42,020 bases of DNA from an uncultured Methanobrevibacter sp. GTDB taxonomy: Archaea; Methanobacteriota; Methanobacteria; Methanobacteriales; Methanobacteriaceae. The notes under the pieces are model-generated. The model was given only the letters and a program-made list of their open reading frames with translations. It was not told the origin of the DNA and searched no databases. A program made the position numbers and the translations under genes. The stretch is from assembly GCF_902788255.1 (NCBI RefSeq), contig NZ_CADAJR010000022.1, positions 1-42,020 of the forward strand, given 5' to 3'. Positions within the stretch are counted from its first letter, which is position 1; each line of letters begins with the position of its first letter. This document shows, one piece after another, positions 1 to 42,020 of this stretch.

Positions 1-1
1 T

Positions 2-1150
2 GGTGCAATCGCTGAACAACAATTAGATGACGGAGAAAACAAATTCAGATTTGTTATGGACAAATTAGGAGAAGAAAGAGAAAGAGGAGTAACTATCGAC
101 TTAGCTCACCAAAAATTCTCCACCAAAAAATACGACTACACTGTAGTAGACTGTCCTGGACACAGAGACTTCGTTAAAAACATGATCACCGGTGCTTCCC
201 AAGCAGACGCTGGTGTATTAGTAGTTGCAGCAGACGACGGTGTAATGCCTCAAACCAAAGAACACGTGTTCTTATCAAAAACTTTAGGTATCAACCAATT
301 AATCGTTGCTATCAACAAAATCGACTTAGTTGATTACTCAGAAGACAAATACAACGAATTAAAAGAAGAAGTTTCAAACTTAATCAAAACCGTAGGTTTC
401 AACCCTGCTGACGTACCTTTCATCCCATTATCTGCATTTGAAGGGGACAACATTAAAGAAGCATCTCCTAACACCTCCTGGTATAAAGGTGACTCTTTAA
501 TTGACGCTTTAGACAAATTAACTCCACCTGAAAAACCTACTGACTTACCTTTAAGAATTCCTATCCAAGACGTTTACTCAATCACTGGTGTAGGAACCGT
601 ACCTGTAGGAAGAGTAGAAACTGGTGTAATGAAAAAAGGAGAAAATGTTATCTTTGAACCAGCAGGAGCTTCCGGAGAAGTTAAATCTATCGAAATGCAC
701 CACGAACAATTCGAAATCGCTGAACCTGGTGACAACATCGGATTCAACGTAAGAGGTGTAGGTAAAAACGATATCAGAAGAGGAGACGTAGCTGGTCACA
801 CTGACGCTGCTCCTACCGTAGCAAAAGAATTCGATGCACAAATTGTTGTTTTACAACACCCTGGTGTAATCACCGTTGGATACACTCCTGTATTCCACTG
901 TCACACTTCCCAAGTAGCATGTACTTTCTTAGAATTATCTAAAAAATTAAACCCTGCTACTGGTGCTGTTGACGAAGAAAACCCTGACTTCTTAAAAACC
1001 GGTAACGCAGCTATTGTTAAAATTAAACCTACCAAACCAATGTGTCTCGAAAACGCAAAAGAAATCCCACAAATGGGTAGATTTGCTATCAGAGATATGG
1101 GTCAAACTGTTGCAGCAGGTTTATGTCTTAACATTACCCCAGCAAAATAA
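2..1150 (+). CDS. tuf: Translation elongation factor EF-1A (aEF-Tu), 5' end outside the window
   Basis: GTPase that delivers aminoacyl-tRNA to the ribosome in the cytoplasm. The reading frame is open from base 2, so the start and the P-loop lie upstream of the window; the ATG at 56 is internal. Visible GTPase motifs are DCPGH (G3), NKID (G4) and SAFEG (G5), followed by the two beta-barrel domains and a normal C-terminus ending in TPAK. Codons are strongly biased to AAC, TAC, ATC and TTC, as expected for a very highly expressed gene. It is followed by the uS10 gene and tRNA-Ser, an order known from other archaea for the end of the str operon. Confidence 0.97.
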
Positions 1151-1167
1151 GTTTGTAAACAATAATT

Positions 1168-1188
1168 AGAAAGTATTCTTTACTTTCT
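1168..1188 (+). other. Intercistronic stem-loop between EF-1A and uS10
   Basis: A perfect 8-bp inverted repeat, AGAAAGTA at 1168-1175 and TACTTTCT at 1181-1188, with a 5-nt loop, followed by a T-rich stretch (1191-1202) and then the uS10 ribosome binding site. It could be a leaky terminator or an RNA processing/stability element that lets EF-1A be made in excess over uS10. The role is inferred; only the structure is seen. Confidence 0.45.
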
Positions 1189-1215
1189 ATCTTTTTGTTT
1201 TTTGGAGGAGAATAA

Positions 1216-1524
1216 ATGAATCAAGCAAGAATTAAGCTTACTGGAACTGACCCAGAAAAATTAGCATACGTATGCGATCAACTTAAAAAAATTGCTGAAA
1301 GAACTGGTGTTGACTTATCTGGTCCTATTCCATTACCTACTAAAAAATTAGTAGTACCTACAAGAAAATCTCCAGATGGAGAAGGTAAAGCTTCTTGGGA
1401 AAAATGGGAACTCAGAATTCATAAACGTTTAATCGGTATTGGAGCTGATGAACGTGCTATGAGACAAGTCATGAAAGTTAACGTTCCTGATAATGTAAGT
1501 ATTGAAATTGAACTTAAAGGATAA
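1216..1524 (+). CDS. rpsJ: 30S ribosomal protein uS10 (S10)
   Basis: Small-subunit ribosomal protein of 102 residues, the normal archaeal length. The sequence starts [16 protein letters not shown] and contains the family's PLPTKK loop and the RIHKRLI segment. A strong ribosome binding site (GGAGGA, 1204-1209) sets the ATG at 1216. It follows the EF-1A gene by 65 bases and precedes tRNA-Ser, so it is probably cotranscribed with EF-1A. Nothing unusual is seen in the protein. Confidence 0.97.
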
Positions 1525-1556
1525 ATATTTAGAATCCTTCTAAATATTCCTTTTCT
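1524..1556 (+). terminator. Stem-loop with T-rich tail after rpsJ
   Basis: A perfect 11-bp inverted repeat, AATATTTAGAA (1524-1534) and TTCTAAATATT (1538-1548), with a 3-nt loop, starts at the last base of the rpsJ stop codon. It is followed by CCTTTTCT. It sits directly between rpsJ and the tRNA, so it may terminate the mRNA or mark the cut between the mRNA and the tRNA precursor. Confidence 0.5.
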
Positions 1557-1559
1557 TAT

Positions 1560-1643
1560 GCCGAGATAGTCTAGTCTGGTAAGGCGCAGGACTTGAAATC
1601 CTGTGAGGTTTTCCTCGCCTGGGTTCAAATCCCAGTCTCGGCG
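1560..1643 (+). tRNA. tRNA-Ser (anticodon TGA)
   Basis: The acceptor stem GCCGAGA (1560-1566) pairs with TCTCGGC (1636-1642), with discriminator G at 1643. The anticodon stem CAGGA/TCCTG encloses the loop CTTGAAA, which places anticodon TGA at 1594-1596. A long variable arm, GAGG-TTTT-CCTC, marks a class II tRNA, as expected for serine. The T-arm is CTGGG-TTCAAAT-CCCAG. The 3' CCA is not encoded; a T run follows at once and can act as terminator. It lies 35 bases after rpsJ on the same strand. Confidence 0.97.
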
Positions 1644-1647
1644 TTTT

Positions 1648-2433
1648 TTAAAAAAAGCTTTTTAATTTAGTGTCCAGTTCATCAAGGTTAGACACTATAT
1701 CATTTTCATTCAAATCATCAATTTTAGGTCTTTGAATCATTATGACCGCAACATCCTTTTTGCCTGCAGCTTCAATCTTTTCAACCACTCCACCGATTTC
1801 ACCGCTTTCCTTTGTAATCATTACCTTTGCATCATACTTTTCAATCAGTTCAATGTTTTCTTCAAGGCTTGCGGCACCTTTCATTGGAATGATATGGTCC
1901 GGATCCACTCCCAGTTTTTCACACTTTTCAATTGAGCTTTCAACTTTCAGGATTCTTGGATAGAACCTGTCGACTGAAACATACTTCAGGATGTCTGCCA
2001 TGGTGTTTGCTCCTGCAAAATGCAGCACATTACCTTCATCAAATTCATCTTGAATCAATTTTCCTGCTTCATCAAATGAATTTACGTAATGGATGTGTGA
2101 TGTATCAATATCATTGAAGTCTGTGGTGGGTCTTTCAAAGCGGATATATGGTATTTTCATCTCTTGTGCGATGCTTACGCTGGTCTGTGTGATGTGTGAT
2201 GCAAACGGATGTGTTGCATCGATTAAAATATCATAGTCATTATCCTTGATTATTTGGATAATTTCATCTTTTGGAAGTGGGCGGGCTATTGTCTCATCGC
2301 TTCCGCCTTCATTGGCCAGTCTTGCACCATATTCTGTGGTGGTGGTTGTCAGAATGTATGAATCATAATTATCTTTGATGTGTCTGATTATGTTAATGGA
2401 ATCCTTGGTTCCTCCAAGCAGAAATATCTTCAT
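1648..2433 (-). CDS. cbiJ: Cobalt-precorrin-6A reductase (CobK/CbiJ family)
   Basis: Reduces the corrin-ring precursor cobalt-precorrin-6A with a nicotinamide nucleotide in cobalamin biosynthesis (cytoplasm). The 261-residue length is normal. It begins with a nucleotide-binding segment (MKIFLLGGTKDS) and has the family signature DATHPFA near residue 90 and the acidic/glycine-rich stretch KESGEIGG near the C-terminus. The start overlaps the stop of the upstream ATPase gene by 4 bases, so translation is likely coupled. Methanogens need corrinoids for MtrA and other methyltransferases; a soluble MtrA is encoded at 30455. Linkage to a cation pump suggests only shared transcription. Confidence 0.9.
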   Translation of the reverse strand: MKIFLLGGTKDSINIIRHIKDNYDSYILTTTTTEYGARLANEGGSDETIARPLPKDEIIQIIKDNDYDILIDATHPFASHITQTSVSIAQEMKIPYIRFERPTTDFNDIDTSHIHYVNSFDEAGKLIQDEFDEGNVLHFAGANTMADILKYVSVDRFYPRILKVESSIEKCEKLGVDPDHIIPMKGAASLEENIELIEKYDAKVMITKESGEIGGVVEKIEAAGKKDVAVIMIQRPKIDDLNENDIVSNLDELDTKLKSFF

Positions 2434-4835
2434 TTTATCACTTTATTCATCAATTTATCTGCAATGACTATAGTAAATGATACGATTATAATCATCACCC
2501 AATCAACCAAATTGATTGATGTTGTTCTAAATATAATTTGTAATTGAGGAATATATATGATTAACACCTGAAGTACAAATGAAAGGAGAATTGCAAGATA
2601 CAGGTATTTGCTTGAGCTTTCGGAATTGGCCTTTCTGTTGTATGCATTGAAAAGCTGATACATTACGAATAATGTAAATGCAACTGTCATCGCCTTCTGC
2701 TCTGAATGTGAAATGTTTAATTGGTACAGGAACACTGCAATTGTTCCAATGGCCATTACAAGACCTGAAAGCAATATTTCTGTCATGGTCTTTTTGGTTA
2801 GGATATCTCCTGTTTCCGGTGGGCGTTCCATCAAATCCCTTTCCGCCCCTTCAACACCAAGTGTCTGTGCAGGAGGGCCGTCCATTACAATGTTCAACCA
2901 TAAAAGCTGTACCGGATTGAATGGTAAAGGCAGATTCAATAGTGAAGTTCCGACAATTGTCAGTATTGCTCCCACATTTGTTGAAACCTGGAACTTGACG
3001 AACCTTTTGATGTTGTCATAGATTTTACGTCCTTCCCTGATCGCTTTCACTATTGTTGTAAAGTCGTTGTTCTGTAAAATCATGTCTGCAGACTCTTTTG
3101 CAACATCTGTACCGTCACCCATGGCAACACCTATTGATGCCTTTTTAAGTGCGGGTGCATCATTAACACCGTCTCCGGTCATTGCAACGACATTGTCTGA
3201 TTCTTTAAGTGCCTCCACAATTCTCATTTTTTGTGTAGGCTTTACCCTTGCATAAACCTGGATGTCATCTGCAATTTTCAGGTATTCCTCTTTTGTGAGC
3301 TTGCTCAGTTCTTCTCCGGTAATTGTTTTTCCTGTTGTGAGTATTCCCAATTCTTTTGCAATTGCCTGGGCTGTTTTTTCATAGTCTCCGGTAATCATTT
3401 TTACTTTGATTCCTGCCTTTAAACAGTCACTTACGGCTTCCTTTGCACCTTCTTTTGGAGGATCCATCAGTCCCATCAATCCTGTGAAAATAAGGTTTTC
3501 CTCAGGGTCATGTTCGTCCTCTGTCTTGTATGCAAAACCGATTACCCTCAATGCCCTGTCACTCATTTCGTCAATTTTTTTAATTATCATTTCCTTGGTT
3601 TCAGCATCAAGAATTTCAATACTTCCATCATTATCTACATGTTTACATTTGTCTAGAATTATTTCAGGAGCGCCTTTTGTTAAAATGATATTACTTTCCT
3701 TGTTTAGGATATGTATGGTAGTCATCATTTTACGATTACTGTCAAGTGGAATTTCATCGATTCTTTCAAGGTCAATTTTTGAGCTGTTTGAGAATTTTAA
3801 AATCGCACCGTCAGTCTGGTCACCAATAACCTCTCCGTTTCTGATGACTGCATTGTTACAGAGTTTTCCAATCTCCAATGTTTTTGACTCGTTTGTGAAG
3901 AAACTTTCAACCACGGTCATCCTGTTTTCGGTCAGTGTACCTGTCTTGTCACTGCATATGATTGTACAGGAACCTAAGGTTTCAACGGACAGCAATTTTC
4001 TAACCAGTGCATCGGATTTTGCCATCTGGGACATTCCAAGTGCCAGTGTCAATGTTAAAACTGCAGGCAAGCCTTCAGGTATTGCAGCAACGGCCAGTGA
4101 AACTGCGGTCATAAATGTTTCAACCAGTGGAATTCCTTTAAACAGTTCCAGTATGAAAATGGCAATACAAACGACGATTGCAATTAATGACAGTGTCTTT
4201 CCGAGATTGCCTACCTTGGTTTTAAGAGGGGTATCCTCGTCATCTTCCTGGACAATCTGGGCAATTTTACCGATTTCTGTCTGCATTCCAATGCTTTTGA
4301 CAATTCCAACTCCGTTACCGGAAATGACATTTGAGTCCATATATACTTCATCATCTGCTTCTTTTCTGATTGCCTCTGACTCTCCGGTGAGGGATGATTC
4401 ATCACAGCTCAGGTCATTTACTTCAATCAGTGTCAAGTCGGCAGGGACCTTGCTTCCTTCCTCTAAAATTACAATGTCGTCAACGGTTAACTCTTCAGAA
4501 TTAATCTCCTGGATTTCGCCATCCCTTTTTACAACGGCAGTCTTTACTATTAGATTTTTAAGGCTTTCCATTGCTTTTCTTGATCGGTATTCCTGAATGA
4601 ATCCCATTATGACATTTAATAATACTGCCAGAACGATTACACAGGCATCAATTACGTCCCCGAGGGCATATGCCGCAACGGCAGCAACCAAGAGAAGTCC
4701 TATCAGGATGTCGACAAATTGGGATAGAAACAGTATGACTAATGGTGTTGGCTTTTTTTCATCAAGCTTGTTCGGGCCGTACTTTTCCTGTCTTTTTGTA
4801 ACTTCCGTTGCTGTTAATCCATTAGAATTATCCAT
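2430..4835 (-). CDS. Cation-transporting P-type ATPase (P2A, Ca2+-ATPase-like)
   Basis: Integral membrane pump of 801 residues that uses ATP to move a cation, probably Ca2+. Motifs in order: TGES (actuator, about residue 150), PEGLP in the fourth membrane helix (about 250), DKTGTLT with the phosphorylated Asp (about 295), KGAPE in the nucleotide-binding domain and GDGVNDAPAL (about 550), then a hydrophobic C-terminal region with several helices. The PEGLP motif points to type P2 pumps rather than heavy-metal pumps. The protein is somewhat shorter than SERCA-type pumps (around 900 or more). Its start lies 4 bases after the UPF0146 stop, with AAGTGAT as ribosome binding site, and its stop overlaps the cbiJ start. 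Confidence 0.93.
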   Translation of the reverse strand: MDNSNGLTATEVTKRQEKYGPNKLDEKKPTPLVILFLSQFVDILIGLLLVAAVAAYALGDVIDACVIVLAVLLNVIMGFIQEYRSRKAMESLKNLIVKTAVVKRDGEIQEINSEELTVDDIVILEEGSKVPADLTLIEVNDLSCDESSLTGESEAIRKEADDEVYMDSNVISGNGVGIVKSIGMQTEIGKIAQIVQEDDEDTPLKTKVGNLGKTLSLIAIVVCIAIFILELFKGIPLVETFMTAVSLAVAAIPEGLPAVLTLTLALGMSQMAKSDALVRKLLSVETLGSCTIICSDKTGTLTENRMTVVESFFTNESKTLEIGKLCNNAVIRNGEVIGDQTDGAILKFSNSSKIDLERIDEIPLDSNRKMMTTIHILNKESNIILTKGAPEIILDKCKHVDNDGSIEILDAETKEMIIKKIDEMSDRALRVIGFAYKTEDEHDPEENLIFTGLMGLMDPPKEGAKEAVSDCLKAGIKVKMITGDYEKTAQAIAKELGILTTGKTITGEELSKLTKEEYLKIADDIQVYARVKPTQKMRIVEALKESDNVVAMTGDGVNDAPALKKASIGVAMGDGTDVAKESADMILQNNDFTTIVKAIREGRKIYDNIKRFVKFQVSTNVGAILTIVGTSLLNLPLPFNPVQLLWLNIVMDGPPAQTLGVEGAERDLMERPPETGDILTKKTMTEILLSGLVMAIGTIAVFLYQLNISHSEQKAMTVAFTLFVMYQLFNAYNRKANSESSSKYLYLAILLSFVLQVLIIYIPQLQIIFRTTSINLVDWVMIIIVSFTIVIADKLMNKVIK

Positions 4836-4839
4836 TTTA

Positions 4840-5229
4840 TCACTTTAGAATATAGAAACTTGCTCTATTGTAATTTTTTAATTTCATATTGGCTTTTGGA
4901 GTGTTCAAATCCTCATTTGTCAACGGTTTAATAATCAGTTGGGAATCAATTTTTCTTGCAAGGTCAACCAGATGGGGCTGAAGCTCGCTTGGAGGTCTTA
5001 TTGAATAGATGATGTCGACGTCCTCATACAGTTCCAGATTCGGATTTGTGATGTCATCCTTGATTACAGTCGAGTCTTTTGGGATAATGTCCGTTTTGAT
5101 TATAGTGATATTTTCTCTATTGGATAGTGTTTCAGCGATCTTATCGAATTTTCCCACACCAATTTCCGCAATCTTGACGGTATCGTCTCCAACTTCATTT
5201 AAGATGTACTCAGCAAAATCGTCCCACAT
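4840..5229 (-). CDS. UPF0146 family protein
   Basis: A 129-residue protein of the archaeal UPF0146 family, with no established function. The N-terminal part reads like a Rossmann-type nucleotide- or SAM-binding fold: KIAEIGVGKFDKIAETL, then alternating strand and helix segments with IKTDIIP and DIIYSIRPPSELQPHL. It is the first gene of the minus-strand group UPF0146, P-type ATPase and cbiJ, with gaps or overlaps of only a few bases. A TATA-like sequence at about 5262-5278 suits a promoter for this gene. The family call is from recognition of the sequence pattern. Confidence 0.8.
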   Translation of the reverse strand: MWDDFAEYILNEVGDDTVKIAEIGVGKFDKIAETLSNRENITIIKTDIIPKDSTVIKDDITNPNLELYEDVDIIYSIRPPSELQPHLVDLARKIDSQLIIKPLTNEDLNTPKANMKLKNYNRASFYILK

Positions 5230-5261
5230 TTTATCATCAAATTAATATTCGTATTAAAGTT

Positions 5262-5298
5262 AATTAAATTATATATTACAAATTTTTCAATATATATT
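5262..5298. promoter_or_regulatory. Divergent promoter region, UPF0146 operon / rimI
   Basis: Two back-to-back TATA-like elements lie between the divergent genes. On the minus strand, TAATATATAATTTA (5262-5278 region) would start transcription near 5245. On the plus strand, TATATATTTT (5291-5300) would start near 5320, just before the ATG codons at 5331 and 5343. The positions follow the usual archaeal TATA-to-start distance of about 25 bases; no transcript data were used. Confidence 0.45.
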
Positions 5299-5330
5299 TT
5301 TAGATAGAGTTAAATATCTTGTTTTTAATA

Positions 5331-5792
5331 ATGTATGATAGTATGATTATTCGAAAGTTCACTCCCAACGATTTAAAAAGAGTTCATGAAATAGAAAGCA
5401 TGTCCTTTAACCAGTCCTATGGAATCGATGTATTTCTGGGTTTGTATGATATGGGTGTGGGCTTTCTTGTGGCTGAAGAGGATGGCTATGTAATAGGGTA
5501 TGTCATTTTCTGGATAAAATATGAAAATCAGGGCCACATCATCTCAATTGCCGTTGATAAAAACTACCGTCGCCATAAGGCAGGAACAGAACTTTTAATT
5601 AAGGCAATCGGCATTCTCTCAATGCTAAAAATAGATGCAATATATCTGGAAGTCAATGAAAACAACACTGAAGCGATCGAATTTTACAAGACATTCAACT
5701 TCAAGGTGGACAGGGTTGTTCCGGGATATTATGAGGATGGTGATGCGGCTATAATTATGTATCTGCCGTTAAGGAGAAGTAATGTTTCCTGA
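5331..5792 (+). CDS. rimI: RimI-type GNAT N-acetyltransferase
   Basis: Transfers an acetyl group from acetyl-CoA to a protein N-terminus (RimI/ArdA-like). The core GNAT motifs are visible: ISIAVDKNYRRHKAGTELL (acetyl-CoA-binding R/Q-x-x-G-x-A/G variant), IYLEVNENNTEAIEFYKTF and a C-terminal VDRVVPGYYEDGDAAIIM, typical of RimI (YY.DGEDA). The ATG at 5331 (or 5343) fits a TATA box at 5291-5298 with a very short leader; an upstream TTG at 5319 would lie at or before the predicted transcription start. No clear ribosome binding site is seen. The 3' end overlaps the convergent zinc-ribbon gene by 24 bases. Confidence 0.85.
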   Translation: MYDSMIIRKFTPNDLKRVHEIESMSFNQSYGIDVFLGLYDMGVGFLVAEEDGYVIGYVIFWIKYENQGHIISIAVDKNYRRHKAGTELLIKAIGILSMLKIDAIYLEVNENNTEAIEFYKTFNFKVDRVVPGYYEDGDAAIIMYLPLRRSNVS

Positions 5793-6287
5793 AAGCATCT
5801 GACGGTATTGGGTTAATGCATCAGCCGGAATGTTTCCTGTTAGGTACATTATCGCAATCAGTGTAACATAGAATATGAAAATGGCCAGTTGGATATGTCC
5901 ATGTTTTCTTGCAACGGGATCCTTGCGTGTTGACAGGTATATTGCAATAAGCAGACCAAGAATGCCTCCAAGGATTGAGAAGATATAACCGAATACTATG
6001 AGCCATTTGCTTGTTGAGGACTGTCTGTAGTTATCAGCGTTGTTTGAAATCTCTTTTTTGATAACGATAGGATTCATATTGCTGTTTGGGTCGCCCTTGA
6101 ACTGTTGTTTAAAAATTAGGGGTGTTCCGCATTTCACACAGTAGTCTGCCTCTTGAGGATTGTGAAATCCGCATAGTGGACAGGTGTCCTCGTTAGTTTC
6201 GATTTTTTGAAACTCGTATCCGCATTTTATACAAAAACCATACATGTCGTCTGTTGTACTACCACATTGTGGGCATCTTCTCATCAT
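5769..6287 (-). CDS. Double zinc-ribbon membrane protein
   Basis: A 172-residue protein with two N-terminal zinc ribbons: CPQCG...CIKCG (residues 4-23) and CPLCG...CVKCG (about 36-54). A short linker leads to hydrophobic segments (WLIVFGYIFSILGGILGLLIAIYL and a second one near residues 130-150), with the basic segment STRKDPVARKHGH between them. Such zinc-ribbon/two-helix proteins are common in Methanobacteriales and have no assigned role. The ribosome binding site AAAGTGAT lies just upstream of two consecutive ATGs (6287 and 6284). It overlaps the convergent rimI gene. Confidence 0.8.
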   Translation of the reverse strand: MMRRCPQCGSTTDDMYGFCIKCGYEFQKIETNEDTCPLCGFHNPQEADYCVKCGTPLIFKQQFKGDPNSNMNPIVIKKEISNNADNYRQSSTSKWLIVFGYIFSILGGILGLLIAIYLSTRKDPVARKHGHIQLAIFIFYVTLIAIMYLTGNIPADALTQYRQMLSGNITSP

Positions 6288-6429
6288 AATATCACTTTGT
6301 TAATTAGTTAAATTGTGATTATTAATAAATGTTTGTTTTGGAATTGACATTAGTTATAATATAATTCACTGAATACTCCATTTGTCAAAAAGTAGATTAA
6401 ATGATATGCTTTCTTTTTTGTTTTCGATA

Positions 6430-6438
6430 ATTATATTA
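6430..6438 (+). promoter_or_regulatory. TATA box for a leaderless gene at 6463
   Basis: ATTATATTA at 6430-6438 lies about 29 bases before the ATG at 6463, so the transcript would begin almost at the start codon. This is the main reason to prefer 6463 over an upstream TTG at 6382 or the ATG at 6406, both of which lie upstream of the box. Confidence 0.45.
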
Positions 6439-6462
6439 GATAATCAAACATATGATTATATA

Positions 6463-7431
6463 ATGATTGAAAAAATTGAGATTACCCAGAGGTTCAATTT
6501 TAAAAGGCTGAATCGTCATTATGAATGCTTTACAATAGATTTGGTCAACAAAAATGCTTATTATAAAATCTCCGAGAGGGGCAGCGGTGATAAATTCGTC
6601 AGTGAAAATCCCCTTTGCGATGACACTTGGGTTTCAATACTTGTCGACTTGAGGCGCAATATGACCAGTGAAATTCATAGGTTTTCCGATTCGCAGGCAG
6701 ATAAATTTTTGCATGACTTCAATGAACTGAAACTGTTCGAGGATTTTCAATCCGAGGAGTTCTCCTATTTTGAAAAGATTGAATTGGTCTACTCATGCAA
6801 TGTAATAATCTATTCAACCGACAACTATGAGGAATACAGTTTCAAGAACAATTATCCTGCCGATTGGATTCAATTCGGTGATATTTTAAAGGAGTTATTC
6901 AATTTTGATGTCCTTCACCTCAACTATCAAAGGCAGCTGGCGACACCTCTGTACTATGACATTAGAAAGGATGGTATTTATCATGATGGTAAATTGGATT
7001 TGAGGAGTATCGAGTTTGGCCATTACAGGACATATCCCTATGAACTTCCGAACCCTCGCCTGATTGTCAATTTTGATAAAAACACTATTGATGGATATAT
7101 TGATAAGGAAATGACTCCGGAAAATAAGGAACTGATTTTGGGGCTTCTGGAAAAATACCATGTTTACATGTGGATTTTCGATGAATATCATAAAAAATCT
7201 AATGCCCGTGACCCTGATGATTTGGAGGGTTATGACTGGTATCTGGAAATGGTTTTTGAAAATGATGTAATCTGGCATATCTTCGGCTATAATGACTATC
7301 CAGACACTTATGTTCATCTGGCACGTGAAGTGTTGGACATTTCCGGTATGGACCTGCTTGAGATAAACACTATCGCTGAAGGAGATCTGGAACTGTTTGA
7401 TAAGTTCGGTTCTGAGAAATTAACCGGTTAA
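6463..7431 (+). CDS. Protein of unknown function (about 322 residues)
   Basis: I do not recognise this family. From the ATG at 6463 the product is 322 residues, acidic and rich in aromatic residues (Tyr, Phe, Trp, Asp), with no membrane segment or signal peptide and no obvious catalytic motif. The first 28 codons of the longer open frame (from TTG 6382) encode a hydrophobic stretch that is upstream of the TATA box and is probably untranslated. The sequence has repeated strand-like segments and the paired blocks IYHDGKLDLRSIEF and WYLEMVFENDVIWHIFGYND. Its stop codon overlaps the stop of the convergent dus gene. Probably a soluble cytoplasmic protein; function open. Confidence 0.65.
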   Translation: MIEKIEITQRFNFKRLNRHYECFTIDLVNKNAYYKISERGSGDKFVSENPLCDDTWVSILVDLRRNMTSEIHRFSDSQADKFLHDFNELKLFEDFQSEEFSYFEKIELVYSCNVIIYSTDNYEEYSFKNNYPADWIQFGDILKELFNFDVLHLNYQRQLATPLYYDIRKDGIYHDGKLDLRSIEFGHYRTYPYELPNPRLIVNFDKNTIDGYIDKEMTPENKELILGLLEKYHVYMWIFDEYHKKSNARDPDDLEGYDWYLEMVFENDVIWHIFGYNDYPDTYVHLAREVLDISGMDLLEINTIAEGDLELFDKFGSEKLTG

Positions 7432-8408
7432 TATGCAACCATCTCAACATACTCGTCAAGAAGTGCAAAGAGTTCCTCTTTGGAATTCATTTTAAAGAGT
7501 TTTGGCTTTATTTCCACACTGCGGTACTGTCCCTTAAGGTAGTATGCGGCATGTGTCCTCATCTTGTGGACTGCAACCTTTTCAGGTCTGATTTCACTGA
7601 GATACTCTGTATGCTTTTTAAGCATTTCAATTTTTTCAACCAGTGACACCTTTTCGGGCTCGGTTCCATTGTCCAAATATTCGATGCACTGTTTAATCAG
7701 CCACGGATTTCCAAGCACGCCCCGACCGATCATTATTGCATCACAACCTGTTTCATCCAGCATCCTTTTAGCGTCATAGCATGTGAATATGTCTCCGTTG
7801 CCGATTACCGGTATTGACACGTTGTCCTTTATCTCTTTAATGATTGACCACTTTGCCTTGACGCCGTATCTGTCCTCACGTGTACGCGGATGGATGGTTA
7901 TTGCTGAAGCTCCGCAGTCCTCAATGATTTTTGCGATTTCCAGTGCATTTATGCAACGGTTGTCCCATCCGCTTCTGATCTTGACGGTCACTGGCAAATC
8001 AACGGTATCCACAACCGCACTGACGATGTCTGAAACCTTTTGCGGATCCTTTAAAAGTGCACTTCCTGCCTTTGCCTTTACTGCAACCTTTGTCACGGGA
8101 CATCCCATATTGATGTCGATGATGTCAGGCTTCATGTTCTCTTCAATGTATGCTGAAGCTATCTTGAACGATTCGACGCCCGCTCCAAAAATCTGTTGGG
8201 AAATTGGCCTTTCATACTCTGTCATGTAAAGCATTTCCTTTGTTTTCCAGTTGTCATACATCAATGCCTTGTCTGACACCATTTCAGTAGACAACAGTCC
8301 GCATCCCATTTCCTTGGCAATTCTTCTGAATGCGGAATCTGTAATTCCTGCCATAGGTGCAAGGACCACCTGATTGTCTATCTTCACATTTCCAATTTTC
8401 CATTTCAT
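7428..8408 (-). CDS. dus: tRNA-dihydrouridine synthase
   Basis: FMN enzyme that reduces uridine to dihydrouridine in the tRNA D-loop. The TIM-barrel landmarks of the Dus family are present: VVLAPMAGITDSAFR near the N-terminus, DINMGCPVTKV with the catalytic Cys (about residue 100), GSALLKDP, VTVKIRSGW, HPRTRE, IGNGDIF and AIMIGRGVLGNPW. Length (326 residues) is normal for DusB-like proteins. The ATG at 8408 is chosen over a GTG at 8417 because GTGA at about 8414-8417 can serve as ribosome binding site. It faces divergently from prf1 across an AT-rich promoter region. Confidence 0.92.
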   Translation of the reverse strand: MKWKIGNVKIDNQVVLAPMAGITDSAFRRIAKEMGCGLLSTEMVSDKALMYDNWKTKEMLYMTEYERPISQQIFGAGVESFKIASAYIEENMKPDIIDINMGCPVTKVAVKAKAGSALLKDPQKVSDIVSAVVDTVDLPVTVKIRSGWDNRCINALEIAKIIEDCGASAITIHPRTREDRYGVKAKWSIIKEIKDNVSIPVIGNGDIFTCYDAKRMLDETGCDAIMIGRGVLGNPWLIKQCIEYLDNGTEPEKVSLVEKIEMLKKHTEYLSEIRPEKVAVHKMRTHAAYYLKGQYRSVEIKPKLFKMNSKEELFALLDEYVEMVAY

Positions 8409-8454
8409 GTCGGTCACATTAAATTATGCTGAATTTCATTGTTTTTTCATTAAT

Positions 8455-8485
8455 TATTTATATTTGTAATTATATAATTATATCT
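8455..8485. promoter_or_regulatory. Divergent promoter region, dus / prf1
   Basis: The AT-rich stretch between the two start codons holds TATA-like sequences in both directions: AAATATAAATAATTA on the minus strand (about 8455-8465) for dus, and TATATAATTATAT on the plus strand (8471-8483) for prf1, about 35-40 bases before the prf1 ATG. Start positions are predicted from spacing only. Confidence 0.4.
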
Positions 8486-8514
8486 ATTATATTAATTTAA
8501 TTTTATGGGATAAC

Positions 8515-9759
8515 ATGGCTAGCGTATCATCAAAAGAATTATATGAATTTAAAAAGACAATAAAAGAATTATCAAATAAAAGAGGCAGAGGTACCGAGCT
8601 TGTTTCCGTTTACATTCCACCATCAAAGCAACTGAGTGATGTTGGTAAGCACATGAGAGATGAAATGGGTCAGAGTGCTAACATCAAGAGTAAACAAACA
8701 AGGAAAAATGTACAGTCTGCAATTGCGGTTATTTTGGAAAGTATCAAGTTATACAGACAACCTCCTGAAAACGGTTTGGTATTGTTTGTGGGTATGATTC
8801 CTAAAGGAGGTCCGGGTACAGAAAAGATGGAAAAATATGTTCTCGAACCACCTGAACCTGTCCAGACCTATTGGTATAAGTGTAACAATGAGTTCTTCCT
8901 CGAGCCATTGGAGTACATGATTGAGGAGCATGACGTTTACGGTGTTGCCGTTATCGACAGAAACGAAGCTACCTACGGTACTTTAAAAGGTAAAAAGGAA
9001 ACAATTCTTGGACATTTAACCAGTGGTGTTCCGGGTAAGCATAAGGCAGGGGGTCAATCCCAAAGAAGGTTTGACCGTGTTATTGAGGATCTTGCTCACC
9101 AATTCCTTAAACGTATCGGGGAACATATGAATGAGGCATATCTTCCTCTCAAGGACGATTTGAAAGGTATCATTCTCGGTGGACCTGGTTTTACCAAAAA
9201 AGATTTCTATGATGGGGATTACCTTCAGTATGAACTCAAAGACAAGGTCATATCCATTGTTGACACATCATACACCGGTGAGGAAGGTATTCGTGAGGTA
9301 ATTACAAAATCCGCTGATGATTTGGAAAACCTTGACGTAATGCATGAGAAGAAACTCGTTCAAAGGTTCATCAAGGAACTTATCAAGGAGAAAGGCCTTG
9401 CTTCCTATGGTGAGGATGAGGTCAGAAGAAACCTCATTATGGGTGCGGTTGATGTGTTGCTTTTATCCGAAGACCTCTCAAGCATGCGTAAGAAATTCGT
9501 TTGCCAGGGATGCGGTCATGAGGAAAACATCACTGTCAAGTCCCAGGCTGAAGCCGACAACCTTCACAAAAAATGCCCTAACTGTGGTGAAAATTTAAAA
9601 GAACAGGAATCCATTGATTTGGATGATGAGTTTGTTGAACTTGCTGAAGAGATGAATACTGATGTTGAGTTCATTTCTACTGAAACTGAAGAGGGTATGC
9701 AAATATTCAGAGCTTTCGGTGGAATAGCTGCAGTCTTAAGGTATTATGTTGATTACTGA
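8515..9759 (+). CDS. prf1: Peptide chain release factor aRF1
   Basis: Recognises all three stop codons and releases the nascent peptide at the ribosome. Length (414 residues) matches archaeal aRF1/eRF1. Visible features: the NIKS stop-codon recognition motif at about residues 56-59, the GGQ peptidyl-release motif at about 178-180 (inside [13 protein letters not shown]), and a zinc ribbon CQGC...CPNC at about 329-355 in domain 3. The ATG at 8515 follows GGGATAAC, a weak ribosome binding site, and a TATA-like sequence about 40 bases upstream. Its last 7 bases overlap the end of a small convergent gene. Confidence 0.97.
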
Positions 9760-9992
9760 TTGTAACACTTTGGAGACTTGTCCAAATGTGTTATGATATC
9801 ACTTTTTCTTTTTTCTTTTTTTGTATAAAATTTGTTTAATCCTTCTTCCTGTCTGATCTGGTTGATTAATTGGAAAAAAATTTGTTTTGGCACAGTCTTT
9901 TCTTTATTCAATTCCACATAGAGTGAGTGCATGTTCCTATTTTTTGCAAGGTAGTTCTCCTTTAGGTTTTGATATTGACTTTTGGAAATCAT
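9753..9992 (-). CDS. Small basic protein of unknown function, leaderless
   Basis: A 79-residue, lysine-rich protein (starts [17 protein letters not shown]) with a central helical segment [19 protein letters not shown] followed by a KKEKRK cluster. I do not recognise a family. That it is real is supported by a TATA box (TTATATAAA on either strand, 10011-10019) placed about 25 bases before the ATG, so that the transcript would begin at the start codon, and by codon use like its neighbours. The basic tail could bind nucleic acid, which is a guess. Confidence 0.55.
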
Positions 9993-10010
9993 AATTTTTT
10001 ACCATTTTGT

Positions 10011-10018
10011 TTATATAA
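10011..10018 (-). promoter_or_regulatory. TATA box for the small leaderless gene
   Basis: TTATATAA at 10011-10018 reads as a TATA box on the minus strand and lies about 22-25 bases before the ATG at 9992. No ribosome binding site is present, in keeping with leaderless translation. Confidence 0.45.
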
Positions 10019-10205
10019 ATTAAAAATTTGATGTATTTTTAATATTAATATGTTAATTATGGTATATAAAAGAATAGGCCTTTTTATTTTTGATATAATT
10101 TTGTTTAAAGTATTTTGTCATTATACATTTTTTGTTCGGATTTTTCAGAGGGTCAAGTATTTTTTTCGAACATTTTGATTTTTCAACCTTCGGAAACATT
10201 TTGGT

Positions 10206-10219
10206 GGAAATGGTTTTCC
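10206..10219. promoter_or_regulatory. Possible NrpR-type operator (GGAA-N6-TTCC) far upstream of gdhA
   Basis: GGAAATGGTTTTCC matches the GGAA-N6-TTCC form described for the nitrogen repressor NrpR in Methanococcus. It lies inside an imperfect hairpin (TCGGAAA...TTTTCCGA, 10190-10221). It is about 260 bases before the gdhA start and not next to the proximal TATA box, which weakens the case. It could regulate a transcript from the distal promoter at 10058-10069. Confidence 0.3.
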
Positions 10220-10433
10220 GACATTTGTTTATGATTTGTGAATTTTTATTGTTAATTGTAGAAAATTTTTAAAAAACACTTAAAAATATAATAGGGTTTT
10301 CTTAATTTTTGTATAATGTGTATAATATTTTTCTTAATTTTTATGAATAATATTAATTAATTTTAACTAAAAATTGAATAATATTTAAATATGATAAGAT
10401 GCAAATAATTAACTATATTGTTAAAACTTTAAT

Positions 10434-11815
<1,382 letters not shown>

Positions 11816-11842
11816 ATTTCCTTGTTTCTTTTAGTTTTAACG

Positions 11843-11886
11843 GCTAATAATTAGTTATATAATTATTAGCAAATTCTTATTTTTTT
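11843..11886 (+). terminator. gdhA terminator
   Basis: A perfect 11-bp inverted repeat, GCTAATAATTA (11843-11853) and TAATTATTAGC (11860-11870), with a 6-nt loop, is followed by a T-rich run (11876-11886). It lies 28 bases after the gdhA stop. Confidence 0.6.
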
Positions 11887-11945
11887 CAGATACTTGCTAT
11901 AATTAAAGAATTTTTTATTTAATTTTAAAAAGAAAAAGTGTAAAT

Positions 11946-11977
11946 TAACATCAACCTGACGGTCAATGTTATTTTTT
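11946..11977. terminator. Possible bidirectional terminator between gdhA and the SDR remnant
   Basis: TAACAT-CA-ACC (11946-11956) pairs with GGT-CA-ATGTTA (11961-11971), with a CA/CA internal loop and TGAC loop. Six T follow on the plus strand and an A-rich stretch precedes it, giving a T-rich tail on the minus strand as well. It separates two convergent genes. Confidence 0.4.
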
Positions 11978-11981
11978 AAAT

Positions 11982-12743
11982 CTATTGAAGTTCTAATGAG
12001 TATCTTCCGCTTGACAGTGAAGCTATTACTCCACCATCAACCAATAAGTCAATTCCGGTAATGAATGATGAATCATCATTTAATAGGAATTCTGCGGCTC
12101 TTGCAATTTCTTCTGATGTTCCCACTCTTTTTGCAGGGGAAGAATTGATCATTTCCTGATATGCATCTCCTGCTGATGCAAATTCATCATAAGCAAGTGG
12201 AGTGACAATTATTCCAGGTGAGATGGAGTTTATCCTGGCGCCTCTGTCTGCCCATGTTGTTGCGGCTGCGGTTCTGACTTTCAGATGGTTTGCTCTTTTT
12301 GCAACCACATATGCAACACCTGAGTTGACCATTGCATCATTTTTAATGAAATCCAAATCTTTTAACTCATCAGTTGATGCTAATGCGATTTGATTTTCTA
12401 TTTCTGCCGGAATGTCCATCATGTATCCGGTTTGGCTTGATATGATGAGTCCCGCACCACCTTTGGCCATGTATTTTCCGAATATGTCTATTGCAACTGA
12501 TGTTGCAACAAGATCAAGGTTTATGATATGTTCTGGGCTTGCCTGGTTTGGTGATGCGCCTGCAGTGTGTATGTAATATTTTATGTCTCCAAGTTCACTG
12601 GCTTTTTTAGCAAAAGCTTCAATGGATTCCGCATTGTATTTTGTCAATAACGTTGGTGGAAGTTCCAATCTGTCAAATTTGGGATCTTTCATAGTTCCTA
12701 CTGCAATAGGAGTTTTTGTAATATGGGCGATTATATGGTTCAT
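11982..12743 (-). pseudogene. SDR family oxidoreductase, N-terminus missing
   Basis: A short-chain dehydrogenase/reductase. From about residue 37 (base 12635 downwards) the protein is a good SDR: NAESIEAFAKKASELG, HTAGASPNQASPEHI, YVVAKRANHLKVR (catalytic Y-x-x-x-K), NSISPGIIVTP, and the C-terminal FLLNDDSSFITGIDLLVDGG. The TGxxxGxG dinucleotide-binding strand that should open the protein is absent. The first 36 residues of the open frame are instead the antisense of the symporter gene that reads the other way. About 60 family residues are therefore lost. The gene is broken at the same point as its neighbour, so loss of function is likely. The alternative is a join made in assembly. Confidence 0.65.
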
Positions 12744-13704
12744 ATCTCACAGGGACTTAAACGAGGGAATCGGTAAAATTTCAAGGATTCTAATACCTGC
12801 ATTATTTGTTCTCATGGCAGGAATTGTAATCTATGCATTTACTCTGCCTGGAGCCGGCGTCGGCATTCAAGCATTGCTGCAACCGGACTGGACCAAATTA
12901 ACCGACATCAATATTTGGCTTGCGGCATTTTCCCAGATTCTTTTCTCATTGAGTATGGGTCAGGCAATTGCGTTAACTTATGCCAGTTACCTGCCTGAAG
13001 ACTCAAAGATAATCGACAATGTGCTGCTGGTTGTTTTTGCAAATTCGGCATTTGAGGTTTTCACTGCATTTGGAATATTTTCAATTTTGGGGTTCATGTC
13101 ATCTACAACAGGAATTCCAATGGTTCAGCTGGTTAGTGAGGGTACCGGACTGATATTTATTGTTTTCCCAACAATTTTCAATGTAATGGGTTCGATAGGG
13201 CATGTCTTGGCACCCTTGCTGTTTTTGGCAATATTGTTTGCAGGAATCACATCTGCCGTTGGAATAATAGAACCTATGGTAAGTTCAACAGAAGAAAAAT
13301 TGAATTGGTCACGTAAGAAAACCGTAACATTTCTTTCAGTAATAGGCTGTGCACTTTCATTAATTTTTACAACAGGAATCAGCAGTTATCTTCTTGATGT
13401 TGTTGACACTTTTGTGAATGAGTTTGGAATAATGTTATTAATTGTGATTCAATGTATCATCTTCACATGGTTATATGATGTTGATTTGTTGATAGCTAAA
13501 CTCAATGAAAACAGCCGATTCAAAATAGGTAGAACCTGGAAACTCATAGTTAAATATGTCCTGCCTTGCTTTTTAATGATGATATGGTTGATTGGAATAT
13601 ATAATCTATTTATTGAGATAAATACTTTTGAAATGATGGTATATATTATTATAATGGTTGTAATTCTTCTGTTTAGTGGAATTCTAACTAAGATTAAAGG
13701 ATGA
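12583..13704 (+). pseudogene. NSS-family sodium-dependent symporter, N-terminal third missing
   Basis: A neurotransmitter:sodium symporter family transporter (amino acid or similar substrate). Family-like sequence begins at about 12636 (FVNNVGG...LGSFIVPTAIGVFVIWAII, the TM5 region) and continues through GIGKISRILIPALF, YAFTLPGAGVGIQALLQPDW and the remaining helices to a normal C-terminus. TM1-TM4, which carry much of the Na+ and substrate site, are absent. Bases 12583-12635 of the open frame are only the antisense of the SDR gene, and no ribosome binding site supports a start there. Family members run about 440-510 residues; only about 355 remain. Probably non-functional. Confidence 0.65.
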
Positions 13705-13840
13705 TTTTCATTGGGGGTTTCATCATTCTATTTTTTTTTAAATGATTCACTTGTACTTTTCTATACTAATCTGATAATTTTTTCTATAATAATAGTAAAC
13801 GTTCAAATTAGTCTACATATTTCCATGTTTTTCAAAACAT

Positions 13841-13848
13841 TTATATAT
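13841..13848 (+). promoter_or_regulatory. glnA TATA box
   Basis: TTATATAT at 13841-13848 would start transcription near 13868-13872, inside the operator described next, leaving a leader of about 115 bases before the glnA ATG. Confidence 0.55.
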
Positions 13849-13871
13849 TCTATTGTCAATATTTAGTAGTA

Positions 13872-13889
13872 GGAAGGAAACTTCCTTCC
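13872..13889. promoter_or_regulatory. Double NrpR-like operator in front of glnA
   Basis: The 18-base palindrome has arms GGAAGGAA (13872-13879) and TTCCTTCC (13882-13889) around AC. It contains two overlapping copies of GGAA-N6-TTCC (13872-13885 and 13876-13889), the operator form of the nitrogen repressor NrpR in Methanococcus. It overlaps the predicted transcription start of glnA, so bound repressor would block initiation. Outer arms AATATTTAGT (13858-13867) and ACTAAATATT (13891-13900) extend the dyad. That NrpR is the ligand is inferred from the motif and the target gene. Confidence 0.6.
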
Positions 13890-13985
13890 GACTAAATATT
13901 TTATTGAAATAATTTAGTCAAAATGGTTTTCCATTTTTCCAATTTTTCAGTAAAATGGAAAAAATACTCAAAGGGATGTGAAAAA

Positions 13986-15323
13986 ATGTCCACAAAAGAC
14001 AAAAAATTAGACCAAATTATAAAAACAATCGATGAAAATGATATAAAATTTTTAAAACTACAATTTTCAGACCTACATGGACTACCGAAAAGCATGGCAG
14101 TACCACTCAAAAAAGCAGACGACGTTGAAGACATAGTAAATGACGGATTATTATTTGACGGATCATCCGTTGCAGGACTTGCTTCAATTAACGACAGTGA
14201 CTTACTGGCAAAACCAGATATTGACACCTTTTCAACAATACCATGGAGACCTGAAGTAAAAGGTACTAGTAGATTTATTTGTGACATTTTCACAACAGAA
14301 GGAAAACCATATGATGGAGACCCAAGGGGAATACTTAAAAAATCATTAAAATTAGCAGAAAAAAGAGGATACCAGTTCAACATGGGTCCTGAACCAGAAT
14401 TTTTTATTATAACAAAAGATGAAAACGGCAATTACGTGCCTGCGGATGAGGCTGAATACTTCGATGTTGAACCATTAGACAAAGGTACCGATATCAGAAG
14501 GGAAATCGTATTAGGTTTAGAGAAACTTGACTTCGATGTGGAAGTAAGCCACCACGAAGTGGCTGCAGGTCAGCATGAAGTGGACTTCAAGTATGCAGAT
14601 GCATTAAAAACAGCAGATGCAGTAATTACATTTAAAGAAGCAGTAAAAGCTGTAGTCAACAACCTCGGTTTCAAAGCAACATTCATGCCAAAACCTTTCC
14701 TTGGAATCAACGGAAGTGGTATGCACTGTAACCAAAGTCTATTTAAAGATGGGGAAAACATATTCTACGACCCAGACACTGAGACTCAAATTTCACAGGA
14801 AGCATTATACTTCATTGGAGGATTATTAAAACATGCTCCTGCATTATCATCAATCTTGTCTCCAACAGTAAACTCATACAAACGTCTCGTGCCAGGTTAT
14901 GAAGCACCATGCTACATTGCTTACGGATTTAAAAACAGGTCAACATTACTAAGAATTCCTGCATCCCGTGGATTAGGAACAAGAATCGAATGCAGATCCG
15001 CTGACCCATCATGTAATCCATACCTTGCATTTGCAGTGCTTCTTGAAGCAGGATTGGACGGTATGGACAATAAAATAGATCCTGGTGAACCTACTGAAGA
15101 GAACCTCTTTGCATTTTCTGAAGATGAAATTGCAGAAAAAGGAATAAACAGTTTACCGACAAGTCTCTGGGAAGCATACCATGCATTAGAGAAAGATGAA
15201 GTAGTTAAAGATGCTTTAGGAGAAAAAGTATTCAATCAATTCTACAATATCAAAAGAGCGGAATGGGATGCTTACAGAATACAGGTATTCGACTATGAAA
15301 GAGATGAGTACCTGAATGTTTAG
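13986..15323 (+). CDS. glnA: Glutamine synthetase, type I (GSI-alpha)
   Basis: Makes glutamine from glutamate, ammonium and ATP; dodecameric cytoplasmic enzyme. The 445-residue length is typical of GSI. Motifs: [26 protein letters not shown], the [20 protein letters not shown] region and [16 protein letters not shown]. The segment where GSI-beta enzymes carry the adenylylated tyrosine (NLY) reads NLFAFSEDE here, so control by adenylylation is not expected, as in other GSI-alpha enzymes. The ATG at 13986 is chosen because homology starts there and GGGATGTG precedes it; an in-frame ATG at 13923 lies in the structured leader. An NrpR-like operator overlaps the promoter. Confidence 0.96.
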
Positions 15324-15345
15324 ATTATTTCTTTGAGTATATTGG

Positions 15346-15367
15346 CGGTCAATCATTTATTTGACCG
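15346..15367 (+). terminator. Stem-loop after glnA
   Basis: CGGTCAA (15346-15352) pairs with TTGACCG (15361-15367); outer ATTG/CAAT bases extend the stem to 12 positions with one mismatch. It starts 19 bases after the glnA stop codon. A strong T-run is lacking, so terminator function is only likely. Confidence 0.4.
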
Positions 15368-15432
15368 TCAATTAATTTAAACTTTCAGAGATTGATGAAA
15401 CTTATTTGAAATTATAAATTATATTTTTAAAA

Positions 15433-15541
15433 GGCATATGATGTAATTTATTAGGCATATAGTATAACTTTTCAAGATTTTTATTTATTAAATGGCATAT
15501 GGTACAATTTTAATCATTATTAAAGGCATATGATGATATTC
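15433..15541 (+). repeat. Four phased GGCATAT direct repeats upstream of the glutamate synthase operon
   Basis: Four copies of a roughly 17-base element begin at 15433 (GGCATATGATGTAATTT), 15454 (GGCATATAGTATAACTT), 15494 (GGCATATGGTACAATTT) and 15525 (GGCATATGATGATATTC). Start-to-start distances are 21, 40 and 31 bases, close to 2, 4 and 3 turns of B-DNA, so all copies face the same side of the helix. They occupy the 110 bases before the ribosome binding site of the first operon gene. AT-rich TATA candidates lie at about 15410-15428 and 15480-15488, so the repeats may be partly in the promoter and partly in the leader. A regulator array is inferred. Confidence 0.6.
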
Positions 15542-15564
15542 CCAATTTTGGAGGTGTAGAAAAA

Positions 15565-16482
15565 ATGTGTGGAATAGCAGGTGTAATATACAAGGACAAA
15601 AAAACTCACCCGATAGGCGAATCATTAACCTCAATGCTTGAATCATTACAACACAGGGGTCCGGATTCAGCAGGTTATGCATTATATGGGAGTTTAGATT
15701 TCCCTGATAACTATTATCAGTTAAACATTCAAGTTGAAAGGAAAAGAGGCACATTAGAAAATTTAAAATCATTGTTAAATCAGATTACACAGGTATTTGA
15801 AGAGCAACTAGTTGAGTCTGTAGGGGATTCAGATGTATATAAGTGTAAAATTGCATTGGATGAGTATTCCCTTTTAAAACCATGCATAGAGGAGATTGAT
15901 GAGCTGGATAATGTAAGGGTCATCAACGGTTCCCATTCTTTTGAAATGATAAAGGATGTTGGAAAAGTAAAAGACATCGCCCAACGTTTTGATGTTTCAA
16001 GCAGGATGGGAACACATGGAATCGGACATACACGTTTTGCAACCGAAAGCGGAGTGGATCGCTACCATGCACACCCTTATCAAAGCTATATTATTCCGGA
16101 TATCACTGTTGTCCATAACGGTCAAATCACCAACTACTGGAAAATCAGGGATCCACTAGAGCGCAAAGGCCATACTTTTGAATCATTCAACGATACAGAG
16201 TGCATCGTTCATTATATGGCAGACAAACTTAATGAAGGATATAAACTGGAAGAGGCACTGGAGCAGGCAGTGATCGATTTGGATGGACCGTTTTCAATAT
16301 TGGTGGGAACACCTAACGGTATAGGCATTGCAAAGGACAAGCTTGGTTTAAGGCCAGGGGTAATGGTGGAAACTGAAGATATTTTTGCAGTTGCTTCAGA
16401 GGAAATGGCATTGCATGATGTTACAGATTCAGATGAGATTGAACAAATTGCTCCTGGCGAAACAAGGGCTTACACAATATAG
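15565..16482 (+). CDS. Glutamate synthase amidotransferase subunit (class II glutaminase domain)
   Basis: Hydrolyses glutamine and passes ammonia to the synthase subunit. This is the stand-alone archaeal form of the N-terminal GltB domain. Cys2 (MCGIAGVIYKDK) is the Ntn-type nucleophile; further class II amidotransferase motifs are LQHRGPDSAGYAL, GIGHTRFAT, VHNGQITNYW and the NDTECIVHYM helix, then DGPFSILVG and LGLRPGVM. The length is 305 residues. GGAGGTG lies just upstream of the ATG. It is the first gene of a five-gene plus-strand operon, six or so bases before the GXGXG gene. Similar to PurF glutaminase, but the neighbours fix the glutamate synthase assignment. Confidence 0.9.
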   Translation: MCGIAGVIYKDKKTHPIGESLTSMLESLQHRGPDSAGYALYGSLDFPDNYYQLNIQVERKRGTLENLKSLLNQITQVFEEQLVESVGDSDVYKCKIALDEYSLLKPCIEEIDELDNVRVINGSHSFEMIKDVGKVKDIAQRFDVSSRMGTHGIGHTRFATESGVDRYHAHPYQSYIIPDITVVHNGQITNYWKIRDPLERKGHTFESFNDTECIVHYMADKLNEGYKLEEALEQAVIDLDGPFSILVGTPNGIGIAKDKLGLRPGVMVETEDIFAVASEEMALHDVTDSDEIEQIAPGETRAYTI

Positions 16483-16493
16483 GGGGATTGTTC

Positions 16494-17147
16494 ATGGATG
16501 AATATGTTATTGATGCTAAAGAAATGGATGTAAAGGAGTTAAACCGTACCATAAAACAACATGCAATCTCTAATGATAAACTCATTATTGACAATCCAGA
16601 ATCAGAGCATAATATCTGTGCAGGTTTAAGCGAAGATGTTGATATTGAAATTAACGGTTCTGCAGGCTATTTTGTTGGAACAATGGTTAATGGTCCAAGA
16701 ATACACATCACAGGTAATGCAGGCTGGTTTGCCGGAGACAACATGACTGAGGGTGAACTGATCATTGAAGGTACCGCAGGTGACGGTGCAGGACAGGGCA
16801 TCTATGGCGGAACCGTAATTGTTAAAGGAAACACCGGTTCAAGAACTGGGGGAATCATGAAAGGCGGAACCGTGATAATCGGTGGTAACAGTGGTTATAT
16901 GACCGGGCTGCTCATGATGGGCGGTAGACTAATAATCCTGGGCGATGTAACCGATGATGTTGGTGAATCAATCATGAGAGGAACAATATTTGTTCTTGGA
17001 GACGTTAAAAGCTTAGGAAAAAATGCGGTTATGCAAGAAACCACTCCCGAAGATTTGAATGAGTTAAAAGAAATTTTAACCGAATATGGTTTTGACCTAA
17101 CCGATGAGAATTATACAAGTTTCAAAAAAATCGTTAATATGCAATAG
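16494..17147 (+). CDS. Glutamate synthase GXGXG-domain subunit (GltB C-terminal domain)
   Basis: A right-handed beta-helix protein corresponding to the C-terminal domain of GltB, here a separate 217-residue subunit; the same fold occurs in FwdC of formylmethanofuran dehydrogenase. It shows repeated GxGxG-like turns: GNAGWFAGDNM, GTAGDGAGQGIYGG, GNTGSRTGGIMKGG and GNSGYMTGLLMMGG. In glutamate synthase it is structural and helps connect the glutaminase and synthase sites. The ATG at 16494 is favoured over a TTG at 16488 because the GGGGG ribosome binding site (16482-16486) is then 7 bases away. Twelve bases separate it from the next gene start. Confidence 0.9.
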   Translation: MDEYVIDAKEMDVKELNRTIKQHAISNDKLIIDNPESEHNICAGLSEDVDIEINGSAGYFVGTMVNGPRIHITGNAGWFAGDNMTEGELIIEGTAGDGAGQGIYGGTVIVKGNTGSRTGGIMKGGTVIIGGNSGYMTGLLMMGGRLIILGDVTDDVGESIMRGTIFVLGDVKSLGKNAVMQETTPEDLNELKEILTEYGFDLTDENYTSFKKIVNMQ

Positions 17148-17159
17148 GAGCTAGTGAAA

Positions 17160-18221
17160 ATGAGTGAACGTAGAATAGCAATGGTTGGAACACCATGTGA
17201 GATTATGGCAGCATCCAAACTACAGTCATATACAGATAGCCCTATTGATGTTAAACTGGGTCTGTTTTGTATGGAGAACTTTTCATATAAATACTTCGTC
17301 AATCTCCTGAAGGAGTATGACTTGACAATGGATGATATTGATAAATTCAGGATTGAAAAGGGATTTGTGGACTTAACACTGAAAACCAAACAAACTGTTA
17401 AAATTCCCCTTTCCGTTGCCAAAAGGATAATCAGGAAAAACTGCAATATATGTGTTGAGTTAACCTCTGAAACCTCAGACATTTCAATTGGGTCAATCGG
17501 GTCAGAAGAGGGATGGTCCACATTGATTGTAAGAAGCAAAAAAGGCGCTGAAATCGTTGAGGGAGCATTAAAGCAGGAATTCATTGAATCTAAAGAATTC
17601 AGCGAATCACAATTCAAGCTGTTAAACAGAATTGCTGAGAGTAAAATAAACAAGAATCTTGAATATGTTGAAAGAAGGGAGTTTTTGGCAAGGCCTGTTT
17701 TATATCAAAGGGAAAAATCCGATGATTCAATTGCAAGTGAGATTTCCCAATCCCATTTCTTGGATTTGAAATCAAACGTCATCGATGTTGGAGCATGTGT
17801 ACTGTGTGGAGCATGCGAGTATGCATGTCCTGAAAATCTGATAAAAATCGATGATACAAAACCAATAATGAAAGGAGAATGTCCAGATGACTGTCATGCA
17901 TGCTTTGCAGTTTGTCCAAGAACATTCATACCGAAAGATTTGAGAAATGACAATTCAAAAGTAATTGGTGATTACATTAAAGTTCTTTCAGTCAAATCCC
18001 TGAAACATACTCAGGGTCAGGACGGTTCCATTGTCACCACATTACTCGATTATCTTCTCACTAATAAAATCGTAACTGATGCGCTCATTGTTGATAAGCA
18101 TGATCATTTGGCCTGGAAACCTTATGCAAAGATAACCAACGGTATTGATGAGGTTATTAAATCTGGAGGAACAAAATATTCTGTTTGTCCGGTATTTAAA
18201 GCATTAAGGGAGGTGGAATAA
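17160..18221 (+). CDS. FrhB/FdhB-family F420-dependent subunit, circularly permuted, with ferredoxin domain
   Basis: Predicted F420- and FAD-binding electron-input subunit. The canonical family order is N-half then C-half, often with an N-terminal ferredoxin. Here the C-half comes first (MVGTPCEIMAASKL, GLFCMENFSYK, CNIC, DISIGSIGSEEGWSTLIVRS; residues 1 to about 175), then a 2x[4Fe-4S] ferredoxin (CVLCGACEYACP, about 213; CPDDCHACFAVCP, about 240), then the N-half (DGSIVTTLLDYLL, WKPYAKI, SGGTKYSVCP; about 285-353). The cut falls in the loop before the VGTPC strand. The ATG at 17160 is 9 bases after AGGAG; a GTG at 17154 is too close. It ends in a one-base overlap with the synthase gene. Likely oxidises F420H2 for glutamate synthase. 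Confidence 0.82.
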   Translation: MSERRIAMVGTPCEIMAASKLQSYTDSPIDVKLGLFCMENFSYKYFVNLLKEYDLTMDDIDKFRIEKGFVDLTLKTKQTVKIPLSVAKRIIRKNCNICVELTSETSDISIGSIGSEEGWSTLIVRSKKGAEIVEGALKQEFIESKEFSESQFKLLNRIAESKINKNLEYVERREFLARPVLYQREKSDDSIASEISQSHFLDLKSNVIDVGACVLCGACEYACPENLIKIDDTKPIMKGECPDDCHACFAVCPRTFIPKDLRNDNSKVIGDYIKVLSVKSLKHTQGQDGSIVTTLLDYLLTNKIVTDALIVDKHDHLAWKPYAKITNGIDEVIKSGGTKYSVCPVFKALREVE

Positions 18222-19702
18222 TGTCATTTACTGTTGAAAGAAAGATTGAGATATGTAAACAGAGTAATGACAGGCCGGGTTGCTGCTGGTATTTATGTGA
18301 CAATCCTAAACACGATGCATGTAAAAACTGTTACAGCTGCTATTCAAATTGTCCTCACGATGTTTATGAGGTAATCAATGACGAGCCGTTACCACTGTAT
18401 CAGGAAAACTGTGTTGGATGTAAAATCTGTGAGGAGATGTGTCCCACACATGCAATATACGTCAGGCCTCTTGCAGATGAGGGAAGAGGAATATGGTCAA
18501 ATTCAACAATGGTTGAAATTAAACGTAAAAGCCAAAGCGGGTCATATAAGGTGCGTGGTTGCGGATTGACAAGGAAAATTCCATCATTCGATGATTTGAG
18601 TTTACTTCCGGCACAGGTGTCAAGACCTCCTATTGATTCCTACAGGGAAACCTGCAAGACTTCAGTTGTTCTTGGTGACAGGTTTGCTGAAAACCCAATT
18701 GAGATTGATACTCCAATCATGATTGGGGCAATGTCATTTGGTGCATTAAGCAAAGAGGCAAAGATGGCACTGGCAATTGGAAGCAGTAAAGTAGGTACAA
18801 TCACCAACACCGGTGAGGGAGGAATGCTTCCCGAAGAGCGTCATTATGCTGATAAGCTGATTGCACAATATGCATCTGGTCGTTTTGGTGTTTCTGCAAG
18901 TTACCTTAACAATGCCGAAGCTGTTGAAATAAAAATAGGTCAGGGTGCAAAATCCGGTATGGGAGGACACCTTCTTTCCCATAAGGTGACTGCAGAGGTT
19001 GCCCGTGTTCGTAATATTCCTGAAGGTACTTCAGCTTTAAGTCCTGCAAGACACATGGACATTGTCGGTCCTGAAGATCTGGGAATGAAAATCGACCAGT
19101 TAAGGGAAATCACTGACTGGAAAGTTCCGATAATTGTAAAATTTGCATCCGGTAGGGTGGAACAGGATGTCAAGATTGCAGCTAAGGCAGGTGCAGACAT
19201 TATTGTGGTTGATGGAATGCAGGGAGGAACCGGTGCAGGACCTGAAGTGGTTACTGAACATGCAGGTATCCCTACCATAGAGGCAATTGTGAAGGCAGAT
19301 GATGCTTTAAAGGACATTAATCTTAGAAGTGAGGTCAGTCTTGTAGCGGCAGGAGGCATAAGGTCCGGTGCTGATGTGGCAAAGGCTATTGCTTTAGGTG
19401 CTGATGCAGTATACATTGCAACTTCCGCTTTGATTTCAATAGGTTGTAAGGTTTGTCAGTCATGTTCCGAGGGCATTTGTCCTAAAGGAATTGCAACACA
19501 GGACAGAATGCTTAGAAGAAGACTGGACCCTATAAGAAAAGGTCAGCAGGTGGCAAATTATATTGAGGCCATGACTCAGGAAGTGACCTTCCTGACTCAG
19601 CAGGCAGGTAATACAGATATAGAAAACCTTGAACGTCAGGACCTTGTTGCTTTGACTATGGAGGCTTCACAGTTAACTGGTGTGCCAATGGTGAGAGGTT
19701 AA
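18221..19702 (+). CDS. gltB: Glutamate synthase FMN/Fe-S synthase subunit (archaeal GltB)
   Basis: Makes glutamate from 2-oxoglutarate and the ammonia released by the glutaminase subunit. The 493-residue archaeal form carries an N-terminal ferredoxin region (CKNCYSCYSNCP and CVGCKICEEMCP, residues about 35-90), then the FMN-binding TIM barrel with MIGAMSFGALSKEAK, NTGEGGML, ASGRFGVS, KFASGRVEQDVKIA, DGMQGGTGAGP and AAGGIRSGADVAKAIALGAD. The cysteines CKVCQSCSEGICPKG near residue 410 are the [3Fe-4S] ligands. The ATG overlaps the preceding stop by one base (TAATG) after GGAGGTGG, so synthesis of the two proteins is coupled. Confidence 0.93.
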   Translation: MSFTVERKIEICKQSNDRPGCCWYLCDNPKHDACKNCYSCYSNCPHDVYEVINDEPLPLYQENCVGCKICEEMCPTHAIYVRPLADEGRGIWSNSTMVEIKRKSQSGSYKVRGCGLTRKIPSFDDLSLLPAQVSRPPIDSYRETCKTSVVLGDRFAENPIEIDTPIMIGAMSFGALSKEAKMALAIGSSKVGTITNTGEGGMLPEERHYADKLIAQYASGRFGVSASYLNNAEAVEIKIGQGAKSGMGGHLLSHKVTAEVARVRNIPEGTSALSPARHMDIVGPEDLGMKIDQLREITDWKVPIIVKFASGRVEQDVKIAAKAGADIIVVDGMQGGTGAGPEVVTEHAGIPTIEAIVKADDALKDINLRSEVSLVAAGGIRSGADVAKAIALGADAVYIATSALISIGCKVCQSCSEGICPKGIATQDRMLRRRLDPIRKGQQVANYIEAMTQEVTFLTQQAGNTDIENLERQDLVALTMEASQLTGVPMVRG

Positions 19703-19728
19703 TTAAAACAATTTTAGGAGAAAGTAGT

Positions 19729-22371
19729 ATGGTAGCGTTTGAAAGGGCCAAATCAGGAATTCCCGGTCTTGATAAGGCTTTAGACAATATTCGTTTAGGG
19801 GACAATGTAGTGTGGAATGTTACAAATTTAAACGAGTTTTCCTATTTTGTTGACCCTTATGTTAAACAGGCAAAGGAAGATAACAGGAACTTGATTTACA
19901 TTCGGTTCGCTAATCATCATCCTCTGATAGAAATGACTGACGAAGATTTCAGATTGCTTGAGATTGAAGAAAACAATCCTGACAATGAGTTTTCCATGAT
20001 TGAGCGTGACGGGATTAAGATCTATAAGGTGAATCCATATAATCAATTTGAAACATTCACTCTGGAAGTTCACAGAATCATTGAAAAGGAAGGGTATGAT
20101 GCATTTTATGTTTTCGATTGCCTAAGTGATCTTCAGGCGGTATGGTCAACAGATTTGATGATGGGTAATTTCTTTAAGGTTACCTGCCCATTTCTGTTCC
20201 AGCTGGATACCATAGCATACTTCCCAATCATCCGTGGAAGACATTCTTATGATGCTATAGCCAAAATTCGTGAAACAACACAGCTGTTCTTGAATGTGTA
20301 CTCCAATTCTCCTGATGAGGTCTATTTCTCTCCATTGAAGGTATGGAACCGGTACTCCCAGACCATGTTTTTAGGACATAAGTTAAATCTGAAGACCGGT
20401 TCGGTTAAGGTGCTTCAGGATGGCCAGGAACTCAGCAGATATTACAAGACCATCAATTCAGAAATCTATCAGAACGGACAAACTCTGGACAGTTGGGAGC
20501 GATACATGCTTCAAATCAGACGGGAATATGCTGAGGGCAAAAATATTGATGAGGAATGCGATAAGATTTGTGAGCTTATGATGACCAAGGATGAGAGGAT
20601 GCTTTCCAAAATCAAGGAATACTTTACCTTTGAAGATTATCTCACAATTTATGACCGTCGTATAGGAAGCGGACTGGTGGGTGGTAAGACCTGTGGTATG
20701 CTTCTTGCAAGAAAAATCATTGAAAAGAACTGTCCTGAACTATATAATGAAACTTTTGAACCGGATGATTCATTTTATATAGGTTCAGACTTGTTCTATA
20801 CTTATATTGTTTCAAATGACCTGTGGGATTTGAGGGTAAATCAGAGAACTCCTGAAGGCTATTATGAATACGGTAAAAAGCTGGAGGAAGCCCTTAAGAA
20901 TGGTGTTTTTTCCGATGAAATCAAAAAGGGATTCATACAGATACTGGATTATTTTGGACAAAACCCTATCATTGTCCGTTCAAGTAGTTTTCTTGAAGAC
21001 GGTTTCGGTAACGCTTTTGCCGGAAAATATGAATCTGTTTTCTGTGTAAACAGAGGAAGCCTTGAAGAGCGTCTTGAGGCCTTTGAGGAAGCGGTGAAAA
21101 TTGTCTATTCAAGTACAATGAACATCTCTGCTTTGGAATATAGGAAACTGAACGGTTTGGATGATACGGACGAACAGATGGCGCTTCTGGTTCAGAGGGT
21201 TTCAGGATCCTATTGCGGTGATTACTTCTTCCCAACAGCTGCGGGTGTTGGATTTTCATACAGTCCATATTCTCCGCTTCCGGACATGGACAACAGCAAA
21301 GGAATGCTGAGACTTGTAATGGGTCTTGGTACAAAGGCGGTTGACAGGACCAAAAAGGATTATCCTAGAATCATAAATCTTGATAAGCCTGAAGTGACAA
21401 TGAATAAGGACATTAAGGAAAAACACAGATATTCACAACACTACCTGGATGTCATTGACCTGAAAAACATTAGTCTTCATGATGTTCCTGTTGAAGACGG
21501 TTTGAGTGTGGTTCCAAGGTATGCCAAAAATGTTCTTGTTGAACATGACCGTGAAGCCGAAAGAATGTTTCGTGACCGTGGACAACGCCGTGAAATCGTC
21601 TTTGTCAACTGTGAGGGTCTTGTCAAGAATCAGGAGTTCATTGATGACATGAAGTTGATTCTAAACACTTTGGAAACTGCATATGATTATCCTGTTGACA
21701 TTGAGTATACGGTCAATGTAGGTGAGGACAAGTCATTCAATATTAATCTTCTGCAGTGCCGTCCCCTTCAGGTTTCAACAAATAATGAATCGATTGAAAT
21801 GCCTGAAGGTGAAGATGTACTCTTCCATATCAAGGAGGCGTCAATGGGAATGTCACGAAAAGTCGAAATAGATACGATCTGCTATGTTGATCCTCACAGG
21901 TATTACGAGTACCCTTATGCTCAGAAAAGCTCGATATCAAGAATCATCAGTGATGTTAATGCCTATTTGAAGGATAATGATAAAACGGCTATTCTAATAG
22001 TTCCGGGAAGAATAGGTACCTCTTCACCTGAATTGGGTATTCCTGTGGTATTTGCGGATATCAGTCATTTCAATGCTATCATTGAGGAATCATATAGTGA
22101 AATCGGATATATGCCTGAATTGTCCTTTGGAAGTCACATGTTCCAGGATTTGGTTGAGGCTGAAATATATTACGGTGCATTATTTGAAAACGAGAAAAGA
22201 CTGGAATTCAACAAAGACATGCTCTTTGACCGTCCGAACATACTGAAGGATATAAATCCTAATTTGGGAGAGGAAATCTATGAAATGGTGCATGTAGTCG
22301 ACTTTGATAAGGATAAGTCCGAACTGTATCATGACATGAACCGGGATGAGACAATGTGCATATTCAAATGA
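19729..22371 (+). CDS. PPDK-like ATP-grasp protein with degenerate KaiC/RecA N-domain
   Basis: An 880-residue protein of unknown role. Residues 1 to about 230 resemble a KaiC/RadA-type domain (SGIPGLDKALDNIRLGDNVV), but the Walker A motif that should follow is gone (WNVTNLNEFSYF). Residues about 300-640 match the ATP-binding domain of PPDK/PEP synthase: GLVGGKTCGMLLA (about 314), PIIVRSSSFLEDGFGNAFAG (about 412), LLVQRVSG and VMGLGTKAVDRT. The phosphohistidine domain and PEP/pyruvate barrel of PPDK are absent; the C-terminal 240 residues are unassigned. It is the last gene of the glutamate synthase operon (26-base gap, AGGAGA site), so a link to nitrogen or PEP status is possible. Confidence 0.75.
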   Translation: MVAFERAKSGIPGLDKALDNIRLGDNVVWNVTNLNEFSYFVDPYVKQAKEDNRNLIYIRFANHHPLIEMTDEDFRLLEIEENNPDNEFSMIERDGIKIYKVNPYNQFETFTLEVHRIIEKEGYDAFYVFDCLSDLQAVWSTDLMMGNFFKVTCPFLFQLDTIAYFPIIRGRHSYDAIAKIRETTQLFLNVYSNSPDEVYFSPLKVWNRYSQTMFLGHKLNLKTGSVKVLQDGQELSRYYKTINSEIYQNGQTLDSWERYMLQIRREYAEGKNIDEECDKICELMMTKDERMLSKIKEYFTFEDYLTIYDRRIGSGLVGGKTCGMLLARKIIEKNCPELYNETFEPDDSFYIGSDLFYTYIVSNDLWDLRVNQRTPEGYYEYGKKLEEALKNGVFSDEIKKGFIQILDYFGQNPIIVRSSSFLEDGFGNAFAGKYESVFCVNRGSLEERLEAFEEAVKIVYSSTMNISALEYRKLNGLDDTDEQMALLVQRVSGSYCGDYFFPTAAGVGFSYSPYSPLPDMDNSKGMLRLVMGLGTKAVDRTKKDYPRIINLDKPEVTMNKDIKEKHRYSQHYLDVIDLKNISLHDVPVEDGLSVVPRYAKNVLVEHDREAERMFRDRGQRREIVFVNCEGLVKNQEFIDDMKLILNTLETAYDYPVDIEYTVNVGEDKSFNINLLQCRPLQVSTNNESIEMPEGEDVLFHIKEASMGMSRKVEIDTICYVDPHRYYEYPYAQKSSISRIISDVNAYLKDNDKTAILIVPGRIGTSSPELGIPVVFADISHFNAIIEESYSEIGYMPELSFGSHMFQDLVEAEIYYGALFENEKRLEFNKDMLFDRPNILKDINPNLGEEIYEMVHVVDFDKDKSELYHDMNRDETMCIFK

Positions 22372-22386
22372 TTGGTTAACACAAGT

Positions 22387-22416
22387 ATAATGAAAAGTTT
22401 TTTTCATTATCTTTTA
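22387..22416 (+). terminator. Terminator of the glutamate synthase operon
   Basis: A perfect 10-bp inverted repeat, ATAATGAAAA (22387-22396) and TTTTCATTAT (22401-22410), with a 4-nt loop and a CTTTT tail lies 15 bases after the last operon gene. Confidence 0.6.
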
Positions 22417-22499
22417 GGGTTAGGCGGGTGGGACATATGCCTTTTTATTTGAAATTTGATTTCAATAAAATGTATGACAAAATTAGATGTGATAAATGA

Positions 22500-22521
22500 C
22501 CCTATTTAGTTATAGGGTTGT
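22500..22521 (+). terminator. Second stem-loop downstream of the glutamate synthase operon
   Basis: CCCTAT (22500-22505) and ATAGGG (22512-22517) form a 6-bp stem with a 6-nt loop, followed by a T-rich stretch extending to about 22555. A 20-codon open frame (22437-22499) with a GGTGGG upstream ends just before it; I do not count that as a gene. Confidence 0.35.
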
Positions 22522-22617
22522 TTTCACATTTTTATTTACTTTTTTTGTAAAAAAATTTTAATGAGTACTTATAGATTATTAGATAATTACTTTTAATCAA
22601 TTCTGTGAGTTAATGAA

Positions 22618-23175
22618 ATGTTGAATTATCCGAAAGTGTTAAGGAAAAAAGATTTGAAAAAAATAGAAAAATATCCTTGTGATGAGGAGATTAAGGAAGC
22701 CTACAAGAAATATTTGACCAACTACTCCTTTGAGGAGTTTGCAGTATATTGTGAGGATAACTCTCAAAAAGACCTGGAAAGTCTTATTTTCAAGTTCACT
22801 GATTTGCAGCTGGACAAGTTCGAGCCAAACTCCATAATATGGCTTTCACATGTTCTGATGAATTTCATGATCTATTTCAATGTGAATATGGATTATGAAA
22901 GGTATTATGATGCCTATGCAACCTCCCTTCAGTTTTCTGTACTTTCAATGGCTCTGAAAATGATTATAGAGAAGGTTTCATTTGATGAGGTTTCTTTGCT
23001 TCCGGATTCCATAACCTCCTTTAAGGAATTTTTCACCAAATGTCCGGATTTTGAATTTGATTTAAAGAAGGATTCGGAGTTGGCATACAAATCCTTCAAT
23101 CAGGATTTCGATTTTTCATCTCAGGAGTTCTATGATAAAGTTAAGCAACACTTTGAAAGTGAAGGCTATTTATGA
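22618..23175 (+). CDS. Protein of unknown function (185 residues)
   Basis: I do not recognise this protein. It is acidic and predicted to be mostly helical, with no membrane helix. Lys-rich N-terminus (VLRKKDLKKIEKYPCDEEI), a central aromatic stretch (WLSHVLMNFMIYFNVNMDYERYYDAY) and an acidic C-terminal half with FDFDLKK-like repeats (PDFEFDLKKDSEL, FNQDFDFSSQEF). No catalytic motif is apparent. It overlaps the end of the convergent permease gene by 10 bases. Codon use is like its neighbours. Probably a real cytoplasmic protein specific to this lineage. Confidence 0.6.
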   Translation: MLNYPKVLRKKDLKKIEKYPCDEEIKEAYKKYLTNYSFEEFAVYCEDNSQKDLESLIFKFTDLQLDKFEPNSIIWLSHVLMNFMIYFNVNMDYERYYDAYATSLQFSVLSMALKMIIEKVSFDEVSLLPDSITSFKEFFTKCPDFEFDLKKDSELAYKSFNQDFDFSSQEFYDKVKQHFESEGYL

Positions 23176-24347
23176 AACCTTTTACTTAATGCCGGAACAT
23201 AGGCAAGCGCCGCTGACACGATAACTGCAAGCAGTGTGGGACCTAAGAATATTGAGTCCAGACTGACGGTCAGATTATAAACGATAAAACCGGCCAGCCA
23301 TGAAAACATGTTCCAGTACATTATGTTTTTGTCCTCATTATTTTCCTTTGTAATGTAATAGTTTACAAGCAGTACCGCAGCCATTGGGGCGAACACTGAA
23401 GCTATCAGATAGAGAAAATCAATGTAGTGGTCCATTATTCCGGAAATTGCCAAAATTGCACTTAAAGCACTTACGATTACACCTATGACTTTCGGATTCA
23501 GTTTGTTGTAGATTACCTTTGATGACTCTCCTGCGGAATTTGCCGCAACAAAGTTTGTTGTCACTGTTGACAGTACTACAATGATTATTCCGATTGTTCC
23601 GAGATTTGCAAGCAGAATTGCCTGTGCAATTGTGTAGTTTGCTCCGATGTTTGCAATTTCTATTCCTATAAAGTACATCCAGAGACTTGCAAGGCTGTAT
23701 GCTATTGCGGATACTAATGTTGCCTTTACAGGCTTTTCAACATCCTTTGTATAGTCTGAAATTACAGGAAGCCATGAAATCGGCATGGCTATTGAGATTT
23801 CAAAGATGTTCCAGAATCCTAGGGAATTGCTGGTTAGTGTGCCTGCTGCATTTGAACCGAATCCCAAAAAGCGGAATGAAATTATTATGAGCAGTGCCGT
23901 AAGGATTGTCATCACTACTGTTGTTATTTTTGATACTCTCTGAAGGCCCAGATATACCCATAATGCTATCAGTGCGGCGAGCATTATGCAGGTTATTGGA
24001 AATGAGATTGGCAGGTTTAAACTGGCTAGTGCCGTTGCGCCCTGTGCGTTCAAAACGGCCACCCAGGCAACCAGTTGCATCACATTAAGTATTGCAAAGA
24101 ACTTGGCTCCGTATTTGCCGTAGGTTGTTGAGGTGACCTCCATTGCGTTTTGCCTGACGGATGCTCCGATGTATCCGATTAGAAATAGCAGGATTCCTCC
24201 CAAAATGTGGCCAAGTACCAGGGGCACCCATAGAGAGTTTAGTGATGATGCAGCTCCGATTCCTATTCCCGCTTCTATTTCGGATACTGATATTGCTGTT
24301 CCAAACCATATTACTGCATTTGAAAATAGTCCTGTTTTTTTGTCCAT
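23166..24347 (-). CDS. NCS1-family permease (CytX/CodB-like)
   Basis: Membrane transporter for a nucleobase or pyrimidine-type compound; CytX, the predicted hydroxymethylpyrimidine transporter of thiamine metabolism, is the closest type I can think of. The N-terminus GLFSNAVIWFGTAISVSEIEAG is typical of this group, and about 11-12 hydrophobic helices follow. The 393-residue length is normal. The ATG at 24347 is chosen over a TTG at 24374, which lies near the predicted transcription start (TATA box at 24393-24404). No thiamine genes are in the window, so the substrate stays open. Confidence 0.78.
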   Translation of the reverse strand: MDKKTGLFSNAVIWFGTAISVSEIEAGIGIGAASSLNSLWVPLVLGHILGGILLFLIGYIGASVRQNAMEVTSTTYGKYGAKFFAILNVMQLVAWVAVLNAQGATALASLNLPISFPITCIMLAALIALWVYLGLQRVSKITTVVMTILTALLIIISFRFLGFGSNAAGTLTSNSLGFWNIFEISIAMPISWLPVISDYTKDVEKPVKATLVSAIAYSLASLWMYFIGIEIANIGANYTIAQAILLANLGTIGIIIVVLSTVTTNFVAANSAGESSKVIYNKLNPKVIGVIVSALSAILAISGIMDHYIDFLYLIASVFAPMAAVLLVNYYITKENNEDKNIMYWNMFSWLAGFIVYNLTVSLDSIFLGPTLLAVIVSAALAYVPALSKRFHK

Positions 24348-24392
24348 GGTTTTCACTAGTATTGTTCGATACAATTATGTTCTAAAAACTAG

Positions 24393-24404
24393 TATATAAA
24401 TATA
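24393..24404 (-). promoter_or_regulatory. TATA box of the NCS1 permease gene
   Basis: TATATAAATATA on the plus strand (24393-24404) reads as TATATTTATATA on the minus strand and would start transcription near 24370, giving a leader of about 23 bases. An ACTAGTAT direct repeat (24355 and 24388 regions) flanks the start site; its meaning is unknown. Confidence 0.4.
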
Positions 24405-24418
24405 ACGATTGTTAAGTA

Positions 24419-24898
24419 TTATTGTTCATTGACGAATTTTTCGAGGGCTTCACCCTTAAAATGGAAGAGTTCCCAATCCTTCATCTCGGCTCCAATGCTT
24501 AAGTAAAAGTCAATGCTTGGCTTGTTCCATGAAAGGCATGTCCATTCAAAGCGACCATAGCCACGGTCTAGAACAATCTTTCCAAGTTCCCTTAAAAGAG
24601 CCTTGCCGTAGCCGTTACCGCGATATTCCGGCTCAATGAAAAGGTCCTCCAAATGCATATTGACATTGCCGATATAGGTTGAAAAGCTTAAAAAGTAAAG
24701 TGCAAAACCGATAACATCTCCGTCAAGAAGTGCAAAAATCACTTCCGCCTGCTTTTCATCAAAAACCCATTTTTCAATATCTTTCTCGGTTGCAATGACT
24801 TCATCCAGGCGATGCTCATAATCTGCAAGCTTTTTGATGTATTCCAGAATCAAACCGGAATCATTTCTTTCGGCTATCTTAAATGTTAATTCGCTCAT
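24419..24898 (-). CDS. GNAT acetyltransferase, spermidine/spermine (SSAT)-like
   Basis: Acetyl-CoA-dependent N-acetyltransferase of the diamine/polyamine acetyltransferase type. Motifs: GFALYFLSFSTYIGNVNMHLEDLFI, followed by EPEYRGNGYGKALLRELGKI (acetyl-CoA loop) and the SSAT-like WNKPSIDFYLSIGAE with C-terminal WELFHFKGEALEKF. The length is 159 residues from the ATG at 24898 (MSELTFKIAE). The open frame continues upstream, but the extra 50 residues are low in family character and overlap the divergent hydrolase start, so they are not included. Substrate could be a polyamine or another amine. Confidence 0.85.
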   Translation of the reverse strand: MSELTFKIAERNDSGLILEYIKKLADYEHRLDEVIATEKDIEKWVFDEKQAEVIFALLDGDVIGFALYFLSFSTYIGNVNMHLEDLFIEPEYRGNGYGKALLRELGKIVLDRGYGRFEWTCLSWNKPSIDFYLSIGAEMKDWELFHFKGEALEKFVNEQ

Positions 24899-24969
24899 GT
24901 ATTTATGTTGGCCTTTGACTTTTAAAAGATTTCCTAAAGTATTTTTTAGACAAGATATAAACTTAAAGT

Positions 24970-25797
24970 ATGGAATTTTTGACAGTGGACGATGGGATAA
25001 GACTGTGCCTTGATGATGAGGGTGAAGGTGAAGCACTGATATTCGCACATGGCCTTAACTCCAACCGTTTGAATAATATGGATTTTTATGATGAATTCAG
25101 GGATGAATATCGGGTCATAACCTATGACCAGAGAGGTCATGGGGATTCCGACAAGTCAACCGTGCATATGAACATCAAAAGATTGGGTCGGGATTTGAAA
25201 TGCATCATAGAATCCCTTAATCTTGATGATGTGACTGTAATCGGCCACTCCATGGGTGCCGCCACAATCTACAGTTATGTTAATCAATTCGGATGCAAAA
25301 ACCTTAAAAGAATTGTTGCCTCTGACATGTCCCCATACATGAGAAATGACGGTTGGAAAGGTGGCATTGCGCAGGGCAAATGGAGTGATGAGGATTTCAT
25401 GAGGGACTTTGACAGGATGTATGATGATGTCGGAAAAGCGGCATTTCACATCACAAAAAATATCATGGACCCTGCCCTTAAAGATTTGCCTCCCGAAAAA
25501 CAGGATGAACTGGCTAAACTTTATGCCGAATCCATAAATCCGTTTACAATGGCAAGTTTTTGGTATTCCCTTTTCAGACAGGACCAGCGTCCGGCAATGT
25601 CAAAGATAACAGTACCTTTCCTGTATTTGATGCCTGACAATCCGTTGTATTCAATTGAGGCAGTCAAGTACATTAAAGAAAACGTTCAGGATATATTTGT
25701 ACTTGAAGATGATTTTCCAAACACCACTCATGCGCTTTGGAGGCAGATGCCTCATGAAGTTGCGCAAGCGGTAAAGGAATTCATTAAAAAACATTAG
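24970..25797 (+). CDS. Alpha/beta hydrolase
   Basis: Hydrolase or esterase of 275 residues. The oxyanion segment FAHGLNSN, YDQRGHGDSDK, the nucleophile elbow GHSMG (Ser about residue 94) and a C-terminal His in FPNTTHALWRQMP are in the usual order; an acidic residue follows the PFLYLMPDNPLYS strand. The lid region between about 130 and 210 is helical. Substrate unknown. Its stop is directly followed by the ribosome binding site of the radical SAM gene, so the two are probably one operon. The intergenic region to the divergent GNAT gene is only 71 bases. Confidence 0.85.
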   Translation: MEFLTVDDGIRLCLDDEGEGEALIFAHGLNSNRLNNMDFYDEFRDEYRVITYDQRGHGDSDKSTVHMNIKRLGRDLKCIIESLNLDDVTVIGHSMGAATIYSYVNQFGCKNLKRIVASDMSPYMRNDGWKGGIAQGKWSDEDFMRDFDRMYDDVGKAAFHITKNIMDPALKDLPPEKQDELAKLYAESINPFTMASFWYSLFRQDQRPAMSKITVPFLYLMPDNPLYSIEAVKYIKENVQDIFVLEDDFPNTTHALWRQMPHEVAQAVKEFIKKH

Positions 25798-25806
25798 GTG
25801 ATAATT

Positions 25807-26685
25807 ATGCATTTTACAGATCCAGTATATAGAAATCCTTATTGGCCGACCTTTCCTCTGTTGCAGGTTACACAGGGATGTACCCATAACAGATGCAAGT
25901 TCTGCACAATGTATAAGGATGTAAGGTTCAGACCTCATTCAATGGAAATCATAGGGGAGGACTTGAAGGAATTGGCTCAGGTGGCCCCTCATTCAAAAAC
26001 CATTCAGCTATTGTCAGCAAACCCATTGGTCATGACTTATAACAAGTTAAGGCCAATACTTGAAAAGATTAATGAGTATTTGCCGGAAATGGAATATGTC
26101 TATGCTGCAACCAGGGTGTCTGATTTAAAAAATAAAAGCGTTGAGGAACTTGAACATCTGAAGGAATTGGGTTTAAGGGAAATCTCTCTGGGTGTTGAAA
26201 GCGGTGATGACTGGACACTTGAAAGGGTAAATAAGGGATATGCTTCCGAAGACATCATCGAGCAATGCGGGAAATTGACGGATGCAGGAATCGATTTCTG
26301 GATGAGTTTTTTAAATGGTGTTGCGGGTCGTGAACACAGCCATGACCATGCAGTCAATTCGGCTGAAATATTCAGCCAGTGCGACCCGATGCTTGTTGGA
26401 ACTGGAGGTTTGGCCCTGTTTCCTGGAACTCCTCTATTGGAGGAGGCTCAAAGGGGTGAATTCACACCACTCAGTGAAAAGGAAATGCTTGTTGAGTTAA
26501 AAACATTTGTGGAACATTTGACATGTGACTGTTCATTCATCACACATCATACAGTTTCCGCAAGTTTGTCAGGCCCTAATTTCCTTGAAAGAAAGGACAG
26601 TATAGTTTCCACATTGGCCAATGAGATTGAGCATGGGGACTTTGAAAGACTTGCCGAAATGAGAAGGAATAAACGAACACTGTAA
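25807..26685 (+). CDS. Radical SAM protein with CX4CX2C cluster motif
   Basis: Predicted radical SAM enzyme of 292 residues. The [4Fe-4S] ligands are in QGCTHNRCKFCTMYKD, spaced CX4CX2C rather than the common CX3CX2C. SAM-site features follow: LSANPLVM, YAATRVSDL, LGLREISLGVESGDDWTLERVNKG (the typical GVESG strand) and AGIDFWMSFLNGVAG. The reaction is not known to me. AGGTGAT (25796-25802) sets the ATG at 25807 rather than the GTG at 25798. It follows the alpha/beta hydrolase by only a few bases, so both may act on one pathway. Confidence 0.85.
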   Translation: MHFTDPVYRNPYWPTFPLLQVTQGCTHNRCKFCTMYKDVRFRPHSMEIIGEDLKELAQVAPHSKTIQLLSANPLVMTYNKLRPILEKINEYLPEMEYVYAATRVSDLKNKSVEELEHLKELGLREISLGVESGDDWTLERVNKGYASEDIIEQCGKLTDAGIDFWMSFLNGVAGREHSHDHAVNSAEIFSQCDPMLVGTGGLALFPGTPLLEEAQRGEFTPLSEKEMLVELKTFVEHLTCDCSFITHHTVSASLSGPNFLERKDSIVSTLANEIEHGDFERLAEMRRNKRTL

Positions 26686-26749
26686 TTTTGAAAAAATTGT
26701 TCAAAAACTTATAATAGATGAACAACTAATTAATATTAGGTAGATATTT

Positions 26750-27148
26750 ATGGCAAATTTTGAAGATATCGAAAGTGCAAGAGAATTCTTTTACAAAGAC
26801 AAATATGCGGTAATGACTGGAGTGACATTGGATGAGCTGACAGAAGACGAAGCGATCTGCTCACTTGAGATTACAGATGACCACAAAAACGCCTATGGTG
26901 GAGTTATGGGTGGTGTAATGTTTACATTGGCAGATTTTACCTTTGCGGTTCTGTCAAACCAGATTCATCAGTTGACTGTTGCTCAACAGGTTGATATTCA
27001 CTATTTATCCGCTCCTAAGGGTGAAAAGCTGATTGCAAAGGCAACCTGCAGAAAAAACGGAAGAACCTCCTCAATAATTAATGTTGACATTTCCGATGAC
27101 ACTGGCCGTGACGTTGCCCAATTCATCGGTACCGGATTTAAATTATAG
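26750..27148 (+). CDS. Hotdog-fold thioesterase (PaaI-like)
   Basis: Predicted acyl-CoA thioesterase of 132 residues. The family motif N-x-x-G-x-x-H-G-G reads NAYGGVMGGVMFTLADF here, so the position usually held by His carries Met, while GG and the later Asp are kept. The rest (QVDIHYLSAPKGEKLIAKA and FIGTGFKL at the end) fits a PaaI-type subunit. TATAAT-like sequence at about 26710 and AGGT before the ATG support the start. A Met in place of His does not itself rule out activity. Confidence 0.8.
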   Translation: MANFEDIESAREFFYKDKYAVMTGVTLDELTEDEAICSLEITDDHKNAYGGVMGGVMFTLADFTFAVLSNQIHQLTVAQQVDIHYLSAPKGEKLIAKATCRKNGRTSSIINVDISDDTGRDVAQFIGTGFKL

Positions 27149-27155
27149 GATATGA

Positions 27156-27839
27156 CTATTTTTCATATCCTAATAATGTATTTACTTTTTTCATGAAATT
27201 TAACAATTTGAATAACTTCTTTTTATCTTTTATTCCGCCGCTTGTCGGATTGATTTCGAATGCCTTTTCAAATGATTCTATGGCCTTGTTTATTTTTCCC
27301 GTTCGGATGAAAAGCTCTCCCTGAGCAAACCAGATTTCATCGAAATTCGGATTCATCTCGATTGCCTGTTTGAAATAGGTTTCCGATGTGCTGAAATGCT
27401 CCCTTTCAAAGTTTTCGATGGCCTTGAACATCAGATCATGGGCAGTTATTGTCCAATTGTTCTTCTTTTTAAATAATGTCGATTTAAGATTTATTGCCGC
27501 CTTGTTTTTAGGATCTATTTCAAGGATGATGTTATAGCACACTTCCGCTTCGTCAAATTCGTTTAGCTCAACGAGATTTCGGCCCTTTGAAAGGAGTGCA
27601 ATGATGTCATATGGATACTTTTTTAGGATTCTTTCATTGTATTTTAATGCTTCCCGGTGTTGTCTGTTTTTTTCCAGATGGTGGGATTTGTGAAAGAGGG
27701 CGGTCATGTTGTCAGGGTCGATTTTAAGTATTTCGTCCAGAACTTCGTTTATCTCATTGCCCTTTTCAAGATATAATAGTGCATTGCCTTGATAATCAGA
27801 AGTTCCTTTGTCTTTTTGTGGCTCAAAAGCTTGTTGCAA
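27156..27839 (-). CDS. TPR-repeat protein, C-terminal part (frameshifted relative to 28048 gene)
   Basis: This 227-residue frame carries tetratricopeptide repeats (GNALLYLEKGNEINEVLDEILKIDPDN, then ILKKYPYDIIALLSKGRNL, YNIILEIDPKNKAAINL, FKQAIEMNPNF, FEKAFEINP). Its only upstream start is TTG 27839 with no ribosome binding site, and it overlaps the preceding TPR frame by 91 bases in the -1 frame. The repeats run on across the overlap as if one protein had been split. A C-AAA-AAG run (minus strand, 27818-27812) is the likely place of the shift. The first in-frame ATG lies well inside the repeats. TPR proteins usually mediate protein-protein contacts. Confidence 0.6.
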   Translation of the reverse strand: MQQAFEPQKDKGTSDYQGNALLYLEKGNEINEVLDEILKIDPDNMTALFHKSHHLEKNRQHREALKYNERILKKYPYDIIALLSKGRNLVELNEFDEAEVCYNIILEIDPKNKAAINLKSTLFKKKNNWTITAHDLMFKAIENFEREHFSTSETYFKQAIEMNPNFDEIWFAQGELFIRTGKINKAIESFEKAFEINPTSGGIKDKKKLFKLLNFMKKVNTLLGYEK

Positions 27840-28048
27840 TTTTTTAAAAGAATTTTGCTGTATCCTTTTGTTTTGGAATCGTCACCTAAACGGCTATGGA
27901 TTTCGGCGAGATTATTAATAATCACAATATTGTCAGGTTCCATCGCTAGGCCCTTCAGGTACATCTTTTTTGCATCAATCAGTTCACCTTTTTCATAATG
28001 CTGGTTTCCCTTTTCAATGATTTTGGTGATTTTTGATTTTTTAAACAT
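27749..28048 (-). CDS. TPR-repeat protein, N-terminal part
   Basis: A 99-residue frame starting MFKKSKITKIIEKGNQHYEK, with the TPR-type repeat KKMYLKGLAMEPDNIVIINNLAEIH. The ATG at 28048 is set by GGAGG just upstream and overlaps the end of the gene before it by 8 bases, so translation is coupled. The last 20 codons (KELLIIKAMHYY...) lose TPR character while the -1 frame of the same bases continues it. This suggests a frameshift at the A-run near 27812-27818. The fragment would otherwise be an unusually short TPR protein. Confidence 0.6.
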   Translation of the reverse strand: MFKKSKITKIIEKGNQHYEKGELIDAKKMYLKGLAMEPDNIVIINNLAEIHSRLGDDSKTKGYSKILLKNCNKLLSHKKTKELLIIKAMHYYILKRAMR

Positions 28049-28340
28049 TTGATCCTCCTTTAAGGAAATTCGCAATGTTGATTAATGCCATAAGGTTATT
28101 TGGGTTTAGGTTTAATAGTTCTCCTGTGGTTTCTAGGGATTTGTATGGTTTATTCAAACAGTTGAGTGAATGGATTTTGTACTGTAGGGCGGTCTCGCTT
28201 TTTGGTGTTTCATCACAGAGATTTAGTATGGCTCTGTGATACATTTCAGATTTTTCCCTTTGCCTTGTTGCATCATAGATTCGTGCAATTTCATTCATTC
28301 GTCTTATATTTTCAATATTAGTATCTGTTTTATTCTCCAT
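28041..28340 (-). CDS. Small TPR-like helical protein
   Basis: From the ATG at 28340 the product is 99 residues. It is helical and acidic/basic mixed: IRRMNEIARIYDATRQREKSEMYHRAI and LLNLNPNNLMALINIANFL, the last like a TPR helix pair. It is the first gene of a minus-strand TPR cluster with two partly overlapping frames downstream, and its stop overlaps the next start. GGTGA precedes the ATG; an ATG at 28352 is a possible alternative. Function unknown; helper in the same complex as the downstream TPR protein is a guess. Confidence 0.55.
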   Translation of the reverse strand: MENKTDTNIENIRRMNEIARIYDATRQREKSEMYHRAILNLCDETPKSETALQYKIHSLNCLNKPYKSLETTGELLNLNPNNLMALINIANFLKGGSNV

Positions 28341-28352
28341 ATTTTTCACCAA

Positions 28353-28876
28353 TTCGTTTTGTAATAGGTTGGTATTTTTCTTATTGCTTTTAAAGTTATG
28401 TTTTTATTGATTACAATATTGTTGGGAACTTATAGAGAAAATAAAGTGTTATCAATATTGTTTTTAACTTGTAAAAATTCAATTTTTTTTAAATGGTCGA
28501 TTTTGTGAATGGTCAGGTAATAATTATTCAATCCAATTTTTGGATATTTTTTACAATTTTTAAGATTTTAAATGGGGAGGATTGTTATTTTTTTTCAAAT
28601 TTGACTGTTACATAATCTTTAAATTTATATTTGGTGATAATTGTCATTTAAATTTTCAGTAAATTAAATCTATTTTTCCCGTTTCAATTTTAGTGATTTC
28701 TGTATTATTTTAATTTTTTCTGATTATTTTTTAAAACCATTTACTTTATAAATGATGAAAGTAATATTATTAAAGTGACTGATTAACAAGTCGTGAAAAA
28801 TTTTAATTTCAGAGTTTGCACTGCCGCAACTCTGAAATTTTTTTATACAAGATTGATTGTTGCAAATCGCAACAGT
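28353..28876. other. About 520-base AT-rich region between the TPR cluster and the cupin gene
   Basis: Apart from the structured leader described separately, no open frame with a ribosome binding site is seen. It should hold the minus-strand promoter of the TPR cluster (TTTAAAAGC-like sequence at about 28391) and two plus-strand TATA candidates, TTTATAAA (28743-28751 region) and TTTTATACA (28841-28849). Confidence 0.4.
28776..28846 (+). ncRNA. Candidate structured leader or small RNA upstream of the cupin gene
   Basis: A near-perfect hairpin has arms AATTTCAGAGTT (28805-28816) and AACTCTGAAATT (28828-28839), extended inwards by GC pairs across a one-base bulge. Seven T follow directly, so it has the shape of an intrinsic terminator. 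A TATA-like TTTATAAA sits about 30 bases before 28776, where a smaller GACT...AGTC hairpin begins. A second TATA candidate (28842-28849) lies after the hairpin, so the cupin could be read from either. It may instead be a DNA operator. Function is inferred. Confidence 0.4.
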
Positions 28877-29308
28877 ATGTGTGATATTATGTCAAGTTTT
28901 GATGATGAGAATATATTTGGAAAAGGTGAATTCAACGAAATGTTTGATGAATATTTTACAGGCAAGTCATTTTTAAATCCGTTGGTGGATATGGAGGATA
29001 ATCTTTTGTTTGTGGCCAATGTGACATTTGAACCGGGCTGCAGAAACAATTGGCATATTCATCATGCTAAAAAAGGCGGTGGACAGCTCTTGATTTGTGT
29101 TGCGGGTAAAGGTTTCTACCAAGAGGAGGGAAGTGAGGTTCAGGAATTGAAGCCTGGTGTCGTCGTTGAAATTCCTCCTAACGTTAAACATTGGCACGGT
29201 GCTCAAAAGGACTCATGGTTTAGCCATATTTCCGTTGAGGTACCTGGTGAGGAAACCTCTAACGAATGGCTGGAACCTGTAAGCGATGAATATTATAACC
29301 AGTTATAA
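28877..29308 (+). CDS. Cupin-domain protein
   Basis: Single beta-barrel cupin of about 143 residues. Motif 1 is seen as WHIHHAKKGGGQLLICVAGKG (His metal ligands) and motif 2 as PGVVVEIPPNVKHWHGA. The C-terminal EVPGEETSNEWLEPVSDEYY is typical of cupins near carboxymuconolactone decarboxylase-like or quinone-related enzymes; no such gene is adjacent. The ATG at 28877 is about 30 bases after a TATA box (28842-28849) and would be almost leaderless; 28889 is an alternative. An upstream GTG (28793) is rejected as it lies across the hairpin. Likely small redox or stress-related enzyme. Confidence 0.8.
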   Translation: MCDIMSSFDDENIFGKGEFNEMFDEYFTGKSFLNPLVDMEDNLLFVANVTFEPGCRNNWHIHHAKKGGGQLLICVAGKGFYQEEGSEVQELKPGVVVEIPPNVKHWHGAQKDSWFSHISVEVPGEETSNEWLEPVSDEYYNQL

Positions 29309-29464
29309 TTTCATCTGCCACTCAATTTTTTCCATCACTTTAATTCAATTTTCGATTAATTAAAATGCTATTTCTATTGTCCATGATATTTTAATTCAGT
29401 ATACTATTAATTATTTGAATTTGTTGAATAATTTCTAATTTTTAATTTTAGGTAATCTATATCA

Positions 29465-29476
29465 CAATATATAATT
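29465..29476 (+). promoter_or_regulatory. TATA box for the nitroreductase gene
   Basis: CAATATATAATT (about 29466-29476) lies about 30 bases before the ATG at 29501, which indicates a leaderless or near-leaderless mRNA; no ribosome binding site is present. Confidence 0.45.
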
Positions 29477-29500
29477 ACTCAATTTTCTAAAAATATTGTC

Positions 29501-30019
29501 ATGGAACTAATTGATGTGATGCTTAAAAGAAGAAGTACAAGGAAATTCAACGATGAGCCGATAACCAAAGATGAACTGGATAAGATTCTGCAGGCGGCGT
29601 TGCTTGCACCGACAAGCATGAACAGAAAACCCTGCAATTTCATGGTGGTAGAAAGAAAGGAAACATTGGATGAACTTTCAAAATCTAAAGACCATGGTGC
29701 GGATTTAATCAGAGGTGCTGATAAGGCCATTGTTGTGGTGGCAGACACTATGATTGCAGATACTTGGATTGAGGATTCCTCCATTGCTCTTACCCATATG
29801 CATCTGATGGCAACTGAGTTGGATCTTGGAAGCTGCTGGGTTCAAATACACTTGCGAAGTAAGGATGGCAGGGATTCAGAAGAGATTGTTCGGGATATCC
29901 TGAAAATTGACGATCACTACAGAATTGTGGGTATTCTTGCTTTGGGCCATTCGGATAATATTCCTAAGGCTCACAGCATAGATGACATTGATAAAAATAA
30001 GATACATTTTCTAGTTTAG
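29501..30019 (+). CDS. Nitroreductase-family protein
   Basis: FMN-dependent oxidoreductase of 172 residues. The N-terminus MELIDVMLKRRSTRKFNDEPI with the RRSxR FMN-binding pattern and AALLAPTSMNRKPCNFMVV are characteristic; GSCWVQIHLR and GILALGHSD complete the family's C-terminal part. Substrate unknown (quinones, nitroaromatics or a thiol disulfide are common for the family). A TATA box about 30 bases upstream suggests a leaderless transcript. It follows the cupin gene by about 190 bases and is likely transcribed on its own. Confidence 0.9.
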   Translation: MELIDVMLKRRSTRKFNDEPITKDELDKILQAALLAPTSMNRKPCNFMVVERKETLDELSKSKDHGADLIRGADKAIVVVADTMIADTWIEDSSIALTHMHLMATELDLGSCWVQIHLRSKDGRDSEEIVRDILKIDDHYRIVGILALGHSDNIPKAHSIDDIDKNKIHFLV

Positions 30020-30101
30020 TTACTTTTAACCCTTAACAAGTTACAAAATGTTTATAAGCATTTCAAATAAATTTTTATATAGATAATATGGGGGAAAAAT
30101 T

Positions 30102-30392
30102 ATGCATGTTAAAGATTTGTTAGATGGTTTAGATATAAGAGTTAAATTGCCTCAGCACTGGTATTCAACAGATATCAGCAATGATTTTGAGGATGCCGAA
30201 CTTCTTCAAAATGATGATATCATTAAAATAGAGGCTGAAGGAGAAAAGAATACAAAATTGATTCTCATTGATGTCAACGATGGAATGAGTGTTGTGACAA
30301 AATTCCCTGACGGAAAAGTGATTGGTGTCAAATACCTTGAAAATAAGGATGATTTCGAATACATTGGCAAGCCTTCAGAACTTTACTATTAA
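30102..30392 (+). CDS. Conserved-looking small protein of unknown function
   Basis: A 96-residue acidic protein (starts MHVKDLLDGLDIRVKLPQHW, ends KPSELYY) with alternating short strand segments such as KLILIDVNDGMSVVTKF. I do not recognise a family. GGGGG at 30090-30094 precedes the ATG, and TTTATAAG at 30050-30057 is the best-placed TATA box. It precedes the soluble MtrA gene by 62 bases, so they may be cotranscribed; that link is positional only. Confidence 0.6.
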   Translation: MHVKDLLDGLDIRVKLPQHWYSTDISNDFEDAELLQNDDIIKIEAEGEKNTKLILIDVNDGMSVVTKFPDGKVIGVKYLENKDDFEYIGKPSELYY

Positions 30393-30454
30393 TCAAAAAG
30401 TATTTAATTATATTCAAATATATTTACAATCATTAAATTAGGAGGATAATCAAA

Positions 30455-31018
30455 ATGGCTGATAAAAAAGCTCCTGCAGATGGTTGGCCAGTAATCAGTG
30501 GAGACTATATTGTAGGAGATCCTGAAAGTCCAGTAGCAGTAACTACTCTTGCTTCCCATATTGAAGCCGAATTATCTGGAGCGGCTATTGCAGGACCATG
30601 TAAGACAGAAAATCTCGGAATTGAAAAGGTAGTTGCAAATATAATATCTAATCCGAACATTAGATTCTTAATTCTGGCTGGTGCTGAAGTTCAAGGTCAC
30701 ATCACCGGTCAAAGTTTCAAGGCATTGCATGAAAATGGAGCAGATCCCGACAAGAAGAAAATCATCGGAGCTACAGGTGCGATTCCATTTGTTGAAAACG
30801 TTCCTCTTGAGGGTGTTGAAAGATTCCAGCAACAATTAGAAATTGTTGACTTGATTGACACAGAAGATATTGGAGCAATTCAATCAAAAATCAATGAATG
30901 TGTAGAAAAAGACCCTGGAGCTTTGGAAGCTGATCCAATTGTCATGGAAGTTGACGAAGAAGAACAAAAGATGGTAATTGTAGATAAAAAAGATAAAAAG
31001 AAAAAAGCTGAGGCATAA
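30455..31018 (+). CDS. Soluble MtrA-like corrinoid protein (methyl-H4MPT:CoM methyltransferase subunit A paralogue)
   Basis: MtrA carries the cobamide that shuttles the methyl group in the Na+-pumping methyltransferase of methanogenesis. The 187 residues match the cytosolic MtrA domain almost to its end: [58 protein letters not shown] with the cobalt-coordinating His (about residue 82) and [13 protein letters not shown]. The C-terminal membrane helix of standard MtrA (about 240 residues) is missing; the protein ends in a lysine-rich tail [10 protein letters not shown]. The rest of mtrEDCBAFGH is not nearby. This resembles cytosolic MtrA homologues known in some methanogens. AGGAGGAT precedes the ATG. 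Confidence 0.88.
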
Positions 31019-31075
31019 TTGTCTCAACTTTACTATTTTTTTAATTTAGACTTTAGGATTTAAGATTCAATCCCT

Positions 31076-32953
31076 TTAAAATAAACCTGTTTTTTCCAAA
31101 CGCTCTTCGAAGTAATGGGATGCATCATCCGCTTTTTCTTTAATGATGACTGCAACTATGATGGTTATGATGCTTATTGCAATTAAAATTGCCAATGAAG
31201 GCAGATAATTGGACCATACCAATCCTAGTTGTGCTTCCCTGATTAGATTAATTGCATAGGTCATCGGTAAAAATGGATAAAGCCATTGGAATAGGTTGTC
31301 CATAATCTGAATAGGATATATTCCTCCTGTTCCGGAAATTTGAAGTACCAAAAGGATAACTCCAATACCCTTTCCGACATGTCCCAGTGCGGAAACTAGG
31401 GAGTACATCAGAACCATGAATGTAACCGATACCAGCGCCGCAGAAAATATGAACGTTAAAGGATTCACTATTTCAACTCCCAATATGAATAATCCTATGA
31501 TAGTAACTGCAGCCTGAAGTAAGCTCATTATTACAAATAACAATAATTTACCGAAATACATTTCCAGTGGGGAGTATTTGGTATTGGTACTTGTTCCTGG
31601 CCTGAGCATTACGCAGGTTATTACTGCACCAACCCACATTGATAGTACAATGTAAAATGGAGCAACATTTGATCCGTAATCATCAACAGGATACACTTCA
31701 TCACGTTCCAGTTGGATTGGAGAGTAGATATAATCTCCAACTTGAGACTCGTTAACGCCGGTTACCTGGGATAGTGAAGATGATGCTCCGTACAGTGCAC
31801 TTGCTGCGGAAAACAATGCCTGTGCCGCTGAGTTTGATAACAGTTCGGAACCTGCTGCAAGGCTTAATGCACCTTTGGCCAATTCTGCTGAACCGTCTGC
31901 AAGGTCACTTGCACCATTTGCCACATCATTGGCTCCACTTGCAACATCTCCTGCTCCATTTGCCAGTTTTGATGAGCTGCTTGCAAGCTCCACTGAACCT
32001 GATGCCAAATCACTTGACCCTCCGGCCAGTTGTGAACTTGAATTGGCAAGCTGCACTGATCCCTCAACAACTTCTTTAACTGGACTTGGCAGTACAGATG
32101 GATTGGCCTTTGATTCCAGATCACTTGCTCCCTTTTGGACTTGTTGGGAACCGGATTTTATCTGGTCCGCAGATGAAGACACTTTACTTGCACCGTCATC
32201 AACCGCTTTTGAACCGGATTTAACCTTATCGGCACCACTGTTAACTTGTGATGCACCGGATTTTACCTTGTCTGCCCCATCATTCAAATCTCCAACTCCT
32301 GAAGATACTTGACTAGCACCGGAAGACACCTGTGCGGCTCCGCTGGATAGTTGGCCTGCTCCACTTGAAAGCTGACCTGCTCCGGAAGCCAGTCCTTCCT
32401 GCAGTTCACCTAACCTGCCATATGCCGCCAAATTGATGAATTCAACAATTTTTGCATTCATTGTAGTATAAACGGCATTTGCAGCACTGTCAGTTAATTT
32501 ATTTGCTACCGGATTTGCCTTGATGTTTACAATATAATTTAATTTTGCGGATTTTGGATTGTCGCTTGTAATTGAGGTCACATCTTTACTTAAATCCTTT
32601 GGTATTACTATTCCCGCATAGTACTTTCCATCATGAACGCCCTGCCGGAGTTCATCTTCAGTAACAAAAACCCAGTCAAACTTGTCATTGTTTTTCAGTT
32701 CCTTAACCAATTCGTTTCCGACATTCAGTGTTGTATTCTCATATGAAGCTCCCTCGTCAAGGTTTGCTATTGCAAACTGGACTTCGTTTGTATTTTCATA
32801 TGGGTTCCAACATGCCTGGATATTAATAAGAGCGTAAAGGGAAGGCAGGATTATTATGACAAGCAATACGATTATAACAATCGGATTTGAAATTGCTGCC
32901 TTAAAGTCCTTTTTCATAATTTCAACAATATTGTTGATGTCTCTTCCACTCAT
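31076..32953 (-). CDS. YhgE/Pip-type membrane protein with heptad repeat region
   Basis: A 625-residue protein of the ABC-2/YhgE-Pip group. One membrane helix near residues 20-40 (VLLVIIILPSLYALINI), a large outside domain, and five or so C-terminal helices after residue 410. Between about 185 and 370 lie many copies of a seven-residue unit rich in Ser, Gly and Ala, such as SSGAAQVSSGASQV, KSGASQVNSGADKV and later ASGSVELASSSSKLA; this is the XXXLXXG-type repeat seen in Pip proteins and forms a long helical or coiled rod. Function may be export or cell-surface related; phage-receptor roles are known for bacterial Pip. It is transcribed alone. Confidence 0.85.
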   Translation of the reverse strand: MSGRDINNIVEIMKKDFKAAISNPIVIIVLLVIIILPSLYALINIQACWNPYENTNEVQFAIANLDEGASYENTTLNVGNELVKELKNNDKFDWVFVTEDELRQGVHDGKYYAGIVIPKDLSKDVTSITSDNPKSAKLNYIVNIKANPVANKLTDSAANAVYTTMNAKIVEFINLAAYGRLGELQEGLASGAGQLSSGAGQLSSGAAQVSSGASQVSSGVGDLNDGADKVKSGASQVNSGADKVKSGSKAVDDGASKVSSSADQIKSGSQQVQKGASDLESKANPSVLPSPVKEVVEGSVQLANSSSQLAGGSSDLASGSVELASSSSKLANGAGDVASGANDVANGASDLADGSAELAKGALSLAAGSELLSNSAAQALFSAASALYGASSSLSQVTGVNESQVGDYIYSPIQLERDEVYPVDDYGSNVAPFYIVLSMWVGAVITCVMLRPGTSTNTKYSPLEMYFGKLLLFVIMSLLQAAVTIIGLFILGVEIVNPLTFIFSAALVSVTFMVLMYSLVSALGHVGKGIGVILLVLQISGTGGIYPIQIMDNLFQWLYPFLPMTYAINLIREAQLGLVWSNYLPSLAILIAISIITIIVAVIIKEKADDASHYFEERLEKTGLF

Positions 32954-32964
32954 TTTTTCACTTC

Positions 32965-33091
32965 TTAATTTAGGAAGTTATAAATCATTTGTATTTTTGG
33001 TGTTTACATTGGTAATGCTTTTTTTGTATATATTTGGTTTAAACATTGTAAAATTGTTATTCAACAATTTTTTCTAACTTCCATAAACTAA
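32965..33091. promoter_or_regulatory. Inverted 16-17-base sequence pair flanking the YhgE/Pip promoter
   Basis: TTAATTTAGGAAGTTA (32965-32980) and the near inverse copy TAACTTCCATAAACTAA (33075-33091; reverse complement TTAGTTTATGGAAGTTA) lie on either side of the likely minus-strand TATA box (about 33028-33037). One lies in the leader, the other about 45 bases upstream of the box. They could be paired sites for a regulator; nothing more is known. Confidence 0.3.
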
Positions 33092-33380
33092 ATAGGGTTT
33101 GAAAGAATATAAATCTTTGTGTATTTGTGCTTCTATGCATTTTCATTTTTGTGTATTTTTTCAAAAAATACAAAAACTTTATATATATCCTAATTATAAT
33201 ACTATATTGCAGTCCAAAAAACTGTAATTTTCAAAAAAATATACATTAAACAGTTAAGTTTATATACTATGAAAATTAATGTTATATTACAAAGTGCATA
33301 ACTTTTCATAAAATGCATCAATCAAATCCACACCATTGTATTTTAAGGTGATATATAAAAAAAGTAAAAGAGGTAATGAT
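33092..33380. other. AT-rich region with several possible promoters
   Basis: No gene is seen. Plus-strand TATA candidates are TTTATATATAT (33179-33188), TTTATATAC (33259-33267) and GATATATAA (33352-33359). The first two would give long leaders for the gene at 33381 and the last a nearly leaderless mRNA. Confidence 0.3.
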
Positions 33381-33725
33381 ATGAACTCAAATATTAATTG
33401 GAGCGAAAAAGTAAAAAATTTAGACGAAACTATAAGAAAAGAGATTGGTATTGAAGATGACAATGAAGCAAAACACATCTTGATTAAGGTCCAAACCAAA
33501 TCTGCTGAATCAATCGAACCTGCATTCATTGTAGGTGAAGATGAAGTGTTCCTGGATTTATTTGTCCTTTCACCACAAGGACCTGGAATCACCTCCACAG
33601 CAGTTTTAAAGGACAACATTCAAAGTGTTGGCGTCATTGGAGGCGTTTCTGCAGAAAAAATCGACCCATCAGAAGTTCCTGATGAAACACCACTGCTCGA
33701 TGATGTAGCAGGCCTTTACCAATAG
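33381..33725 (+). CDS. Small acidic protein of unknown function
   Basis: From the ATG at 33381 the product is 114 residues (MNSNINWSEKVKNLDETIRK), acidic, without membrane helices. The central part has SAESIEAFIVGEDEVF-like strands (EPAFIVGEDEVFLDLFVL) and SVGVIGGVSAEKIDP. I do not recognise a family. AGAGGT at 33368-33373 precedes the ATG, and a TATA-like sequence lies at 33352-33359. It is followed by a 10-bp hairpin and then the HsdS-like gene; whether it belongs to that accessory island is uncertain. Confidence 0.6.
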   Translation: MNSNINWSEKVKNLDETIRKEIGIEDDNEAKHILIKVQTKSAESIEPAFIVGEDEVFLDLFVLSPQGPGITSTAVLKDNIQSVGVIGGVSAEKIDPSEVPDETPLLDDVAGLYQ

Positions 33726-33726
33726 C

Positions 33727-33753
33727 TTAGTTTTGGCTCACCACCAAAACTAA
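33727..33753 (+). terminator. Stem-loop after the small acidic gene
   Basis: TTAGTTTTGG (33727-33736) and CCAAAACTAA (33744-33753) form a perfect 10-bp stem with a 7-nt loop. No long T-run follows, but it lies just between the small gene and the HsdS-like gene and may separate their transcripts. Confidence 0.45.
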
Positions 33754-33804
33754 TGCTCATTCAACCACCATTATTAATAATAACTTTCTTTGAAAGGGAT
33801 TAAA

Positions 33805-34374
33805 ATGCAAAAAGTGATGTTAGAAGAAATAGCGGAAATCATATCAGGCTTGTCCTATAGGAGATACCTGAATGATGACGGGGATAAATTCAAAATCATA
33901 GTTCAAAGATCCTTTAGTGGAGATGGAAAACTATCTGATTTTGAAGAAATCTCTCTTAAACACGATATTAAGGAAAGATATTTTACACAGGAAAATGACA
34001 TACTGATGAAGATGACCCATCCCTATGAGGTGGTCTGTGTAAAGGATAAGGATCTCCTGATAAGTGACAGAATCGCAATAATCAGGCTTAAAAATGGATA
34101 CGATCCGGAATTTATCACTCATTTACTTGCAAATGCTCATATTCAAAAACAACTCCATATAATGGGAGGTAGCGGTAAGATGCCGCACACTTCCCTTAAA
34201 GAAATAAAACAGCTCATGCTTACTGTTCCTGATTTTAAAACACAAGTCAAATACGGGGAACTTTTAAACACCATTGATGAAAAGATAATGGAAGATTTGC
34301 GCCAGGTTGATTATGACAGGCATCTTAAGGAAGCAATCTTAAATGATTTATGGGGTGAAGACGATGATTGCTAA
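33805..34374 (+). CDS. HsdS-like half specificity subunit (single target-recognition domain)
   Basis: A 189-residue protein matching one half of a type I restriction-modification S subunit: LEEIAEIISGLSYRR opening, NDILMKMTHPYEVV and IIRLKNGYDPEFITHLL of the recognition domain, then MGGSGKMPHTSLKEIKQLMLTVPD and a helical conserved region KYGELLNTIDEKIMED for pairing. Full S subunits have two such halves; a half would need to dimerise or act alone. The ATG at 33805 follows GAAAGGG; a TTG at 33790 is less likely. It overlaps the HsdM-like gene by 11 bases, with S before M, the reverse of the common order. No hsdR is in the window. Confidence 0.8.
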   Translation: MQKVMLEEIAEIISGLSYRRYLNDDGDKFKIIVQRSFSGDGKLSDFEEISLKHDIKERYFTQENDILMKMTHPYEVVCVKDKDLLISDRIAIIRLKNGYDPEFITHLLANAHIQKQLHIMGGSGKMPHTSLKEIKQLMLTVPDFKTQVKYGELLNTIDEKIMEDLRQVDYDRHLKEAILNDLWGEDDDC

Positions 34375-36040
34375 AAAACCTGTAAATTATAAGATTTTAA
34401 AACGCATCATGTCCAAATTAAGAATGGCAGAATCCCATTTTAACACCAATTATGCCGTTCTTTATGCATTCTTTTACAAATACTGCTCAGATTCTATAAA
34501 AGATTTTTTAATGGATGAACTAAAGGACAAGGAACTGACCATTGATGAGGCTTACAGGAATAAAATCTCTTACGAACAGCTGCTGTTTGATTCACTGCAC
34601 ATGAATGGTTTTTTTATAAAAAAATCTGATGCTTTCATTGATGAATTAGTTAACAGCAAAACCTCAAAGCGCAGATTTTTAGAAGAATTTTTAGGAGTTT
34701 TTCCAAGAAATATCATATTCAACTCAGAATATCATAATCTAAAATATTTCAAGGATTTTTTCAATATCATTCGTGAGGGCATTGATATATCTCAATTAAA
34801 CGATTCACAGGTTAATGATTTGTGTGAAATAATCGTGCTGATTTCAAGACTGGAGGTCACTGGAGATGAGTTTCCATTTGAAGACGTGTTCGATATAGTT
34901 TCAGCTTCACGATTTGTCCATGTCAATTCAAATCCCGAATTGATTACGCAAATTTTGTCCAAACTGGTGGTTTGTGAGAAAAAGTCCATTGATTCAGCTT
35001 ATGATCCATTTATTAAAAATGGAGACACTCTAATGAAGTTACGTGAGGAAATTGGATATGAATTGAGATACTGCTACGGTAAGGACTCTCACAATATAAA
35101 TTATGTTTACAATGTTGTAAAATTCTTTATCAGCAATTTTTCTCTAAACAATGTCTTTTTAAAAAGGGAAGATGCATTTGATTCAATCGATTTCAATGGA
35201 AGATCTTTTGATGCGATATTGTCCAGAATTCCAATTTCAATAAAAAACTATCACACTTCCAATTTCAATCAAAGTATGGAAATTGCAAAAAGAAACAAGC
35301 GCAGTGAAGTGGAAAATCTATTGCTTGAAAAATTGGATATAACTGAGGACTCTTTCAAACAGAATCTCAAATTGAATCAGGCATTGGAAAATCTTGTTGA
35401 AGAAATAGGCTTTGAAGATGATTCCAATTCCAATTTCAAAGGCCAATATGAATCACTTCAGGACAGTGAGTTTCTATTCCTGATTAATCTGATTGAAGCA
35501 CTTAAAAACGATGGAATCATGACTATCTGCATTTCAGAAAATTTCCTGTTTAAACCATCACTTGAAATATTGAGGAAATATCTTACATTAGAGAAGAATT
35601 ATATCGATACAGTTATCCGTGTTCCAAATGAGTTTTCACGCTCACGACCTGAAGTAGTCATGGTATTTAAGAAAAACAGGCAAAATAGTGATGTTCTGTT
35701 CATAGACATGTCATCAGACTATGAAACACAGCGCAGCAGACTGACCTATCCTGGTTTATTTAGAAAAAATCTGGTTCTGGATGATGAAACTCTTTCCAAA
35801 ATGGAAAATGTATTTTTAAACAAGTTAAGCATTGATAAATATTCCAATCTGATTTCCATTGATGAAATAGAAAACAATCAGTTCAATCTGTCAGTTTCAC
35901 GTTATGTGGATACATTTGACGGTGAGTTCATATCTCTTGATGATTTGGTGGCTGAAAAGCAGGAAATTGACTCAAACATCAATGAACTGGATATAAAAAT
36001 TGAAAAAATGATGGATGAATTAGGTATCAGATTCAAGTGA
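34364..36040 (+). CDS. HsdM-like N6-adenine methylase homologue with lost catalytic motifs
   Basis: A 558-residue HsdM-like fold. Helical N-domain, then the methylase core and the characteristic C-half EFLFLINLIEALKNDGIMTICISENFLF, DTVIRVPNEF and VVMVFKKNRQNSDVLFIDMS, as in type I M subunits. The SAM and target motifs are ruined: the usual DP-x-C/A-G-x-G-G segment reads AYDPFIKNGDTL (about residue 212), the GQE-type segment reads YGKDSHNINY, and NPPF/Y reads SRIPIS (about 285-290). Methylation is not expected. GGGGTGA before the ATG at 34364 and an 11-base overlap couple it to the HsdS-like gene. A coiled tail (DSNINELDIKIEKMMDELG) ends the protein. Confidence 0.8.
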   Translation: MIAKKPVNYKILKRIMSKLRMAESHFNTNYAVLYAFFYKYCSDSIKDFLMDELKDKELTIDEAYRNKISYEQLLFDSLHMNGFFIKKSDAFIDELVNSKTSKRRFLEEFLGVFPRNIIFNSEYHNLKYFKDFFNIIREGIDISQLNDSQVNDLCEIIVLISRLEVTGDEFPFEDVFDIVSASRFVHVNSNPELITQILSKLVVCEKKSIDSAYDPFIKNGDTLMKLREEIGYELRYCYGKDSHNINYVYNVVKFFISNFSLNNVFLKREDAFDSIDFNGRSFDAILSRIPISIKNYHTSNFNQSMEIAKRNKRSEVENLLLEKLDITEDSFKQNLKLNQALENLVEEIGFEDDSNSNFKGQYESLQDSEFLFLINLIEALKNDGIMTICISENFLFKPSLEILRKYLTLEKNYIDTVIRVPNEFSRSRPEVVMVFKKNRQNSDVLFIDMSSDYETQRSRLTYPGLFRKNLVLDDETLSKMENVFLNKLSIDKYSNLISIDEIENNQFNLSVSRYVDTFDGEFISLDDLVAEKQEIDSNINELDIKIEKMMDELGIRFK

Positions 36041-36958
36041 GATGCCTTCGTCGATTTCATCCTCAATCTCTTTTTTTAGTTTTTGAAAATAGGACATGTG
36101 TATGATCTTATTTTGATATGCATATACTGTGCCGATGCCGTCATCATTTTCAAATTCAAAGATCTCCTCAAGACCAAGGTTTTCCCTTTTTTCATATGAT
36201 GAGGTGAATGTTTTTGAAATTATGTCTTTTGCTTCATCAACATTTACCGCAAATGTGTTGTTTTCAATTTTTGAATCTATAATGTAGCTTTTTAGGATTT
36301 TCTTGTGAAATTCCCTATAGATTTCAGGATTTAGAAATATTTCAAAACCTTGAATTTCCCCATTTAATATAATTAAAACACCGTTCTGTTCACTTTCAAC
36401 TTCAAATTCATGGATTATTGATTCATGGGTGCTTTTTAAGTTCTCGTAACTCTCTTCCATTGCACTTGTAGGTGATGCGAAGCTGTTTTCAACTTCAAGC
36501 TGGTTGATTGATGACCAGATTACGTCCTGTGTATGTTGACTGGTTTTTTCAGCATACCTTTTTGCTTTTCTGGTATTGTAGTTTGCCATATATTCTGATT
36601 GCTTGAACTCGCTTTTGTAGGCCCATCTTCCCTTTTCTGTGCAGCTTACAGGGACTGCCATTTCACTGTTTGCCTCGAGTAGAATGGTTGAATTGATGAT
36701 ACGATTCTGGTCACCACCGATTATCTCTTCACCGTCAATCAGAATCAGTGGTGCAACTGCATTGTTTTTAACGATTACTGTGTTTACCTGGGATGTTTCA
36801 CATTCCTTGACTTCAACCAATCCCAGTTCCATGCCCTTTTTAAGGGTCAGCATATCAATGTATGACCTTTGTGTTTTTAAAGGAATAACTGCTAAGTTTT
36901 CATGCACCTGCGGTGCTAAAAGCTCAATGTCATTATCAAGACTCATCATTTTCATCAT
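36020..36958 (-). CDS. ARPP-1 domain protein
   Basis: A 312-residue protein (fewer if a later ATG at 36946 is used). Sequence from about residue 20 to 235 fits the ARPP-1 domain (ARG and rhodanese-phosphatase-superfamily-associated protein domain; DUF6569-like): VIPLKTQRSYIDMLTL, GLVEVKECETSQVNTVIVKN, LILIDGEEIIGGDQNRIIN, EMAVPVSCTEKGRWAY, FASPTSAMEESYENLKSTHE and GEIQGFEIFLNP. The domain is linked to ADP-ribosyl-glycohydrolase and phosphatase proteins in computational studies and has no proven activity that I know of. The start overlaps the HIRAN gene by about 23 bases, and the 3' end overlaps the convergent HsdM-like gene by 21. Confidence 0.75.
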   Translation of the reverse strand: MMKMMSLDNDIELLAPQVHENLAVIPLKTQRSYIDMLTLKKGMELGLVEVKECETSQVNTVIVKNNAVAPLILIDGEEIIGGDQNRIINSTILLEANSEMAVPVSCTEKGRWAYKSEFKQSEYMANYNTRKAKRYAEKTSQHTQDVIWSSINQLEVENSFASPTSAMEESYENLKSTHESIIHEFEVESEQNGVLIILNGEIQGFEIFLNPEIYREFHKKILKSYIIDSKIENNTFAVNVDEAKDIISKTFTSSYEKRENLGLEEIFEFENDDGIGTVYAYQNKIIHMSYFQKLKKEIEDEIDEGISLESDT

Positions 36959-37352
36959 CTGGTATGTAATGATTTTTAATGTATTCGATATCTATTTTTG
37001 AAGGATTTTCACTTAGGTAGTGAACATCACTTTCAGGATTTTCAATTTCCTTTATAAATTCATCTGCTGATAATATTTTGGCAATTACTGTACTGCCTGT
37101 GATGAATTTAATTTTGGCATAATATTCATCTGTGATTTTGTCAAAAACTCTTCCGGAACTCATGCATCCTTTAATGACAGTATTGGTACTGTTTGCAACG
37201 TAGCCTATTTTTCCAAAATATCTCATTTCACAGGCTATCGCTTCTGTATCATGCTTGTTGTCTGGTTCCTTTACTAATTTTATGATTCCGCCCAGTTTAA
37301 GCGGTTTGTCTCCATGAAAATTGTTAAATGCCATCACTGTAATAAACATCAT
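36936..37352 (-). CDS. HIRAN-domain protein
   Basis: A 138-residue protein whose first 105 residues form a HIRAN domain: MFITVMAFNNFHGDKPLKLG, then IIKLVKEPDNKHDTEAIACE, GKIGYVANSTNTVIKGCMSSGR and YAKIKFITGSTVIAKIL. HIRAN domains of HLTF/Rad5 bind 3' DNA ends; stand-alone microbial forms are often seen with DNA-repair or mobile-element genes. The acidic C-terminus (YIPDDENDES) may be unstructured. AGGTGAT lies just before ATG ATG, so 37349 is also possible. The gene lies 11 bases after the KefB-like gene and overlaps the ARPP-1 gene, so the three may share an mRNA. Confidence 0.8.
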   Translation of the reverse strand: MMFITVMAFNNFHGDKPLKLGGIIKLVKEPDNKHDTEAIACEMRYFGKIGYVANSTNTVIKGCMSSGRVFDKITDEYYAKIKFITGSTVIAKILSADEFIKEIENPESDVHYLSENPSKIDIEYIKNHYIPDDENDES

Positions 37353-37363
37353 ATCACCTGTAA

Positions 37364-39304
37364 TTAAATTGAGTTAAAGAAGTTATTAATGTTTTCCCTA
37401 TGTCCGATAAACAGTATTAAATCGTCTTCAAAGAATTTAAAATCCGGTTTGATTTCAATGAATGTGTCTTTTCCCCTGACAACTCCAGTTACTTTCAAAT
37501 TATTTTCTTTAAAAGGAAAATCATCAATATGTGCATTTTCATCCACTCTAAGGGAGTCGATTTCCAAATCGGTATACTTGTAGTTTAGATAGGTTGAAAT
37601 GTCCTCGGAAGTAACGGTTCGGAATGCGTCATAATTGTCTGATCTCAAATCGTTCACGGCATCGGCAATCTCATCGATGTCCTTATTGTAGTAATCCATT
37701 ATTCTTGTAAACATAAGTATACTTGTTTCGAATTCCTTAGGTATGACTTCATCTGCACCGGCGCCAATAACGTCATCAATGCTTTTCAGGGATTTTGTAC
37801 GCACGATAATGTGGATATCAGGATTCAGACGCCTTGCGGCATCAATTGTTTTCATTGTCTCTTCATATGTTGAGGCAGAAATGACGATGCACTGTGCGGA
37901 AGTGATGTTTAGTTCCTTTAATACACTTTCATTTGATGCCTTTCCATAAATTATTGGCAAACCTAAAGCCTGCTGGTTTTCAACGATAACGGGATTCATG
38001 TCAACAATGCGAATTGGAATATGGAACTGTTTACATGCCTCTGCAATTTGCTTTCCGTTACGTCCCATACCAACCAGAATAACATGGTCCTTGATTTCCT
38101 TTGGACTCTCCAGTTCTTCCGGCAATGTTTTAAGTTCCTCATCAACTTTGAAGTAGGAAATTTTACCGAATTCCTTGACGATTTTTGGAGTCAGTTTCTC
38201 TAGGAATGGGGTTGCAGACATGGTGAGTATGCTCACTCCTAAAAATATGCTGAAAAACTCATTGTTCATAAGCCCATATTTCATACCCTCTTTTGCAAGG
38301 ACAAATGAAAATTCCCCTATCTGGCTTAAGAGGATTGCAATGCTGACTGATATTTTTACAGGCAGTTTCAGAGCCATTCCTGTTATGAATGTTGCAGCAA
38401 AATTAATCAGGAGTATTATTATTGTCAGCGCAACGATGATAAATATGTTTGATAAGAATAGATGCAGATTTACCATTAGACCTATACTTATGAAGAAAAG
38501 GCTCATGAAAACGTCCTGAAACGGTTGGATATAACCTAATGTTTGATGGGAGTATTCAGTGTTTGAAATGAGCAGTCCCGCTATGAATGCTCCAAGTTCC
38601 GGCCCGATTCCAATGAGGCTGGTTGCAAATGTTGTACCCATACAGATGAATAATGTCAAAAGCACGAATAAATCTCGGTTTTTAGTTTTTGCCGCATCTC
38701 TTAGGGCTAATGGTATAAACCATTTTGCTCCGGCAATTATTATCAATCCTAGTCCTATGAACTTAACCAGTAATGTGGGTAATGTATGCAGGTCTAAGGC
38801 CTGTCCTCCCAGAAGAGGTGTAATCAGAATAACGATGATAACCGCAATGTCCTGGAAGATCAGGATACCCAAGCTCACCCTTCCCTGAACTGAATGGGTA
38901 ATGTGTTTTTGCTGCATTACCTTCATGACAATAGCGGTTGATGAAAAGGCAACCAGCAGTCCTAAAAATATCGCACTGTTTAAACTAAGTTTCAAAGCCA
39001 ATCCCAATATTGAAATCAGGGCGGCAGTAATCACTACCTGGAGTATGCCTCCAATCAATGCATACTTTTTGATTGCCGAGAATTTTTCTGCAGAAAACTC
39101 AAGTCCAATAATGAACAGTAAAAATATCACACCTAACTCTGAAAATGTGGATATGATACTTGTATCATTAACTACGTATCCTAATACAATTCCGGTTATA
39201 AATAACCCTATCATTGTAGGTAATTTTAGTTTGTTAAATATCAATAATACTATTACAGCTGTAATAAGGATTATTGACATATTTTGCAATAGTAAAATAT
39301 TCAT
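37364..39304 (-). CDS. KefB-like K+/H+ (CPA2) antiporter with RCK domain
   Basis: Monovalent cation:proton antiporter of 646 residues. The N-terminal two-thirds is a membrane domain with 12 or so helices (CPA2 features: LGVIFLLFIIGLEFS, AFSSTAIVMKVM, LSQIGEFSFVLAKEG). After about residue 405 come a TrkA-N/RCK domain (HVILVGMGRNGKQIAEACKQF, IVDMNP, CIVISASTYEETMKTIDA) and a TrkA-C domain at the end. The RCK domain suggests ligand-gated control. AAGGAT precedes the ATG. Adjacent downstream genes are HIRAN and ARPP-1, 11 bases away; the functional link is unclear. Confidence 0.92.
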   Translation of the reverse strand: MNILLLQNMSIILITAVIVLLIFNKLKLPTMIGLFITGIVLGYVVNDTSIISTFSELGVIFLLFIIGLEFSAEKFSAIKKYALIGGILQVVITAALISILGLALKLSLNSAIFLGLLVAFSSTAIVMKVMQQKHITHSVQGRVSLGILIFQDIAVIIVILITPLLGGQALDLHTLPTLLVKFIGLGLIIIAGAKWFIPLALRDAAKTKNRDLFVLLTLFICMGTTFATSLIGIGPELGAFIAGLLISNTEYSHQTLGYIQPFQDVFMSLFFISIGLMVNLHLFLSNIFIIVALTIIILLINFAATFITGMALKLPVKISVSIAILLSQIGEFSFVLAKEGMKYGLMNNEFFSIFLGVSILTMSATPFLEKLTPKIVKEFGKISYFKVDEELKTLPEELESPKEIKDHVILVGMGRNGKQIAEACKQFHIPIRIVDMNPVIVENQQALGLPIIYGKASNESVLKELNITSAQCIVISASTYEETMKTIDAARRLNPDIHIIVRTKSLKSIDDVIGAGADEVIPKEFETSILMFTRIMDYYNKDIDEIADAVNDLRSDNYDAFRTVTSEDISTYLNYKYTDLEIDSLRVDENAHIDDFPFKENNLKVTGVVRGKDTFIEIKPDFKFFEDDLILFIGHRENINNFFNSI

Positions 39305-39363
39305 TTTAATCCTTTTTGAAAAAATTGTGTGGTGTTCGAAAAAATAAGAAAAAATGTAGTAGA

Positions 39364-39975
39364 TTATAATCTACTTACTTTAATTAAAGATTCAACAGGT
39401 ATGCCTTCAATTTCTGAAAGTCCTGCCTTATCAATCAATACTGTAACGCAGGTAGGTTCTCCACCTAAGTCTTTTACAGTATGAATAACTTCTTTTGCGG
39501 TTTTTCCACTGGTAATTACGTCATCAACGATTACCACTTTTTTGCCTTCAACACTGCCGAAGTTGGTACTGATTGTACCTTCGTCATCACTTTCATCGGC
39601 ATCTTTTCTGTGTTTGTGAGGGTGGAATATTGCCAGTGAGGTATCTAAACCGCTCATGTCTTCAATCAGATCAGACATTACGGTTGCAAATGGAATTCCA
39701 CTTACTGCAACACCTACAACTGTGTCGACATCTCCATGTGATAATGCCATGTCACTTAAAGCACCGGAAACATAATTCAAACGGGTTGAGTTTCCTCCAA
39801 TACTTTTCCAATTAATAGCAAAATCCACTGGTGCTTCAGCTTTCACTTCAGCTGCTTTTTGAAGGGTTAACCATCTTGCGGTGTCCATACTTACATTGAG
39901 TTCATCAGCTATTTCACCGGTAGTAAAACCGTGTTGTCTGAGTTCTTGAGCTTTTTCTATTAATTTTTGTTTCAC
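39364..39975 (-). CDS. gfcR: GfcR-like transcription regulator (PRTase domain with HTH)
   Basis: A 203-residue protein with an N-terminal helix-turn-helix ([20 protein letters not shown]) and a phosphoribosyltransferase domain with the PRPP loop [16 protein letters not shown] (about residues 145-160). Such archaeal orotate PRTase-like proteins are regulators rather than PyrE; GfcR of haloarchaea controls sugar catabolism genes. The start is GTG 39975 with GGTGAT upstream. It lies 9 bases after a Gfo/Idh oxidoreductase and is probably in the hemC operon. The target in this methanogen is unknown; PRPP or a sugar intermediate is a likely signal. Confidence 0.85.
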
Positions 39976-39984
39976 ATTATCACC

Positions 39985-40941
39985 TTATTCGAGTTCTTCA
40001 AATCTGATTGGCTTATGTTCTTTGGAGGATCGATTTGCAGCAATAACCATTTTAAGAGCTTTAAGTCCGTCTTCACCAGTTATTTCTGGCTCTTCATTAT
40101 TCATTACTGCATTTAAGAAGGAGTTTAACTCACTTTTAAGTGGTTCTTCATGTTTAATTTGAATATCTTGGGCAAACTTACCGTACACTTCGATACTCTG
40201 TTTGATGTAATCGACTGATATGATTCCTGCAGTACCAGTAAGTTCCAGTTCTCTACGTTTGTATGGTGTTAACCAGTTTACTTCAATGATACCTGTTGAC
40301 TCATTGTCAAAGTTGACCATAATCTCTGCATGGTCTTCAAATTCACTGTCGTCAAAACTGCAGTTCATGGTACCGTAAACCTGGGTTACTTCCTCTTCAA
40401 ACAAATAGTTCATAATGTCTAAATCGTGAATAGCTAAATCTATTGAAACACCAACGTCCTTTATTCTTGGTGGGAGTGGACCGACCCTTTTTGCAAAAGC
40501 GGATACTACGTCTCCAATAACTCCGTCATCAATAAGTTCTTTAGCTTTTTGAACAGCAGGATTAAATCTCTCAACATGTCCTGTTGCAAGCAGAACTCCT
40601 GCCTCTTTAGCGGCAGCAATCATTTCTTCAGCCTCTTCCACGGTAAAAGCTATTGGCTTTTCAACCAGGACATGTTTTCCATTTTTAATGGCTTCCATAA
40701 CCACGTCATGGTGGAATGTGGTTGGTACACATACGCTGACCGCTTCTATTTCAGGGTTTTCAAGTAATTCACTGTAATCTGTAAATCCTTTTGCACCATA
40801 TTTCTTTTCAATTTTCTTAAGGGCTCTTTCACTTACGTCACTTACAGCGACTAAATTAGCTTCTTCCATTTTGTGGTAGACACGAACGTGGTTTTCACCC
40901 ATCGCACCTACTCCTACAACTCCTACGTTAATAGTTTTCAA
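39985..40941 (-). CDS. Gfo/Idh/MocA-family oxidoreductase
   Basis: NAD(P)-dependent sugar oxidoreductase of 318 residues. N-terminal Rossmann motif GVVGVGAMGENHVRVY, then VCVPTTFHHDVVMEAI, GKHVLVEKPIAFT (the EKP motif) and, in the C-domain, SIDLAIHDLDIMNYLF with a conserved His. Archaeal homologues have been called UDP-GlcNAc 3-dehydrogenase, which is one possible role, but this cannot be told from sequence alone. The start is TTG 40941, set by GGAGGAAT just upstream. It lies 14 bases after hemC. Confidence 0.87.
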   Translation of the reverse strand: MKTINVGVVGVGAMGENHVRVYHKMEEANLVAVSDVSERALKKIEKKYGAKGFTDYSELLENPEIEAVSVCVPTTFHHDVVMEAIKNGKHVLVEKPIAFTVEEAEEMIAAAKEAGVLLATGHVERFNPAVQKAKELIDDGVIGDVVSAFAKRVGPLPPRIKDVGVSIDLAIHDLDIMNYLFEEEVTQVYGTMNCSFDDSEFEDHAEIMVNFDNESTGIIEVNWLTPYKRRELELTGTAGIISVDYIKQSIEVYGKFAQDIQIKHEEPLKSELNSFLNAVMNNEEPEITGEDGLKALKMVIAANRSSKEHKPIRFEELE

Positions 40942-40955
40942 TTTAATTCCTCCGT

Positions 40956-41825
40956 CTAAACGTAATCTGTGAAAATTTTTCCGATGCGTCTGCCAAGTTC
41001 AACTGCATCTTTAACGGATCCATTTTCAGTTTGCTCTTTAAGGATTTCTCCTTCTTTGGTTAATAAGATTGAATAAATATTAAACTTATTGTCATTCATT
41101 TGTGCAATTGCACCTATTGGCCATTGACAGCCAACGCCAAGTTCTTCAAGAACTTTCTTTTCTGCCAGTACTTCCTGCATTGAAATGTAATCATTTAGTT
41201 TAGAAATTACTTCTTTTTTATCGCTATCCTTACGTGTGATGATTGCCAATGCTCCCTGGCCTGCTGGTGGAGTGATGTAATCTAGCGGAAATACATTTTT
41301 GATATATTTTGTCAGATTTAATCTCTTCAATCCTGCCTGTGCCATTATGGTTGCATCCAAATCACTTTCAAGGGCCTTTTGAATTCTGGTTTCAATGTTG
41401 CCTCTGATAGGTTTAAGTTCAAATTCCTTATTGTAATGATTACAGAATGCTTCTCTTCTAAGGCTGCTGGTTCCAAGCTTTGAACCTGGACCTAATTCAT
41501 TCCAGTCTTTTTTAGAAATAAGTACTTCATTAGGAGTTTCACGTTTAGGAACTGCAACGATTTCCAAATCTTCATCTAATTCTGTCGGCAAATCTTTAAA
41601 ACTATGGACGGTAAAATCAACCTCCTCTTCTAGAAGGGCAATATCCAATTCCTTTGTAAAAAGGCCTTTTGAATCCATGTTGTATAATTGGGATGTAGTA
41701 ATTTTATCTCCTTTGGTCTTGATAATTTCTACATCTATTGATTCTCCGGTTATTTTAGATAAATCAGCACATACTTGGTTTGTTTGTGCCAATGCTAATT
41801 GACTACCGCGTGTTCCTACAATCAT
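40956..41825 (-). CDS. hemC: Hydroxymethylbilane synthase (porphobilinogen deaminase)
   Basis: Joins four porphobilinogens to hydroxymethylbilane in tetrapyrrole synthesis, feeding cobalamin, F430 and siroheme. The 289 residues show MIVGTRGSQLALAQTNQV, IKTKGDKI, FTVHSFKDLPTE, KLGTSSLRR, ETRIQKAL, YITPPAGQGALAI and the cofactor Cys in LGVGCQWPIGA (about residue 233). AGGAGAT precedes the ATG. It begins a minus-strand group hemC, Gfo/Idh, gfcR. Its tie to cbiJ at the other end of the window is functional (both serve corrinoids) but they are not in one operon. Confidence 0.95.
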   Translation of the reverse strand: MIVGTRGSQLALAQTNQVCADLSKITGESIDVEIIKTKGDKITTSQLYNMDSKGLFTKELDIALLEEEVDFTVHSFKDLPTELDEDLEIVAVPKRETPNEVLISKKDWNELGPGSKLGTSSLRREAFCNHYNKEFELKPIRGNIETRIQKALESDLDATIMAQAGLKRLNLTKYIKNVFPLDYITPPAGQGALAIITRKDSDKKEVISKLNDYISMQEVLAEKKVLEELGVGCQWPIGAIAQMNDNKFNIYSILLTKEGEILKEQTENGSVKDAVELGRRIGKIFTDYV

Positions 41826-42020
41826 TAATTATCTCCTATTTTAAATTTATCTCAAAAATCTTTTTACAAGATTTTGTTACATTATTAATTTTTACAATTA
41901 ATATTTATTAAATGTTTCAATTAGGCTCTTTCAAAAACTTGTGTGATTTTTTTCTTTTTCATTTTTTATGTTCCAATGATTTAGTTTTAGCATGAATCTT
42001 GTTAAAAGTCCTTGTTCTAT
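41826..42020 (-). promoter_or_regulatory. Upstream region of hemC
   Basis: Contains TAGGAGAT just before the hemC ATG and AT-rich minus-strand TATA candidates (ATATTAATTG region, about 41892-41903). No other gene is seen up to the window edge. Confidence 0.35.

Follow-up and report, generated by a model that had tools for sequence, protein, structure and literature searches.

Locus organization

Three genes lie in series on the forward strand of a 42,020-nucleotide stretch of DNA (the window; NCBI RefSeq assembly GCF_902788255.1, contig NZ_CADAJR010000022.1, positions 1 to 42,020) from an uncultured Methanobrevibacter sp.: c0, a half-size HsdS gene (half-HsdS) and the gene of an HsdM-fold pseudo-methylase (pseudo-HsdM) (Table 1). 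The source genome, 2.2 Mb in size, has two canonical HsdM genes at other places, and these adjoin HsdR. An earlier sequence-only reading of the window had described the pseudo-HsdM gene as an uninterrupted frame of 558 codons, and both its coordinates and its frame are right; it had made no mention of the half-HsdS gene, which is complete and is overlapped by the start of the pseudo-HsdM gene. The S and M genes overlap or abut in 39 of 39 relatives, within start-codon uncertainty, which suggests coupled translation. The order c0, half-HsdS, pseudo-HsdM is kept in all 19 loci compared, c0 being adjacent to the pair in each, and the housekeeping-type genes downstream (39364-41825 in the window) are shared, with the next conserved gene kept in 18 of the 19. 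Only the more divergent carriers (L022-L052, e.g. L046:5418-5813) encode an additional conserved basic protein of approximately 130 aa between c0 and half-HsdS (c12, no Pfam family); in others, a short stretch of c12, ATGCTYATTTCARCCA, remains as conserved non-coding sequence.

Table 1. Features of the c0, half-HsdS and pseudo-HsdM locus (window coordinates)
Feature	Coordinates	Strand	Remarks
c0, 114 aa	33381..33725	+	No Pfam family; first gene of locus; possible partner; in 40/40 carriers
Inverted repeat TTAGTTTTGG-N7-CCAAAACTAA	33727..33753	+	Intergenic between c0 and half-HsdS; candidate terminator, RNA hairpin or operator
Half-size HsdS, 189 aa	33805..34374	+	One target-recognition domain and one long C-terminal helix
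HsdM-fold pseudo-methylase, 558 aa	34364..36040	+	558 codons and stop; fold predicted
Arg20	34421..34423	+	Aligned to PacII M2 Arg29 (helix 1, DNA-side contact); Arg 38/40, Lys 2/40
Former motif I (SAM loop), YDPFIKNGDT	35000..35029	+	Canonical YDP(T/A)CGSGS
Former GQE segment, now GKD	35078..35086	+	GKDS in window; Lys240 in 40/40; canonical copies Gln
Former motif IV, DAILSRIPI	35210..35236	+	Canonical DA(I/V)VANPPF; catalytic Asn replaced by Arg/Lys288
Clade-specific insertion of ~46 aa after motif IV	35243..35437	+	Predicted mostly helical (296-324, 335-348)
Lys397	35552..35554	+	Aligned to PacII M1 Arg336; Lys 39/40, Arg 1/40; canonical copies Arg
10-aa insertion, ~residues 461-470	35744..35773	+	Consensus PGLF[RK][RK]NL
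C-terminal NLSxSRYVDTF motif and long helix (525-553)	35849..36037	+	

The intergenic inverted repeat has perfect 10-bp arms and a 7-nt loop, CTCACCA. The nearest relatives share it, each arm being longer by one matching base in L016-L021, and in L026 and L029 the same loop is carried on another stem (GGGAAG/CTTCCC). Rfam returned a sub-threshold match only (E 0.27), and a role as a repeated recognition site was rejected, since allowing up to 2 mismatches gave no second copy in the genome. Upstream of c0 (approximately 33250-33380), a CACC-N12-GGTG element that possibly represents a 5'UTR hairpin or an operator follows a TATA-like box. It is present in 13 of 40 carriers, replaced by CCAC..GTGG in other subclades and more widely spaced in the most divergent loci, and as an operator it is for these reasons taken as a lead only.

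Sequence and predicted structure of the pair

Pseudo-HsdM passes the Pfam N6_Mtase profile (3.5e-25, 89.4 bits vs a cut-off of 20.4), the best-scoring stretch being its C-terminal half (residues 357-518), and scores below the cut-off of the NCBIfam equivalog hsdM (TIGR00497, 61.1 bits vs 242.75). The half-HsdS passes the Pfam profile Methylase_S (2.3e-9, 38.1 bits vs a cut-off of 22). AlphaFold2 models, with each chain predicted singly, have a pLDDT of 86.9 and a pTM of 0.83 for pseudo-HsdM, and a pLDDT of 89.9 and a pTM of 0.82 for half-HsdS, in which a helix spans residues 144-183. In Foldseek searches the pseudo-HsdM model was closest to HsdM 3lkd (TM 0.64/0.76) and also matched PacII and EcoR124I, and the half-HsdS model was closest to Esub1 (TM 0.72/0.74) and also matched HsdS 1yf2, 3okg, 5ybb and 7vru_C.

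The loss of motif I, the GQE segment and motif IV (YDPFIKNGD, GKDS and DAILSRIPI in their places), recognized in the sequence-only reading, is confirmed and is wider than had been claimed: in an alignment with canonical HsdM of the same and neighbouring species, motif X reads VHVNSNP vs the canonical GEFYTP and is lost in 40 of 40 orthologues. The SAM-loop pattern D-P-x-x-G-x-G is absent, and the first glycine of motif I (Gly218) occurs in only two of the 40; one of these, L047, comes close to the canonical sequence (DPFMGDG), though at motif I only. The clade consensus at this place is Y[DN]PF[LMI][KNR][DN][GA], with Pro215 in 40/40 and Phe216 in 39/40, and the former GQE segment is worded GK[DE]. 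Motif IV does not match N-P-P-aromatic, the Asn and the aromatic residue (position 291) being found in 0/40; NPPF is replaced by [KR][IVLF]P, with Asp283 in 40/40 and Pro290 conserved, and position 288 is Lys in 19, Arg in 18, Glu in 2 and His in 1 (Lys/Arg in 37/40). These replacement residues are conserved in their own right, which is not what drift would be expected to give. The retained fold, conserved Pro290 and Asp283 and the motif I of L047 are what a still-active methyltransferase with unusual motifs would have in its favor, but such an enzyme is very improbable given a motif IV without its Asn and aromatic residue in every orthologue and the disappearance of motif X and Gln240 from all of them.

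The claim that the rest of HsdM was kept holds only in part: the protein is ~26% identical to the two canonical HsdMs of the same genome and contains two clade-specific insertions. The segment after motif IV is 60-66 aa long in 40/40 orthologues vs 19 aa in canonical HsdM, and the 10-aa insertion, which has the same length in 39/40 and is missing in canonical HsdM, adjoins the position aligned with PacII M1 Arg401. The C-terminal tail of type I HsdM is HsdS-binding. In pseudo-HsdM, RYVDT is invariant (40/40), NLSxSRYVDT, which lies ahead of the HsdS-binding helix, is nearly so, and the C-terminal region has an identity of 0.60 vs 0.39-0.42 for the N-terminal half.

Distribution, inheritance and selection

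Full-length orthologues of both S and M are carried by 40 Methanobrevibacter species genomes, the window included and many of them metagenome-assembled, and the named relatives from the protein search are all Methanobrevibacter (M. thaueri among them). No orthologue was found outside the genus at E<=1e-40 among 152 genomes of the class. The 39 relatives of pseudo-HsdM are 37-65% identical to the window copy and none of the 40 orthologues has a stop codon; with one and the same motif state in 40 species genomes that are independent of each other, neither chance nor assembly error can account for it. A viral origin was also considered and rejected: 51 viral contigs matched, but their best segments reach 20-43% identity, a level that any HsdM would give.

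In close pairs, dN/dS (Nei-Gojobori) is 0.04-0.12 for M, 0.02-0.16 within its former catalytic core and 0.03-0.11 for half-HsdS; dS is saturated in several pairs, so that we rely on the three least diverged (M: 0.065, 0.119 and 0.105). Recent decay, with the pair a remnant on its way out, would agree with the three or more losses that the clade has seen (see below), but it is hardly credible and already strongly contradicted by 40 stop-free orthologues, by these ratios and by the conserved new motifs, and the earlier judgment that this is no decaying pseudogene holds. Homologues with intact motifs in the same clade, which the sequence-only reading had named as contrary evidence, were sought among the 40 orthologues and none was found. 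Together with purifying selection and the conserved replacement residues, this supports its proposal of a selected non-methylating role. Judged from sequence, M is a pseudoenzyme, its catalytic residues having been lost clade-wide under purifying selection.

Of the type I subunits, HsdS is generally the one that varies most (PMC10609329). Across the 40 genomes, half-HsdS is 54-77% identical to the window copy vs 37-65% for M, and conservation in its recognition domain equals that of the remaining protein (0.68); by these identities S is more conserved than M, opposite to what is seen in normal type I systems. A tree built from two flanking genes unites the carriers in a single supported clade (100/98), within which at least three losses took place, and at the empty sites in G036, G041 and G074 c0 adjoins the downstream gene directly. 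The pair is thus old, vertically inherited at one chromosomal site and, since it was lost at least three times within its own clade, non-essential.

HsdR is absent from the locus in 19/19 loci, so that the pair is not part of a complete type I restriction-modification system there, and PF04313 (the HsdR family) has no match anywhere in 16 of the 40 carrier genomes, several of which are >90% complete. The pair does not require HsdR. Pseudo-HsdM or half-HsdS might instead modulate the cell's own type I systems by joining an active HsdR, HsdM or HsdS as a dominant-negative or alternative-specificity subunit, a reading to which the two canonical HsdM genes with HsdR in the window genome and the half-HsdS proteins of active cassettes lend some support. 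We regard it as quite unlikely in view of the HsdR-free carriers, the low identity to canonical HsdM and the constant inheritance of S and M as a pair.

The gene c0 is present in all 40 genomes with the pair vs only 4 of 27 congeners without it. Genes for an ARPP-1 protein and a HIRAN-domain protein (36020-37352 in the window) are convergent with the pair and are its neighbours in 14 of 19 loci. The tracking of the pair by c0, the adjoining ARPP-1 and HIRAN genes and a scattered loss resembling that of defence genes would all suit a defence component, in which the dead methylase complex would detect a fixed sequence, or that sequence in its unmodified form, on invading DNA and pass a signal to a partner such as c0, ARPP-1 or the HIRAN-domain protein. 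This reading is rather improbable: the pair is inherited vertically at one housekeeping site and its recognition domain is conserved, which does not resemble fast-changing defence loci. The ARPP-1 and HIRAN genes run convergently to the pair and are missing from 5/19 loci, and PADLOC reports generic type I subunits only.

Other half-HsdS/HsdM cassettes of the family

Other cassettes of the same archaeal family (those of genera g9 and g12, and L058) resemble the window pair in S-M order, in HsdR not being adjacent and in loss of the motif IV Asn, and differ from it in their motif IV replacements (QIPF, VPF/Y, HPPF and VPPF). The g9 pair (L060-L069, L080-L085) is syntenic beside a DHH/DHHA2 gene. 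In nearly all of its sequences that were read, NPPF has become QIPF or EIPF, and GSGS has become GSAS or GSSS. The pair retains GQE and most of motif X, so that SAM binding may survive, and is probably, from its motifs, a second, independent dead methylase. Two forms occur in g12, a short one with VPF/VPY-like motifs and no GxG and another with HPPF. L058, with VPPF, DPFLGTG and a half-HsdS 45% identical to that of the window, may represent an intermediate. Most copies that have NPPF/Y and GSGS lie beside HsdR, and half-HsdS proteins are present in active cassettes too. In a tree the window clade forms one group (100) and g9 lies nearer the canonical group, hence the motif losses are not all one event; the joining of g12 to the window clade reflects long branches and is not relied on.

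Genes of approximately 90-115 aa, mostly in tandem pairs and STIV B116-like, lie beside the half-HsdS/HsdM cassettes of g12 (L053, L065, L070, L072, L074, L088, L089, L095); the resemblance was checked on L053 alone (E 4e-5, just under the Pfam cut-off). The canonical type I loci L054, L056 and L057 contain multiple hsdS copies, part of them in opposite orientation, and share a gene of ~331 aa (a possible recombinase), an arrangement that looks like phase-variable specificity switching.

Interpretation

Catalytic sites are lost in 40/40 while selection preserves both proteins, and the pair is therefore probably a DNA-binding complex with a new job. In our preferred reading, with a probability of roughly 0.6, it descends from a type I modification enzyme whose methylating activity disappeared in the clade ancestor, and it has been kept as a non-modifying, sequence-specific DNA-binding complex. 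In its favor are the motif loss with new conserved residues, low dN/dS, S/M coupling, kept DNA-contact positions and HsdS-binding tail, confident folds, HsdR-free carriers and the precedent of engineered half-HsdS. Against it are the losses within the clade, the finding of no recognition site or regulon of the pair, and a fold that could serve protein-protein rather than DNA contacts. DNA binding had also been suggested in the sequence-only reading, and the co-conserved recognition domain of half-HsdS and the kept DNA-contact Arg/Lys support that role; binding itself we infer.

Two half-HsdS subunits would pair through their C-terminal helices, each binding one pseudo-HsdM via the C-terminal tail of the latter, and the resulting M2S2 clamp would close on a palindromic split site, identical in all carriers. 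By analogy with engineered enzymes, half-HsdS is expected to dimerise and to bind a split palindrome with HsdM (PMC6158711). Lys/Arg288, Lys240 and the PGLF[RK][RK]N insertion might supply extra DNA contacts in place of catalysis. Bound without methylating, the complex could act as a stable roadblock, an operator-bound regulator, or a sensor of sequence or modification state; its use as a regulator, which we favor, or as a sensor is speculative.

A broader claim is held more tentatively, at somewhat less than even odds: on several independent occasions, in three or more lineages of a single methanogen family, half-HsdS/HsdM modules may have become complexes that bind DNA without methylating it. 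At least two of these would occupy fixed, syntenic chromosomal sites, and together they would make up a novel class of regulators or sensors that bind archaeal DNA and stem from type I restriction enzymes. If the DNA-binding reading is true, restriction enzymes would be a recurrent source of chromosomal DNA-binding complexes in animal-gut methanogens, and the recurrent, differently worded loss of catalytic motifs would offer a natural comparison series from enzyme to binder. Automatic annotation will call the pair an N-6 DNA methylase and a specificity subunit, and surveys of archaeal epigenetics would include it among modification systems.

Comparison with known systems

For class Methanobacteria overall, an archaeal survey reported no RM system as persistent and named only a GATC methylase in Methanobacterium (PMC10609329), and nothing matching a dead HsdM or a domesticated half-HsdS in methanogens was found in the open-access literature. 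Pseudo-HsdM shares its predicted whole-chain fold with the HsdM of EcoR124I and of Streptococcus thermophilus (3LKD) (profile E 9e-73 and 2.7e-85; Foldseek TM 0.62-0.65 by query) and has a C-terminal tail of the same kind; it differs from both in its destroyed motifs X, I and IV, its two clade-specific insertions and a locus without HsdR. The HsdM and HsdS folds are likewise shared with PacII M1M2S, a non-canonical type I methyltransferase (7VRU, PMC9613975) in which M2 Arg29 (helix 1) and M1 Arg336 (DNA backbone) touch DNA and M1 Arg401 is a minor-groove residue. Arg20 and Lys397 align with the first two of these (Table 1). PacII has intact NPPF/NPPY and binds SAH (PMC9613975), whereas pseudo-HsdM has lost those motifs.

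The best Foldseek match of the half-HsdS model, Esub1 (PDB 8VSQ/8VSR), is a stand-alone half-HsdS-like protein; it differs in having been solved bound to the protein Prx, under a record title that names no HsdM-like partner, and no paper on these structures was found in the open-access literature. In classical type I enzymes neither S nor M alone binds DNA, but the complex does (PMC3874165), and an engineered half-HsdS of type I origin forms dimers and is functional together with HsdM (PMC6158711). Type I enzymes with a half-HsdS (EcoR124I-NT and engineered M-half-S; PMC3320862, PMC6158711) share with the window pair one recognition domain and a dimerisation helix, for which a palindromic split site is the expected target, but they methylate, whereas the window pair is without the catalytic residues.
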